64,000 nt of DNA from Turbatrix aceti (lineage: Eukaryota; Nematoda; Chromadorea; Rhabditida; Panagrolaimidae): positions 8,621,725-8,685,724 of the forward strand of contig OZ017769.1 in assembly GCA_963969345.1 (NCBI GenBank). The letters are read 5' to 3'. The position numbers and the translations under genes are program-made. Below the pieces are notes generated by a model. That model did not search any database, was not told the origin of the DNA, and saw only the letters and a list, made by a program, of their open reading frames with translations. The stretch's first letter is position 1. Every line of letters starts with the position of its first letter. Shown piece after piece: positions 1-64,000 of this stretch.

Positions 1-1550
1 TCAAAAACTCGGCTGTCGTAGTGAAACACTTGTCAGTGAACTTGACCTCCTCCGACCTCATTGTCACTTTCCGCAGCGAGAAAAACCAAAAAAGTGGCAA
101 TCTGGTTTTGTCTGGCTGGCAATTGTGGCATGCAAAAAGCACCGGATGTCATATGTTTTAAGGACCCTATACAAAAAAAGCATGAAATATGATGCAGTAA
201 AGTGCTCGGTAAATCCCTGCTGAATGAGTTCAACGTCCAACGTTAGTCACTTCTCGAGAGTCAGATTTCCCGGCGTACCGCATAATTTTTTCACCCCATT
301 ACGGGTCAATGTAGTCTGAAGACACCTGTTTCACGCCAGCATGTTATTAGTTGGATCGGAAATAAGCAAGAAAGGTGCTTTTTGTTTTTTTAATGGACAA
401 ACCATAAAAATTGTGATTCTGGATTTACAAAGCCTAAATGCCCCCTATTGTTGTCCAACACCCCCCTAAAAGCCTCTTTTGCATCGAGCCTTAAAAGGCT
501 GCCTTAAAGGGTTCGATGCTCATTCCCAGCCTAATATTTGCCTGCCGGCCAAAACACTTGCACAGACAGTGTCAGCCATACTTGACCCTTCTCACCCCCG
601 TGGCACCCGTAATCTAGCCAAACCGGGTAATAATAAAAGCAAAGATATCGCTTGCTGGCTCTGTTGTTTGCCTCTTACCGCGAGCCATGTCCAAGACCAA
701 GACCATGAAAGCATGAAAACAGTCTAACGTGCCCCAGCTGGTACAAAAATCAACAAACAAAACAAAACCCTCAAAAATACATACATATTTATTTCTCCAC
801 AGCCTAAAAAAAATTCTCTATTTTTTTTTGAAAGTCGGATAACTTCAAAAAAAAGCAGATGCATGTGGATCGGAATCGATGAAAGAAAGGTAGAAGGATT
901 AATTGAAATGATCCAGGCACTATTATACGCTAGGAGAGTAGCAATATTGCGTACAGATGGTCGAGGTTGGCGGCATGGATCAACGGTGACAAAAGAAAAT
1001 TAACGGAGCTCGCTGAGGATGAGAAGAGTCAAGGTATCCAAGTGGCTATCCTATCCATGGCACTTAAGATGCATCGGATCATCCTTTTTTTCCCGACGAA
1101 TTGAATTGCATGCTTTTTTTCTGGGTTTTTTTGCATCTCTTTCATTTTTTTCAAAGCCTTCGTTGGCAATTAACTCTCGCGACTCTCGCGCAAAAGTTCA
1201 AGGCTAGCAAAATTGGACACTTATCGAGAACAAAAGCCTGCGTTTTGCTTTCAATTACTATTTCTACTCCTATTCCGTGTTTGTTATTGTGTGCGTGTAA
1301 CGACATGTTCGTTCGTTCCATGGATCAAAGCCGACCGACCGCCGGTCATTTTGTCCTGTCACCCCGGTTCTTGTAGTGTTGTTGCTTGTTTGATCAATGA
1401 CAATCTGACAATCAACCAAACAAGCAAACAGATCACTCGTAATTGCTGAACGAACGAACGGTGCCGGTGTCACCCGTGTTGTGTTGTCAGTCATGTTAGT
1501 TGTTCGCGCCCCTTCCATACAAAAATGAATGAATGATGAATCAACTTTTC

Positions 1551-1569
1551 CGCCGCCGCCGCCGCCGCC
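1551..1569. repeat. (CCG)n microsatellite
   Basis: About six uninterrupted CCG/GCC units in otherwise AT-rich DNA. No supported reading frame runs through it. Confidence 0.8.
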
Positions 1570-4500
1570 ATCACCGATGCCGCGTGTCCTCTCGTCTTCC
1601 TGTCTAGATGGGATACAACCGATAAGCGGGCAAGTAAATAACATAAAAAAGGGATAAAACAACGAGAACACGACATGCCATTACTATTACCATTACCGTT
1701 CGGTCTACCTGTTCACAACAAAAACCCGTTAATTGGGTTGTCAGAAGCTATGTTCGTTCAAGGTCCTTCTTTCTTTCTTTCTTTCTTTGATGGAGGCAGA
1801 AAAAAAAAGCAACGATGGCGCCTTGTTGAAACTTGCTATTCAACATTTTTACTGTTACAAAACGAAATAAAAAATCGTGCCAGCCGTCAATGTCTCAGAT
1901 TGACTGCCTTTTTGTCGGTTTAAAAAAATAAATCAAAGCCTCGCTCCAGACAGTTACCCGGCGTTATGGTACTACAAAAGATCCCTGGCCTTAACCTAAG
2001 ACGACTGGTGTTGACATGTGTAGACAGTCCCATTCGGAAATTAACGACGCTTAGCTCCTGTGCTTCTTATATGCCGAAAAGCAAGCGCGAAACAATTCTG
2101 TCCAAAATTACCGACAATTTTGGGTGGTTTTACGAGTATTTTTTGTCTTGCGCGCAGAACAGCGCATGTGGATGTGGATGCTCCTTTTGATGTCAGTCAA
2201 ACCATACGGAATTCTCCCGCGCAAGCAAGATGCCTTGCCTTTTGCCTCGCCGTCCCCGTCCGCTGCGCAGCGGATGGGTGAACAGCATTGTACCGGCGGC
2301 GCCATTGTCGTGCAAAAAGACGAATCGAATCAACACACACAAAAAAGTCATTGCTTGCGAGCGACAAAACGGAAATGTGTTACAAGCCTTGCGAAACCAA
2401 AGGACTCCGACTCCGAGAGAAGAACAGCCATATGGAATCAATTAAGCGTGGTCAAAGAGTCAAAGACCCCACAATTCGCCCAAACTTGTTCGTAATAGTT
2501 GTTTCTTTGTTCAAATTCCATTACATGTTTTTGTCGTCACCATCGTGCTAAACTTCCGCAACCGTTACTACAATGCAATTTTTTGTGCAGGTATGCTACC
2601 AAAGAAGGAACAAATTCGCGTACAGGTGCTAATTGTCCTACTCTTCTCTTTCTTCCCAGATTAGAAGGACTCCTACTGCGAGCAAAGCTGTCCAGGTTCT
2701 TCGTTCGTTCCCGCAGAGGGGACCTGGACCTTGCTGGCATTTTGAACAGTGAAACAAACCCTTTTATAAATAGTCGCTCTAGTGGCGATAATAGAAAGTT
2801 TCACATGCCCTGCAGACTAAAAACTCTTTCAAGCGAACATCCATCCTTTCACTAAACCAAACCACTCGACTGACCGTTTGCCTGCCTGACTGACCATTAC
2901 TATTTACGTATGTGTCAATGCCCAAAGTAGCCATAACGCAACAATTGGTCATTCAGACACTTCCCAGCCCCCATACCTGTAGAAAACGAAAAATCAACAC
3001 CTGTGCTTAAATCGACATGGATTGATTTCGGTCAAAAAAATTTTCAGGGATATTTTTGACATGTATACACCAAAAAATTTAAATAAATGCGGATATCATT
3101 GCATTTTTACGCCGTTTATGTCGTTCATCCGTATGGATGATGCGGAAGATCCATCAAAAGTCAGACAAGCGTTGCTGTGTCATAGAGTGACAGGAATCGC
3201 TGGAAGGAAGCTCCCAAAAACAGTGTGTGTGTGGGTGAGTCAGAGTCAGAGTCACTAGTCGCGCGGAAGGATGCGTGACCGAAGGGAGACAGGAGATGAT
3301 GATGCGCTTTCACACTTCCGAAGAGAATACAAGAACGAACATCGTAACATTGTCTGTCTGCTCGTTTGCATCTACATCTGCATCTGCTTGTCCTTCAGCC
3401 ATGGCACATTGCGTGTCAGAGCAAGGAGGACCTCTCAGTGGTTGCTGTGATTTTCAAATAAAATCCTTCTTCATTCGTTCCCACGCGCGCGTGCTATGCT
3501 GGGCCAACCGCATTAGCACGTCTCCCAAATGACCCCTTCCGGCCAAGAAATACATATAAAAAAAGTTGTTTGAAGACTTGTTTGTTCGTTTGGGACTACT
3601 ATGTAAACCCACATCTGCTTTAAAATTCAATCAAAGAAGGAAAAACTAAAAAAAAAACAGAGCAAATGCATGACAAAAAAAGCGGTTGCTTTGCTTCATG
3701 ACAGCCCAACACGCTTGGACGCTCTTGCCATGCTTTGAATTGACCCGCAAGACGCAAAACAAGATGACAAGAACAACTCAAACAAAAAATAAACAGAAGC
3801 CACGGCACCCCCTGCGGTTTTCTGGCTCTCGCCGATGGATGTATCAGTCAATCAAAAATAATGCGGTTCAGGCCGCGCGTCCGCCGCCAGTTTTCACCCC
3901 ATCCAATAAAGCTGCTAAAGTGGATGCTGTTTCAAAAAAAAAAATGATGCTAATAAAAAACATATACATTTGTGGTTGGCGCGTTCGAGTCAAAAAAAAA
4001 CAAAAAATGTGCAAAAAACCAACCTTGAATCTCTGTTCGAGATCGTAGAGACACCTGGATTGGCACCTAGCACTGAGGAGGTCGTCGACCGATGCCGTGG
4101 CAGCCCCGAGCAGGGTGACAGTTATACAGAATGCACAGAAGATCATCCGCAACATTGTTTTTCAACCCTTGGACAGACAAAAAAGGCTTATTGCATTTCT
4201 CAGATGAGATCGCTGGATCACTGAAAAGAAACTCCTGGTAAGTTTTCTGGTCAACCAACGCGATGGACGACGACGACGATAAAATAAAAATAGTAAAGGC
4301 ATCAAAGTATCCTCGGGGATATGTAATAAACCAGGAAAGTTTGAAAAAAAAACTGGAAGAAAGTATTTTATACATTTCATGTCTCGGGTAACGACTATGA
4401 TGATGAAGAGGAAGATGATGCTGCTGCTGACGGACGGCAGCCCATCACCACATGTCACAGTGATTCTGGGTTGTAAAAGTCACAGGGGAAAAGTAATGGA

Positions 4501-5239
4501 CACGGATATTATCTATTGCATAAGCGATATAAATATATGCATAAAAAATATTTATATGGAAAGCAACAACCACAGCCAGGGCAGGGCGGCGAAGGAAGTG
4601 GACAACAAGTTGCGCGGAAGTCGTAAATCAGGCGCGTCGAAGCCAGAGAAGGGTGACTATTGGGTGCCGAAACGGTTCACGGGGATGTAAGAAAGGATGG
4701 GATTGGAAACATGAGGAGAGAAGTACTCAACGGAAAGACGTTTTATGGCCCAGCGGTGATTTATTGGGGGTTGGATAAACAAACAAGCAAAGTTTAAAAA
4801 AACGTTCTTGAACAAAATATTTTTTTGTAGGTAAAAAAAAGTGCCTTCAAAGTGAAAAAATACAGATCGTACACCCCAAAAAAAATAGCAAATAAATGTG
4901 TATGTTAGTAAAAAGCGCGAAAATGATTGATAGCCGTCAAACAAACTGGGCACGTCCACGGAAGACGATCAGGCCCCGGTTGCATCCGTCCAGGCGAGTT
5001 GAGTCCGTTGCCATCAGTCAAGAAGAGCGCAAATGTGAAACACTCTCTCAATATGTTGTTGTTAATCTCCGCAATTGAACACATCCTATCGCGTAATATT
5101 TTCTATCCTACGCCTGGGCACAGAGAAGGATTTGCATCCGATTGGGGACAGAACAGGACAGGTGACAGGGTTGGGGGCATCAATATAGATAAAACCAAGA
5201 GATAAATACATCTACAGTTTACAGTCGAGATATTAGATA

Positions 5240-5470
5240 CGCCAATTTGTGGTCGTGGTCGTGGTCACGTCGTCGTCATCGTCGTGGTGGTGGTCATCTA
5301 CTACCCCCTCCGACGGATATGGGTGCGCTGGCTGCCGCTGCAGCCTCAGTCGCAGCCGGATGCCTGCCACCAGCTCAGCCCGACCGGTCGGTTCAGTCAA
5401 GGCGGAGCTGGCTGGGCGCTGATGGCGGCGACCAGGGTGGGGCGGGGCGGAGCAAACAGACGGAAAAGGA
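5240..5470. other. GC-rich island in AT-rich desert
   Basis: About 230 bp of GC-rich sequence with CGTCGT and GGTGGT runs and CAG/CTG-rich stretches, flanked by long AT-rich DNA. Both strands carry open frames (Ala/Pro-rich on plus), but I find no paired acceptor and donor and no family motif. It could be an unrecognised exon, a promoter or CpG-type element, or a conserved non-coding block. Confidence 0.4.
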
Positions 5471-6974
5471 GAGAGGAACACTTGAAATATATTTTTTATA
5501 CATATTTGGGAGAGTGAAAAGTGTTTGGATTTATTTATTTGGAAGCTGCTTTGCATATCCGGATTTATGTAAAACATAAAGTGTTAAAAAAGTGTGAAAA
5601 CTTTTTTTACACAAACCACAAAAATTATAAGAAAGCTAAAAACTCGAAATAGATTTGTATAATATAAAGCTGAAAATCAACTATGTAGGAGGGCCAATAA
5701 ATATTTTAAAAATGGCTGAATGATAACGTGCTCTTGCACAACATTGAAAAAATTCATTTTTAATTTATCATGAAATTCATCAATTTTTTTTTCGCCATAC
5801 TAGAATACATAGACGCATGTGTACATGACTATGCAACTATAATTATTAAAATTGGGAAAGCAGTTTTCAAAAAAAGTACAGCCTATTTTTTTATGATTCG
5901 CAGAACAGAAATTTCACATTTGAAAAAAAAGACAAAAAGTAGTTTCAAAAAGTTAGAAAAATAATATTTAAAATTTTTAAAGTTAATTCAAAGCATTTTA
6001 TATACATTTTTTTTGTTTTTTTTGAATACAAAAATTGTTTTCGCAATTTTCAGGAAAGTAAAGGCTTGAAAACTATTATAAAAAACAAGTAATCAATATT
6101 AAAAAAAATTCACGAAAATCAAAAAAAAACTATACAAAGTGCCTTAAGTAAATCTTACTCGTCAAAAAATACACACATCAACCTAGTATAGCCAATTATG
6201 ACTTCAAACTGATGTGCGGCGGCGATTAGAAAGCCTCCAACGACGGGCAGGAGCGAGCAACTAACAAGCAGTGCACGGCAATGAGCGCGGCATCCTCAGG
6301 GCAGCAGTGTAACTAAGTCTTTAACGACTTGCCTGGCTTCTCTTTGCCTCCAAAAAGTCCGTTTGTCATCTTTCCTCTTTTTTTGTGTACCGGCTAGTCG
6401 AGACATCAAAAAGGCGAAGCAGCAGCATGATGGAGCAATTACTTGACGTGTCGTGTCGGGCTTACGCCGTCGAACATTCCTGGGGGCTTAGTGCCCTCAA
6501 AGGCAAAGGCAACTGTCCTGTGGCCCTGTGGCGTGGCTCCGGATGCCCTAACGAGATGACTGACTACTGCCTACTGACCATCGTCCACCCTACCCTTTTT
6601 CAGATGCAGGGAGACGTCAAAAATTGTCCAAACACGCAAGACAACAAAAGTGCCCGTCGCTAAGCGGGGGGTGGGGTGGCCGTCGAATTAGCGCTCAAAT
6701 TGGCGTGTCAAGGCAGCCGGACATTGTTGAGCTGGGTGGGTTGACACATGACAAAATAACTACAAATACGAAACAACAAAACAAACAAAAACTTGATAAT
6801 GCCTTCTTTGATAGATGATGGTGGTACAAAAAATGCCAACGGCGCTAATGTGGCGCGAAGTCGTCGGAATGCCGTTGCTTAGCTTAGTCGGCACAAGAAA
6901 ACAAAGATACAAATAAATAAAATAAACAATGTTGTGGAAAAAGTAATACAACAGTCATGGGAGCAAAAAAATAA

Positions 6975-7310
6975 TGCTCACTGAAACAACGAAATACGAT
7001 ACTTTTTTTTAAATCAAAAATATCGTAATACAAAAAAAAACTGTTTCAGCACTGACAAAATTGACTGGAAAAAACGAATATTACAAATTTTGTAAAAAAA
7101 AATTTACAAAAAACAAAAAAATGTAAATATTAAAAAAAATTTTTTCAAATAATTTTTTTTCAGTGAGTGGTGTGTTTTCGTTCCAAGACCTAATTTATAC
7201 CGCACAAAATAATTTTACAACCCAAAAAAATTATGCATTCAAAATACGATACTTTTTTAAAATCAAAAAATATCGTAATTCAAAAAACAGTGCGCGTTTT
7301 CGTCCCAAGA
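6975..7310. repeat. Diverged direct repeat with a small insertion in one copy
   Basis: A segment beginning AAATACGATACTTTTTT and reading on to TCGT(T/C)CCAAGACC occurs twice, from about 6991 and from about 7241. The first copy carries about 130 extra bp between TATCGTAATAC and the GTTTTCGT segment. The extra DNA is bounded by CACTGA near 7049 and TCAGTGAG near 7167, short inverted ends like those of a MITE. The second copy then resembles the unfilled state. Calling it a MITE is inference, because no clear target-site duplication was found. Confidence 0.45.
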
Positions 7311-9487
7311 CCGAATTTATGCTACGCTAATGAATTTATAAGTCCGATACCTGGGCTATAAATTAGCATAAATCAACAATTGTACCCCAAAGATTCTTCC
7401 AACGTCGGCACAAATTTGAGCAAACAAAAAAACTAAAAAATTGCGAACAGATAAATGGGATTACACCAGCAAAGTGGATGCGATGCGCGAACGAACCAAC
7501 AAGGGAGATGGAAGGGGTACGAAAGGGAACATTTGTGTAGACTCGAGATTTGCATAATTCTTGGTGCCGCGCAATATCCTACAAAGTGCCTCGCTAACAG
7601 TGCGAGCATTCAGTCTCTTGTTCCCTATTTGGCCAACGGATTACTCGGCGTGTAAGAGGGTGCCAAGCGAGGCTGATGTGGGGCGGTTTAGTCCTACTTA
7701 GGTATTCACTACTTTGCTCTTTTTTTCTTGAAAAGAGCAAGAGCAGGAGATTACCCCGATATTGGTGTCGTCTCGACGCTAATGCTAATGTAAAGTGGGT
7801 AGACATGCGCGCAAGAAGGGAAAGGGATAATTGAAGTGGTTCCGACCGACAGGTGACAATTCCAGGGGTTGTTGGCACTTTTCAAACCCCCTCAAGATTT
7901 GTACCCAACGATGTTTTTCAGGTCAAAAGTAAACTTTGTGACAGCTCAATCAGGCCAGAGGCATCCATTACAGTTGGCATTGTTTTTGTTTGGTCTATTT
8001 ATAAAAGTTGGCAGTTGCCGCGCACGCTAACGCATTCGCCATTAGCCGGAGTCCCCAGGGGCGATAAGCGGGGCGCAAGCCTTGGCATTGGGCCTGCAGC
8101 AGACCGTCTAATTGTCTTTTTTTTCACCTTGGTGGCAGATTTACGATCCAGGTTGATGCGCGGCAATGCTGGGTGCTTTAATGACTGCCGCCGGTAGTGG
8201 AAATGGATTAAAAGTAAAAAGTGGCAGTACAGGTAAATCAAAAAGTAAAAATGAGAAACAATTTTTAAAAGGGCCCTTAAATAAAAAAAATAATTTCTGT
8301 TTCAAATTTAAATTGTATTTCATTTCATTTCCTTAAAAAATCTTAAATCAAAATTTTTTTGACAAAATCATTAGAAATGATTGAAATTGAGAATTCGAAA
8401 AGACGAATTCGAGTCGCAAACCATGCTTTTGGGCACGACGTTGTTGAAACTTCGGAACGTCAGCTGACAATATTTCACAAAACCTGAACGAAATAAAACT
8501 TACAGATTTTCGTTTTCACCTAAAATACATAGGTGAAAAGTAGCAATTCCTCGTGATATCCAGCGACGGTTTGGTACGGAGGTATCCTGAAATGAGCATC
8601 AATGAAAAACACTATAAAACAAATAAACACAAATAAAGTACAAAAAATCTAAAAAATAGAAAAAAATGAGAAAATCATGTGAAAACGGCAAAAAAATACA
8701 TCATTCAACATATTTGTTTGTTCGCGCCAAAAGACAGGCGGTCAAGGAACACGGTAATTCGATACATATTACAAAAAAATTACCGTAACTACGAGCATTA
8801 TAAAAAGGCACACAATAAAAAAGCACCTAAAATTTTTTTTCGCCAAAACAGGCAAGTGGCAGTAATACGGTCGTATTTATACGCAAAAGATTACGAGAAA
8901 ATTACGATCGCTGTGACTTGGCACATATTGCCAAGTCGACGTAAAACTCCGGCAAACAATTTTTGGTTTTCTGTGTTTATCTGCACTCCCTGCACTTTCC
9001 ATTGTGTATGCGTGTTTTGCTAGAACGACGGTTCTATTTTACATTAGCGATAACGCCGCTTATTAGTCAGAAGTAAACTGCAGAATGTTTGGTTTTGTAC
9101 CTTTTTTTGAGGTATGCAATTGATCTCTGCCCTTGCGAAAGGTTTAGTGACCCTTTCGTACTTTGAATTTTGCGTTTTCAATTTTCATGAGATCAAATTT
9201 TGCAACTTTTCGCATGCTTTAGTTTTTTACTTATTTCGGTTTTGCAATTTATATTTGAAAAACCAAAATTAGTAAACATCTAAATCATGAAAAAAGTTGC
9301 AAACTTTGATCTTGTGAAAATGGTACAAAATTCGGAGTGGTCTCACTGAACTCTTCCAAAAGTGGTTGAGAAATATAAATTTTGGAATGCTTTGGATTTT
9401 CCATAGCAAAAAATTGCTGAATATTTTATCGTGCATCAGATTGTCATTTAGAAGCCAGTCTACGACATGATTTAGTTTCGACGGATC

Positions 9488-9572
9488 AACGATTTTGCGA
9501 AAACCAATGCTTTGTTTCCAAGTTGTGAGATACCATGGGTAGAGCTTAAATCTGGGATACCAGATTTTTCTG
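9488..9572 (+). repeat. Inverted repeat arm, left flank of the UGT gene
   Basis: About 85 bp here are closely matched in reverse complement at 13131-13220, including GTGAGATACCATGGGTAGA and AAATCTGGGATACCAGAT. The two arms bracket the whole UGT gene and its nearby repeat debris. They may be two independent insertions of one repeat in opposite orientation, or the ends of a composite segment. Confidence 0.7.
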
Positions 9573-9601
9573 ATGCCGAATTCTCCGTCGCGCACGCGCG
9601 C

Positions 9602-9943
9602 CAGTGTTGTCGGTTCTGAAAATTTTTCGGGTTCCCGAACCGAATTGCAACCGGAACTTTTCAAACCGCGTGCGAAACAAAATTTGAAGGATTTTCGTGT
9701 CAAAAGTGTTCAAAAACAAAAAAACATTATTTGAATAGGAACTTATAACCGATTTCTATGCGCTTTTTTTCACTCTGAGAGCTCGTTTTTGCCGTAATTT
9801 GAACTCATGTTTAAAATCCGGCAATTCGAGTTCCTGAAACCGGAACCGAAAATATTTTTTCGAGTACTCGGAACCGGAACTGAAAATTAATTTTTCGTTT
9901 ACCTGGAACAGACTGTTTCCGGTTAGGATACCCGACAACACTG
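9602..9943. mobile_element. Small hAT-like non-autonomous element
   Basis: A 342-bp segment bounded by a perfect 12-bp inverted terminal repeat, CAGTGTTGTCGG at the left and its complement at the right. The interior is rich in CCGGAAC, GAACCG and TTTTTCGG motifs and encodes nothing recognisable. CAGTG ends are typical of hAT-superfamily elements, but the 8 bp next to each end do not match, so no target duplication confirms it. A right-end fragment with the same AAAATTAATTTTTCG and CCCGACAACACTG occurs near 12805-12853. Confidence 0.55.
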
Positions 9944-9981
9944 CTGATATTCTAAATATTAAATAAACGGCATTATTTCTA

Positions 9982-9987
9982 TTTATT
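9982..9987 (-). terminator. Poly(A) signal of the UGT gene
   Basis: AATAAA on the minus strand about 20 bp past the UGT stop codon, in a suitable position to direct cleavage and polyadenylation. Confidence 0.6.
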
Positions 9988-10005
9988 ATCAGTTTTATCA
10001 GTACA

Positions 10006-12210
10006 TCACAAATTTTTTTTGCCTACATCCCGTGATTTGAGCAAGCCCAACGAAAACGACAAAACAAGCTTCAACAAATAAACAACACCAATTACAACGA
10101 TAATGACGATGGCACCGGCTGCCGCGTAAACATCCAAGTTTTCTTGGACAATGTAGCTGAGATCCACGGAAGCAGGTAGAAGTTCAGGGAAGCGTCCTCC
10201 GTTTGCCATGGCAAATTCGACGTTCTTGACGAGCAACTCTTCGGGAGAGAACGGACGTGTCGCCAGAATGCGCTGAATGCGCTGGGCGCTCTTGCTGAAG
10301 TTGTCGTTTTTGAGGATCTCGTTGATCTGGGCTTGAACGAGTTTCGACGTTTTCCCCAGAGCCACCCGGTCGATGGCAAGTCCCCAGCCGTTGCGCTGAA
10401 TGACCTGCGCATTGCGCTGCTGGTCATACATGAGCGGCAGGAGGAGAACGGGCTTGCCGGCGATGGCGACCTCGATGAGGCTGTTATACCCGCCGTGTGT
10501 GATGAACAGCTTGAGGCGACTGTCTTTTAGCAAAGTCGGTTGGGGCACCCAGTGCGTTATGTGCACGTTGGAGTAACTCGCTGCCAGGGCGGCTCCCTCA
10601 GTATCTTCCGCATCAAATCTGACAATGAATTGATAGTCGGAGAAGACTGCGAATGATTCCAAAAGGTGTTTTTTGACTTCATAAGGCATATAAGCGGTAT
10701 TGGCATTAGAACCCATGCTGAAAAAGATAAAACCTTTTTTTCCCTTGGCAATGATGGTTTCCAATTCTGGAGATAAGGAGTTTGTGACAGAAGCGTTGAT
10801 GCCAAGGCCGCCAATATTGATAACATTATCCGTCGTTGGTCTCGGAAAATCAATGAATTCCGTTGCCGAAACAAAAATAAACGGTGTGTGATGAAGGATC
10901 CACGATTTCACATCTCCAAACTGCGGATCGAGATAGTTTCTGTATAAATCGTCAACCAATCCATAAGCAACTTGAAAGTTTTTATGTTTGAAATGTTCGT
11001 ATGCGTTTCTGACTCTTTGAAAAAAAGTCATTTTGTCTGGTAGTGCAACGTCGATTTGAGAAGGGATATATCCCGTTGGCCATGGAATACTAAAGAGTTC
11101 AGCAATGTGGTGGGACAGCGGGCAACTGTTGATTAGAAAGTGGACTGGAATGCCTAGGTACTTTCCTAGCGCACTTCCGCACGGGAAAAGTTGTTCAACA
11201 AAAATAGCATCGAATTTCGCTTCTTTGAGATCTTCTATCTCCTTTCTGCTCGTTTTTATTCCTTCTGAAATGGATTTATAGATTAACAATCACGATAAAG
11301 CCACAGTCTCGATTGGAAAATAGTTTTTGGATGGTTTTTAGGAAATTTTTCGTGTTTTCTGTTTTATTATAATTTTTTGGAGTTTTATCAACTTTTAGTA
11401 AATGTACAATGCACCAGAAGTTGTTTAACGACACAAAAATTTTGAAAAACGTTGACGAATATATTTTTTGATCCCGGATTATAACGGATATATCAGTTTT
11501 TCACTATCAACTTTTTTTGATGCATCAATCTGTCTCATTGGGTACAAAGGTTTCGAGGGTGTAGAATCAATCTGCTTCACCGTTTGTGAGTTATAAAAAA
11601 ATTCCTAATTATTGATTGATTACTGATTTTTTGATATCACCATTAAATTCGCCGTCAGTGATAACCCCCAGTGCCACACTAGCATCTACAATAATAAAAC
11701 AGAAAACACGCGAAAAGACCTAAAAACCATCGAAACTGTTTTCCAGTCGAGCCCATCGTGCAATGTACGTTAATTGATACTTACGTGCACAAGATTTTAA
11801 TGTTGCTTCGATCCAGGCATCGGAGGGGAATTGAAGAATGTCTTTGATGCTTTCCGGTCTGAAAGCCTTGTCCAAAACACGTTTCTGGTATTCCGAATAT
11901 TGGCTTTGTCGAGATTGCACAACATTGCCCAATGGTACAATTCTGGCGTGCTTGGTATTTTTAAACGAGAACGAGGGAATGGTGTGTTCGAGACTGATAA
12001 GGGTCTGAAAATCTGTCATATTTCAAATACCCCAAATCCGAGACTTACCACATTGTGACCGGCTTCGGCAAGGGCATCGGCAATTCTGCCATTGCTGATC
12101 ATGTGACTTTTCGAATTTGTTACTTGAAAAACAGCAAAGTTATAACACCAGCCGGCATCAGAAATAACTATGAAAAATAACAGTACAGAGAACCAATACC
12201 TGGTTAGCAT
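10006..12210 (-). CDS. UDP-glycosyltransferase (UGT, GT1 family), 3 exons
   Basis: Transfers a sugar from a UDP-sugar to small lipophilic acceptors, with the catalytic part in the ER lumen. Exons on minus: 12210-12049, 12004-11785 and 11264-10006, giving 546 aa with all phases in register (introns 44 bp and 520 bp). The N-terminus is a signal peptide (about residues 1-22). A likely catalytic His follows in SKSHMISNGR (H36). The WVPQ element and the UGT donor signature (FITHGGYNSL through MYDQQRNA, about residues 381-427) are intact. A C-terminal membrane segment (about 508-529) leads to a short cytosolic tail ending KKNL, a KKxx ER-retrieval signal. Length and order match animal UGTs, so the gene looks functional. 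The start is the first ATG before the signal peptide; an upstream in-frame GTG was not used. The acceptor substrate cannot be told from sequence. Confidence 0.93.
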
Positions 12211-12771
12211 CTTGTTCACGAATTAACCAACCGAAACTGACTGTTGATCATTCGCAAAACAAAAAGAACAAATGTCGGCAGTTTTTCTGTCAAAGGTTCA
12301 ATTGCACAAGATAGGTGTTGGGGAGGTTCGTTGCGCACCGCGTGCACACGAGTCCTCTCGCCAAGAATGTTGATAATGCGTGCACGCATCAGACATCACG
12401 CATCAGGCCTGATATCAGGCAACTCTGCGTTTGTTACTCTACTTTCTGTTATGTCTGCTTTCACATAAGAGGAAGGGGAAAACACTGACCTCTTTAATTT
12501 TGTAATGAGTAATTATGTACGAGTAAGAGTAATAAAGTAAAGTAAAGTATTTAAAGTAAAGATCACGTGCAATCCAGATCAGATCACAGATAATTGAGAT
12601 CACATCACTAGAAATTTTAAATTTTGCAACTTCAAACACGTCCGCATTGCTGGTTTTTCGAAGAATACGATAGTTCTCAACAAAAAATAATTTATTTTTC
12701 ACTTTTCGCGTCGAAATGAGTGTTCTCGGGAACCTAAACCCTAAATTCCGAGATTCTTGGGTTTTGTCGAG

Positions 12772-12798
12772 TCAGATCAGATCAGATCAGATCAGATC
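12772..12798. repeat. (TCAGA)n tandem repeat
   Basis: Five to six units of a TCAGA/GATCA pentamer, next to a fragment of the hAT-like element. Looser GATCA-containing units occur at about 12575-12605. Confidence 0.8.
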
Positions 12799-12804
12799 GC
12801 AGAT

Positions 12805-12853
12805 AATCCCCGAAACCGAAACCGAAAATTAATTTTTCGGGTACCCGACAACA
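12805..12853. mobile_element. Fragment of the hAT-like element
   Basis: Carries the right-end sequence shared with the copy at 9602-9943, including AAAATTAATTTTTCGG and a terminal CCCGACAACACTG. No matching left end is present, so this is a truncated copy. Confidence 0.5.
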
Positions 12854-13130
12854 CTGCCCAAACCTAACAAAATCTGGCTTCAGGGCATTTTTCAAATGTG
12901 CTGCTACGTGCGTGCGCATTACTTTTTCGACCAATGTGAAAAAGACGGGCTACAAGATTTTAATCTTCAGTACAAAAGGGTCAGTACAAAACGGAACTTT
13001 TTTTATAATTACCAGAAGCCATAAAGCAACGTTAATAACCAAAAATCAATAATTATTGGAAACCCAGATGTTTTTTAAAAAATCTGAGTACGCCAATCGG
13101 TTTTTCGTGCAAGAAAAATCAGGGGTCCGG

Positions 13131-13220
13131 CATCAGAAATATCTGGTATCCCAGATTTAAATTCTACCCATGGTATCTCACAACTTGGACACAAAACATT
13201 GGTTGTGGCAAAATCGTTGT
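13131..13220 (-). repeat. Inverted repeat arm, right flank of the UGT gene
   Basis: Reverse complement of 9488-9572 with scattered mismatches; shared blocks include TGGTATCCCAGATTTAA and CTACCCATGGTATCTCACAA. Non-coding. Confidence 0.7.
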
Positions 13221-13779
13221 TTTGTCGCCTTCACCTTATTCTTAAATCCTGTCGCTCGGCATCTAAATTCCTAAATTTGCGTTATGCAAGATTTTTCACA
13301 ATTGGATCAATGTGTTTTTACATTCTGTTTTGTTTTTTAGTCGGCGAGTCGTGGTTTTACCGCACTGAAACTCGAGCATCCCAATTGCGCACCGCATGCA
13401 CCTCAGTTGTTATAACTTGATGCGGTAACAGCTAGCTGGTCAGTCTGCTAGCCACGCGATCGATCGGCGTGTCTGACTGATCGGTTCCCCTATTGACAGT
13501 CAACACAACACAATCCTGCAAGCAGGTTACCGGACGCTGATTTTTTGAAAAGAAGGGGGCTATGGCTATTAGCACGAAGGAGTCAAGAAGCAGCGGAATG
13601 GTCCTCAAGGAGAACGACGACTCTCCCACTCGACGACGACTGCTGACAACAACTCGCACGCGGGAAACGAGATTATCAGACCCTCAGGCGATGGATGCAT
13701 CGGACATGGATCCGACTCACTCAGTCGTTTGTCCACCGTGCAGGCTCTACGCCTCTCCCGTATCTATCCCAGAGCCGCC

Positions 13780-15450
13780 ATGAACTTCCTCAATAATGCG
13801 ATTTCGGCGATCAAGCCAAGGGACGATGATACCATGTTTGATAGGGTCAATTATTATTACTCGACTATTATCATCATTGTCGCTGCTGTCACGCTTACCG
13901 CCAAGCAGTACGTAGGACAGCCTCTGCAGTGCTGGGTGCCTGCGGAGTTCACCAAGGCGTGGGAGCAGTATGCGGAAAATTACTGCTTCGTGCACAATAC
14001 TTATGCTGTTAAGCCGAGGGAGAATATTCCGGATGAAGTTGAAATACGGTTTGATTGAAATTTTATGTTTTTAGGTGATTGTTTACGGTTTTTAGAGAGC
14101 ACCGAGAGTTGATATACTACCAGTGGGTGCCCTTTCTTATGGTCCTCGAAGCCGGGTTCTTCTACCTCCCAGTACTCTTCTGGAGCACGATGAACACAAA
14201 ATCCGGCCTAAATATCTCGAACATGGTTCAGATAGTTCAGCGCTGCGATCTTACATCGACGACCGAGCGCGAAAAAGCGGTCAACACGATTTGCACGTAT
14301 TTGGAGGACAGCGTTCGCCTGCAGAAAGTGAGACGAGAAGGAGGGTCCTACGCGGAAAAACACCTGACCATGGGCCTCCTCAGGGGCTCTTACCTGGCCA
14401 AGTGAGTCTTCACACCCAATTTTAATCGATTTTTGTATTTTTTTCAGCATTTACCTCCTGACCAAGCTTCTGTACCTCTTCAACGTCTCAGGTCAGTTCA
14501 CCATGATGAACCAGTTTCTCGGGCAGTACAATTACCTGTGGGGCGCCCAGGTGATGAATGACATCCGAAATGGCCGGGATTGGGAGCAGAGTGGCAATTT
14601 TCCGAGAATCGTCATGTGTGATTTTGTAGTCAGAAATCTTGGCAACGTGCATAGGTTCTCAATTCAGTGCGTTCTGGTGCTGAACATGTTTAATGAGAAA
14701 ATATTTTTGTTCCTCTACATCTGGTTTGTGCTCGTGTTTTTCCTCAACTTTGCGGACATGATTCGATGGGCGTACATGACAAAGATTGCTTCGAGGCGAA
14801 TTGCTTACATCACCAGGTTGGGGCATTTTTTGGGGTCTGTTCATGTTCGGAATTTTCAGATTCGTCAAAGTGCCAAAAGATGAACTCATTTTATTTCGAG
14901 AATATTGCAACAAAATTATCAATGCAGACGGAATTATGGTTCTCAAACTCATTACGATACACAGCAACGACCTGGTGACGCAGCAAATTTTAATGACACT
15001 CTGGATCAAGTTTAAGTTAGTTTGCCAATTATGCATGCGTCATCTCACGTTGCCTACACTACACGTTTCAGGGAAGAGGTCACGCTCAGCTCAATTGCAG
15101 CTCCGCCAACGGGTTTTGAATCCGACTCGGACGACGACGACGCAGACAGCGATGCGTCATCTCCCCAAAAGCGCACGGCTCTGCAGAGAACAGTCTCCGT
15201 CATGGGAACCCACGTCAAATTTCCGGTATACTCGTTTCCCGGTTTTCTGAGGTCAGGGACACCAGACCGACCGCCTCTATCGCCAGATCGATCAAATGAA
15301 TCGTTATCAAAGTCGGAAAAGAAGAAAGGAATCATCGAATCTGCGCCGCTGCCAGGAAGAATACCGTCGATTAAATTCACGTCACCGTCGCTAACAAATA
15401 TTGACAAAGTCGTGGAAGAGGACACCTTGCCGTTTGTGAAGCAGGATTGA
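13780..15450 (+). CDS. Innexin gap-junction protein, 5 exons
   Basis: Forms invertebrate gap-junction channels at the plasma membrane. Exons 13780-14048, 14096-14401, 14448-14816, 14860-15015 and 15072-15450 join in phase to 492 aa; all introns are 43-56 bp. The N-terminus (MNFLNNAISAIK) and the first membrane segment (about 28-46) are typical. The first extracellular loop has its Cys pair (C51, C69) in QCWVPAEFTKAWEQY and ENYCF. The diagnostic YYQWVPF is at residues 97-103. A second extracellular loop with two Cys (VMCDF, IQCVL) and membrane segments 3 and 4 follow. The C-terminal tail is cytoplasmic and Ser/Asp-rich, with an acidic run (ESDSDDDDADSD). The ATG was chosen because it gives the usual short innexin N-terminus; CCACCGTGCAG just upstream could be a splice acceptor. 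The closest paralogue cannot be assigned. Confidence 0.95.
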
Positions 15451-15475
15451 TAAGATTTTGCTGACCGGTGGGGGG

Positions 15476-15481
15476 AATAAA
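15476..15481 (+). terminator. Poly(A) signal of the innexin gene
   Basis: AATAAA 25 bp after the innexin stop codon. Confidence 0.65.
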
Positions 15482-15818
15482 TATTTATGGTTTCTGATTT
15501 TTTGGCAGGAATGAATTCAAAAGCTACAGAAAGTTGCTACGAGACCCTGAAGTTGGTTACTGCAACGGTTGTTTTTGGCTCGAATGCTCGGCACCGCAAT
15601 TTTGGTTCCGTTTATTTATGTATTTTTCGTCTCATGCAAACATTGTAAACAAATGATAGAATACAAGATTTTAAGGAAATGGTTTTGAAAGCGAATAGAA
15701 CAGATGATTTTACGAAAAAAATGTCTTTCAGAGAGACGACGGACTTTTTTGGAAGTAATGTTAGTAAAAACGCAGATTTTTATTTAACAATTACACTCAC
15801 CTCCTATACATTGTGCTT

Positions 15819-15952
15819 GATCACTGAAAAAAATATCGTCAGTTTTTTCTGACGAATTCGTCAGTTTTTTGGTGCTGTGCACAGACGTCAGTTGAACTGA
15901 CGAATGCATCGTTAGAAAAAACTGACGAATTCGTCAGAAAAAAATGACGATC
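15819..15952. repeat. TCGTCAG palindrome repeat, copy 1
   Basis: Contains two copies of the perfect 16-bp palindrome CTGACGAATTCGTCAG (15849-15864 and 15922-15937), further TCGTCAG/CTGACG half-sites and a central GTCAGTTGAACTGAC palindrome. The left border GATCACTGAAAAAAAT is shared with the copy near 19098-19216. Probably a foldback or MITE-type element; binding sites for a dimeric protein are an alternative. Confidence 0.6.
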
Positions 15953-16239
15953 GTGTTTTTCTCCCGCTTTTTCGCCCCCCTGCTTTTTGCCGTTCGCCTC
16001 ACCCTTTTGTGCCCTCCGTGTCCTATATACACAGTTTACATAACAATTTATCACAATCAAACAAAAAATCAACGACTTATCACAATAAAAAGATCTGTGG
16101 TGGCAGTTGTCGTCTGTGGTGGCGATGTTGCTTGTTCGTGCCTGGCGTGTAGTCCGTCGCAGAAGTAGACCAGAAACCGTATCAGCCATTGTTGAGTCAT
16201 CGTTTGAAGATCATCATGTCGTCGTCGTCAACGTCGATT

Positions 16240-16722
16240 TCACCGCTGCCCCTTGATCGTTGATGAAGCCGATTGGGCCTAAAAATCAAGAAAGTTAACT
16301 CGGATTTCAATTTTTTTCCAAAAACTTACATTTTGCATGCAGGCAAGGATGTCTGAAGGCTGTGTGAAGTAATCTGAAAGCTTGAAGGACTTACTGAATA
16401 CAAAATAAAACCCCAGCCATTTTTTATCAAAAAATTTGATGCCAACTGCCTTTCAATCATTTTTCACCTTTTTTTGCAATTGTGAAGCCAAATCTTGGCA
16501 ACCCAGCTGTCGCAGCGCAATCCTACCTAACAAATCGCAGAACTCTCATGGCACAATCGCATAAAACGGAAAAAAAATGATTAAAACTTGGTTGGTATAC
16601 AAAAAATAGTGAAAACGCCCCAAAACTTGGAAAAATTCAAAAACCTACGTCGGTGGAGGAAGGTTCGCTCGAATAAGGGTGCCGGTAGATTGTACATGCT
16701 TGGAGGGTGTCGCCGGATGAGT
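16240..16722 (-). CDS. Possible small multi-exon gene, unidentified
   Basis: Four minus-strand blocks have good splice borders and join in one frame: 16722-16649 (TTTCAG acceptor, GTAGGT donor), 16544-16527 (an 18-nt microexon, weak), 16393-16330 (ATTCAG acceptor, GTAAGT donor) and 16278-16240 (TTTTTAG acceptor, TGA stop). The product contains THPATPSKHVQSTGTL, RANLPPPT, SKSFKLSDYFTQPSDILACM and a C-terminal ASSTIKGQR. A first exon starting MLRRSARLDQ near 16842 could fit in phase through a weak GTTCTT donor, giving roughly 77 aa. I do not recognise the family. Against it: small size, the microexon, and an alternative longer version of exon 2 that is also open. For it: three independent, well-formed exon borders in phase. 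Confidence 0.38.
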
Positions 16723-16974
16723 CTGAAACAAAAGCAAAACAATTCACGCTAAAAAACAACAATTACAACACGAACGCGAAAAAAAGAACATAGACAAAAA
16801 AAGAACAAAGTTGGGCTGATCAAGCCGAGCGCTGCGACGCAACATTCGTGTTGAGACTCCTCGACAACGTAAAAGTCGCAGAACGCGCGTGTCGTAAAAT
16901 TAATTAGACGAAATTTATTTCTAAATTCGAAAACTTAGGTTTTTGAATAGATATTTGTAAGTTTTTTGTTTTGA

Positions 16975-17720
16975 TAAAATAGAATCAAGTATTGTCGTTC
17001 GAACTGGGCTACTGGCGTTTTTCAAAATTTTCATTTTTGACAAAATTAAAGGAGGTGTACTAGAAAATTCATTACTTGGTAAAAAATAAAGTTACACATG
17101 CGGTTAAAAATGATTTCGAAGCACAACAAAATGCTCTATCTAATAAAAATATGCACATGCTTCAAAAAAATTTTCAAATGCCTGAAAAACTCAAGCTTAC
17201 AAAAAATTTTCCTGAAATATGAATTTTCAAAACTTTTTCGAAGCGTAATCCAAAAACTAAAATCGGCATCGCATTCTACAGTATCTTTTACATCTGGAGC
17301 GATTGTTTCAGAATTTTATATTTTTTCCGCGCGCCAGTGCAAATTTTCTCCTGAACCTCCCTTTTTTTGTTGAGCAAACACCAAAATCTTTCAAAGTAGG
17401 GTTCGGTAAAAAAATCGGCATGGATCGCGTTCGAAATGCATTTACGCGAAAAGTTAGGGTCCGGGGCAGAAATGAACGCTGAAGCGAATGGCGTACTCAG
17501 TTTTTTAAATTGAGTTCTAAAAAGTTCCGAAAACCTAGTTTTTCTCAGAAATTTCATTTTTTTCGAAACTTCTAAGGTGATAAGGTATAGTTTTTTATTC
17601 ATAATCAGTTAGAGAATTTAGTTTCGCTTCACAATTGCTTTTGTTTGCCTTCCTAGCTAACTTAGTTTATGCCCCGCGATTTTTCTACCATACCTCCTTC
17701 GATTTGGTTAATTTTGACCA
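16975..17720 (+). repeat. Diverged tandem duplication, unit A
   Basis: This unit aligns over about 750 bp with 17997-18745 at moderate identity. Shared blocks include GGTGTACTAGAAAA, CGAAGCACAACAAAAT (CGACGCACAACAAAAT in B), TTTCTCCTGAACC, CAAAGTAGGGTTCGG and TACCATACCTC. There is no conserved reading frame, so the duplication appears non-coding. Confidence 0.7.
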
Positions 17721-17996
17721 AATTAAAAAAAAGAATTATGTCAGCATAAAGAACACCCCTGAAACTGTCCGTCAACAAAATTTCATAAAAGAAACTGAAT
17801 TTTGGGCCGAGTTACATTTTTTTGTAATTTTGTGCGAAATCCACATCCTCAAAATGCATTGACTCGCGCGCGCAACATGCGAAAGCCTCGGCAGTCTGGT
17901 GCGCTTTGGAGCTCTGGACAAAAGTCGGTTGAATTAAATTTATTTAAAAAATTCAAAACAATGAGCGTTTATTGTCTATTGTCTTTCTTTTTTTAG

Positions 17997-18745
17997 TACA
18001 AATAGAATCGAGCATCGTCTTTCAAATGAGGCGATTCCCGTTTTGCAAAGTTGGCATTTGTGACAAATTTGAGTAGGGTGTACTAGAAAAATCATATTTA
18101 TGTACGTAATAAAGATCGAAACCCAATCCAAAATGCATTCGACGCACAACAAAATTTTCTTTCTAACGATTATATTTAGTCCTACCCTAATGATTAGGCA
18201 AGTGCAAGAAAAAATTAAATTTTTGAAACAAAAATTTTGTTTCGAAAATTTCGAAACATTTTCAAAACCGGATCAAAAAACGAATATCAAAATTAGATTC
18301 CGCAGCATCTTTTACGTCTAAGGGCAGTGTTTCAGAATTTTTTCTCTTTCCGACGCGCCGGTGTATAATTTCTCCTGAACCCTACTTTTTTTGAGTTCCA
18401 GGCAACAAAAATTTTCAAAGTAGGGTTCGGCAAAAAAATCAACAAACGGCGCGTTTGTTATGCATTTTTTTGAAAATTTAGGCTCTGGGGTAAAAATGAA
18501 CGCAGAATACAATGGTGCTATCAGTTTTGTGACTCGGGTTCTAAAAAGTTTCGAAAACCTAATTTTTTTCGGAAATTTCAATTTTTTCGAAACTTTCAAA
18601 GTGACAAGGGGTATATTTTTTTTCAAAATTAGTTAGAGAATTTTATTGCGCTTCAGAATTGCTGTCCCACGCATTTTTAGCTCTTCTGGTTCATTCACAG
18701 CGATTTATTTACCATACCTCTCTCAAATTCGACAATTTTGGCCGA
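17997..18745 (+). repeat. Diverged tandem duplication, unit B
   Basis: Second copy of the unit at 16975-17720, in the same orientation, with about 275 bp of unrelated sequence between the copies. Conserved blocks are spread along its whole length, and gaps break any open frame. Confidence 0.7.
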
Positions 18746-18839
18746 TTTCGGCAGTCAAAATTGTTCGAACATTTGTATTTTTGCTTGGCAAAAAACTAGA
18801 AATGCCGAATACAATAGAAAAACACCATAAAAACATTTT

Positions 18840-18905
18840 TTGTATTGCGGGATTCGAACCGCACACCCTCAGCTTCGCAGTCCTACCCCCTACCAGCATC
18901 GCTAT
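18840..18905 (-). repeat. tRNA-like remnant (possible tRNA-derived SINE)
   Basis: On the minus strand TAGCGATGCTGG resembles a tRNA A-box, and GTGCGGTTCGAATCCCGC a B-box/T-arm, spaced as in a tRNA. The T-arm pairs only with an 8-nt loop, the anticodon stem does not fold well, and no matching acceptor stem is evident. It is unlikely to be a working tRNA gene. Confidence 0.35.
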
Positions 18906-19097
18906 TTAGGAAATTGCAGGGATTTCGTCTTTTTTTCGCCGCGGACTAGCATTTCAGATACCAGACGCTGTAATTTGTACCATGTCCATCCACAAATGTT
19001 CTTTTTACCCGTAAAACAATGCCTGATACACAAGAAAGCAATTGCATGTGCAATTTAACGTACAAAAAGCTTTATAGCGCAAATGGCGAAATCGAGT

Positions 19098-19216
19098 TTT
19101 TGATAATCGTCAGTTTTTTCTGACGAAAATCGTCAGTTTTGAAAACTGATGAAAATCGTCAGATTTTTTTAAACAAAATCGTCAGAATGCACAACTGACG
19201 ATTCAAATTTTTCTCA
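19098..19216. repeat. TCGTCAG palindrome repeat, copy 2
   Basis: Four to five ATCGTCAG/CTGACGA units, including the same TCGTCAGTTTTTTCTGACGA seen in copy 1 near 15837-15856. On the minus strand it begins GATCACTGAGAAAAATTT, matching the border of copy 1. That border overlaps the last two codons and the stop of the small peptide ORF at 19214-19336. Confidence 0.55.
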
Positions 19217-19336
19217 GTGATCAGAGTCACATAGACTTTCACACGTCTTTTGATTACAAATGTTCAGCATGATGCCGGCATGAACGAAACACATGATGAA
19301 AACCAAGACGAGAAGGTATCCAGGCAGAAGCTTCAT
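19214..19336 (-). CDS. Small secreted Cys-containing peptide (putative)
   Basis: A 40-residue product beginning MKLLPGYLLVLVFIMC, with a hydrophobic signal peptide of about 20 residues. The predicted mature part is short and has three Cys (NICNQKTCESLCDSDH). Upstream on the minus strand lie a TATA-like TATTTATATG (about 19418-19428) and a leader with GCAATAACTACAGTCAAC; both are kept in the mirror copy at 19783-19990. The final GAT CAC TGA coincides with the edge of the adjacent repeat, so the original C-terminus may have been replaced by the insertion. No family was recognised; small size makes this tentative. Confidence 0.4.
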   Translation of the reverse strand: MKLLPGYLLVLVFIMCFVHAGIMLNICNQKTCESLCDSDH

Positions 19337-19478
19337 TTTTGGAACGATGAGTGAAGTGAAGATGAGTGAAGGCGCTCGCTCGAGTAGGTTGACTGTAGTT
19401 ATTGCTTTCTGCTGAAGCATATAAATACTAGCTGCCACGTCCTGGTGGCAACGTGGCTGTTGCATTTAGGAACAAAAC
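19274..19478 (-). repeat. Left arm of the inverted peptide-gene duplication
   Basis: About 205 bp match 19783-19990 in reverse complement. The match includes the signal-peptide codons, the leader, the TATA-like box and the upstream GCAACAGCCACGTTGCCACC. The spacer between arms is about 300 bp and is itself palindromic. Confidence 0.8.
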
Positions 19479-19536
19479 CCGATGACTCAAGAATCACGAG
19501 GCATCGTGGATCATTTCAGTTTCAATACACACATAC

Positions 19537-19661
19537 TTTTTGACAATGCAATTATTACAATTGAAACGGACAATGCAGTTTTAAAGAAATGCTTTATTAT
19601 TACAATTCAAACGGACAATTCAGTTTTACCGTTTCATTTGTAATAATTGCATTGTCAAAAA
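19537..19661. promoter_or_regulatory. Palindromic spacer between the divergent peptide ORFs
   Basis: TGACAATGCAATTATTACAA followed by TTGAAACGG (19537-19569) is repeated in reverse complement at about 19629-19661, and a direct copy of GACAATGCAATTATTAATTG follows at about 19743. It lies between two divergent TATA-like sequences, so it may act as a shared bidirectional promoter or be a foldback element at the centre of the duplication. Confidence 0.45.
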
Positions 19662-19782
19662 ATATCAAAAAGTTTACAAAAAAAATCAAAATTTTAATCG
19701 AAATTAAAAAAAAATCTGTTTAAAGAAAAATCAAATTGTATTTGACAATGCAATTATTAATTGAAACCTCAAAACGCCACCG

Positions 19783-19990
19783 GTTTTTGCTCCTAAATGC
19801 AACAGCCACGTTGCCACCTGGACGTGGCAGCTAGTATTTATAATAATACTTCGGCAAAAAGCAATAACTACAGTCAACCCATTCCAGCAAGCGCCTTTAA
19901 CCTCACTCATCGTTCCAAAAATGAGACTCCTGCCTGGATACCTTCACGTCTTGGTTTTCTTCATGTGTCTCGTTCATGATGGCATCATGC
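19783..19990 (+). repeat. Right arm of the inverted peptide-gene duplication
   Basis: Mirror copy of 19274-19478. It keeps CGTTGCCACCTGGACGTGGC, the TATA-like AGTATTTATAATAAT near 19833-19847 and the GCAATAACTACAGTCAACC leader. It ends within the peptide coding region, where the copies diverge. Confidence 0.8.
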
Positions 19991-20019
19991 AGTATCTCTG
20001 TAATCCAGAGCAGGCATGA
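19921..20019 (+). CDS. Small secreted peptide, mirror paralogue (putative, maybe degenerate)
   Basis: A 32-residue product beginning MRLLPGYLHVLVFFMC, related to the peptide at 19214-19336. The predicted mature part is only about 12 residues (GIMQYLCNPEQA) with a single Cys, and an acidic Asp interrupts the end of the signal region (LVHDG). It is shorter than its twin and may be a decayed copy. Promoter-proximal sequence is conserved with the twin. Confidence 0.33.
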   Translation: MRLLPGYLHVLVFFMCLVHDGIMQYLCNPEQA

Positions 20020-20355
20020 AACTGGCTCGGCCCGGGTTTGGGAGGGGCCTGTGACTTTTCAGTAGGCCCGAAAAAGCCCGTTTTGGCCCGGTATTTAATC
20101 AATAATGAAAAAAAAAAGAAAAATGAACTGTATTTTAGTGATATATTTTAGAGGAGAGGAGAGCAACCGGTTCCACCCGTTGCACGTAGTTGAATCGGGC
20201 GAACAACAACTTAGACGCTTTTTTACTACTACCACCGCCTTGATTGCGTGAAAACGGGAGCGCGCTATGTACGTGAGTGGGTGGGGTTGAACCTGCAGGG
20301 ACGCGCAGATTGACCTGAACCAAGTCATTTTTGGAGGCCAACCAGAAGGCAAAAG

Positions 20356-22773
20356 ATGACTGCAATATTTGTCGTTGTCATCGGGTGTTTTTTGGTTGCC
20401 AGAAGCTATGGACAAATTGATTGCAACCAAGCGCCGACACCGGCACTTCAGATTACGTGTAGACAACTGACAAAATGGGACAATACCATTCGAGTGAGTT
20501 TAAAAAAAAATATAATTTGAGATATTTTTGATTGTTGACGATCATACATAATTTGATAATTTCAGACAAATCCACCAATTCTGACTTCGTCATCCATTCT
20601 GCCACCTGCAACTGCTGGGGGCCTGACCCCGCAGGTTGGCGCTGAGTTAGCTCGAATTGCAACCACGGCATATCACTGCATGGATCTCGGCTGTCTGTGC
20701 CACTTTATGGGCGGCAACGGACGCGCCGGCACAAATTCGTGTACTCTGCCCAACGGCCGCCCTCTCCGGAAAGCCATCCGCAAGGAGTACCGTCAGCTGA
20801 CCGACGCCGAGCGCCAACGCTACAACGCAGCCGTCCGCCAGATCAAAAACAGCGGCGAGTACGATCGCCTTGGCCGGATTCATTCCGCGGTCACGCAGTC
20901 CGGCAGCGCGCACTCCGGCCCGGCCTTTCTGCCGTGGCATCGAGAGTACATCAAGCGCTACGAAATAGCTTTGAGACTCGTCGACCCGGAAGTCACCCTG
21001 CCTTACTGGGACTCGACGCTGGATGCAGTTTTACCGGATTCTCGCTTTTCAGTCATGTGGACAGATGAGCTCATGGGAAGGACTGATACCGCCGGCAATC
21101 TGATTACTGGACCGTTTGCGCCATGGAGAACTCTGGCGGTAGGTTAAAAAAATTTATCACACAAATTTATGGAGAATTTGGGGCTACAGGGTCGCGCAAA
21201 CATCAGAAGAAACATCGGACAACAGGGAAGTCTGTTCACGGAACAAGATATTGTCTACGTTCTGCGTCAACGCGACATCGCTTCTGTGCTGGCATTCACG
21301 GCTCCACAGGCGGGATGCCGATACGCACCTGACTGGAACGTGCTGGAGTATACGCATGGCAATGTGCATATCTACGTCGGCGGTGACATGTTGGACGTCG
21401 GCACGTCTTCGAACGATCCTATTTTTTTCCTTCATCATAGCTTTGTTGATTTTATCTGGGAGTTGTGGAGACAGCAGAGACAGGTAAGCGTTTTTCCGAT
21501 TCAACAAATCGCTGAAAAAAAAACAAACATTTCAGAACCGTTTTCAACGTGAATCCGAATACCCCCCAGATTCGGCACAATGCAGTGCTCGTAGCCACTT
21601 TCTAAATTCCTACATGCAGCCTTTCGAGCCCTGGCAGAACAAGGACGGACTCAGAAACATGTACACCGACAATCTTTATGAATACGCGCCTCGACCGAAC
21701 TGTGCCAACGGCGGTGATTGCGGATCTAGGTTTTTGTTTTGCGATATATCGCACGGTAGCCCGAGGTGTGCTTCACGGATTGTGGCTGGTGCCCGGTGCG
21801 GCGCTTACACTGGGGGTGAGAATCCGTGTTACAATGGATTCTGCCAGGGAGGAGTGTGCGTGAGGTCGGCTGTGCAGCCTCCGGTCGTTGTTACGACTCC
21901 AGCTCCGGTTGTTACAAGACCACCACCGGCTGCTTCTACTTTTAGTGTTGGTTTTTATCAGATTTTAGTTTTTTTGAAAAAAAACAAAAATGATTTTTTA
22001 GAACTGCTTCAACGAGCACCAATGCTGTATAACTTGGGCAGCGGCCGGAGAATGCAGTCGGAATCCTGGATATATGAATCTTTGGTGCAAGGCTTCGTGC
22101 CGTGTTTGCACTCCATCTTTCACCTTAGCGGACGGTTGGATTTTTAATATTCTTTGAATTCTCTGCAACTGTGCACATTTTTTCAGACTGCACCGATCGT
22201 CACCCAAAATGCGCTTCCTGGTCGTCGACCGGTGAGTGCACATCAAACCCCCTTTGGATGACCGAAAACTGCCGACGAAGCTGCAACCTCTGTGCAACCC
22301 CGCGTTCTGCGACGTGCAGCGTCGGAAGAGCCCGTGCAATGTCTGCTCAGCCGACAACGGTCGTCGCAGCCGCCGCAGCTTCGTCGACGACGTGCAAGGC
22401 AAACGGCTGCTTCAACGAGAACATCTGCTGCTCGGTCTGGGCAGCGGCAGGTCAGTGCCAATCCAACAGAACCCTCATGGCGTGCAACTGTGCAGTCGCC
22501 TGTGGCACCTGCAATCCTACAGGCCACACTGCTGGATCGTGTGCTGACTACAACGTCAAGTGCGCAGGTTGGGCTCGAAGAGGCGATTGCCGGACGAATC
22601 CATGGATGCTGGAGAACTGTCGAACAAGTTGTCAGTCTTGTGTTAGCACTTCAGAACTCTCAAGATTGTGCAACGGTCAACGAGTTACGAGACGACTGGG
22701 AAGAGAAGTGCTCACCGACGATAACCTCTTTCGGCCACAGAGAGCTCATCCTCCCGGTTTTGCACACGAGTAA
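20356..22773 (+). CDS. Secreted tyrosinase with four ShKT domains, 6 exons
   Basis: A type-3 copper oxidase expected to oxidise phenols outside the cell (cuticle tanning, pigment or defence). Exons 20356-20493, 20566-21138, 21190-21483, 21536-21946, 22002-22134 and 22187-22773 join in phase to 711 aa. A signal peptide (about 1-19) precedes a Cys-rich region (CMDLGCLCHF). CuA histidines are H152, H162 (SGSAHSGPAFLPWHRE) and H171. CuB has THGNVH (H293, H297) and FFLHHSFVDF (H319/H320). A Pro/Thr linker leads to four ShKT modules at about 474-508, 518-552, 586-625 and 635-668, each with six or more Cys; modules 1 and 3 share an NxxCC spacing, 2 and 4 the classic one. This architecture is typical of nematode tyrosinases. 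All copper ligands are present, so it should be active. Confidence 0.95.
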
Positions 22774-24809
22774 ATTGCATTCTTACCTGTTGGAAGTCCT
22801 AATAATTATTATAAACAAATAATACCCTGTTTAAAAAAATACACTGAATTACAATTTTTTCAGTATCGTCGATTGTAAAAACAAATGAGTGGATGTTGCA
22901 AATGACAAATTGAGCATTCATTTTTTGTAGAAATTGGGTGCGCTCACGGCGATTGTTTAGGTAAGGGGAAATGAAGAACTCGATCCAAGGATGGGCGAAC
23001 GTTCGTGTTCGTTAAAATTCGTTTCCGTACAAATTCAAATTTTCGCGTTCGTTTTTATTTGAGAAAAGATTTGCTTTGTTCGAGCTTGTTCGCAAACAAA
23101 AACAAATTTTCCGAACAAAAAACTGTTATCGAAAACATAAATATCGAAGTTTATTTATGTTTTTTTCCGTTAAATATCGAAGATGTTTCTCTGCAAAATT
23201 TGAACAAAATTTTTAATAAGACGTAAAAAAATCTGTTCGTTGTTTCTTTTGCGTTCGTTCGCAAACACGAACAAAAATGTAAGCGTTTGTTCGATTTCTC
23301 AAGATGTTCGAAATCTTTGTTCGATCACAAAAAAAACGGCAGTTCACCCCTTCCTGGCTCAGTCCTCTGCATGGACGTGTTTTTGTCCCGCATCTGACCG
23401 TTCTGACAAAGACTGCGCATTGTGCAGCCTTTGTCCTAGTTAGTGGCGACATACGACACAAACCTTTCCATAAACAAAAAAATACTAGCGCCAAAATGTC
23501 ACCGATTGCTTAAATAATGGAGGCCAAAAAAATGCCGATTGCGGGTAAGATTGATAGTTCTTTGTGTCCGAATGCACAGATGTTTGAGAATAAGTGACGC
23601 AGCACCCCCAAACAACGCTGTTTTTTTCCGAAATTTGCCTCTTCGTGGAGTGTTCATTTGTTGCTCAAAATAAATATGTATATAAATAGCACATTCACTA
23701 TGTATATTTAAAATTATATATACTATGTATGAATATTATGAAGTCAACTATGTACATGTATTGTAGCAGCATGGATGTCACCTTTTTTATTGTTTGTTCG
23801 ATATACGGTAAACAACACTTCCATTTCGTTTTATTACTCATGATTTTTCAGGAAGTGGCACATGTAATAAATATTACAACCGGTTTTTATAAAAAACTCA
23901 AATAAAATTATACCTTTGGCCTTCAGTATTACATATATAAGACTTCATGATGCAGCAATAATAAAAAGTATGTTTTTGCTTTGTCTGTGTCTTTGTTTGT
24001 GTGTGCATGTTACATACCTCTAAAAGTTGTTATTACAGAACACAACAAGAATAATATGCGTAGAATCCGGATCAATATACAGAGAAGAAGCTGGCATTAT
24101 TTTTGCTACTTTTATTTTGGATACGCCGCACATAAATAAGAGCAATATTGGCATATGTGTTTTTATATATTTTATATTTATGTATAATTATTAAATATGG
24201 ATGATCGGCTGATTGTGCAGAGAATATACTACCCTGCATTATCGGATTTACAACATTTCAGTACAATTATTTATTATCTACCTCGTAACCTGCTCAGTCC
24301 ATCAGTTTATGCATTGGTACCGTCAACATTTAATCCAAACTTCTACATATAAATTTAACCATAACTAAGAAAGGTGATCTTGAAAAAAATTATATTTTAA
24401 TTTTTTATCATTCGTTTTTTAGCCAAACACGGGCATCATCTCATTACCTTATTCGTCCGTCATTTTTTTGTAATTTTTTTATTATTGTTGCGCTTGAAAT
24501 AAACATTTATTTAACAAAATTAGTCATACTTTTATCATTCCATAAATATAACTGCAACGATTCATAACTGGATTAGTTCATTTAGAAGAAAAATTTACGC
24601 ACAACTAATTTTAATTTGTGACAACTTCTTGCATTTATTCTGTATTTTCTTATTTTTTATTTTGCATTTTATTTCAAACAATAATTTGCTTTAATTTTCA
24701 TTTAGCTAACATTTTTGTACAAGCACCAAAGTTTCATTATTTTATTCACAAACAATAGTTATCAAAAACGTATCACGATCGTCATGACGTTACAAACAAT
24801 TTTTTTCTT
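22774..24809. other. Non-coding interval with GTTCG repeat
   Basis: Contains a GTTCG-rich repeat (22989-23300) and then very AT-rich DNA (about 23640-24720) with many ATATGTATATA-like words and several AATAAA/TTTATT signals. I see no exon. The part next to 24810 is the 3' end of the minus-strand Ser-rich gene; TTTATT at 24741-24746 (AATAAA on minus) is a candidate poly(A) signal. Confidence 0.6.
22989..23300. repeat. GTTCG-rich dispersed repeat, copy 1
   Basis: Begins GGATGGGCGAACGTTCG and is filled with TTCGTGTTCG, CGTTCGTTCGC and GTTCGCAAAC words. Its left end is the inverse of the right end of the copy in the last Sec5 intron (CGAACGTTCGTCCATCC near 41425-41441), so the family has inverted ends. 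Non-coding. Confidence 0.6.
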
Positions 24810-26339
24810 TCAATTACGCGACCGGGAATCGGAGGCCATAGGAGTCGCCCTGACCAGCGGCGAAACTGTCGAAGGTGCCAGTGATGCCTTAGACGATGAT
24901 GCCGAGGCAGGCGTCTCACTCTTCTGCGTTGGATCAACGTCGAGATCCTCAATTGCCGTAATATACGATCCAATTGACGCGTTTGACGACGATGCATTGC
25001 TGCCACCAGTTGCTAGAGCACGTTCAGCGGACGGCGCACTATCCTGGCCGGGATTCTGTTTTGGAGCGGAGACAAAGAACGACGTCGATTTACTGTCAAA
25101 CTTTGTTTCTGATGGATTACAAACTTTCTTCTGCCTAAACGGTTCTTTCAGAATCGATGTCTGACTTTGAGGTTCGTATCTGAAAGCAGATGGGCGTTTT
25201 TTAGGAGGATGTCCGGCGTAGATAAATTTTATATCGAATAAAAATGAAGTGCGAATACATAGTGAAAAAAAATTAAGTAATTTTAAAGTAATTGCATTTA
25301 TCAAAAAAATTGAAAAAAAATGTGCATAACCTTAAAACAATTTTTTTCTTAAAAATTATTTGTTTTAGCTTAAAACAATTTTAATTTTTTTTTTCTTAAG
25401 AAAATAATATTTTGGTCAGAATTTAAGCCTCTAAATTCGGATTTCTCAAAATTGGTCAAAACTTACGGCAAAGAATGATTAGAATTAGTCGGCGATCGAA
25501 AGTCGTGTTTTTTAGGCGATTTTCTAAACTCCGTAATCCGATCATTGACAAACCAACTTTTTGCAACAGTTCGCAGCACTTACCCGTCATCCGAAGTCGG
25601 GTGCGAAAGACTCATGCCTGTGAGTGCTCCCATAACACAGGCTCCCGCCGGCGTTATCGGGTCGACATGTTCTGGCAGCTGTTTGACATCGAGAGCTTCT
25701 GCTGTCTCTGTCTCCATCTGTGCTGGGGACTTTACAGATCTGAGCTTCTTTTTCCTCACACGTCTGCTTGATTTGGAGGATTTATTTGTCGCCGCCGAAG
25801 CAGCTGTCGACACCGACGAAGGGGGTGGTTTCGACTGACTTTGGGCATCCAATGACACCAACGCCGGAGTTGGTCTGGATTCGTTTTCTGCATTCGACGA
25901 TGCCGACGATGGCTGAGACAGTGTCTGAATCGGTGGAGCCGGAGCAACCGAAAAATCGTCGATTTTGTATTTGACTTGGAGATACCGTACGAATTGTTGC
26001 AACTCACGGAAGAGTTCAACGTGACGGGGAACGTCGGCCACTAAATAAAAAAAAATTTTAATATTGAAAATCGGGTGAAGCAAACAAACTTTTTTTCTCA
26101 GCCACTGGTGAAACAGAATCGGTGTCAGAGAAAAAGGAAGTGCTCCTCGAGAGACTCGTGCTTCGCGAGTTTGATCTCCTGTTTCTGTTCGCCGGTTTGT
26201 GGGAAAAAGGCGGGGTGTATCGCCTTCCGGTGTTCAAAACAGATGCCGAGCGTCTCCGATGCAAAGAACATGTATGCTTGCGAAGGTCAATGTCGAGCCT
26301 GATGACGAGACGCTCTCCATTCTCGTTTTCGTCAACCAT
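24810..26339 (-). CDS. Ser-rich, low-complexity protein of unknown function, 4 exons
   Basis: Minus-strand exons 26339-26090, 26040-25584, 25523-25467 and 25179-24810 join in phase to 377 aa. The N-terminus (MVDENENGERLVIRLDIDL) is followed by a basic region with RRRSASV and Arg/Ser runs. A short helical segment with aromatic residues (HVELFRELQQFVRYLQVKYK, about 89-108) is the only part resembling a folded domain. The rest is Ser/Pro/Ala-rich with a basic cluster SSRRVRKKKLRS. I do not recognise the family; a cytoskeletal, centrosomal or nuclear disordered protein would fit but is a guess. The exon 1 donor (AAAAAAA then GTTTGT) is weak. An upstream in-frame stretch to about 26400 without another ATG leaves the true start uncertain. 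Confidence 0.6.
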
Positions 26340-26959
26340 CTCTTCCGAGGAGGTTTTGTGGATGTAACTGGCTGATGACGGTCTTCTTTCTGCCTGCTGC
26401 CTGTGCTACATGAATACCGCATACATGACTCTTAAAAAAAAATTATTTTTGGGATATATGATGATTTTATTTCGCATGAGAATATATATGCGTATTTTGC
26501 ATATCAGGGAGATTTTTTTGTTATTAAAATTGTCAGCGCAAAGTTCAGATGCAAGAAATAGCGGACTTCCGGGTACTCCACCCGAACCCGAAATTTTTTG
26601 ACGAAACATGTATTTTTTGTGCTAAAAAAATAAATTTTCCACATATTCTGCGTTTGAAATCGGCATATTGCATGTTTTCAGAATAAAAATGTAAATTATT
26701 TCAAGAAGAATTTTTTTTATAAAAATGTAAATTATTTGAAGATTTTTTTTAAACCCAAACATCTGTAAAATCCAATTTTTCAAAATTTGGAAACATTACA
26801 AAAATTGTCTTCATTGCAATTTTTTGTCATTTACTGGTTCAATTTAAAATCTGACAACAATCACAAAAAAGCATGCCATGCAACAAAAAAAAACAATGGC
26901 AACCAAAAAAACCTGGACAAAAAGATGAAATACTGCTTGATGAAATTTAGAAGCTCGAT

Positions 26960-29442
26960 TTAGTTGCTCTCAATGATAATGGGTTTCTGGACTTCCGCAG
27001 AGACGTTTGGCAGCTCAGTGGTCTGTCCTGGCGTGTGTTCCTGGTCTTCGACGACTACGAAAACCGCGTAGACGATGCCGGCGACAAAGAGCAGAATGGC
27101 AACCGCGATGGCCTTGATGCTGCACGGCTGATGCGCGACAAGCAACGAAACAGCGACGTACGCCAAGCTGAAGATGACCTGCGCGAAAGTGAGCGCAGAG
27201 GCCGGAAAACGACGGTTGAGTCCCGTCAGGCTGTAAAAGTGTCCGCCGACGTCAAAGCTCAGCAGGATGAGAGCGAGGATGACGAGCAGCGCAGACGCGA
27301 GTTTGGATGACGCCACGACAGACAAAATGAGCAGGATGGCCGCGCCGGAAAAGGCGATGGAGTTGAAGCCTTTGGTTTTTGTATCGACGGGCAGGGTGAG
27401 TTTGTGAAACAGGTAAATGTCCTGGAGACGGGTGATGAGCTGGAGGAAGAGTCCGATGATCAGCAGGGGACCGAGGAGGGCGGGCTGGTCGATGAGCAGG
27501 TAGGCCATCGCAATCGACTTCGCCGCGAACGCGAGCCACGTTACAGCGTTGGACTTTTCGGTGTACAACGGCTTGAGGGGAATCTAAAAAGTTTGAAAGC
27601 AGGGATCGGGGAAATGGGTGTTTTGGGGGAATTTTTTTTTTATGGTTTCGACGAAGTTTGTGTTTTTTTTGGCAAACAAAATTATTTTTTCGTGTTCGCG
27701 TTCGTTCGCAAACATTTTTTTTCATTTTTTTGTTCGCGTTCATTCAAACAAAAATTTTTTTGCATTTTTTTATTTGCGAGGAAAAAATGTACGCTCACAA
27801 ACAAAAAAATTGATAAAAAAAATATGCCACAATCGTTTTTTCGATGATAAAAAAAAGGAAAACACCATTTCTCAACTTTAGCTATACAAAATGCAAAAAA
27901 ACTGTTTTCATAAACAAGAAAAAGCATAAATATTACCAAAGTTTACGTTTTTTTCCAAAAATTAAAAAAATTTGCCTAAATAAAAAAATGTTCGCTGTCT
28001 GTTTGCGAACATGGTCAAAATTTTCGTGTTCGTTAGATTTGACAAACAAAATTGTGCACTTGTTCGTGTTCGTTTGCGAACGAAAAAAAACGAATGTTCG
28101 CATTCCTTGGTTTAAAAATTTTTTTTAGGTATTCAAAAAACTCACTCTCACCCGGTTGTGCTTGCTTCTGCCGTCAACAGTTGTGCGATTCGCCTGGATC
28201 TTATTCTGCTCCCGAATGGTCACCTTAGCGTGCTCGCCAGGTGTATCCCGGAAGATGATAAACCAGAGCGCAATGACGAGAACCGACAGCAAAGAAAGAA
28301 CCGGAAACGCGACTTCCCAGGCGTCAAGTGAGCAGAAAAAGTTGACAACCGTGTAAGCGATGATCGCGCCGAGCTGAATAAAGCAGGAGAGAGCAGCCAT
28401 AAAAATGTGGCCCTCATCCAGCGGGGACCACGCGAGAGTGACCGTGCCGATGGCCGGGAAGATGACAGCGACCGCCAGGCCCTGGACAAAGCGGAGCACG
28501 AGCAGGGGAATGACGCCGAGGGCAGCTACGAGGGGCAGGAGACCGGTCGCAATGGCTGAAAGCACGCCGGCGATGGCGACGGTCGTCCGGAGGCCTCGAC
28601 GGGCCTGGAGACGGGAAAAGAGCAGCACGCCGAAGAGCGCTCCGACAGCGCCGACGGTGAAGATGAGCACGAGGTCCGTCGAGGTGTAGTAATAATCCGC
28701 GGGCTTGTCGATGACCTTGATGCGGCCGTTGATCTCACCGCTCCAGGTGATGTTCGTCAGTTCAACATTCGCAGGATCGATGGACGTCAAATTCTGGGTT
28801 GTTTGGTCGACAATGTCCAGAGTTTTTTGTCCAGAAGCGAGTTTTTCGAGTAGGTATTTTTTGAGGTTGTCCACGATGCTTAAATCCAAGTCCGAGATGT
28901 TCAGTCCTAAAAAAATGGAAAATAACCAAAAAAACCAAAAAAAGTGACAAACCATTGCTGAACTGAGAAAAGTCGACCTTTGTGGGATCCAGGGCCTCAC
29001 CGGCACGCTCGGCCAGTCTGACACCCACTTCCTGGGCGACTCGCTTGACAATCCGGAGAAAAAGAGAAGGATTGTGCCGAGCAAGCTTGAACGTCCTCCA
29101 GTCAAAGCCGATGGACGGCGTGTCGATGTCGGGGAACGACCATGCCGGAACATCGGCGGTCGGTGGCTTGGGTGCATCCGGGGGTCGCGGGGGATCGAAG
29201 TCGACCTTGTCAAAAACATCTGAAAAATATTAAAAAAAAATTGATTGCACGTTGTTCGGCAGAAAAAAAAATTTATAAAAAAACAAACCCAATCCAAGGT
29301 CAATGGTAAAGTTTTCGTAATGAAATTGTTCCTCGGTCATGCACCGGATGGCCCAGTTGATGGATAAAAAGTTGCCAAAAATGACGGCCAGTGCCAAAGT
29401 TGTCAGGGCCGCTATTATGATTCGGTATCTTTCTTTGAACAT
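26960..29442 (-). CDS. SLC17-like major facilitator superfamily transporter, 4 exons
   Basis: A multi-pass membrane carrier, probably for organic anions. Minus-strand exons 29442-29289, 29219-28953, 28906-28152 and 27583-26960 join in phase to 599 aa. The first membrane segment (about 8-30) is followed by an unusually long loop (about 40-200) with Pro-rich DPPRPPDAPKPP and N-glycosylation sites (NLT, NIT). Next come SRLQARRGLRT (MFS motif A position) and RFVQGLAVAVIFPAIG, which fits the SLC17 R-x-x-Q-G/F-P-A pattern. The segment ending the N-half (FRDTPGEHAKV) and the restart IPLKPLYTEKSNAVTW match the SLC17 central loop. The C-half has further membrane segments and a polar tail. The long loop and low similarity outside the motifs make the substrate unknowable. 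TTTTTTCAG lies 10 bp before the ATG with no visible donor, which suggests trans-splicing. The last intron (568 bp) holds a GTTCG repeat. Confidence 0.83.
27640..28105. repeat. GTTCG-rich dispersed repeat, copy 2 (in intron)
   Basis: Lies inside the last intron of the SLC17-like gene. Words such as TCGTGTTCGCGTTCGTTCGC, AACACGAAAAT and GTTCGTGTTCGTTTGCGAAC recur in both orientations, ending with AACGAATGTTCGCATTCC. Related to copies at 22989, 39840 and 41110. Confidence 0.6.
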
Positions 29443-29453
29443 TTTTGGGGTCT

Positions 29454-31330
29454 GAAAAAAATAAAAATGTTGAAAGAAAGATAAAATGGATTTAGGAAAG
29501 CCAAATTGAGCAAAAAAAAACGGATTTCGAAAGAAAATCCGGTTGTGCCAATGAGATTTGTTTGTTTCAAAATAGTAAACAAACAGCGGACACGGAAAAA
29601 CGGGAAAAAACGCGAGTAAAGTGCAGCGAAACAAAAAAAAAACTCTGCAAAAGGATTACCGCCTCGTTTGAAAATTTCTGACTTACTGATACCCTCCAAA
29701 AAAATTCCATGCACGCGCGTAATCAAGACACACTCGCTACTTGGGTAAACAAGCCTTAGGGGATGAAAAAGGAACACGCAAGTGAAGTGAAACAAACAAA
29801 CAAAATTGCATACATAAATGTGGTTTATTTAACGACTTCTGATTTCCGAAAAAAATGCCAAGGAACTGTACAAGTACGTCAAAATGATGCAACCGTTAAT
29901 CAGAATCTCAAAAAATATGTATACGTTGCAAAAAAAATTTATGTGCATGCATTTGACTATTTTTGGACAATCAAACAGCTCCATGTAATACATATTTACA
30001 ACAAAAAATAAACAAGAATGGTGTTTGTTCCTTGAGAACATAAAAAAAAACATGTTGCATGCGTGCATTCCAACTGGCAGAGGGAGGGGGGGGGGGCTGT
30101 GAATGACTACGATTTCTGCTGGCTGCAGCCTCCTTCGCCGCCTTGCCCCCGGTCGTCGGCAACAACAAGTGTTGTTCGGATGCACCGTTGGGGCTGGGCT
30201 GGGGCTGTCGGAGCTGGGCTGGGATGCAGGGGGTGGTTGGTCACGACGACAACAACGTCCCCTTCACGCAGCCACCACCACCACTTTTTTCATCCCTTTT
30301 GCGAGGAGCACCACCACAAAAAATCATGGTCTTCTCAACACCGGTGTACCGGTAGTTCGGTTCGTTCCAGGTGAGAGTAATTGCCTTTTTTGGTAAATCT
30401 GAGCGGTGGTGGCAATGATTGCGGCCGACTTCGGTCGATGGTGGTTCGTTAAGAATGTCAAGTAATTTTTATAGTGTTAGTATACTATTTTTGTTTTCCA
30501 AGGGTTCGTCGGGTCGTAAATAAAAGATTTTTCGATGAATTTTCATGAGCGTCGTTAAAAATTTTTTGTTTGTTTTCATCGATCAGATGTTTTTATGTTT
30601 TTTGAAGGGAAGGATGCAACATAAACAACGCTGGCAAGGTTCGTTAAAAAATATATTTTAACTGCAAAAAAATGATATTTGAGTAATTTGAGTATACCTA
30701 CCTAAAAAAATTTTTTTGCAGCCAAGTGACGTATTTCTGGTTTTTGTTTTGTTCTTTCAAAAAAATAAATTTTTGTTGCGGCTTGTTCTGTTGCACTTGG
30801 CCCGAGGCGGGTAGGCGGCAGGTTTGCGTAGGTTGTAGGCATTACTCACGCCAGAGATCGACCTGCACGCGCTGCTGCTTAGAACACAGAAAAGACAAAA
30901 GTTAAAAAAAAAGTATAATAAAAAAAAGTTGAGTAAGATCAATGACAAAATAAAACAAAAAAATAGAAATACATACATATTTATGCAACACCGGCTCGAT
31001 CGGCTGTGGTTGAAACAAAATCAAATTGATTGGACTGATTGAGAGAAAGGACAAGACGCAGCCAGGCGTACACAGGGGCGCTGCTGCCAACAAACAACAC
31101 CACAACAACCAACCAACCCAAAAACGACGCAAAAATTCATGGTACCCGTGATTACACATACCTATTTACCCACAAATTGTTCTGTGATTGATAGAAAAAA
31201 TAATTTTATTCAGCACAATTCCACCAATCGTAGAGCATAAAAAATTATACATGACGCTGAAATTTTTTTAGGCGTTGGCCAACACTTCAGTCAATGTCGA
31301 AAACAGAAAAAAAAACGAAAATGCATAAAA
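29454..31330. other. Non-coding interval
   Basis: No convincing exon seen. A G-run and GC-rich patch at about 30083-30370 ends in TTCCAG followed by GTGAGAGTAA, a good donor context, so a 5' untranslated exon on the plus strand is possible. Around this the DNA is AT-rich. Confidence 0.45.
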
Positions 31331-32416
31331 ATTTAAGACCCACTCTGTGAGCTTTTTTATTCGTAAGGTGGACCGTCCGACACAGGCATTTTACAACTTC
31401 CGATGTTTTGTGCCATAGTTGTTGGCACCCATAGGGAGGGTCAACTTTTCGGTATGTGACATTTTTCAGATGCCGGATTCCGGAGATACGGGCTTCTGCA
31501 ATTTTCGACGTCAAATTTTCATATTGCTTCTAAAATTCTAATTTTTGGTACACAGGGGTATCTTGGCACGAGAAATCGACTGGTGTATTTACTTTTGTCA
31601 AAAAACATCTGTTTGTTTTGAAAAACCATGTTTTATGGTTTTCCCGCCTATTTTCGTCCGTTGCTTGGCTCCATCATCCGTATTTTACTCGCCGAGGCCG
31701 TTTTCACAGTGAATTCTAACATTACATATTGTTACCTCTCGCAAGAAGTCAAAGAAAAAATTTATTTGCATACCTTTTTTTCTACAGAAACCATTTTGTA
31801 ACGCCAACTAGGGTCAAAAACGGGCAAAAAGTGCACAGAATACGTCGGAACGGGTCTCTTTTCATGTGCGCAACGTGCGAACGCGCGCCGAACTGCGACG
31901 CACGCATACCGCTCTCTTCTTTCTCGCGGTTTTGCCCGTTTTTGACCCTAGTTGGCGTTACAAAATGGTTTCTGTGGAAAAAAAGGTATGCAAATAAATT
32001 TTTTCTTTGACTTCTTGCGAGAGGTAACAATATGTAATGTTAGAATTCACTGTGAAAACGGCCTCGGCGAGTAAAATACGGATGCTGGAGCCAAGCAACG
32101 GACGAAAATAGGCGGGAAAACCATAAAACATGGTTTTTCAAAACAAACAGATGTTTTTTGACAAAAGTAAATACACCAGTAGATTTCTCGTGCCAAGATA
32201 CCCCTGTGTACCAATCATCAGAATTTTTGAAGCATTTTGAAAATTTGACGTCGGAAACTTCCAGGAGCCGTAGCTCCAGAATCCGGCATCTAAAAAATTT
32301 TTGATAGGGGTATTTGGACCCTCCCCATAAGTGCCTACAATTTTGGCACAAAACATCGGAAGGTGTAAAATGCCTGTGTCGTCGGAAATAAAAAAGCTCA
32401 CAGAGTGGGTCTTAAA
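31331..32416. mobile_element. Large foldback (hairpin) element
   Basis: The left arm (31331-31829) is the reverse complement of the right arm (31929-32416), with a spacer of 99 bp. The inner part (about 31660-31829 against 31929-32100) differs at only about two positions in 150 bp. The outer third has more mismatches and indels. Both strands therefore encode the same short open frames, which are by-products. No transposase is present, so the element is a non-autonomous foldback transposon or a palindromic duplication. A transcript would form a long double-stranded RNA. Confidence 0.9.
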
Positions 32417-32658
32417 AAAAAACTTTCGCCAGAAAGAATTATTTGAATTCAAATAACGCATCTTGCGCGAATGTTGTAAAGTCGTTGCGGGAATTGATAA
32501 CTGTTCATTTTGGCTGCAATGTAAATATTCTTTTGAATAATTGACCTTTATTTTTTGGACGTTTCTACAACATGAACCATTAACTTCAAGAAGTTTCAAG
32601 CTTTACGGCATTTGAAGACTAAAAAAACATCTGTGCAGGGGCCACAAAATTCTATTCC

Positions 32659-33130
32659 ATGAAAATCAGTCCAATTTTTATTTTTTTAGCTGTTCTGATT
32701 TTTGTATGCTATCGTTATTTGCTTTGCAGAATTTGTGATCTCGTTAGTACGAACACTCCCGATTTGAAGCCAGTCGATGGTCATTCTGCTGTTTTTGGCA
32801 GGTACACCTCAATCAGTAAAAAAAGCATCAGTGAGATAAAAAATTGTATGATTTAGCTGCACTTTGGTAGAACAGTTCGCGTTCAAGCCGGATCACGCGG
32901 ATTACTTTGCCAGCACCGATTACGTCGTTCCCTGCAAGCTGTGGTTTACTCCAGAGTCACCACTTCGGTCCTTACATGGGGACCTTCGAAGGGATGTTTC
33001 GAAAAGAACAAAAACCCCCTGTTATCCATCATTTTGCCTCGAGACCTTCGCAACAGACTGAATCTTGGTTCAAAACATTATTGAAAATTCAAAACGCATC
33101 ATCAGTCAGTACGATCGATTGATGAGCAAC
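32659..33130 (+). pseudogene. Probable decayed gene with N-terminal membrane anchor
   Basis: Begins with ATG and a strong hydrophobic segment (MKISPIFIFLAVLIFVCYRY), suggesting a signal anchor. A donor at 32802 (GGCAG then GTACAC) and an acceptor ending at 32855 (ATTTAG) would join it in phase to a block with SCTLVEQFAFKPDHADYFAS and VVPCKLWFTPE. After that, protein-like sequence jumps frames: HHFGPYMGTFEGMFRKEQKP in one and ENSKRIISQYDRLMSNPHRY (ending at a GTGAGT donor near 33150) in another. This looks like frameshift decay of a type II membrane or secreted protein. Read strictly, the first frame gives a product of about 115 aa. The family was not recognised. Confidence 0.35.
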
Positions 33131-33329
33131 CCTCATAGATATCGTACTCGTGAGTCATTCGGCTGCTTCTCGCTGTTATTTTTTTTAAAAACCGTACAGT
33201 TTTCAGAACAATCTATACACAACTGACTACACAAAATCATTGACACCGGAGGCTGCAAAAACCCAAACCCAAAGCCGGTTTCACCTCCTTCGACGCTAGA
33301 GTCTCCTACGATTTATGACTAGACTATAG

Positions 33330-33335
33330 AATAAA
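33330..33335 (+). terminator. Possible poly(A) signal
   Basis: AATAAA about 180 bp downstream of the decayed plus-strand gene, followed by T-rich sequence. Confidence 0.3.
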
Positions 33336-33702
33336 ACTGTTACAAATTTTATTTTATTTTTTTTGAAAAAAATATGCCATTGCGATGGAAAATAAAATTG
33401 TTACACTTCTTTTCCTTTTTTTTTGTAAAAAATGATCTTCAAAAAATTATGACTCATAAACCTTGACGAAGCGTCAAAATCAAAAATAAAGACAAGTGCG
33501 AAGTTTTGTAAACAAACACAACCCTGCAACTGACTTGAGTTTAAAAAAAGCCTGATGGCGCCATGTGGGTGTTCAAAAAGTCAACAGCGTCCCACGGAAT
33601 TGAAAAATTGAAGAAATCTATTTTTAACTCAAGTTTATGAAACCGCGTTTGCGATCAAAAATAAAAAAATACCCCAAAAGCCTCAAAAAACCAAAAAAAA
33701 GA

Positions 33703-33845
33703 GGAAATTACTGTAACAATACTGTAAGTTATCTAATGTAAGGTCCTAAAGCGAAAACTAATAAATTACGATTAAGGCCACTTTTTGTACACTTTAAAAA
33801 AGCTTTTTTTATTTTCATGCCTTCGACACAATCTCAAAAAATCGT
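33703..33845 (+). repeat. 140-bp repeat upstream of sec-5, copy 1
   Basis: Contains ACTGTAAGTTATCTAATGTA, GGTCC(T)AAAGCGAAAAC, AATTACGATT and TTCATGCCTTC in the same order as copies 2 and 3. It is the most diverged copy, and lies 1.1 kb from the others. Confidence 0.6.
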
Positions 33846-34802
33846 AAAAGATCGATTCCCCCCCAGATGCTAACAGATGACCTCTACACCAAACAAACCA
33901 GAGAACAGGATGCATCAAGTCACTTCCCCTCCCTATTCTATCAGGTCCACGAGGAGAACAAGCAATTCTTCCACGAGAGAACCAAACAAAAAGCCAGACA
34001 GAAGAGCGGTGAAAAACCAGATGCAGCCACGAGCAGCAAAAAAAAACGAGAAAAAAAAGTTGTCTGAAAAGGACAAAAAGTGTTCTCAACACTGCCCGCA
34101 ACATGCAACTTGCAAGATCGCCGTTCTCCCCGGGACCACGACAACGGCGCTCAAATTTTTTTTTAACCGGATCTTGCTTGAAATAAACTTTGATCGGGTC
34201 GGATATCACCTGTGCGTGCTTGATTTGGCTTTTGTGTAAAATCACGGATGTCGAGAAGATAGGTCCTAGCACATTTGTACAAAGTAGTGTCAAACTAGTT
34301 GCGTGAGAGATGCGTGTGTACTCAGTAGTGAATCGGTCTTTTTTCTTGTCCCGCGTGTTGGTTAACTAACTCAACGCGGAATCATCCACCCTCCGATTTG
34401 TTACCTCGAGGCTCTTCCTTGTCTATTGTTAAGTCGTGTCGGTTGTTGGGTTATCCATCGCATCCACTGGATGCACGAGGAGTCAGAGAAAGTGGCTGGG
34501 ACGGAGAAAGACTTTTGTACGTATAAAATACATGTCTGCTTTTTTTGGACCCTTTCGTTTACAAAGCTGTGTTAAGGTATTTTTCCTGGTCCTGGATCTT
34601 GTTAATGCAGTGTTTCGGTGTCGGACAATAGATGAAATGGGTTTTTTGTTGGAATTGTTGGTGCGGTTTTATAAAACCACTGAATATTTTGTGTTCTGGT
34701 TTGTTCCATGAAATTGGATGTTGCTGGATTAAAAATCACGTTTAACATTGAAAATGTAAAATAATGGACACAAAGTGGCCTGGAAAACTAAAAAAAAGAC
34801 AG

Positions 34803-34945
34803 AATCGATGATACCGTAACGATGTAAGTTATCTGTGGTCCTGGAGCGAAAACTTCAAAAAATTACGATTGATGTTACTGTTTTTAAACCTATCGTTTTT
34901 TACCTTTTTTTTTGGTTTTCCATGCCTTCCATAAGCTCAACAACC
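34803..34945 (+). repeat. 140-bp repeat upstream of sec-5, copy 2
   Basis: Order of blocks: GATGATACCGTAACGATGTA, GTCCTGGAGCGAAAACTTC, AATTACGATTGATG, AACCTATCGTTTTTTAC, CCATGCCTTCC. Very similar to copy 3, which follows immediately. Confidence 0.75.
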
Positions 34946-34951
34946 CAAAAA

Positions 34952-35085
34952 ATTGATGATACCGTAACGATGTTGTAAGGTCCTGGAGCGAAAATTTCAA
35001 AAATTACGATTGATGCCATTTTTTGTCAAACCTATCGTTTTTTTACCGTTTTTTTTGCATTTCCATGCCTTAAAAACGTGTTTTA
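34952..35085 (+). repeat. 140-bp repeat upstream of sec-5, copy 3
   Basis: Same order of blocks as copy 2 (GATGATACCGTAACGATG, GGTCCTGGAGCGAAAATTTC, AACCTATCGTTTTTTTACCG, CCATGCCTT). It ends only about 35 bp before the sec-5 start codon, so it may supply promoter or trans-splicing sequence. Confidence 0.75.
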
Positions 35086-35119
35086 CATCATTTGCGTAGT
35101 TTTTGCAGCTCCCACGACC

Positions 35120-38100
35120 ATGCGGCGTCCAGGAGCCCCGCTCGTAACGGGCCTGTCCCCGAAGGAAGGCATCCCAGGCACGCAGATCACGATTCGAGGC
35201 GAGAATCTGGGCACCGATCCCAACGACCTGGTAGCTCTGTTCATCTGCGGCACAGACTGTCTCGTATCGGCAAAATGGAAATCGCCATCGAAGATTGTGG
35301 CTCGCCTGGGGCAAGCCAAGCGCGGGCCCGGGGATGTCATCATTGTGACTGCCTCCGGGGGCCGGGGAACATCCGAAATGAAATTTCGAGTCTTCATCGA
35401 GGAAATCTCGCCTCTCCAGGAAAGCTCAGTCTGGGTCGATGAATCACACACTGTCCCGGGTCGAACTGTGGCCCGAAATTTGCCAGAAAGCATCGAAACC
35501 GACGACATGCTCGGGCTCAAAGTCGAGAGCAAGAAAAAACCGATCGATCCCGCCGAACTCCAAAGACTCTTTCCCGAAGGCTCCGGAAATCGGCGAATGG
35601 AAAGTTTTTCACCTGCTTGGTATCTTCTGGAGCACCACCGGGGAACGAGTCTTGCGGATCTCGAACGTGGAATCCGAAACATTCGTTTGGACGCCGAAAA
35701 AGAACGCAAGTCGACGAAAGACGTGCACAAAGCGAATCTCTCATCGCTCATCAGCTGCGTCGACGCGCTCTCCCTGCTCCACGACGCGATCGAAGCTGAA
35801 AAGAAGGCCGGGAGGTGGCCACTGACGACTACGCTGTCCAAAAAAATTGAGGATTCCAAAAAGACGTCTGACAATTTGTTCAAGGATGTTCTCAGTCGGA
35901 AAGACACTGCTGACACGACGAGGAACGCGTTATCGGTTCTGACGAGGTTCAGGTTCATTTTTATGCTTCCTGAGACCATCGACGAGAACATGGCCAAGGT
36001 GGGGGTTTTTTCGGGGGACAAAATTTTTTTTTTCGGGTCAATTTTTTTGCAGGGAATCAATTTTTTTTGGTCGATTTTTTAAGGGATAAAATTTTTTTTT
36101 CTAACTTGGATCGATTTTTTTAAGTGAACAAAATTTTTTTTCAGTTTTTTTTGAGTTTTTTTAGTGGACAATATTTTTTTTCAGTCTTTGTCGATTGATT
36201 TTTTTAAGGAATCAACTTTTTTTAGGTGGACCAAATTTTTTTTTTACTTTTTTTCGGGAGAAAATTTTTTTTCTGTCTTTTTGGGGTAATTGTTTACCTA
36301 GCCGCGCCAATTTCAACTAAAATGAATGGTTGGTGTCCCGTTTATCGTTCTGACAACGTTTTTTATTTCCATGAAAAATGAATAATAATTTTTCTTTGAA
36401 GGTACCATTTTTCCGATCCGAGACACTTTTGCGTGTCTTTTGATAGCAAAAAAAAAAGTTAAAATAGGGGTCTACGAATTCTCAGAACTCGCAAAAACTC
36501 GGCTGCCGCGGCTGTTGACCACAACTTGTTTTTTTTGCCGTCTGCAGAGTCTGCAGACCAGGCTTTTCAAAAATTCATGTTGAAGTACTCTTTTGTGCTC
36601 CAGACGGCAACAAAGACCACCGGCTTGCTCGAGTGCCGCAGAATGACAAAAATTGCAAGCACAGAGGCTATTTTAGTCCCGGACGGTCATTTGTTTGTTT
36701 TTGGCGCAAATTTCTTCGACTTGTTTGCCGGAAAAGTACTTTAGTTCGCTTAAACCTGTTTACGGGCAAAAAAAAGCGAAAAAGTGCCGGAAATTGTCGA
36801 TTCTTCTCTTTTTTGAAAGCGAAAAAAAACAATAGCGCGTACATAATTTTATTTGGGACGAACAAAATGGAAAAAATGAGTGTTTTCTGTTTTTAGGGCG
36901 AATATTCGACAATTTTGAATGACTACGCTCGGGCCAAGTCGCTGCTCAAGGATACCGAAGTTCCACTTTTCAAGGATGGTGAGTTTTTTTGTTCGTGGAG
37001 ACTCAAAAAAAACGTAGAAGTAGCCTACGTGCGAATTTATAAATTCTCAAAACCCCAAAAATACTTGAGAAAAAAAGATCGAATTTCTCAGTCACCCAAA
37101 AAATTTTTTTTCAGTGCTTTCCGTACTCGAAACAAAAATGGCGCAATTCAAGCGCCGAATTCGGGACAAACTGATCGACGTGCCAACGACCTTCGAAGAG
37201 CAGTCAAAGTTGATCAAGTACCTCAAAGTTCTCGATCCGGCTTCCGATCCCGCCTGGGACTGTATCACGGCGTATCACAAATGGCTCGAAGACGTCTTTT
37301 GGCAGCTTCAGGACAAACACTACCACGCGGTCGTCGAGGAAGAAAAACAACGTGTTGAGGGACTTTTTCCCGGTGAGTTTTATTTTTTTTCCATTGTACC
37401 ATTGTTTTTTTTGTTTTTGAGAAATATGTTTGCCAGGGGGTAAATATTACAGGTAGGTAGATAGATAGTCAAGTGACGCGACGACGACTTTTTCCGTGTT
37501 GCGCTTTTTGAAATATCCTGTACAGGTGGGAATGGATGATTCATCGGTTTTCAAAGTACAAATGACGTGTATTTGTTTGTTCGTTTTTTTGAAAGATCTA
37601 CGAGGTTGGGGATTGCTCTGGGTACTTATAGCGGGAAATAGTTGACACTTTTTAGTTTTTCGTGGAAGTTGGGGAAATATTCGAACGTGGAATCTGAATT
37701 TTGAAATCCTTGGGGGTCGTTGTGATATTAATCGAAGTACTGTGCCTAAACTTCAGTTTTATTATGAAATTTTGAACACAAACAGCCTATACTGATCATC
37801 AGTGCCAAAAAAAATTTGCAGCAAATTCTGTTTGGCTCTAAAGTAAGTACCGTTAAAATAAGAACTGAATTTTGCCCAAATTTTATAATTGTTGCTCGCA
37901 ATTATAAAATTTATCACATCAGAAATTTTTTTGGTCAGATTTGGAATGCAACTTTGATTGAATGGTTTTTTGTTTTCAAATCAGGAAGTATTTATTCAAT
38001 ACAATTTTTTTATCGTTTTTTGCTAATGGGCGTAAAACTGAGAACCCAGTCAGCATAGCGATGCATCGATCTTGTGTTTTGCTGTATTGCCCAGCTAAAC

Positions 38101-41100
38101 CAATCACCAGGTCACGTAGTCAGGTGTATCACAATATCTACACACTTGTGTTAGAAAAAAAAGCGAAAGATCACCACAATTTGTTTGTGTTTGCGCATAG
38201 GATTCATTTACAGTGGATGGATGGCTGATGATGATGGTTGCGCACAGGAGAGCGAGTGTAATGGAGACGTGAACGTACGTAAACGTGAATAAAGGTGGTG
38301 GTGGTGATGTATCAAAGCAAAAGCGATGAACTGCGCAACCAGCCAACGCCTGCCTGGTCCCAGGGACAGGAATATTATGAAGAAGTCCGTCGATTCTTTT
38401 TCAGGGTCGGTTCGGTGGCTCGTGTTGTAAAAAAATACGTGTATTTGTTTTTGATTGAAAACCTACCTACCTGGAGGAGAGGGGGGGAGCCTGGCTGGTT
38501 GGCGAATGTGTACACATGAGCCGTCTGATCTGGTGTTGCTCGGAGTTTGATATTTACAATTTATTCGGAGATGAATTGATTTTCAGTCGAAAACGTCTAC
38601 GGTCATCGTCAGCAGTTTGTAACCGAACTTTTGGGTATTCTAACTGACAAACTACAGAGTTTCTGGAAACTTGCCCAAGCATACTCCAATGCCAGCGATG
38701 AACAGTACAAACAGAGGCAGGAGGATGTCAATGTGAGTTTTTTTGATTTTTTTTATCAGCACCAGGCAAAAAAAAACTAAAAAAAAAATGAAAAAAAAGT
38801 GTCGTTTGCGAACAAGACTAAATTTTCGCAGCGGATAAAACGAACCAAAATTTCGGTGAAATTATGAAAAAAATGTAAAATTCTGAACTTTTGCCATGGA
38901 AAAAAACGGAATACGAAAATTACTCAAAATTACGTTTTTTTTACCCAAAAAAATAATTTTCGCTGTTTATTTGATTTCTGAAACAAAAATATCAAAATGT
39001 TGGTATTTGTTATCGAACGAAAAAAATGTTTGTCCCTCAAAATCGATTTTTTTTTGTCAAAAATCTGAATTACGATTTTTTTGACGAATTACGATCGATT
39101 TTGTAAAACCCTAAAAAAGTGTCAATCTGATAATAAATCAGGTTTTCTTTGATGTTTCGCCCTTTTTTCACGCTAACACGCTTGGCCGGATGCTATTATG
39201 TCATGGGAAAAAAAACTTGTCCAGCACGTTCCTATTTTCTCTGTTTTCCAGCAAATGCTCCAAAACACGGCAAATGTCGGTTCCTGGCTGATTTTCAACG
39301 CGCTCATGCCGTCCGCGCTCCCGACCGAGATCCGGAATCAGTACGCGGGCCAGTTCGTCGACTGGCCACCCATCAGCCACCAGTGCGAAGTCCGCCATCT
39401 GCTGATGACTTTGACCACGCTGAGGATGTCGATCAAGACCCTTATTGAATTTCAATTCACGTATGAACACATCAAGACGCTCATCGAGTTGTGTACGATC
39501 ATCCGGATGAAGGTCATCGGCAGTCTCACTCACCTGACCGGTGATACGATTGTTGCGTTGGCGGAACGCGAAAACTGGAAAGTTGATGTGGTGGGAAATC
39601 AGTCGAAAACATCGCTACCGGATATGTACGAATCGGAAATCAATGATACACTTCCGAATTTTAAGGCTGCGTTCTCGCATAATGGATATCCACATGAGGT
39701 GGATCTCTTTAGCCGGGAGGTCTACAAGGAGACTATTGTGTCCTACGTCACAGCCATGATACTGGATATCAAAAGGTGTTATGATCGGTTGCTTACTGCT
39801 GGGGTAGGTTTTTTTGAAGCAAAAATTTTGGATGCAATTTTTGAAGTTGAAAATGACGATTTTTGTTCGCGAACTAGTTTTTTGTGTTCGCGTTCGTTTG
39901 ACAATTGGTCAAAATTTTACCAACAGAAAAAAAACGAACAAAAATGTCAAAAAAAATTCCCACCGCGAAAAGTTGTAAAAATACCGTTTCCCAACGAAAA
40001 AAAACGAAATTACGGGTTCACAAGGGAGACAGTTTTACTCAGAAAAAAACAATGGAAAAAATTTTCGCGTTTGTTTTTTTCGAACAAAAATGACAAAATG
40101 TTCGTTGGCAAACAAAAAACCGTCAATTCAGCTTAAAATACTTTTTTTTTCAAATTTTTACTTTAATAAAACAAAATTTAGGCCAAGGGACCCCGAAGCC
40201 TGCTCGTCCAACAACAACCTCAGCTGGACGATTCTGCATCGTTGTCGAGTGCCAATGACGTCGACAACCGGGGTCCGACGTCCTCCCCGGCCGCCGCGGC
40301 TCGACCGACCTCGATCGAACCCGGCCTCAAGAAGCCATCCGCCCGGAAGTACCTCATCTCGGTCTGCAACATGGACTACATCATCAATCACTCGCTGCCA
40401 CTCATCTGCGATCGCCTCGGGCAAAACGGCGTCAAGCACACCTCTGACATCCTCGAAAACGTCAAAGCCAAGCTTTCGATTGTCCGAGACAGTTTTTCGA
40501 CGACGTACCTCGCGTTCAAGGAATCCGCGATAGCGGATCTCGTCAAGACAGTCGATTACGATATTCTGCCGGTCGAAGACGCGTCGCATTACGTCAAGGA
40601 ACTCATCATGCTGATTGTCTTTGTCCAGGCTGAGCTTTACCAGCTCGCACCGCAGCTCATGAAACCCATGGTGACGAAGATCGTCGACAACACGCTCAAT
40701 CGACTGATCTCTACCCTCCGGGAGAACGTGGAAGGCGCGACCGCCGGCAGCAGACGCGCGACGCAGATCGTCATCGATGTCACCGCACTCGAAGACTCCC
40801 TCAAGTGCTTCTTGTCGCACGCTGTCAGGAAGTCCTTTTCATCGATCAGGGCGAGACTCATGGGCCGTCTCGATCAGGAGTGAGTTGTTTTTGTCTGGCT
40901 GAGACGTAGTTTCGAGAGGTCTGGGAAGTCGTTTTTCGGGGAAAACAGGTTAATGGGATGGAATTCGATCATTTTGTGGAAAAAGTGGTTCCTGGGGATG
41001 TAAGGAAGTATTTTATGCGTAATCAACGATTGTAAATACCAATTTGATAAAAATATATGTAGGTCTTTTGATAGTTTTGATAAGGGTAAAATCAAGGAGG

Positions 41101-42155
41101 AGCGGGCTGACAACCGTTTTTTGTACGCCCACGAACACAAATATTTTTTTATTTTGTTTTTGAAAAATCTAACGAACGCGCACATTTTTGACTGTGTTCG
41201 CAAACGAAAATATTTTTTTTATGAATTGTGCAAAATTTTATTCCCTGAAGACTTCTTGCAATTTTTCCCGACTAAATTTGATGAATGTTATTTGCCATTT
41301 TCTTGTCAAATAACGAACATTAAAAAATAGCCAAATTTTTTGTTTGTTTTTTTTCTGTTCCAAAAATTTAACTTTGTTCGCAAAAAAACGCGAATAAATA
41401 AATTTAAGAAAAATGTGTTCGCGAACGTTCGTCCATCCTGAACTACATATAACGTTGTCAAAGATGTCAGCACACTTTTTGTGTCTTGATCATAAACTAT
41501 TTACACTAATATGACGTGATTATTTTTTTTATCGTTTTGAATTCTGAATCATGCAATGCATCAAAACGAATGTCATACACCTTGATTTTTCCTTTTTTTG
41601 GGGTGCAACATTTTTTGAAAGCATGTTCAACTTCTTTCGACGCTGAACTATGAAACGAAACAACAAACATCCCAGGACAAGCTAAAGTTTTTCTTCTTCC
41701 CGTTTTACCCCTGGTTACGGCGAGAAAAAGCCATGGTGACCGGGCTCGGTTGTAATATTTAGTACATTTTTTTCAATTTTATCAAATTTGCGTTTTTTAT
41801 CGCAATTCACGAAAATTAACCACTGTGCATTCATTTTTATGTGTCGCATTCGATCCCGATACGCACTGTGATTCTTTTTTTCCGACGTTTACGACATGAT
41901 AAGACCATGACTGTCGATTGATCGAAACTCGAATGACACTTTTGATAAATATTCTTTGCTCTATTTATTTTGGTTTTTTGTAGGCGATTCCAAAACTCAA
42001 TGCATCACTTTCACCTCACGACAATTCTTCCCAATCGATCCCTCGACATTGGTGGAGGCGATTCTGACGTCGGTGAAAGTGACGACAGTATCAGCGGTAA
42101 CATTGGTGGTGGTGGCATGGTCGATGACGATGATCTGGATACGTCACACGTCTGA
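35120..42155 (+). CDS. sec-5: Exocyst complex subunit 2 (Sec5), 7 exons
   Basis: A subunit of the exocyst, which tethers secretory vesicles to the plasma membrane. Exons 35120-35998, 36897-36978, 37115-37372, 38587-38732, 39252-39803, 40182-40879 and 41984-42155 join in phase to 928 aa, close to animal Sec5. An N-terminal IPT/TIG fold (about 7-92; GLSPKEGIPGTQITIRGENL, ending near KFRVF) is the Ral-binding domain of Sec5. The helical body follows, with GEYSTILNDYARAKSLLKDT, DPAWDCITAYHKWLED and CEVRHLLMTLTTLR. The last exon adds an acidic tail (MVDDDDLDTSHV). The exon 6 donor (GA then GTGAGT) would create an in-frame TGA if intron 6 were retained, giving 872 aa instead. A TTTTTGCAG acceptor lies 11 bp before the ATG without an obvious donor, suggesting trans-splicing. 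Introns up to 1.2 kb carry GTTCG repeats. Confidence 0.94.
39840..40130. repeat. GTTCG-rich dispersed repeat, copy 3 (sec-5 intron 5)
   Basis: Contains TTTTTGTTCGCGAAC, GTGTTCGCGTTCGTTTGAC and TGTTCGTTGGCAAAC within the intron between sec-5 exons 5 and 6. A shorter, weaker relative lies in the preceding intron near 38800-39100. Confidence 0.55.
41110..41445. repeat. GTTCG-rich dispersed repeat, copy 4 (sec-5 intron 6)
   Basis: Runs from GTACGCCCACGAACACAAAT to GTTCGCGAACGTTCGTCCAT, whose last part is the inverse of the left end at 22989. It contains TGTGTTCGCAAACG and TTTGTTCGCAAAAAAACGCG. Located in the last sec-5 intron. Confidence 0.6.
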
Positions 42156-43147
42156 GAAAACTCAGCGAGAGGCGAGGTGATAATCCACTTGGTCGCCTTG
42201 CTTCGCTTTGCCGGGACATTTCCCTTTTCTTCATTTTTTCCTTCGTCACGGTTTGTTTGCTCCTACCAATTTTTTTTCTATCTCCCAGGCTGCAAATATG
42301 TATGCAAGTATGCATGCTATCTAGCGGGGTCGTCGTCGTGGTGACACACTCTCGCTTGCTTACCTGTTTGGGTACTATGTAGGTTTTACACGTGCCACGG
42401 CCTCGGCCACGGCCACGGCCTTAGCATCCATCTTGTTGATTGCCCTGCCCTGTCTTGCTTCACTGATTAGATTATGAACTTATTTATTTTAATATTTAAT
42501 ATTTTGCACTGACTTACTTGTCCGTGCATAAAAATTTTTGTCATCTGTCAAGGCACAAATCGGGGACAAAGATCAGTAAATAAATATTTATGCTAATAAG
42601 TCAAGGGTAATTTTTTTATTTAAATATTTATTTATTCGTCATTAATTATGCAGAACAGAAAAAAACAGCAATGAATAAACGTAAAAATAATTCGTGGACG
42701 GATGAAATGCTTTTCCGACTGGTTGAGAATTTACCAGGATTCTTATTTTTTGAAAAAAAAAGAAGTTGAGGAGGAGGAGGTGGTTGATTAAAATTAGAAT
42801 TTTATTTTCTTTCAGCTTCGGCATTTATTTACTTATTTGTGCCCAAAGTTTTTATCACATTTGTTTACCAGTTTTTGATATTTGCCATTTTCAGAAATTT
42901 GTGTTTTGGCCTGCTCATGTCAGAAGACAGGCGAAATAATTTTTTTTGTTTTATTACGTTCGCGTTCGTTACCGGCGATCTCATGAGGGATTTATTTTTG
43001 CATGTATGTGTGTCAGAAAATATGATAATGTCCCACATGCCGTTATTCTTTGCCCTGCCCTGCCCTCTGTCATCCATCCATCGTAGGGCGCAGGCAGAGG
43101 CTTTCGCGTACTCCGTACTCTTCCTCTTTTTTTTTTGATTCTCCCAG
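42156..43147. other. Non-coding interval downstream of sec-5
   Basis: Includes a short CCTCGGCCACGGCCACGG repeat near 42400, AT-rich DNA with several AATAAATATT words (about 42584-42632) that could hold the sec-5 poly(A) site, and a T-run leading to CTCCCAG just before 43148. No exon recognised. Confidence 0.5.
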
Positions 43148-43303
43148 ATGGCATACAAAGATGAGAAAAAGGATCTCAAACTCCCGTTTTACGCCCCAGA
43201 GGGGCCGCCACGTGTCGTTGTTCCTGCGAGAAATCCAACAACTCCCGGTCCCGGGCCTTATCCTCTGATTGCAGAATGTCCGTTGTCCTCGACTTCGTTT
43301 GGG
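43148..43303 (+). CDS. Coding exon with PGPGPY motif; possible 5' exon of the next gene
   Basis: A pyrimidine tract ending CTCCCAG is followed directly by ATG and 52 open codons (start MAYKDEKKDLKLPFYAPEGP), with a GTTGGT donor after TTCGTTTGGG in phase 0. The motif NPTTPGPGPYPLIAECPLSS resembles a sperm-tail PG-rich (STPGR) repeat, but one short match is weak evidence. Two continuations fit the phase: ACAG at 44189-44192 would join in frame (through about 12 codons) to the ATG of the metallophosphoesterase at 44229, making this its alternative N-terminus; or TTTTCAG near 43729 would add 12 codons and a stop. It may also be chance. Confidence 0.4.
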
Positions 43304-44228
43304 GTTGGTTTTTTTTCTGTTTCCGGCCTGTTTTAGGGCATTTTTGAGGGTGTAACGATCGTTTTTTTTGTTCGGGTTGAAAAAAATGAGAAAACAAGTC
43401 GTGCCTAATGAGTGAGTACGCGCGCGCGCGTGAAGCATGCCAAGCTTGCTTGCAAGCGGGAGAATTGAATTGAATTTATTGTTCGAAGACTGAATACTAA
43501 ATAAGTAATTTTAACCAGCTTCATGGAATTTTTTTGTTTTTTTTAAAAGGTTAACAACTGGGATGGATGTTTTGTGGTAAAAAAGGCGGGGAGAAAAAGA
43601 GGAAAGAATTCAAACATCGGTCGGCTTTGCAACGCCGCCGACCGCCGGCTGCCTGGATGCAAAGCCCCTCAATTTTTTTTTAAATATTATAGCAAAGAAC
43701 ATTTACAAAATTGTTTCCGCTTTTTTCAGACTCGCAAAACACGCGAGAGTTTCTTTCTTGTCTTTTAATGGAACAAAAATCCAGAGATTAGATGGTTGTT
43801 TTACTTTTTTATCCATCACCTTTGCCGGTTTTTTTAACGGATAAATACGATAAATCTTTTTTTTCTTTTTTTTATCGACCTACAAACTGCAATTAGCGGG
43901 TTTTGTTTTCGCCACGGCTTTTCTTTGCTTTTTGGCGTTCGTTCCCTCGGGGCTGACAGGCAGCAGAATGCACTCACTGCTGCCAAGGGCCGTGGTCACG
44001 GACTGCGGCTCTGTGAAGTTGTTCTGTTTTTTTTTGTCTCGCGAATGATTGAATTGACATATTTATTATATTTGAACGCTGAACGTTGACCGTTCTTCGA
44101 ATTTCGAACGCGGCGCCATTTTTTTGTTTTCACTTTTTTATCGAGTTACGCGAGAGTAACCTAAATATTTATGTAATTATGTTTATAAATAACAGACCAC
44201 GTCGAGACCCCACCCATCATCGACCAGC

Positions 44229-47200
44229 ATGTCAGGCGGAGCCGACACGCACAATTCTTCTGGGTCCGCGCGTCGCCACAACCCAGAAGACTTTGACGAA
44301 GAATCGTCGATTGCGACAACGACAGCGACGGTTGGCAACGCGGCGATCGCACCTGGCTGCAGCGACGACGACTCACGCTCACTGCTTCTGCCCTCTTCTT
44401 CGTCTGCTGCGACTTCGGTGACCGGCGAAGACGCGGCATCGTCTATCCTCGATGCAAATCAGCCCGGCAACGGTCTAGAAGAGGGCGACGAAGGCGACCC
44501 GGAGGCGAGACGACACAACCGAAGACGCCACGCTGACGGTCGCTCTGGGAGCAGCGAATCGCTATCGACGCTTCCTCCTCTACCGACTACCTTTCTTGAA
44601 CGGCTCAAGTATACTCTCGATTACGTTCATGCCAGGTTTGTTGGTTTTTGGGGGTTTGAAGGTGTTTTTTGGGGTAAATGGGTAAAAAATGTAATTTAGG
44701 GTAATCTGCCTTTTTTTCACGTCGATTAACAGTGTTTCTATAATTTTTGAGCTAATTTCGACATTTTTTATCAAAAAAAATATCGTATTTGATTTTATAG
44801 CTCCAATTCTCGAAATTTACCCGAATTTAGTGTCCGCGAATTTAGTTCGGGTCGTTGAGCTTTTTTTTCTTTTTTTTGTGGCTATTATTGACTGACAGTT
44901 ACTCTGCAAAATTTCTGGCCTCAAAGCGCCACATTTGACGTATTTTCTACGTCAGACCCGCAATCTGGACAATCTGGAATTTATCTTCCATCAGTAGTTT
45001 TTTTTCTCAGTTTTGACACCTGCCAGTGGAGTTTGTTTTGTTTTTGCGGAGAGTCAGGCGCATATGTAAGTATGTATCTCGTGTCAGTGGACGCTTGGGA
45101 ACTTCCAAGAAAAGCATGTGGCCAAGAATGTGATCCTTGACCCCGGTCATAATTCAAAATGCAAGCCGAATGTGGTCGTTTATCTTTTTTTTAACGGGAA
45201 TTCGCTCTATAACGCTTGCGGGCGGACTGGAATAATTTTGTTGTTTTTCTTTCTTTCTTTCTTTTCTTTAAAAAAAAGCAAATATAATAAAAATGTAATT
45301 ACACGTTGATGACGCTTCTCACGCGGCCGCCAGCCATGTGAATATTTATAGACGTGCTAAGCGAGATGCAAAATTGACCCTATAACTATTTATACATACA
45401 AAATCGATATAAACAAACGCATGACCAGAATTAAAGAAGAAGAAGAAGTTCTTCTTTGAGGAAGAAGAGGTGACGTAACCAACCACCACAGGCAGCGGCG
45501 GTATTTTATTAGCCATCCACGCTTATGTTAGCATGCATGCATGCCCGTAGGACATTCTTTGTGTTCTTGCATGCTCCTACAACGAAGAATTTTATTTGGA
45601 TTTTCTTTTTTTTGGCTAAACTGCAGTAAAAGTGTAAAAGTAAAAAAAGTAGACTGTTTATTGTCATCATTGTGGGAATCTGAACTTTTGTACGCTGACA
45701 TAAGTTTTTTTTGTGAAAACGCGCAAAAATGTGTCTTTTATGTGCACTGCGATGATGAAAGTGAGTGGTTTTCCACTCTGTGGATGGATGGATCATTTAC
45801 CGAACGGGCCCGGTTTCAAAATAGCGCCTTTTGTTGGTTGATGTATGATTTGTGCTTTCACTTGTTTTCATTTTTCATCGGTATGATTGCGTGTAGAAAC
45901 AAACGAACGATCGGAACCTTCGGAACAAGTTTTGCTCGATCGCGTCGGGAGTCATGCGTCTGGTTTTAATCGTGCATAATCGTTTTTTTGGCGACTGCCC
46001 CCACTTGGATAACTTTTCTCTCTACTCTTTTTTTGTCCTCTGTAACCCCAACAATAGTAGATAGATTGAATAATAACGCAATCCGTTGCGAGATGCGCTG
46101 TTCTGACCAATCTGGGCAAAGGCAGGCAGACTATGCACGCAGTTGTTGTGTCGCCGACTGGCCAACCACCACAACCACCGTCACCGCCAAAAAAATCCAC
46201 AGAAGATCATCAAAATGATATTATTTGCAGGGTATTTGGTGGCATGCCACGAAAATTGATACTGATACTTGCCGTAATAGATGGATTATTTCTCCTAGCA
46301 CGACTATTCTTCGTTGCTAACGGACTACCCGGCATGGCACGCATCGCTCTCCTCCTCTTCATCGAGCTCGGCATGCTCATGGTCTCCGCGTTCATCTACA
46401 AGCGACTCATCCACCTCGTACCCGGTCACTCGTCCAAGAGCCTCTGGGCGAGACACGGCAAGAAGGTTGTCATCCCGTTCGCTTTGGCATGGGTCGGAAT
46501 GGCACATCTATCGTGGATGTTCTTCTACGTACCGTTGCCGGGTGATTTCTTCTTTCCGGTTGTTTGGTGAGTTTTTTTGGGGAAACTGTTCTCTGTTGAT
46601 TTTTTTTTGCGGATTTCATAGAATTTTTTTGATAAAAATTTTTTTTTTTGATTATTTTACTTTTTTGGATAAAAAATTGAAAATATCCAATTCAGTAATT
46701 TTTGCTGTAAAATGCAATCTTTTTTTTTGTTTAAAGCGGTAGTTTTTTCTGTATTTGCCTGTTTTGATGAAAAACTGTCGAAATCACTTTTGCTTCCTTT
46801 TGGTGAAAATTCATAATTTTTGTATTTAAAAAAACTGTTTTTATTTATTTAAAAAAGAAATAAAAAACTAAAAATAATTTTAAAAAATATTTAAAAAAAT
46901 ATTTCACTTTTTTTTGCTATTTAAATTTTTGAAAAAAAAATTTACGGAAAAAACTGCAAATTTAATTACAATTACAATTAAAATTTTTGAGTGAAAATGG
47001 CATAAGTTTTGTACTTTTTAGTTTCATGGCAATTGGAACGTATATCCACGCCTCAGTTCTGCTTTTCGCGTTCTTCTTCCTCGAGCGCATCATTCACCTC
47101 GTCGCGCCCAAAACAACAACCCCCATCCTGCGTTCCGAAAACATGCACACCTGGATTGCCCTGATTGTCGCGTTCATCGTCTGCGCCCATGGCTTTTCGG

Positions 47201-48164
47201 TGGCAACGGGGCGACCCAACCTCAAGACACTCAACATCCCCATCGACAACCTGCCTGCCGAGTTTGACGGCTTCTCCATCGTCCTGGTCACCGACATCCA
47301 CATGGGCCCAACCGTCGGTCGGGCACGCATGGAACAAATCGCCCAGGTCATCAACCAGGTCCAACCCGACGTCGTCGCCTTCAGCGGGGATCTTGTCGAC
47401 GGCTACGTCGATTTTCTCGCTCCCCGCACGAAGCCCATAGCTTCGATCCGGGCACGGTATGGAAAGTACTTTGTTACTGGAAATCACGAGTACATGCACG
47501 AGAACGTGGATCACTGGATGACATACTTCGAGAACGATCTCAACATCACGGCACTCCACAACAAAGGCGTGGTCCTCGAAAAGTCCCCCAACGCCAAACT
47601 TTGCCTCGCCGGAGTTGACGACGTCTACACCGAGGCCATTCACTTCCCCGGCCACATGATGGACCCCGCCAAGGCACTCGCCGACTGCCCCAACAACACG
47701 TCCACCGTCATGCTCGTCCACCAGCCCAACGGCGCCGGCAAGGTGATCAACATGTTGCCTAAAATCGGAAAGAACGTCGATTTGATACTTTCGGGTTAGT
47801 TTTGGTTGTTTTTATTTTTTAACTGCGCAAGCTTTAATGTGTATTTTTTGACGTTCTTTATAACTGTAAAAACTTTTTTCGACTGTTTTTTAGCTTTTTT
47901 TAAACTATTTCACAGTTCGTAGATTTTTTTATAACTGCGTAATTATAATTTTCCTATTTTTTAGGCCACACACACGCGGGTCAGATGTTCGTAGTCTGGC
48001 CACTGTCATTCTTCAGCAACAAGTACTTCTTTGGTCTGTACAAACACGAAGAAAGCGGTACACAGATCTACGTGTCATCGGGTGTCAATTACTGGGGACC
48101 TCCAATCAAAATGCCTAATCTCTGCGAAATTGTCAACGTCCGCCTGCATCGAGCAGCCCAGTGA
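44229..48164 (+). CDS. Membrane metallophosphoesterase A, 4 exons
   Basis: A calcineurin-like (YkuE/TMPPE-type) metal-dependent phosphoesterase on a multi-pass membrane anchor. Exons 44229-44635, 46231-46566, 47022-47794 and 47965-48164 join in phase to 571 aa. The N-terminus is a long acidic Ser-rich cytoplasmic region (about 1-125). Membrane segments follow, starting MPRKLILILAVIDGLFLLAR. The catalytic domain keeps every metal-binding motif: VTDIHMG (D339, H341), SGDLVDG (D371), GNHE (N402, H403), LVHQPN (H481) and GHTHAGQ (H507, H509), then SSGVNYWGPPIKM. The substrate is unknown for the family. Intron 1 is 1.6 kb. An upstream exon at 43148-43303 might extend the N-terminus. A related gene follows at 50756-52717. 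Confidence 0.9.
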
Positions 48165-50755
48165 GGATCGACTCTTGCTCATCTTTTTCCTTTCCCGTCG
48201 ACGGCGACGGCGACCATGTTGACCCCGGTGTAGATTCATTCAGATTCATTTTTTTCTTTCATCCTGTCAGTTTTTTTATAACCTCTGTTAAACAAATGTT
48301 CAATCGTGTAAAAAAACCCGATGTATAAATTGTAAAAAAAAACATTATTTTTTTTGTGGATCTAGGGAAGTTGGGAGAAAGACCTGTTCGGCGGAAAGGA
48401 TATGTATGTATTTTCTTTTGTGATTGATTGACTTTGTCACTCACTCGTTTTCTTGTTTGACACGGGATAGAGCAAGGGACACGGGTGAGGCAAATCAAAT
48501 ATGTATGTTATATAACTGATATAGACGTCGCATAGATTCACATTATGATATATGTATGTGCTGCTAACCATTGACGGTAAATAAAAATAAATAAATAGTC
48601 TATCGAATTTACGGAAACTGACTGTTTAGCTTGTCTGACGGACTTTTTCGGCCTGATCCCCCTGGCCGTGTCGGGTAGGGTTATATCCAGTATTGTCAGG
48701 TATTCGCCCAGCAACTAAATAAACGGAAACTGACATCGTTTGTTTTTTTGTATTCAGATTTTTGGATTCAATCAAAGAAAAAAATTCGTTTCAGAAACCG
48801 CAAATAAACTCAATTTTGTTTAAATTTTGAGATAAAAAACTGGTTAAAGCTGTATTTGCATAATTCAAGAATTTGAGATCTGAATCTGAATTTTCGATTT
48901 CGGGTTAAAAATCGAATACAGTTTACAAAAAAATTTTGAGCTATTCAATTTTATAAGAATGTGAATAAAAATCGATTCGCCCTCATAAAATCCGCCCAGA
49001 TCCTACCAGTCCGGTATCCTATCCAAATAAGAGGCGCTTTCTTCTGGTATTGACTCACTTTCCCCTTTTTTACTCACTGCGGGTGTCTAGTCTGATTCGG
49101 ATAGCAATCTTACATGTGTTTGCAAGATTTTTTGTTACACTGCACGTGATTTTCATTTCACGCTATTTTATTGTGTCATTTTTGTGCCGGCGGCTGATGT
49201 GGAGGTAATCCGTGGCGACGGGACCCTTGATGCAGACCACCGAGACCCGACGGTAAAACCACCCAATATTGAAGCCCTCCGAGGTGTTTAATCCCCTTTT
49301 GCCCCTATCGGCTCTCGAAATCCAGTGTATGAAGCCAAAAAACCCAAAAAAAACTGGGGGGGAGATCAGACAGATCAAGAAACAACCCCAAGAACCTTTC
49401 CCTTGTTTTGTTTACGATATTGATACAAAAAACACGTCATAGGAACCACAAGTAAACTGTATCGGACGTCGTAAATTGTGCATTCATCACGCATTTTTGC
49501 ATTTCCCCCTGATCATTTATACTGTATACATAGCACGTAGTTAACTGACAATTCATACAAAATAACTGATTACCAAATTTGGACGTTGTCATCCTGCCAA
49601 GTTCACGTTCATTTTTTACCCCCAGGCTGCAGGATAAATTTACCTGTTGTAGTCTCTCGTAAAAAAATCAGTGAAAAAAGACTACAAAATACAAAAAGAA
49701 GTTCATGTTTTTGGTTGTTCTATGAACCCGAGTTAAAAGTAGGTATGCGATGGGATCTTTGCATCACTTGTCACATGACGAGTACACCCCTGAAGCCATC
49801 GCGTACCTACCAAGTTGGTAATTAATCAACCGTAGTCGGCGGGGAATGAAAACTGTCGAAAAGGTATTTATTTATTTTTTATTTATTTCACCATTACTCA
49901 GTGGTTAGTTATCATTAGACCAGATTCGAAAAGGTATAGGTCCACCGAAAAAAATGACGGCGGTCTGCACTTTTAGGCCTCGTAGACAACAAAAAAACGG
50001 CTGTAAAAGGGCATAAACAGGAAAAAAACACCTGCAGGCGACGGACCATCAATTATTTACTAATTGCACTTTAAACAATTGTTTTGTCTGGTACCGATAG
50101 ACGATCAAAAGTCGCACCCCCTGGCTATGGTCTGCCACCCAATTTTGACAGCACCGAGAGAGAGCAGGAATACTTTTATTGTGCAAAAAACCTGATACCG
50201 TTTCGTTGAGAGAAAAAAGTTTGCGAATTACGATGGCCTAAAATGATCAAAGAAGAACACGAACGAAGAACGAAAAAAACAAAGATTTACGGTTTTTTGT
50301 TACGAGTTTTGTTTTTATATGACGAAAAATTTTCGCGTTGAGAATCGCGCTTTTGCGGATTTGTTACTTGAATGAATGTTTGCATTCACGTGTAACATAT
50401 CGCCTCGCTTTCCCTCTCTGATAGCCATGGACATTGCTGCAGATAGATTGTCGTCGTGTGGTTCCCTGCCTAATACAGGTGTTTGAGACGTGGCTGCTCT
50501 GCGCTCGCGTCCACCACCACTAATACTACTACCTCGCCTCGTCGCCTCTGCTTGCAAAGGAAGGCGTTGGTTGTTTCCCGTTCGTTGCTGCCGGCCGCGC
50601 TGCGCTTTTTTTTCGGCCGAGCCGCCGCCGCGCAACAACCAACCGACCGGCGCGACATTCTCGGTTCACCACGCCTTCGCCACGGTACAAAAGCTCCTGG
50701 AGTGGGGAATCGTGAGACAGATCCGTAGATAGTCGTCGAGTCGACGTCGACGTCT
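48165..50755. other. Interval between the two metallophosphoesterase genes
   Basis: No exon recognised. The first part holds the 3' end of gene A (TAAATAAAAATAAATAAATA near 48580-48600 contains AATAAA signals). The stretch 50460-50755 turns GC-rich, with short open frames without motifs, and leads into the start codon of gene B; it is probably the promoter and 5' leader. Confidence 0.5.
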
Positions 50756-52717
50756 ATGATCGCGAACATGGCTGCTCGCCTTTCTCCAACGCTTGGATAC
50801 TCTTCATCGTCTTCGACATCATCGATTGTTTCGATGCCATCGATGACGTCCGACAACAAGCTTCTCCCGCCCCCGCCTGGGCTTTATGGACTGGGAATCA
50901 CACTGCGACGCTTCGTAGGCTACGTCATCTCTTTTGTCGTCCTATTTCACGTCATCGGATGGATTGGTAACGCATGGGCCGGTAATACCATTGGATACGA
51001 GGTTGGCAATCGGAGGAGATTCATTTCTGTTCTCAGATTGGAGCTGGTTATGGTGAGTGGTTTTGAAACGAAAAAAACGTAACAAAACAATACAAAAAGT
51101 AACGTAAAATCTGTAGAAACGTAACACAAACGAGGCTACCGTAAATTTGTACAATTGCTTGCGTTTTCGTTTCGAGAGCTTCTAGAAACGAAACGTAATA
51201 TAAGTTTCTATTCGCTACCGTAAAGTGATATCATTTCAAAAAGTAACGACAAAATTTTGCTATTTTCGACCTAAAATGTTTTTTTTTGGGCTAAAAGGTG
51301 TTTTTTTTGTTTTGTTGAATCAATTTTTGATTTTTTATCACCATTTTTCAGATCTACTTGTCAGTGCCCATGTACGTGCACATCTTCAGCTACTTTCAAC
51401 TCCCCGAGCACAAGACCATCTCTCGGCGCTTGGAAGTGAAAAAGGAAAACTGGCAAATCTATTTCACGATCATAGTTTTCTGCGCCCAATTCGCGTACCT
51501 TCTCTACTTCCTGCCCACTGACCTGCCCTACTGGTTCTGCTGGCCGTTCGCTGTCTGCCTCGGCCTCTGGAAGCATCTCACCGTCTTCTCGCTGCTTTTT
51601 ATCACTGGAAACGCGGCGGTGTCGGTTTTCAATCTCTTCGGCGCTGGCCGAGCTTTCATTTCGCTTGTTTGCCGGTTCTCCTGGTTCAGGGGCCTGATCT
51701 ACGATCGACGCAAGCAGGTCGCGTTCTCGTTCGTCGCTACGATTTTCATGGTCGCCATCCAGTGGTTTGGCAGTGACAGGATCGTCGTCAAGGAGCTCAA
51801 CTTGAAGCTCAAGAACTTTCCGCCGTGGTCGACGCTTCACGTTGCCGTCGTTACCGATGTTCATAGTGGTGGGTCTTGACACGAAAATTTTGAATTTTTT
51901 GTTGCTAAAGTTGATTTTTGACAGTTTTTTTTTGAAAATGATCGTTATTTTGTATTTATTAGGGATACTGTAAGCATGTGCGTTTTTTAGGATTCATGGT
52001 AACCCGCGAAGAAGTAGCCAAAGTCGTAGATCGCGTAAACGCCATCGAAACCCACGAAAACGTAGCCCTGGATGCCGTCTTCCTCGTCGGCGACATGGTC
52101 GACGCGCCGCGACAGTACATTGAAAAACGCCTCGATCCCATTCGTCACTTCAGAAGCCGTCTTGGCACCTTTTTTGTCAGCGGGAATCACGAATTTTATT
52201 ACGGTGATTACGATGAATGGAAGATCCTATTCAAGCAGTACGGTATTCACGTGTTGGAAAATGAGTGAGTTTTGTGTACCTAAAAATTTTTGCTTACCTA
52301 TTTAAAATTGCCCATTTTTTCAGATTCCGCGAATTGGACAACAACGTCTGCCTCGTTGGCCTCCACGACATCTCAGCCGAGAGATCGGGCATCTACAACA
52401 CGTCGATGGACGTCTCGGTGATATCCAAGTGCCCGGCAAACGAGTCGGTCGTCGTCCTCGCCCACAATCCGGCTGCAACGGCCAAAATAACCTCTCAACC
52501 CCGAGAAGTCGATCTCATCCTGTCAGGACACACCCACGCCGGGCAGTATTACATATTCGTGCCGTACGTCTACTTCTTCCTCCCCTACCTGTACGGACTC
52601 TACCAGCTTCCGGGTCTTGCAACACAACTCCTCGTATCCGCCGGTACCCTCTACCAGGCAGCACCCCTCAAGATGGTGGGCATGTCTGAGATATGGCTAA
52701 TCAAACTAACAGCGTAA
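50756..52717 (+). CDS. Membrane metallophosphoesterase B, 4 exons
   Basis: Paralogue of gene A with the same fold. Exons 50756-51052, 51352-51868, 51991-52264 and 52324-52717 join in phase to 493 aa. A short Ser-rich N-terminus and LLPPPPGLYGLG precede several membrane segments (about 53-245). The metal-binding residues are intact: VTDVHSG (D268, H270), VGDMVD (D306), GNHEFYY (N337, H338), LAHNPA (H410) and GHTHAGQ (H432, H434). Intron positions in the catalytic domain differ from gene A: B is split after VHSG and before FRELDNN, A is split at SG-HTH. The duplication is therefore old, or introns have moved. A second ATG at residue 6 or 30 could also start the protein. Confidence 0.92.
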
Positions 52718-52727
52718 CTGAAACTGT

Positions 52728-52733
52728 AATAAA
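52728..52733 (+). terminator. Poly(A) signal of metallophosphoesterase B
   Basis: AATAAA 11 bp past the stop codon, implying a very short 3' untranslated region. Confidence 0.6.
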
Positions 52734-55700
52734 TTCAAATAGATTTTTTATGCGATTGATGAATTTTGGGGGAGGAGTTTTGTGGAATGGTATTGGGTTA
52801 CGGTAGCAAAGGGGAACTTGTGTTACGTTTGTTTGTATGAAAATCATGAAACGAAATTACGGTAGCGTCCCAGCAGTAACGGTTTTATTTACATCACATC
52901 GGTGTTCTCGACACCAAATTTTTTGGTGAAATGAACTTATATTTGCGTTTTTGAATAATCTTGAAACGAAATTGAAAAGTTCGCACGAATTTGTGTTTTT
53001 GGAATTTACAGTAGTTTTGCGTGAGTAACGGTTTGTTGATATTTCGCTCTTACTTTACGTGTTTTTTTTGTTTTTTTTTCACGTATTTATATTTTCGTGT
53101 CGGGACATTCAAAACGTTTTTGTTGCTATTTTTTGTCGATTTGTTGTTTGTCATTATATCTTTCATTCTTCATTCCCATTGGTAACGACTGTTATATATA
53201 TGGATTCTAGGCGACGATGGCATTGCACTTACTTAGTGAAGCCAGACAGAAAAAAATAATAGGCCAACAATGAGTAGTAGTCATGCCATTGCCCCTAGCG
53301 TTTGTTGTTGTCAGCTTGGATACGTAGCTACGTAGCGTTTTTTGTCCTTTGCGTTAGAGAAAGATCAGCGTTAATTGTGTACAAAATCTATGCACAAAGC
53401 GGCTTTATGAATGTCGTTTCTGTCTGACGACTTGAAATGGTCATTTTTATTTTCTTTATCACGGGTTTTTTACATTTTAATCCCGCTCAACGTGTTATAC
53501 GTGCATTTTTTTCTTCGAAATTCAGTCGATAACGTGTTTGATGTTTTGGCTTTGCTTATGTCAACATTTTAAGATTTTTTTCATTTATCTATTACATTTT
53601 CCTTCTCTGGTGTCAGACAGGGGATTCCGCTTTTTTTGCTGCATCTGAATACTTACTTCTCTCTGTGGTATCGTTTTCATGCTCATTAAAATTTCTAAAT
53701 TTGCAACCAATTTTTTATTCTTCTATTTATCTATTTTTTTATTTGGGCGTTTTTTGGTTTTTTTGTTTACGACAACGCTTGGGTGTTCTGATTCACTCCA
53801 CCTTTTGTGGAGCCTTTTGTAGGTCGTTATTTCGTATTCTACAGACAATCGTCTGTCCTTTTTGTCTCCCTGAAATTGGAGAAGTGCGGGAAATGTCTGT
53901 GGATTGTGGATTGAACGGTTTCTTCTTTCCCTTAAAAAAAATTTTTTTTTGACGGTGATGCACGAATAAGACACCGTAGTTCTTTTACGTAACCTTTGAT
54001 GGCATTTTGTTTGCTTTAATTTTAAGTTACGGTATTTTTTGTTTGTTTAATTAAAAAAATATTTTGAAGCCCCGATTTAAATCTAAAAAATATCGTTATT
54101 AGCCGGTGATTATTTAGGATTTTTTTATTTCATCATTTTATCTGCAGCTTGTAAATAAATCCAAATGCTACTAAGATTGTCTAATAAGTTTTCTTCAGAC
54201 CGTCTTTTTTCTTGTTTTTTTATCCCCAGTTGCCTCTTTTCTGTTATTGACAAAAATACGCTATATTTTGTCGACGACTGTTTTTTTTTCTCCCTGCAAA
54301 GTAGTCCGTCTACCTCTCCTCTTTTTTGTTCCATTTGTTTGGCGAAAATAGGGAGGGGGTACTTGTTGTGATATGGGAGCTGGGAGCTTTTGGAGACTTT
54401 TTGTACACCACAACCACTCCCGACAGGGAATCGAATATTTATACACATATGTATGTATATTTGGTATTTGTTCACGTTTTTTGAAAGTCAGGGGCATTAT
54501 TTGACATCTATCTATAACATAAGCGCCAATGAGCAACTCACGTACGCCCCGCGTATATACCATTTATATGCGCGCGCGCAAGCACTGTTATGAATATTTG
54601 TAGTGTGGAGAAAATATCTATTTAAAATCGTATTTATTATTTTTCTCCGTTTTTGCAAAAGAAATTCATGTTGTTATGTTTTGCAGAAAAATTAAGTAAG
54701 TGTTTGTTTAACGAACATTTTAAAAGTGTGTCTACTGTCTGTCTGATCAACAATTTTCGTTGACGCGTTGGTAGACAGATTATGCCCACTTAGGTGGTCA
54801 CTTTTTTTATATATGTGAAATAGGTGTTTTTTTCCGGTCTGAGCTTAATCCGATTTAAATGAGACTAATATTATATTAGGGCCAACATATTGGGTTTTAA
54901 AAAACGCATTTTTTTCTAAATTTAATATATTTTGGTTCCAATGGTCGCAAAAGCTGAAAAAAAAGTTTTTCACGATGGAGTAATGCGCCTTTTTGGATTC
55001 GTAGAACGCGTTTTTGTTCACGTTCAGCACGCTGCTTTTTATCCCTTTCTCCTCGCGTTCGTTTGTTCACGCTGGTGGCAGCGCTGTATTTCGGAAGAAA
55101 GCGTTTGTGAGCGTCTTGTGGTGCTGTTGAACAAAGTTGTCATCCTGTTTAGCGAATAAATATCTGCGTACAAAGAAAAGAGGTTCGTATGGACTTTTAC
55201 GCGAACGAACGCGCTCGACGCATGTTTGTCGTTTGTCGAAGAAGCGAAAAATGCTGTATCTTCCATATAACATTTCTTTATCACTGTTCAATTTATTATA
55301 AATATGTTTTATGTTTCACGATTTTATGTTTTATGTTTTGGAGCTTATCAGGAACCTGTCCAGGTAGGTAGAGAGGGATCAGTTGGGCCACCGGCGCATC
55401 AATCCTTGCGTCATTTGCGTCATCTGATGATTCGGCTATATCAGGGAGCGGGGGGATGCATGATGTAAGTATCTGGATTATACGTGGTTCGCATTTGGGC
55501 CATAGACACGGACACGAGACATGTTGTCCTGTCCTGTCCTGCCTAGGGGGTTCGAATTACGTGACACAGGGTGTGGTTGTGCACACCAGAGCCTTCCCCC
55601 CCCTTTTTCCCCGGGTGGTATAGTCGTCGGTCGCGACTCGCGACCGTCGTTGTGCTCACATTGAAAACATTGAAAACGGGAAGTCTTTCAAACGTGTAAA

Positions 55701-58700
55701 AAGGAAGTTAGAAAAAAGTTTTGTGGCGACGCACTTTAACTTTGTTTAATGTTTTTAAGTTTTTTTTTTCAAAAAAGTCTTTAGTTGGCCTTTTGCCTGC
55801 AAAAAGGGCAACAAAAGAATTCTTTATGCTTTAGCGCTTGCCTGAATGCATGCATGCATGACGTCTTTGTACATAGACTTGTTGGTTAGTCGACTTTGTT
55901 GCCTTTTTTTCTTTTTTTCCGCGTCTCCTGACTGACTGACATGTGAGCTCTTCCAGTTGACAGCGACGCACTTCTGTGTGCTTTGTTATCACCTTATATT
56001 TTTTGAGCTGCACACTCCCACAGGTGCCAGCGCTTAGATAGTTAGTGTTAGTGCAAATTGTTTTACTTACATACATAATATTTTTAAGGGTGAAAACTGA
56101 AAAATAATTATCTTAGCCTACCGCGTGTTTTTTTATAAAATAACAAATTGCACGTTATTGCTCACTAATTGGTAGTTGCAATGTTTAACAAAGTCATGTG
56201 TTTATAAAAATCGTGTTACATATTTTTTGTTATTGTTACGTAGTGTGTATCACGTGTTGAACAGTAGTCCGATTTGCCTTTGCTGTATTTGTTCTCGATG
56301 AAAGTTCTATGGGTTGGGACAATATTTTTTTGACGTTTTTTAAAAGTGCATGCACATATCTAATTGCCCAGGGTTCCGTGGTTTTTTGTTGTGGGATATT
56401 TTTTTTCATACTATTTGCACTATCTTTTGAAGTCAATTCCGTGGTCCGTGTCACAGATGTTTGTTCTTCTCTTTTTTTCATACAATTCTACGGTTCGATG
56501 TCAGTAGTCAGTCACTTACGCTATTTTTAACTTTCTGATACATGTTTATTTGTGTAATCGTTGTTCATTAATTGGGTTACGTACGGGACAAGGCGTGATT
56601 TTATTCTGCATGGTGTATTCTTTACCCTGATTCTGTCATGTGACATATGTACGTGAAAATTAAGTAAATATTTTAACTTTTACAAAGTAAACATAATTTT
56701 TTAAAGGGGTTGTAAATGTTTAGTTCATTGTTTGAAACAAATAAAAAAATTTTTGGCCAATCCAAAATATTTTTTTGCTAAAAAGAATTTTTTTTTGCTA
56801 TCCAAGTTGTTGTTGCCGAATGCAAACGAATGTTTTATGTGTTTTGGTAACAGAAAAAAACTTACACAGCAACCGATAACATTTGCTGAAGTAATCGCAT
56901 TGCGTCAAAATATTTTGGAAGGCCCAATTTGTATAAATGCGTCACACTCGATAGTGTTATAAATCTGTTGTTTTTTTGCGAATAACAAAAACGTGCTCTT
57001 GAATGTATTTTGAATTCTTTATAGTCACATTTCTCTTCTAAATGCACTTGAAATTCTTGATTGCGTGCTTGCCAACATTTACTGGCATTAATCCGGCGTT
57101 AACCGTAACTACGGGTTTCCGGATTTATAAATTTTGTTCCCCAACCAAAGAGTACAAATTATTTAGCTAGGGCTTCTCGCAAATATCCTGGTCTTTAGGC
57201 TCTTTCATTGTGCATAAAAAATGTCGTCACGAAGCCGACGACAATTTTTTATAGAGCACGTATTTTTTTTTTGTTTTTGATTTTTTATCGGTTGTCAGTC
57301 AGTCAACTTCCGTGGTACCGGTTAGTTCGTTGTCAGTCCTACGAACCGTTAGTTAAGATTAAATTGTCGCCTACCATGGCAACAACGCTCATTTCTTTTC
57401 TCTCAGTGCCCCCGTGATTTGCGTTTCAAATTCATTTTGTATTTGTGAAAAATTTTTGTTATGTACTGACGTACTCTTGTATCGGAGAACGAATCTATCT
57501 TTTCTCGCGACTTTTCTTCATCCATGTTCGTCATGTTCGCGGATTTCTGGATAGAGGACAGATAAAATGTTCTTTTTCCATGCACGGAGGCAACAAAGAA
57601 ATCGGTGCGGATGTTTCTGTGAAATTCTTCGATTTGTCTTCTTTCAAAGAGGTAAAAACTCGATATCGATCTCAAGATTAAATCAACTAGGTGGCAGGGT
57701 TCACGACGAGGTCGCGTGGCGCTGATCTTCGTAGGCGAACATAAAAAATAAGGGATTTTGTATTGAATGACGTTTTTGAATTTTAAGACATACTTTTAAT
57801 ACGCGGATTATTAACAAAAATGTTCAATCGGTTTTGCTTTTTAGGCGCTTCGGCGATCGGCGCTACAGCTTTAAAAGTAAGTGATAATTTTTTTGTTTGC
57901 GTTTCACATTTTTTAAACGTTTTTAAAGAATTTAAAAGTTGAAATTTTAAAAATTGTAAAACATTTTTCAAGATTTTTCAACGCGCCATAGGTATTGTAT
58001 TTAATATTGTACAATTTGTAAATATAATTTTTGTGATGAGTAATTAATCACGAGTAAGAGTAATAAATGTAAATGTAAGTTTGTATTGAAATATGATTTA
58101 ACCATATTTGTGTTATAAATATATATAATTGTTTACTCAGTTTATGATGGACAAACGCTGGTTGGCTACCGTGTAAATCAGCCCGCAGTTCGTAGTTCGA
58201 TTCTGATCTCCGATACCCGAGCTTTAGTTGAACAGGTATTTCGTAAGGTATTGAGAAACCACATTGTAGATAAATACAAATACCTTTTGAAAAAAACCCA
58301 AAGACGACCACCGAGGTCTCAGTCGAGGTAGGAGGACTGACTCCCTGTTTCCTGCTATTGTACGCGCCGGGCGGATGATGATTATGTTCTGTTTATCGCC
58401 TGTGCTGGCTGCTAAATATTTGTATAAGTCAAAATCAATGTTGTAAGTATTTATTTCATGCGTCCTACCTATGTATCAAGTTTATATGTACTATACTACG
58501 CCGCTTACGTCGGTCGTTGGTGCTCGTTTGTTTCACCGAAACAACCGCCACCAACCACGACACGACACCCTGTTTGCGCGTGGCTCGCGAGCGGCGTGTG
58601 TATGTCTTGTCTTGTTGGCGAGTATAGAAATGGGTTGATGAAAAGGTACACGTGTGTGCATGTGGTAGTGCATTTGGACTGGATCTTTCCTTTCCTTTCC

Positions 58701-61700
58701 TTTCTCTCTGCGGTGTTGCAAATTTCTTCTGTATTGACTTGTTGGTTGGTTGTTGGTGGTTGACAACCGATTGATCGATTGATAGACAGCGCTTATGTCC
58801 TGTCCCGGTTTGCAGTATGATGCGGTAACCAATGCTCACTAACAAATTGGACCGGCCTACAGGTTTTTTTTCTTTCCTGCTGTGACACGTATGTACCTGT
58901 ATATGAAGTCAGTACACATCCATCGCATGTATTTAGTTTACTTAAACTTATCTTAGTTGAACTAAATACGATTGATTCATTGTTACCGTTTTTGTTCCCC
59001 ATTGTGCACTATCTGTACCGATTACGATTTTTAAACATCGCATTTAGGGCCGACCCAATAGAATAATGCGTTGATGTGTGACCTCTGCGGAACGTGTTTT
59101 TCTTTCCCTTCCTTCCTTCGTGGTAGCCTTAGTTAGTGTGGTAAATAAAAGAAGAAAGACGTGTCTTTTTTTATCTGATCAGTTATCGATGATTTCAAGA
59201 ATTTTTTTGTTAGCGTACACAATGTTTTGTACCAAAATAGGAGTGAATGCTTTTATTTGGGGGATATTTTTTTGTTCTCTCGTGTATGTCGCGGTGCAGG
59301 TTTGGTAAACAGACGTCCTTTTTGGGAAAAATTATTACCTGTTGTTGCAGGTAAAATTTTTTTAACGGTTGGTTTCCCGTGTGCAAGCTGGATGATGGGT
59401 GCATTTATGTACGCATGCATATTTTTTGTACGTGTTGACAACGAAGAAAAAAAAATTAATTTGTGAGTACGATAATTCGGTATCTTTTGTATGCACCGAC
59501 TGCCCCAGGTGCACCTGTGCCACGAGATTTTTTGTACTTGTTATTCGCCTACCTGCCGTAATTAGCGATTCAAAAAAGTTGTTGTTTGGTGTGTTCTGGT
59601 GCCTTCTGGCGACCATGGTAGCACTTTTCGTTGCGTTGCCGTGCTGCCCCCGAAAATGCAGAAAAAATCAGCTGCCTTCTGGGTTGGTTCTCGGGGCGGC
59701 TTTAGGGGTGGTTGGCGGTTGTTTTTAATCATCATTCTTCTGAGGACCGCTATCAGGACGTCGGTGGTGTACACGGTCATAGCAAGCTGCAGACGACCGA
59801 CGTCGAGACTGTAGCAAGAAAGACACGAGTGTGCAAACAATTATCATCTTTCATCCCCCTCCTAGCAGCCTTAGTCTTTCTCGTTGTCTTTCTTCCAAAA
59901 TGTGAAATTGTGTATTGAACTCTCGGGGGGTCGGAGCGATTGTATCTGCTATCCTGGGTGACGGACGCCTCCTGCGACTTTTCCACCGCTGTCGAGCTAG
60001 CTAGCGCGGTAGAAAATTTGCTCGCTCGACGTTCGGTGGAGTCTGGGGAGAATTATGTATCATAGAATCATAGAAACCCCAATTGTAGGAGGATTTCAAA
60101 GGACAACATTTAAGCGGATGAAAAAAAAGTAGCGTGGGGCTTCTTTTAGAAAAAACACGTGTGTGTGTGCCGTGCCGCGTTGGCATTAGGGAAAGTTCCC
60201 CTTTCTCATGACTGGATAGGATGACTGACGTTTGTTTCGTTTCGTCTCTGGCTAAGCTCCTGCTGCTTTTTGTCGTTCCTGTTCCTGCGTGCTCGTGCCG
60301 GTTGTTATTTTTTTTTGTTTTTTTTTCTCCATGGGACGACTGCCTGGTTGGTGCCTTTTGTATGCCTTGCAATGAAAAAAAAATTGAAAGACGTTCACTG
60401 ACGTCTGCTGTCTGTCCTTGAGCTACGATGCAGCCAACCTGCATATTTTGTGATCTCTCTTCGGACCCCGAAAAGCATCGAAGAAGAGAACACCCGCTCT
60501 GATTTTTGGTGTTTTACGTTAGCTGCAAAGGACAGCAAAGAAGAAGCACACCGCTTACTATTGTTATCCTCCTCCGTTCGTTAAAGTACAAAATCTTGCG
60601 CGCTTACGCAGAAGAAATACTTTCTATTGTTTGTCTTTCAAGGAGGTTTTTGTCAATCTCCGATCCGACAACTCTTGGTATCGTTTTTTTTGTGTCATTT
60701 GTTGAGTATCTATGTACTGTCTGCACGTATACTGTTATGCTGTTACCCACGATCACTGTAGCTTGTAACTTAGTCGTCGGACAGGCGGGCATGGGAGCGT
60801 TGATGTCGAGTTGTTTCCTTTGACGTGATACAAGTTATCACCTTCTTCTCATATCAAGTTTTTTTTTTCTCTCGTTTGCGTGATGTCTGATTTCTTCGAA
60901 GTTGAATTTTATAGTTCGGTGCTGTCGTGTATCCAAACAGAAATTACGGGTTTTCGGAGCAGGTAACCGAAATGTTTGATTCCGGATTGGGTCCAAGAAG
61001 TTTTTAAATTTGAGCATCCAGTAAACCCAAAAAATAGCAAAATTTGAAGTATTCTTCGAAACCCTTAAATTTTTGTTTCAAATGTTTTTTAATTGACTTT
61101 GAACTTTTTGGTATACAAAGCTTTGGAATTTAGGATACAAAAAAATGGGTTCCTGACAATACTGTACGGCATCAAAATTAGCCTCTCTAGTATAGTGATC
61201 TCGATGTGGGCAGAAAAATGATAAAGCTGTTTCAGGTTATCACATTCTCACATCAATTTTTTTGTTTTTTTTTTAATTTTCACATACGTGCCTCTGTTGT
61301 GGGGGAGTAACAGGATCTGATCTGATTCTATCGATAGTCCAGTTTGATAACGACTTCTTTCTTTTAAAAGCACAGTTAATTTTCTTTAGTTTGCTCGCGA
61401 TACTTTTAAAGGAGGTAGAATCACGCATCTTTGAAGGACATATTTAGGTATTCATTAGTACCAGTTGTGTCGAATCTATCCTTTCGTTGTTTAGATTACA
61501 TTTCAAACCAAAAATTGTACAGTACTTTTCCACCCGTCCTCTCTCATCTCTTTTGTTCGTCGTTAGTTCGTTTGTTTGATTTTCTAGCTCTGAGTGCGTT
61601 AGTGACACGGAAGAACGAATACGAATATGTAATGTTTTCTTTTTCTTCTTTTTTACTATTCATCATCTCGAATTGTTGTGTTTTGGTCATGTGTACTTTT

Positions 61701-62339
61701 TTTTTTCGTTGCCAAAGGACACGTGCACGCGGGGCGGGCGGCGGTGTTTTATTTCGTCTCCCTTCCGTTGCCGTTGCCGTTGTCGTCGTCGTTGACTGAC
61801 TGATACGAGTCTCTTTTTTTTGTTTCGTGTTGGCAGAATAAAAAATTTGGTCTTGTTCACCGGCACATTTCGAATGAGCCACTTTATGAAATAATTTTTT
61901 CCACGCATTCATTTGGTTTGGTCTTTTTTGTATGTAGGTAGGTGACGACGGAGAAGTGCAATTGCTTGCAATTGGTTGGATTGGTTTTAATCGATGGAAA
62001 TGGAAGAACAGAAGGTATCTGGTAGGTGGAGGGGGCGGAGAAAGACTTGTTTGAAAAATCTGTTTTAAAATAATATGTACGTCTTTATTTGAGCAACTGC
62101 CCTGCCTTTTACGTGGATGGAGGACTATGGACCGACTTGTTGTTAAATATAGTAATTTGTTTTCAACCAACCGTAAAAGTGTAATACAGGTACAAAGGTA
62201 ACGTGCCAATGAGAATTTGTATGTATACGATAAGTCGTTACATTTTTTAAAAAGAAAAAAATTTCAAATGTTAATGCGGATTATTTGGGTGCATATAATT
62301 TGTTTGTAAGTGTGTTATATCATTGCACGCTCATGTTAT

Positions 62340-62383
62340 ATCTATCGTATCTAGATGCCAATATGTATCTCGATACGATAGAT
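62340..62383. repeat. Perfect 12-bp stem-loop
   Basis: ATCTATCGTATC (62340-62351) and GATACGATAGAT (62372-62383) pair perfectly around a 20-nt loop. Length and loop size are compatible with a small hairpin RNA, though flanking pairing is weak. Confidence 0.6.
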
Positions 62384-62455
62384 CGTTAACTTTTATTGTA
62401 AAGCGGATTATTACAATTTGGGTACAAAAATTGTGTTTTCAAGTTTTTTGTACGT

Positions 62456-62491
62456 AATGTCACAGATGATTGCACGCTCATCTGTGACATT
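62456..62491. repeat. Perfect 14-bp stem-loop
   Basis: AATGTCACAGATGA (62456-62469) and its exact complement (62478-62491) enclose the 8-nt loop TTGCACGC. The sequence ATTGCACGCTCAT across the loop also occurs at about 62322-62334, just before the other hairpin. Confidence 0.7.
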
Positions 62492-63390
62492 TAATGCGCT
62501 GCAGTTTATCATCCTCTCCTGAAACAAAGCGTAATATATAATAATGCCCGCGGTAATTATTTATTTATATGTTTTCAGCATTTCCACGCATTTTCATCAA
62601 ACATGCCACAAGTTGTTATTTATTATAATTTTTGTCATTTCTCTTTCGTGTCCCCATAACTAACTAAATATCTACATTCTCGTAGTTGTAGTAGTTGTTA
62701 GTCCTTCATCTCCTTCCCCCTTCTGGGCCTGCCTGCCTGCGCATGTGCAAGTGCGGTAATATTTCCATTTCTGCTATGCACCTGCGACCACGTCCAAGCA
62801 TAAGGGCTGCTTTCACTTGCGGCTGTGGTAGGTAATTGACTATCGCTTCTATGTAGATACATATGTATTTACCAGTGTAACCGGCTGGCTGCATGTACCG
62901 TGCTTGCACCTACATGGAAATGCATGGGCAGATGTTTGGGTACTTTGTTAACCATCAACCATCCAATCCGTCCCCCCTGAAAATGTATACAAAAATCATA
63001 GATCCGAGCCAATACAAAACTTTTTTTTCCCGTTTTCAAATCTCGTTAATTATCGAATGTTTTTGGGTGTAAATGATATTTTTTATCGGCTGAATGTACC
63101 AGATGTATTTTTTTTTTGTTGGATACATATTTGTATAGTCAGTCAGTAACCAACAAAACTTTTTTTTATTGTGTTTTCTGTTTTGCTGAATATGAGTTTT
63201 TTCCCATTCTGACATGCATGTTGGGTTGGTTGTTAGCGTTAGTGTTAATGTTAACAAGCTGGCGCGTGGCGCGTGCCCTTTTGACTGTCTGCACAAATGA
63301 GTTTACCTGCCCTGCATACGTGTTTCGCGCCCACATTCGGATACAGACAGACGTCATCAATTTTTTTAATGATGACTTTTGCTTTTTCAG

Positions 63391-64000
63391 AGTCCCTCAC
63401 AGTGAACACGTTTAACAAGGACGACAACATGCTGGCATCGTCATCGCACTGTTCGTCATCGAGCTCATCTGGGCCTACGGAGACACTCATGGCTCCTCCA
63501 CAATCTCCACCACAAATGACGTTCTCCGAACTCTTCATCCTCACCCAGCTCCAGCAACAACAGCAGAAGGAGCAACTCGAGGAAATTGAGCGACACGCTC
63601 TCATGGCTGCTGTCATGAATATCGCACCACCCCCGCCTCCGCCACCTGTTCTACCGGCTCCGGTGCCGATTTCTGAGCCGACAGCCCAGCATCTTTTTTT
63701 GAGGGGCGACAGTGGATTCAGCTTCCAGAACCATCACCAGCACCAACAGCACCAGCAACAGCGCCACCAGCAGCACCAGCACCAAAACAACAGTCTCCGT
63801 CAAAATGACTTTGTCGTCGGTGTAAATGGTTTTACCACGGATTTGTCATCCGCTTTCACGTCTCTCGTCCAGGCAAAATCAGAATCCGCGTCATCTGAAT
63901 CCGAAGATGGTCAGGAGGCTGCTTCTTCGTCACCTGACCAGTCTACAGTATCTCTGTCGACAGAACCATCCGTGACGGCCTCCAGGCCGGCATCAACGAC
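63391..64000 (+). CDS. 5' coding exon of a Q/H/P/S-rich protein (runs off the window)
   Basis: Opens after a strong TTTTTCAG acceptor at 63390 and stays open to the end of the window. Translation from the ATG at 63429 gives at least 190 residues; the frame is also open back to the acceptor (SLTVNTFNKDDN precedes the Met), so the real start may lie in an upstream exon. Features: a Ser-rich start, a predicted helix with QLQQQQQKEQLEEIERHALM (about 41-60), a proline run, a His/Gln tract (about 108-126) and an acidic Ser/Glu-rich segment. Such composition is common in animal transcription regulators, but no DNA-binding domain is visible here and I do not assign a family. The large empty region upstream fits a developmentally regulated gene. 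Confidence 0.8.

Follow-up and report, generated by a model that had tools for sequence, protein, structure and literature searches.

A long hairpin between two gene frames

The window, by which we mean the whole 64,000-nucleotide stretch of Turbatrix aceti DNA analysed here, is part of an 11.5-Mb contig in a genome of 59.9 Mb and 28 contigs. A UDP-glucuronosyltransferase from the window has its top matches, at 47-49%, in Panagrolaimus, Halicephalobus and Panagrellus, which points to a nematode host, probably near these genera. The window contains a hairpin of 1083 bp, at 31333-32415 (Table 1), flanked by an MFS-transporter frame on the minus strand (28125-29336) and a Sec5 frame on the plus strand that starts at 34979. 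An earlier note, made from the letters alone, had described a hairpin of about 1.1 kb with 0.5-kb arms around a 99-bp spacer, and our measurements bear this out: the arms are 497 and 486 bp long and the spacer 100 bp. An inverted-repeat search of the window divided the structure into a terminal inverted repeat of 30 bp with 100% identity (31332-31361/32387-32416) and an inner one of 452 bp with 91% identity (31378-31829/31930-32381), whose halves are 100 nt apart. When the arms are aligned, 444 of 500 columns are identical and 56 differ by mismatch or gap. The differences are concentrated in columns 1-250, which hold 53 of them, versus 3 in columns 251-500; as the note had also seen, the arms of the window copy are almost perfectly matched near the centre and diverged outside (82% identity in the outer half).

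Table 1 Parts of the palindromic element, in window coordinates
Feature	Position	Strand	Basis or remark
Left-end TTAA (target-site copy)	31333..31336	.	TTAA at 49/50 ends; two sister copies have single-TTAA empty sites
Palindrome, left arm	31337..31829	+	Inverted-repeat search, arm alignment
Left-arm stretch, left-arm state mostly new	31396..31505	+	Arm coordinates 64-173; clearest at arm 80-130
Spacer (hairpin loop), 100 bp	31830..31929	+	Conserved among copies
Palindrome, right arm	31930..32411	-	Inverted-repeat search, arm alignment
Right-end TTAA (target-site copy)	32412..32415	.	TTAA at ends; empty sites

The element shows no sign of coding, in line with the note. The homology searches covered the right arm's stop-to-stop frame of 123 aa; a second such frame (154 aa, 32138-32602) extends beyond the element. 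The 123-aa frame had no homologue in a shared-word protein search and matched no Pfam family above cut-off, and its comparison with five sister loci (ten arm comparisons) revealed changes at all three codon positions and gaps in nine of the ten. A tandem-repeat search found no array within 31333-32415, and the window as a whole had no match in Rfam or in a plasmid collection. Further repeats in the window lie at 19247-20010 (inverted repeats of 114 and 65 bp), 9479-13227 (an inverted pair 3.5 kb apart) and 17222-18545 (a 300-bp direct repeat at 72%).

A dispersed family of palindromes

The genome-wide arm search that the note had proposed turned up other copies: the left arm matches at least eight places at 98-100% (65 matches listed, from the best 40 of 393 candidates). 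All eight of these copies, the window copy among them and hereafter called group 1, also carry the right arm, at 96.5-100% identity to that of the window and interrupted in one of them (L038). Since the same element recurs elsewhere with different flanks, the hairpin is not due to chance. The same eight places bear on whether it was made by the assembly, through an inverted join of one arm. Large palindromes can be such artefacts, and one in this genome (L091, with 100% identical arms of 3240 bp) may be, but the arms in the window differ at 56 columns and mostly the same differences between arms appear in eight places with different flanks; we give this explanation practically no credence.

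The five uninterrupted group-1 copies differ by 0.09-1.66%, and the recent origin suggested by the note holds for this spread of copies. It does not hold for the palindrome itself, which is common to sister groups (L039-L042 and L045-L059) with the same architecture. Among 17 other complete copies, 15 are 1072-1614 bp long, mostly 1083-1084 bp; the remaining two measure 1630 and 1380 bp, or are of a similar kind with inserts. The window element, the sister groups and more distant palindromes have 20-bp ends of the TTAAGACCCACTCTGTGAGC type in common, and the distant members (L071-L073, L092-L094) are likewise palindromic. Allowing up to three mismatches, the terminal 20-mer occurs at 231 genome sites, versus 2 for a reversed control, and the end pattern of the sisters at 313, versus 0 in the control; the two sets overlap, and places are listed individually for the first hundred or so of each. 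Many dispersed copies that share their ends are what characterises a non-autonomous palindromic TTAA DNA transposon (MITE-like).

We mapped the family using 197 sites from the full listings of three end patterns, which, with two sites on contig C18 excluded, gave 143 merged elements spread over five long contigs. The central thirds of the contigs hold 26 of the 143, fewer than expected by length (binomial p = 8e-5), and contig C6 holds 8, about a third of its expectation by length (binomial p = 6e-6), in tests that set the length of C6 at an estimated 11.3 Mb and in which neighbouring elements may be non-independent. The element-poor C6 (~11 Mb) is perhaps a sex chromosome. Elsewhere on this contig (C6:10975560-10991627), convergent TTAACAGACACTCTGCGAGC ends stand 16 kb apart, perhaps by chance or as the ends of a large element.

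Target site and empty sites

The note had also proposed a check for target-site duplications, and the duplications are there. Among 33 loci, 25 are complete (L043, L044, L051-L054, L060 and L062 being excluded), and TTAA stands at 49 of their 50 ends; the exception is a CGAA at one end of L058. Of the excluded loci, L052 has a changed left end, and L051, set aside as incomplete, has TTAT immediately outside both ends as a 4-bp direct duplication. A 4-bp duplication is therefore favoured over a TA inside TTAA. Abutting elements with one TTAA in common occur at L035, L072, L078, L081 and C1:7878118/7878134.

Searches with joined flanks, reported for the best 40 of 298 candidates, turned up empty sites, each with a single TTAA, for two of the 12 copies tested (L041 and L039) and none for the other ten. 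L041 sits inside a tandem repeat of about 1167 bp, of which 31 other units in two C2 arrays have the uninterrupted 124-base site at 98-99% and eight units on C4 at 93-94%; these empty units are tandem copies and hence not independent. For L039, one uninterrupted site was found at 98% and another at 92%. The arrays of the ~1167-bp unit lie at C2:9205475-9233385 and C2:8296450-8305903 (22 and 9 units matched), L041 being within the first. Duplicated target sites and empty sites thus both accompany the family, as in non-autonomous palindromic TTAA DNA transposons.

Because near-identical copies stand at different sites, with TTAA at both ends, empty sites and no coding found, the hairpin in the window is very probably a non-autonomous palindromic (foldback or MITE-like) cut-and-paste DNA transposon that makes a 4-bp duplication, nearly always TTAA. 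A TTAA-specific transposase made elsewhere would presumably bind the shared 20-bp ends and move the element in trans. The note had offered a foldback transposon of unknown family as one of its two readings, and was right as to kind: many genomic copies, TTAA flanks and empty sites all agree with it.

Its other reading, a long-hairpin RNA locus (hpRNA) selected to make endogenous siRNAs, draws on the predicted fold: as RNA, the element forms a single long, near-perfect hairpin (-792.6 kcal/mol, for the native sequence alone and without a shuffled baseline). One study also describes RNAs of C. elegans that contain inverted repeats or transposons, were isolated in double-stranded form and carry edits (PMC4282642). 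The palindrome is nevertheless explained without selection by a mobile family in many copies that has TTAA ends and empty sites, and the window copy is located between the MFS-transporter and Sec5 frames, which lie on opposite strands; we consider selection for siRNA production very unlikely. For the transposon, dsRNA formed when it is transcribed through would be a possible host effect, and by analogy a dsRNA role for the hairpin is plausible. Taken as a whole, the earlier interpretation is partly supported.

Search for a transposase

We inspected members of the family in two sets (L036, L064, L071-L074, L091, L094, L097 and L098; and L044, L053-L057, L061, L062, L065-L070 and L075-L090) and among them found no autonomous copy with the same ends: between the ends were nested inserts or short frames only. 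A profile search of the genome for the piggyBac transposase domain (PF13843, DDE_Tnp_1_7) gave no match; its controls were silent too, so absence is not implied. In this genome the hAT family profile found 17 matches.

One member, L036 (4.2 kb, C1:11757847-11762436), at first resembled an autonomous copy, but its hAT piece (PF05699), for which no protein homologue was found, belongs to a separate nested element. This hAT-like element occupies about 712-3807, inside a sister copy's spacer, and has CAAGGC...GCCTTG ends (CAAGGCTTTGCATTCCGG) and an 8-bp duplication; inserts with 8-bp duplications are also present in L034 and L038. L043 contains no transposase but a chemoreceptor-like frame that falls below its cut-off, and L091 is a palindrome with no recognised transposase (its frames were not scanned). 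L091 itself (C2:11577041-11584345), whose 100% identical arms span at least 3240 bp around an 825-bp centre, is a recent inverted duplication or an assembly artefact. LTR-like inserts nested in TTAACAGACACTC palindromes were seen in L097 (575-2961, direct repeats of 395 bp at 100%) and L098 (1391-2460, 238 bp at 99%).

Origin of the divergence between the arms

The contrast between outer and inner halves is a group-1 trait. Seven of the eight copies have outer-half arm identities of 81.6-83.9% (L034, 90.1%), and seven of eight have inner-half identities of 96.6-98.5% (L038, interrupted there, 90.6%). Since seven of the eight share it, with a weaker form in L034, the contrast is older than the group-1 spread. 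Sister groups lack so strong a contrast (outer/inner 94.6/95.5% in L039 and 94.6/97.7% in L047), and L061 has 86.3/82.9%. In trees, inner halves unite both group-1 arms and outer halves separate them.

Comparison with the sister groups indicates how the outer differences arose. At arm positions 30-45 there is an old difference between left and right, present in the three groups compared. At most differing sites in arm 64-173, by contrast, it is the left arm that has changed, the right arm having kept the ancestral state. This new left-arm stretch resembles TTAAGAGGTACTC, another TTAA palindrome family, at 88% (versus 66% to the right arm) over arm 80-130 and at 82% (versus 76%) over arm 130-180, and the patch also resembles the fragment L095 (93% over query 39-215). 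Because of the old difference at the ends and a patch akin to the TTAAGAGGTACTC family, the outer divergence of the window copy is largely an inherited mosaic structure.

Copying between arms

The note had proposed arm-to-arm gene conversion as a source of the arm pattern, a suggestion that fits individual copies better than the pattern as a whole, given that the outer divergence also stems from the left-arm patch and the old asymmetry of the ends. The clearest candidates are two runs of opposite-arm states: the right arm of L034 has 18 consecutive left-arm states (arm 135-246), and the left arm of L037 has 7 consecutive right-arm states (arm 192-451). In L034, however, the donor may have been another copy, and in L037 the states at 192, 199, 208 and 451, four of the seven, could be retained ancestral ones, whereas the three at 211, 212 and 246 differ from the state in the sister groups. 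A third candidate, L056, has three private changes within 57 columns that are found in both arms.

Counts of later changes set a limit on how common such events have been. In group 1, 20 changes affect a single arm, 2 are common to different copies and 0 to the two arms of the same copy, in a count that omits the last 45 columns. Changes in both arms of the same copy make up 1 of 3 two-arm changes in group 2 and 3 of 17 in group 3, the latter all in L056 and compared with an expectation of about 0.8, a small count. Arm-to-arm conversion does take place, though it has been rare since the group-1 copies spread; L034, L037 and perhaps L056 are its instances. Ongoing conversion at each locus as the sole source of the arm pattern would account for the runs in L034 and L037 and the paired changes of L056. 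It is improbable all the same: the pattern predates the group-1 spread, single-arm changes in group 1 stand at 20 against none common to both arms of one copy, and each of the three instances has the alternative reading or small number given above.

Arm-to-arm copying, perhaps via a hairpin or repair intermediate, may help to keep the arms alike. A broader model, which we put forward as speculation with the odds against it, is a self-renewing palindrome: movement or repair would copy arm to arm, so that TTAA families with ~500-bp arms persist though they diverge widely; exchange of patches between families would give rise to new ones; and one putative nematode TTAA transposase would serve all.

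Comparison with known systems and significance

What had looked like a lone striking hairpin belongs to a transposon family of recent spread, for which empty sites exist. The family offers natural material for testing how palindromic transposons come about and how their arms stay alike, and it suits tests of whether such hairpins enter the dsRNA pathways of nematodes; its transposase, absent from the members inspected, is a definite gap. As to the superfamily, piggyBac is a candidate by its target site; Kolobok and Sola3, which also use TTAA targets, are candidates on that likeness, the comparison being by target alone. The name PALTTAA denotes palindromic repeats with TTAA.

Literature searches of open-licence texts returned no paper recognisable as on this TTAA palindrome family. 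The PALTTAA2/PiggyBac component is shared by the repeat libraries of C. elegans and C. briggsae according to a passage of PMC1431705, and the PALTTAA repeats described there resemble ours in being nematode, TTAA-associated and divided into many families with common short domains, a likeness of description and not of sequence. The piggyBac superfamily and its MITEs, as outlined in portions of PMC10813416, have the TTAA target duplication found here, and one piggyBac element has a 528-bp inverted repeat; the 5' motifs given in those portions are CACTA, CCCTC, CCCTT and CCCAT, versus GACCCACTCTG in the window element. Tm1 Mutator/Foldback elements of root-knot nematodes, in the sections of PMC3169594 that describe them, are likewise of the foldback type, with a mean arm identity of 93.15%. 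They differ in having mostly 9-bp duplications without site preference, as opposed to 4-bp TTAA here, and arms containing tandem motifs, whereas no tandem array is listed in the window element. Because PALTTAA2/PiggyBac, the Tm1 foldback and the piggyBac element bearing a 528-bp inverted repeat are reported in these texts, TTAA palindromes are a known kind, and the family in the window is a new, recently spread member of it.
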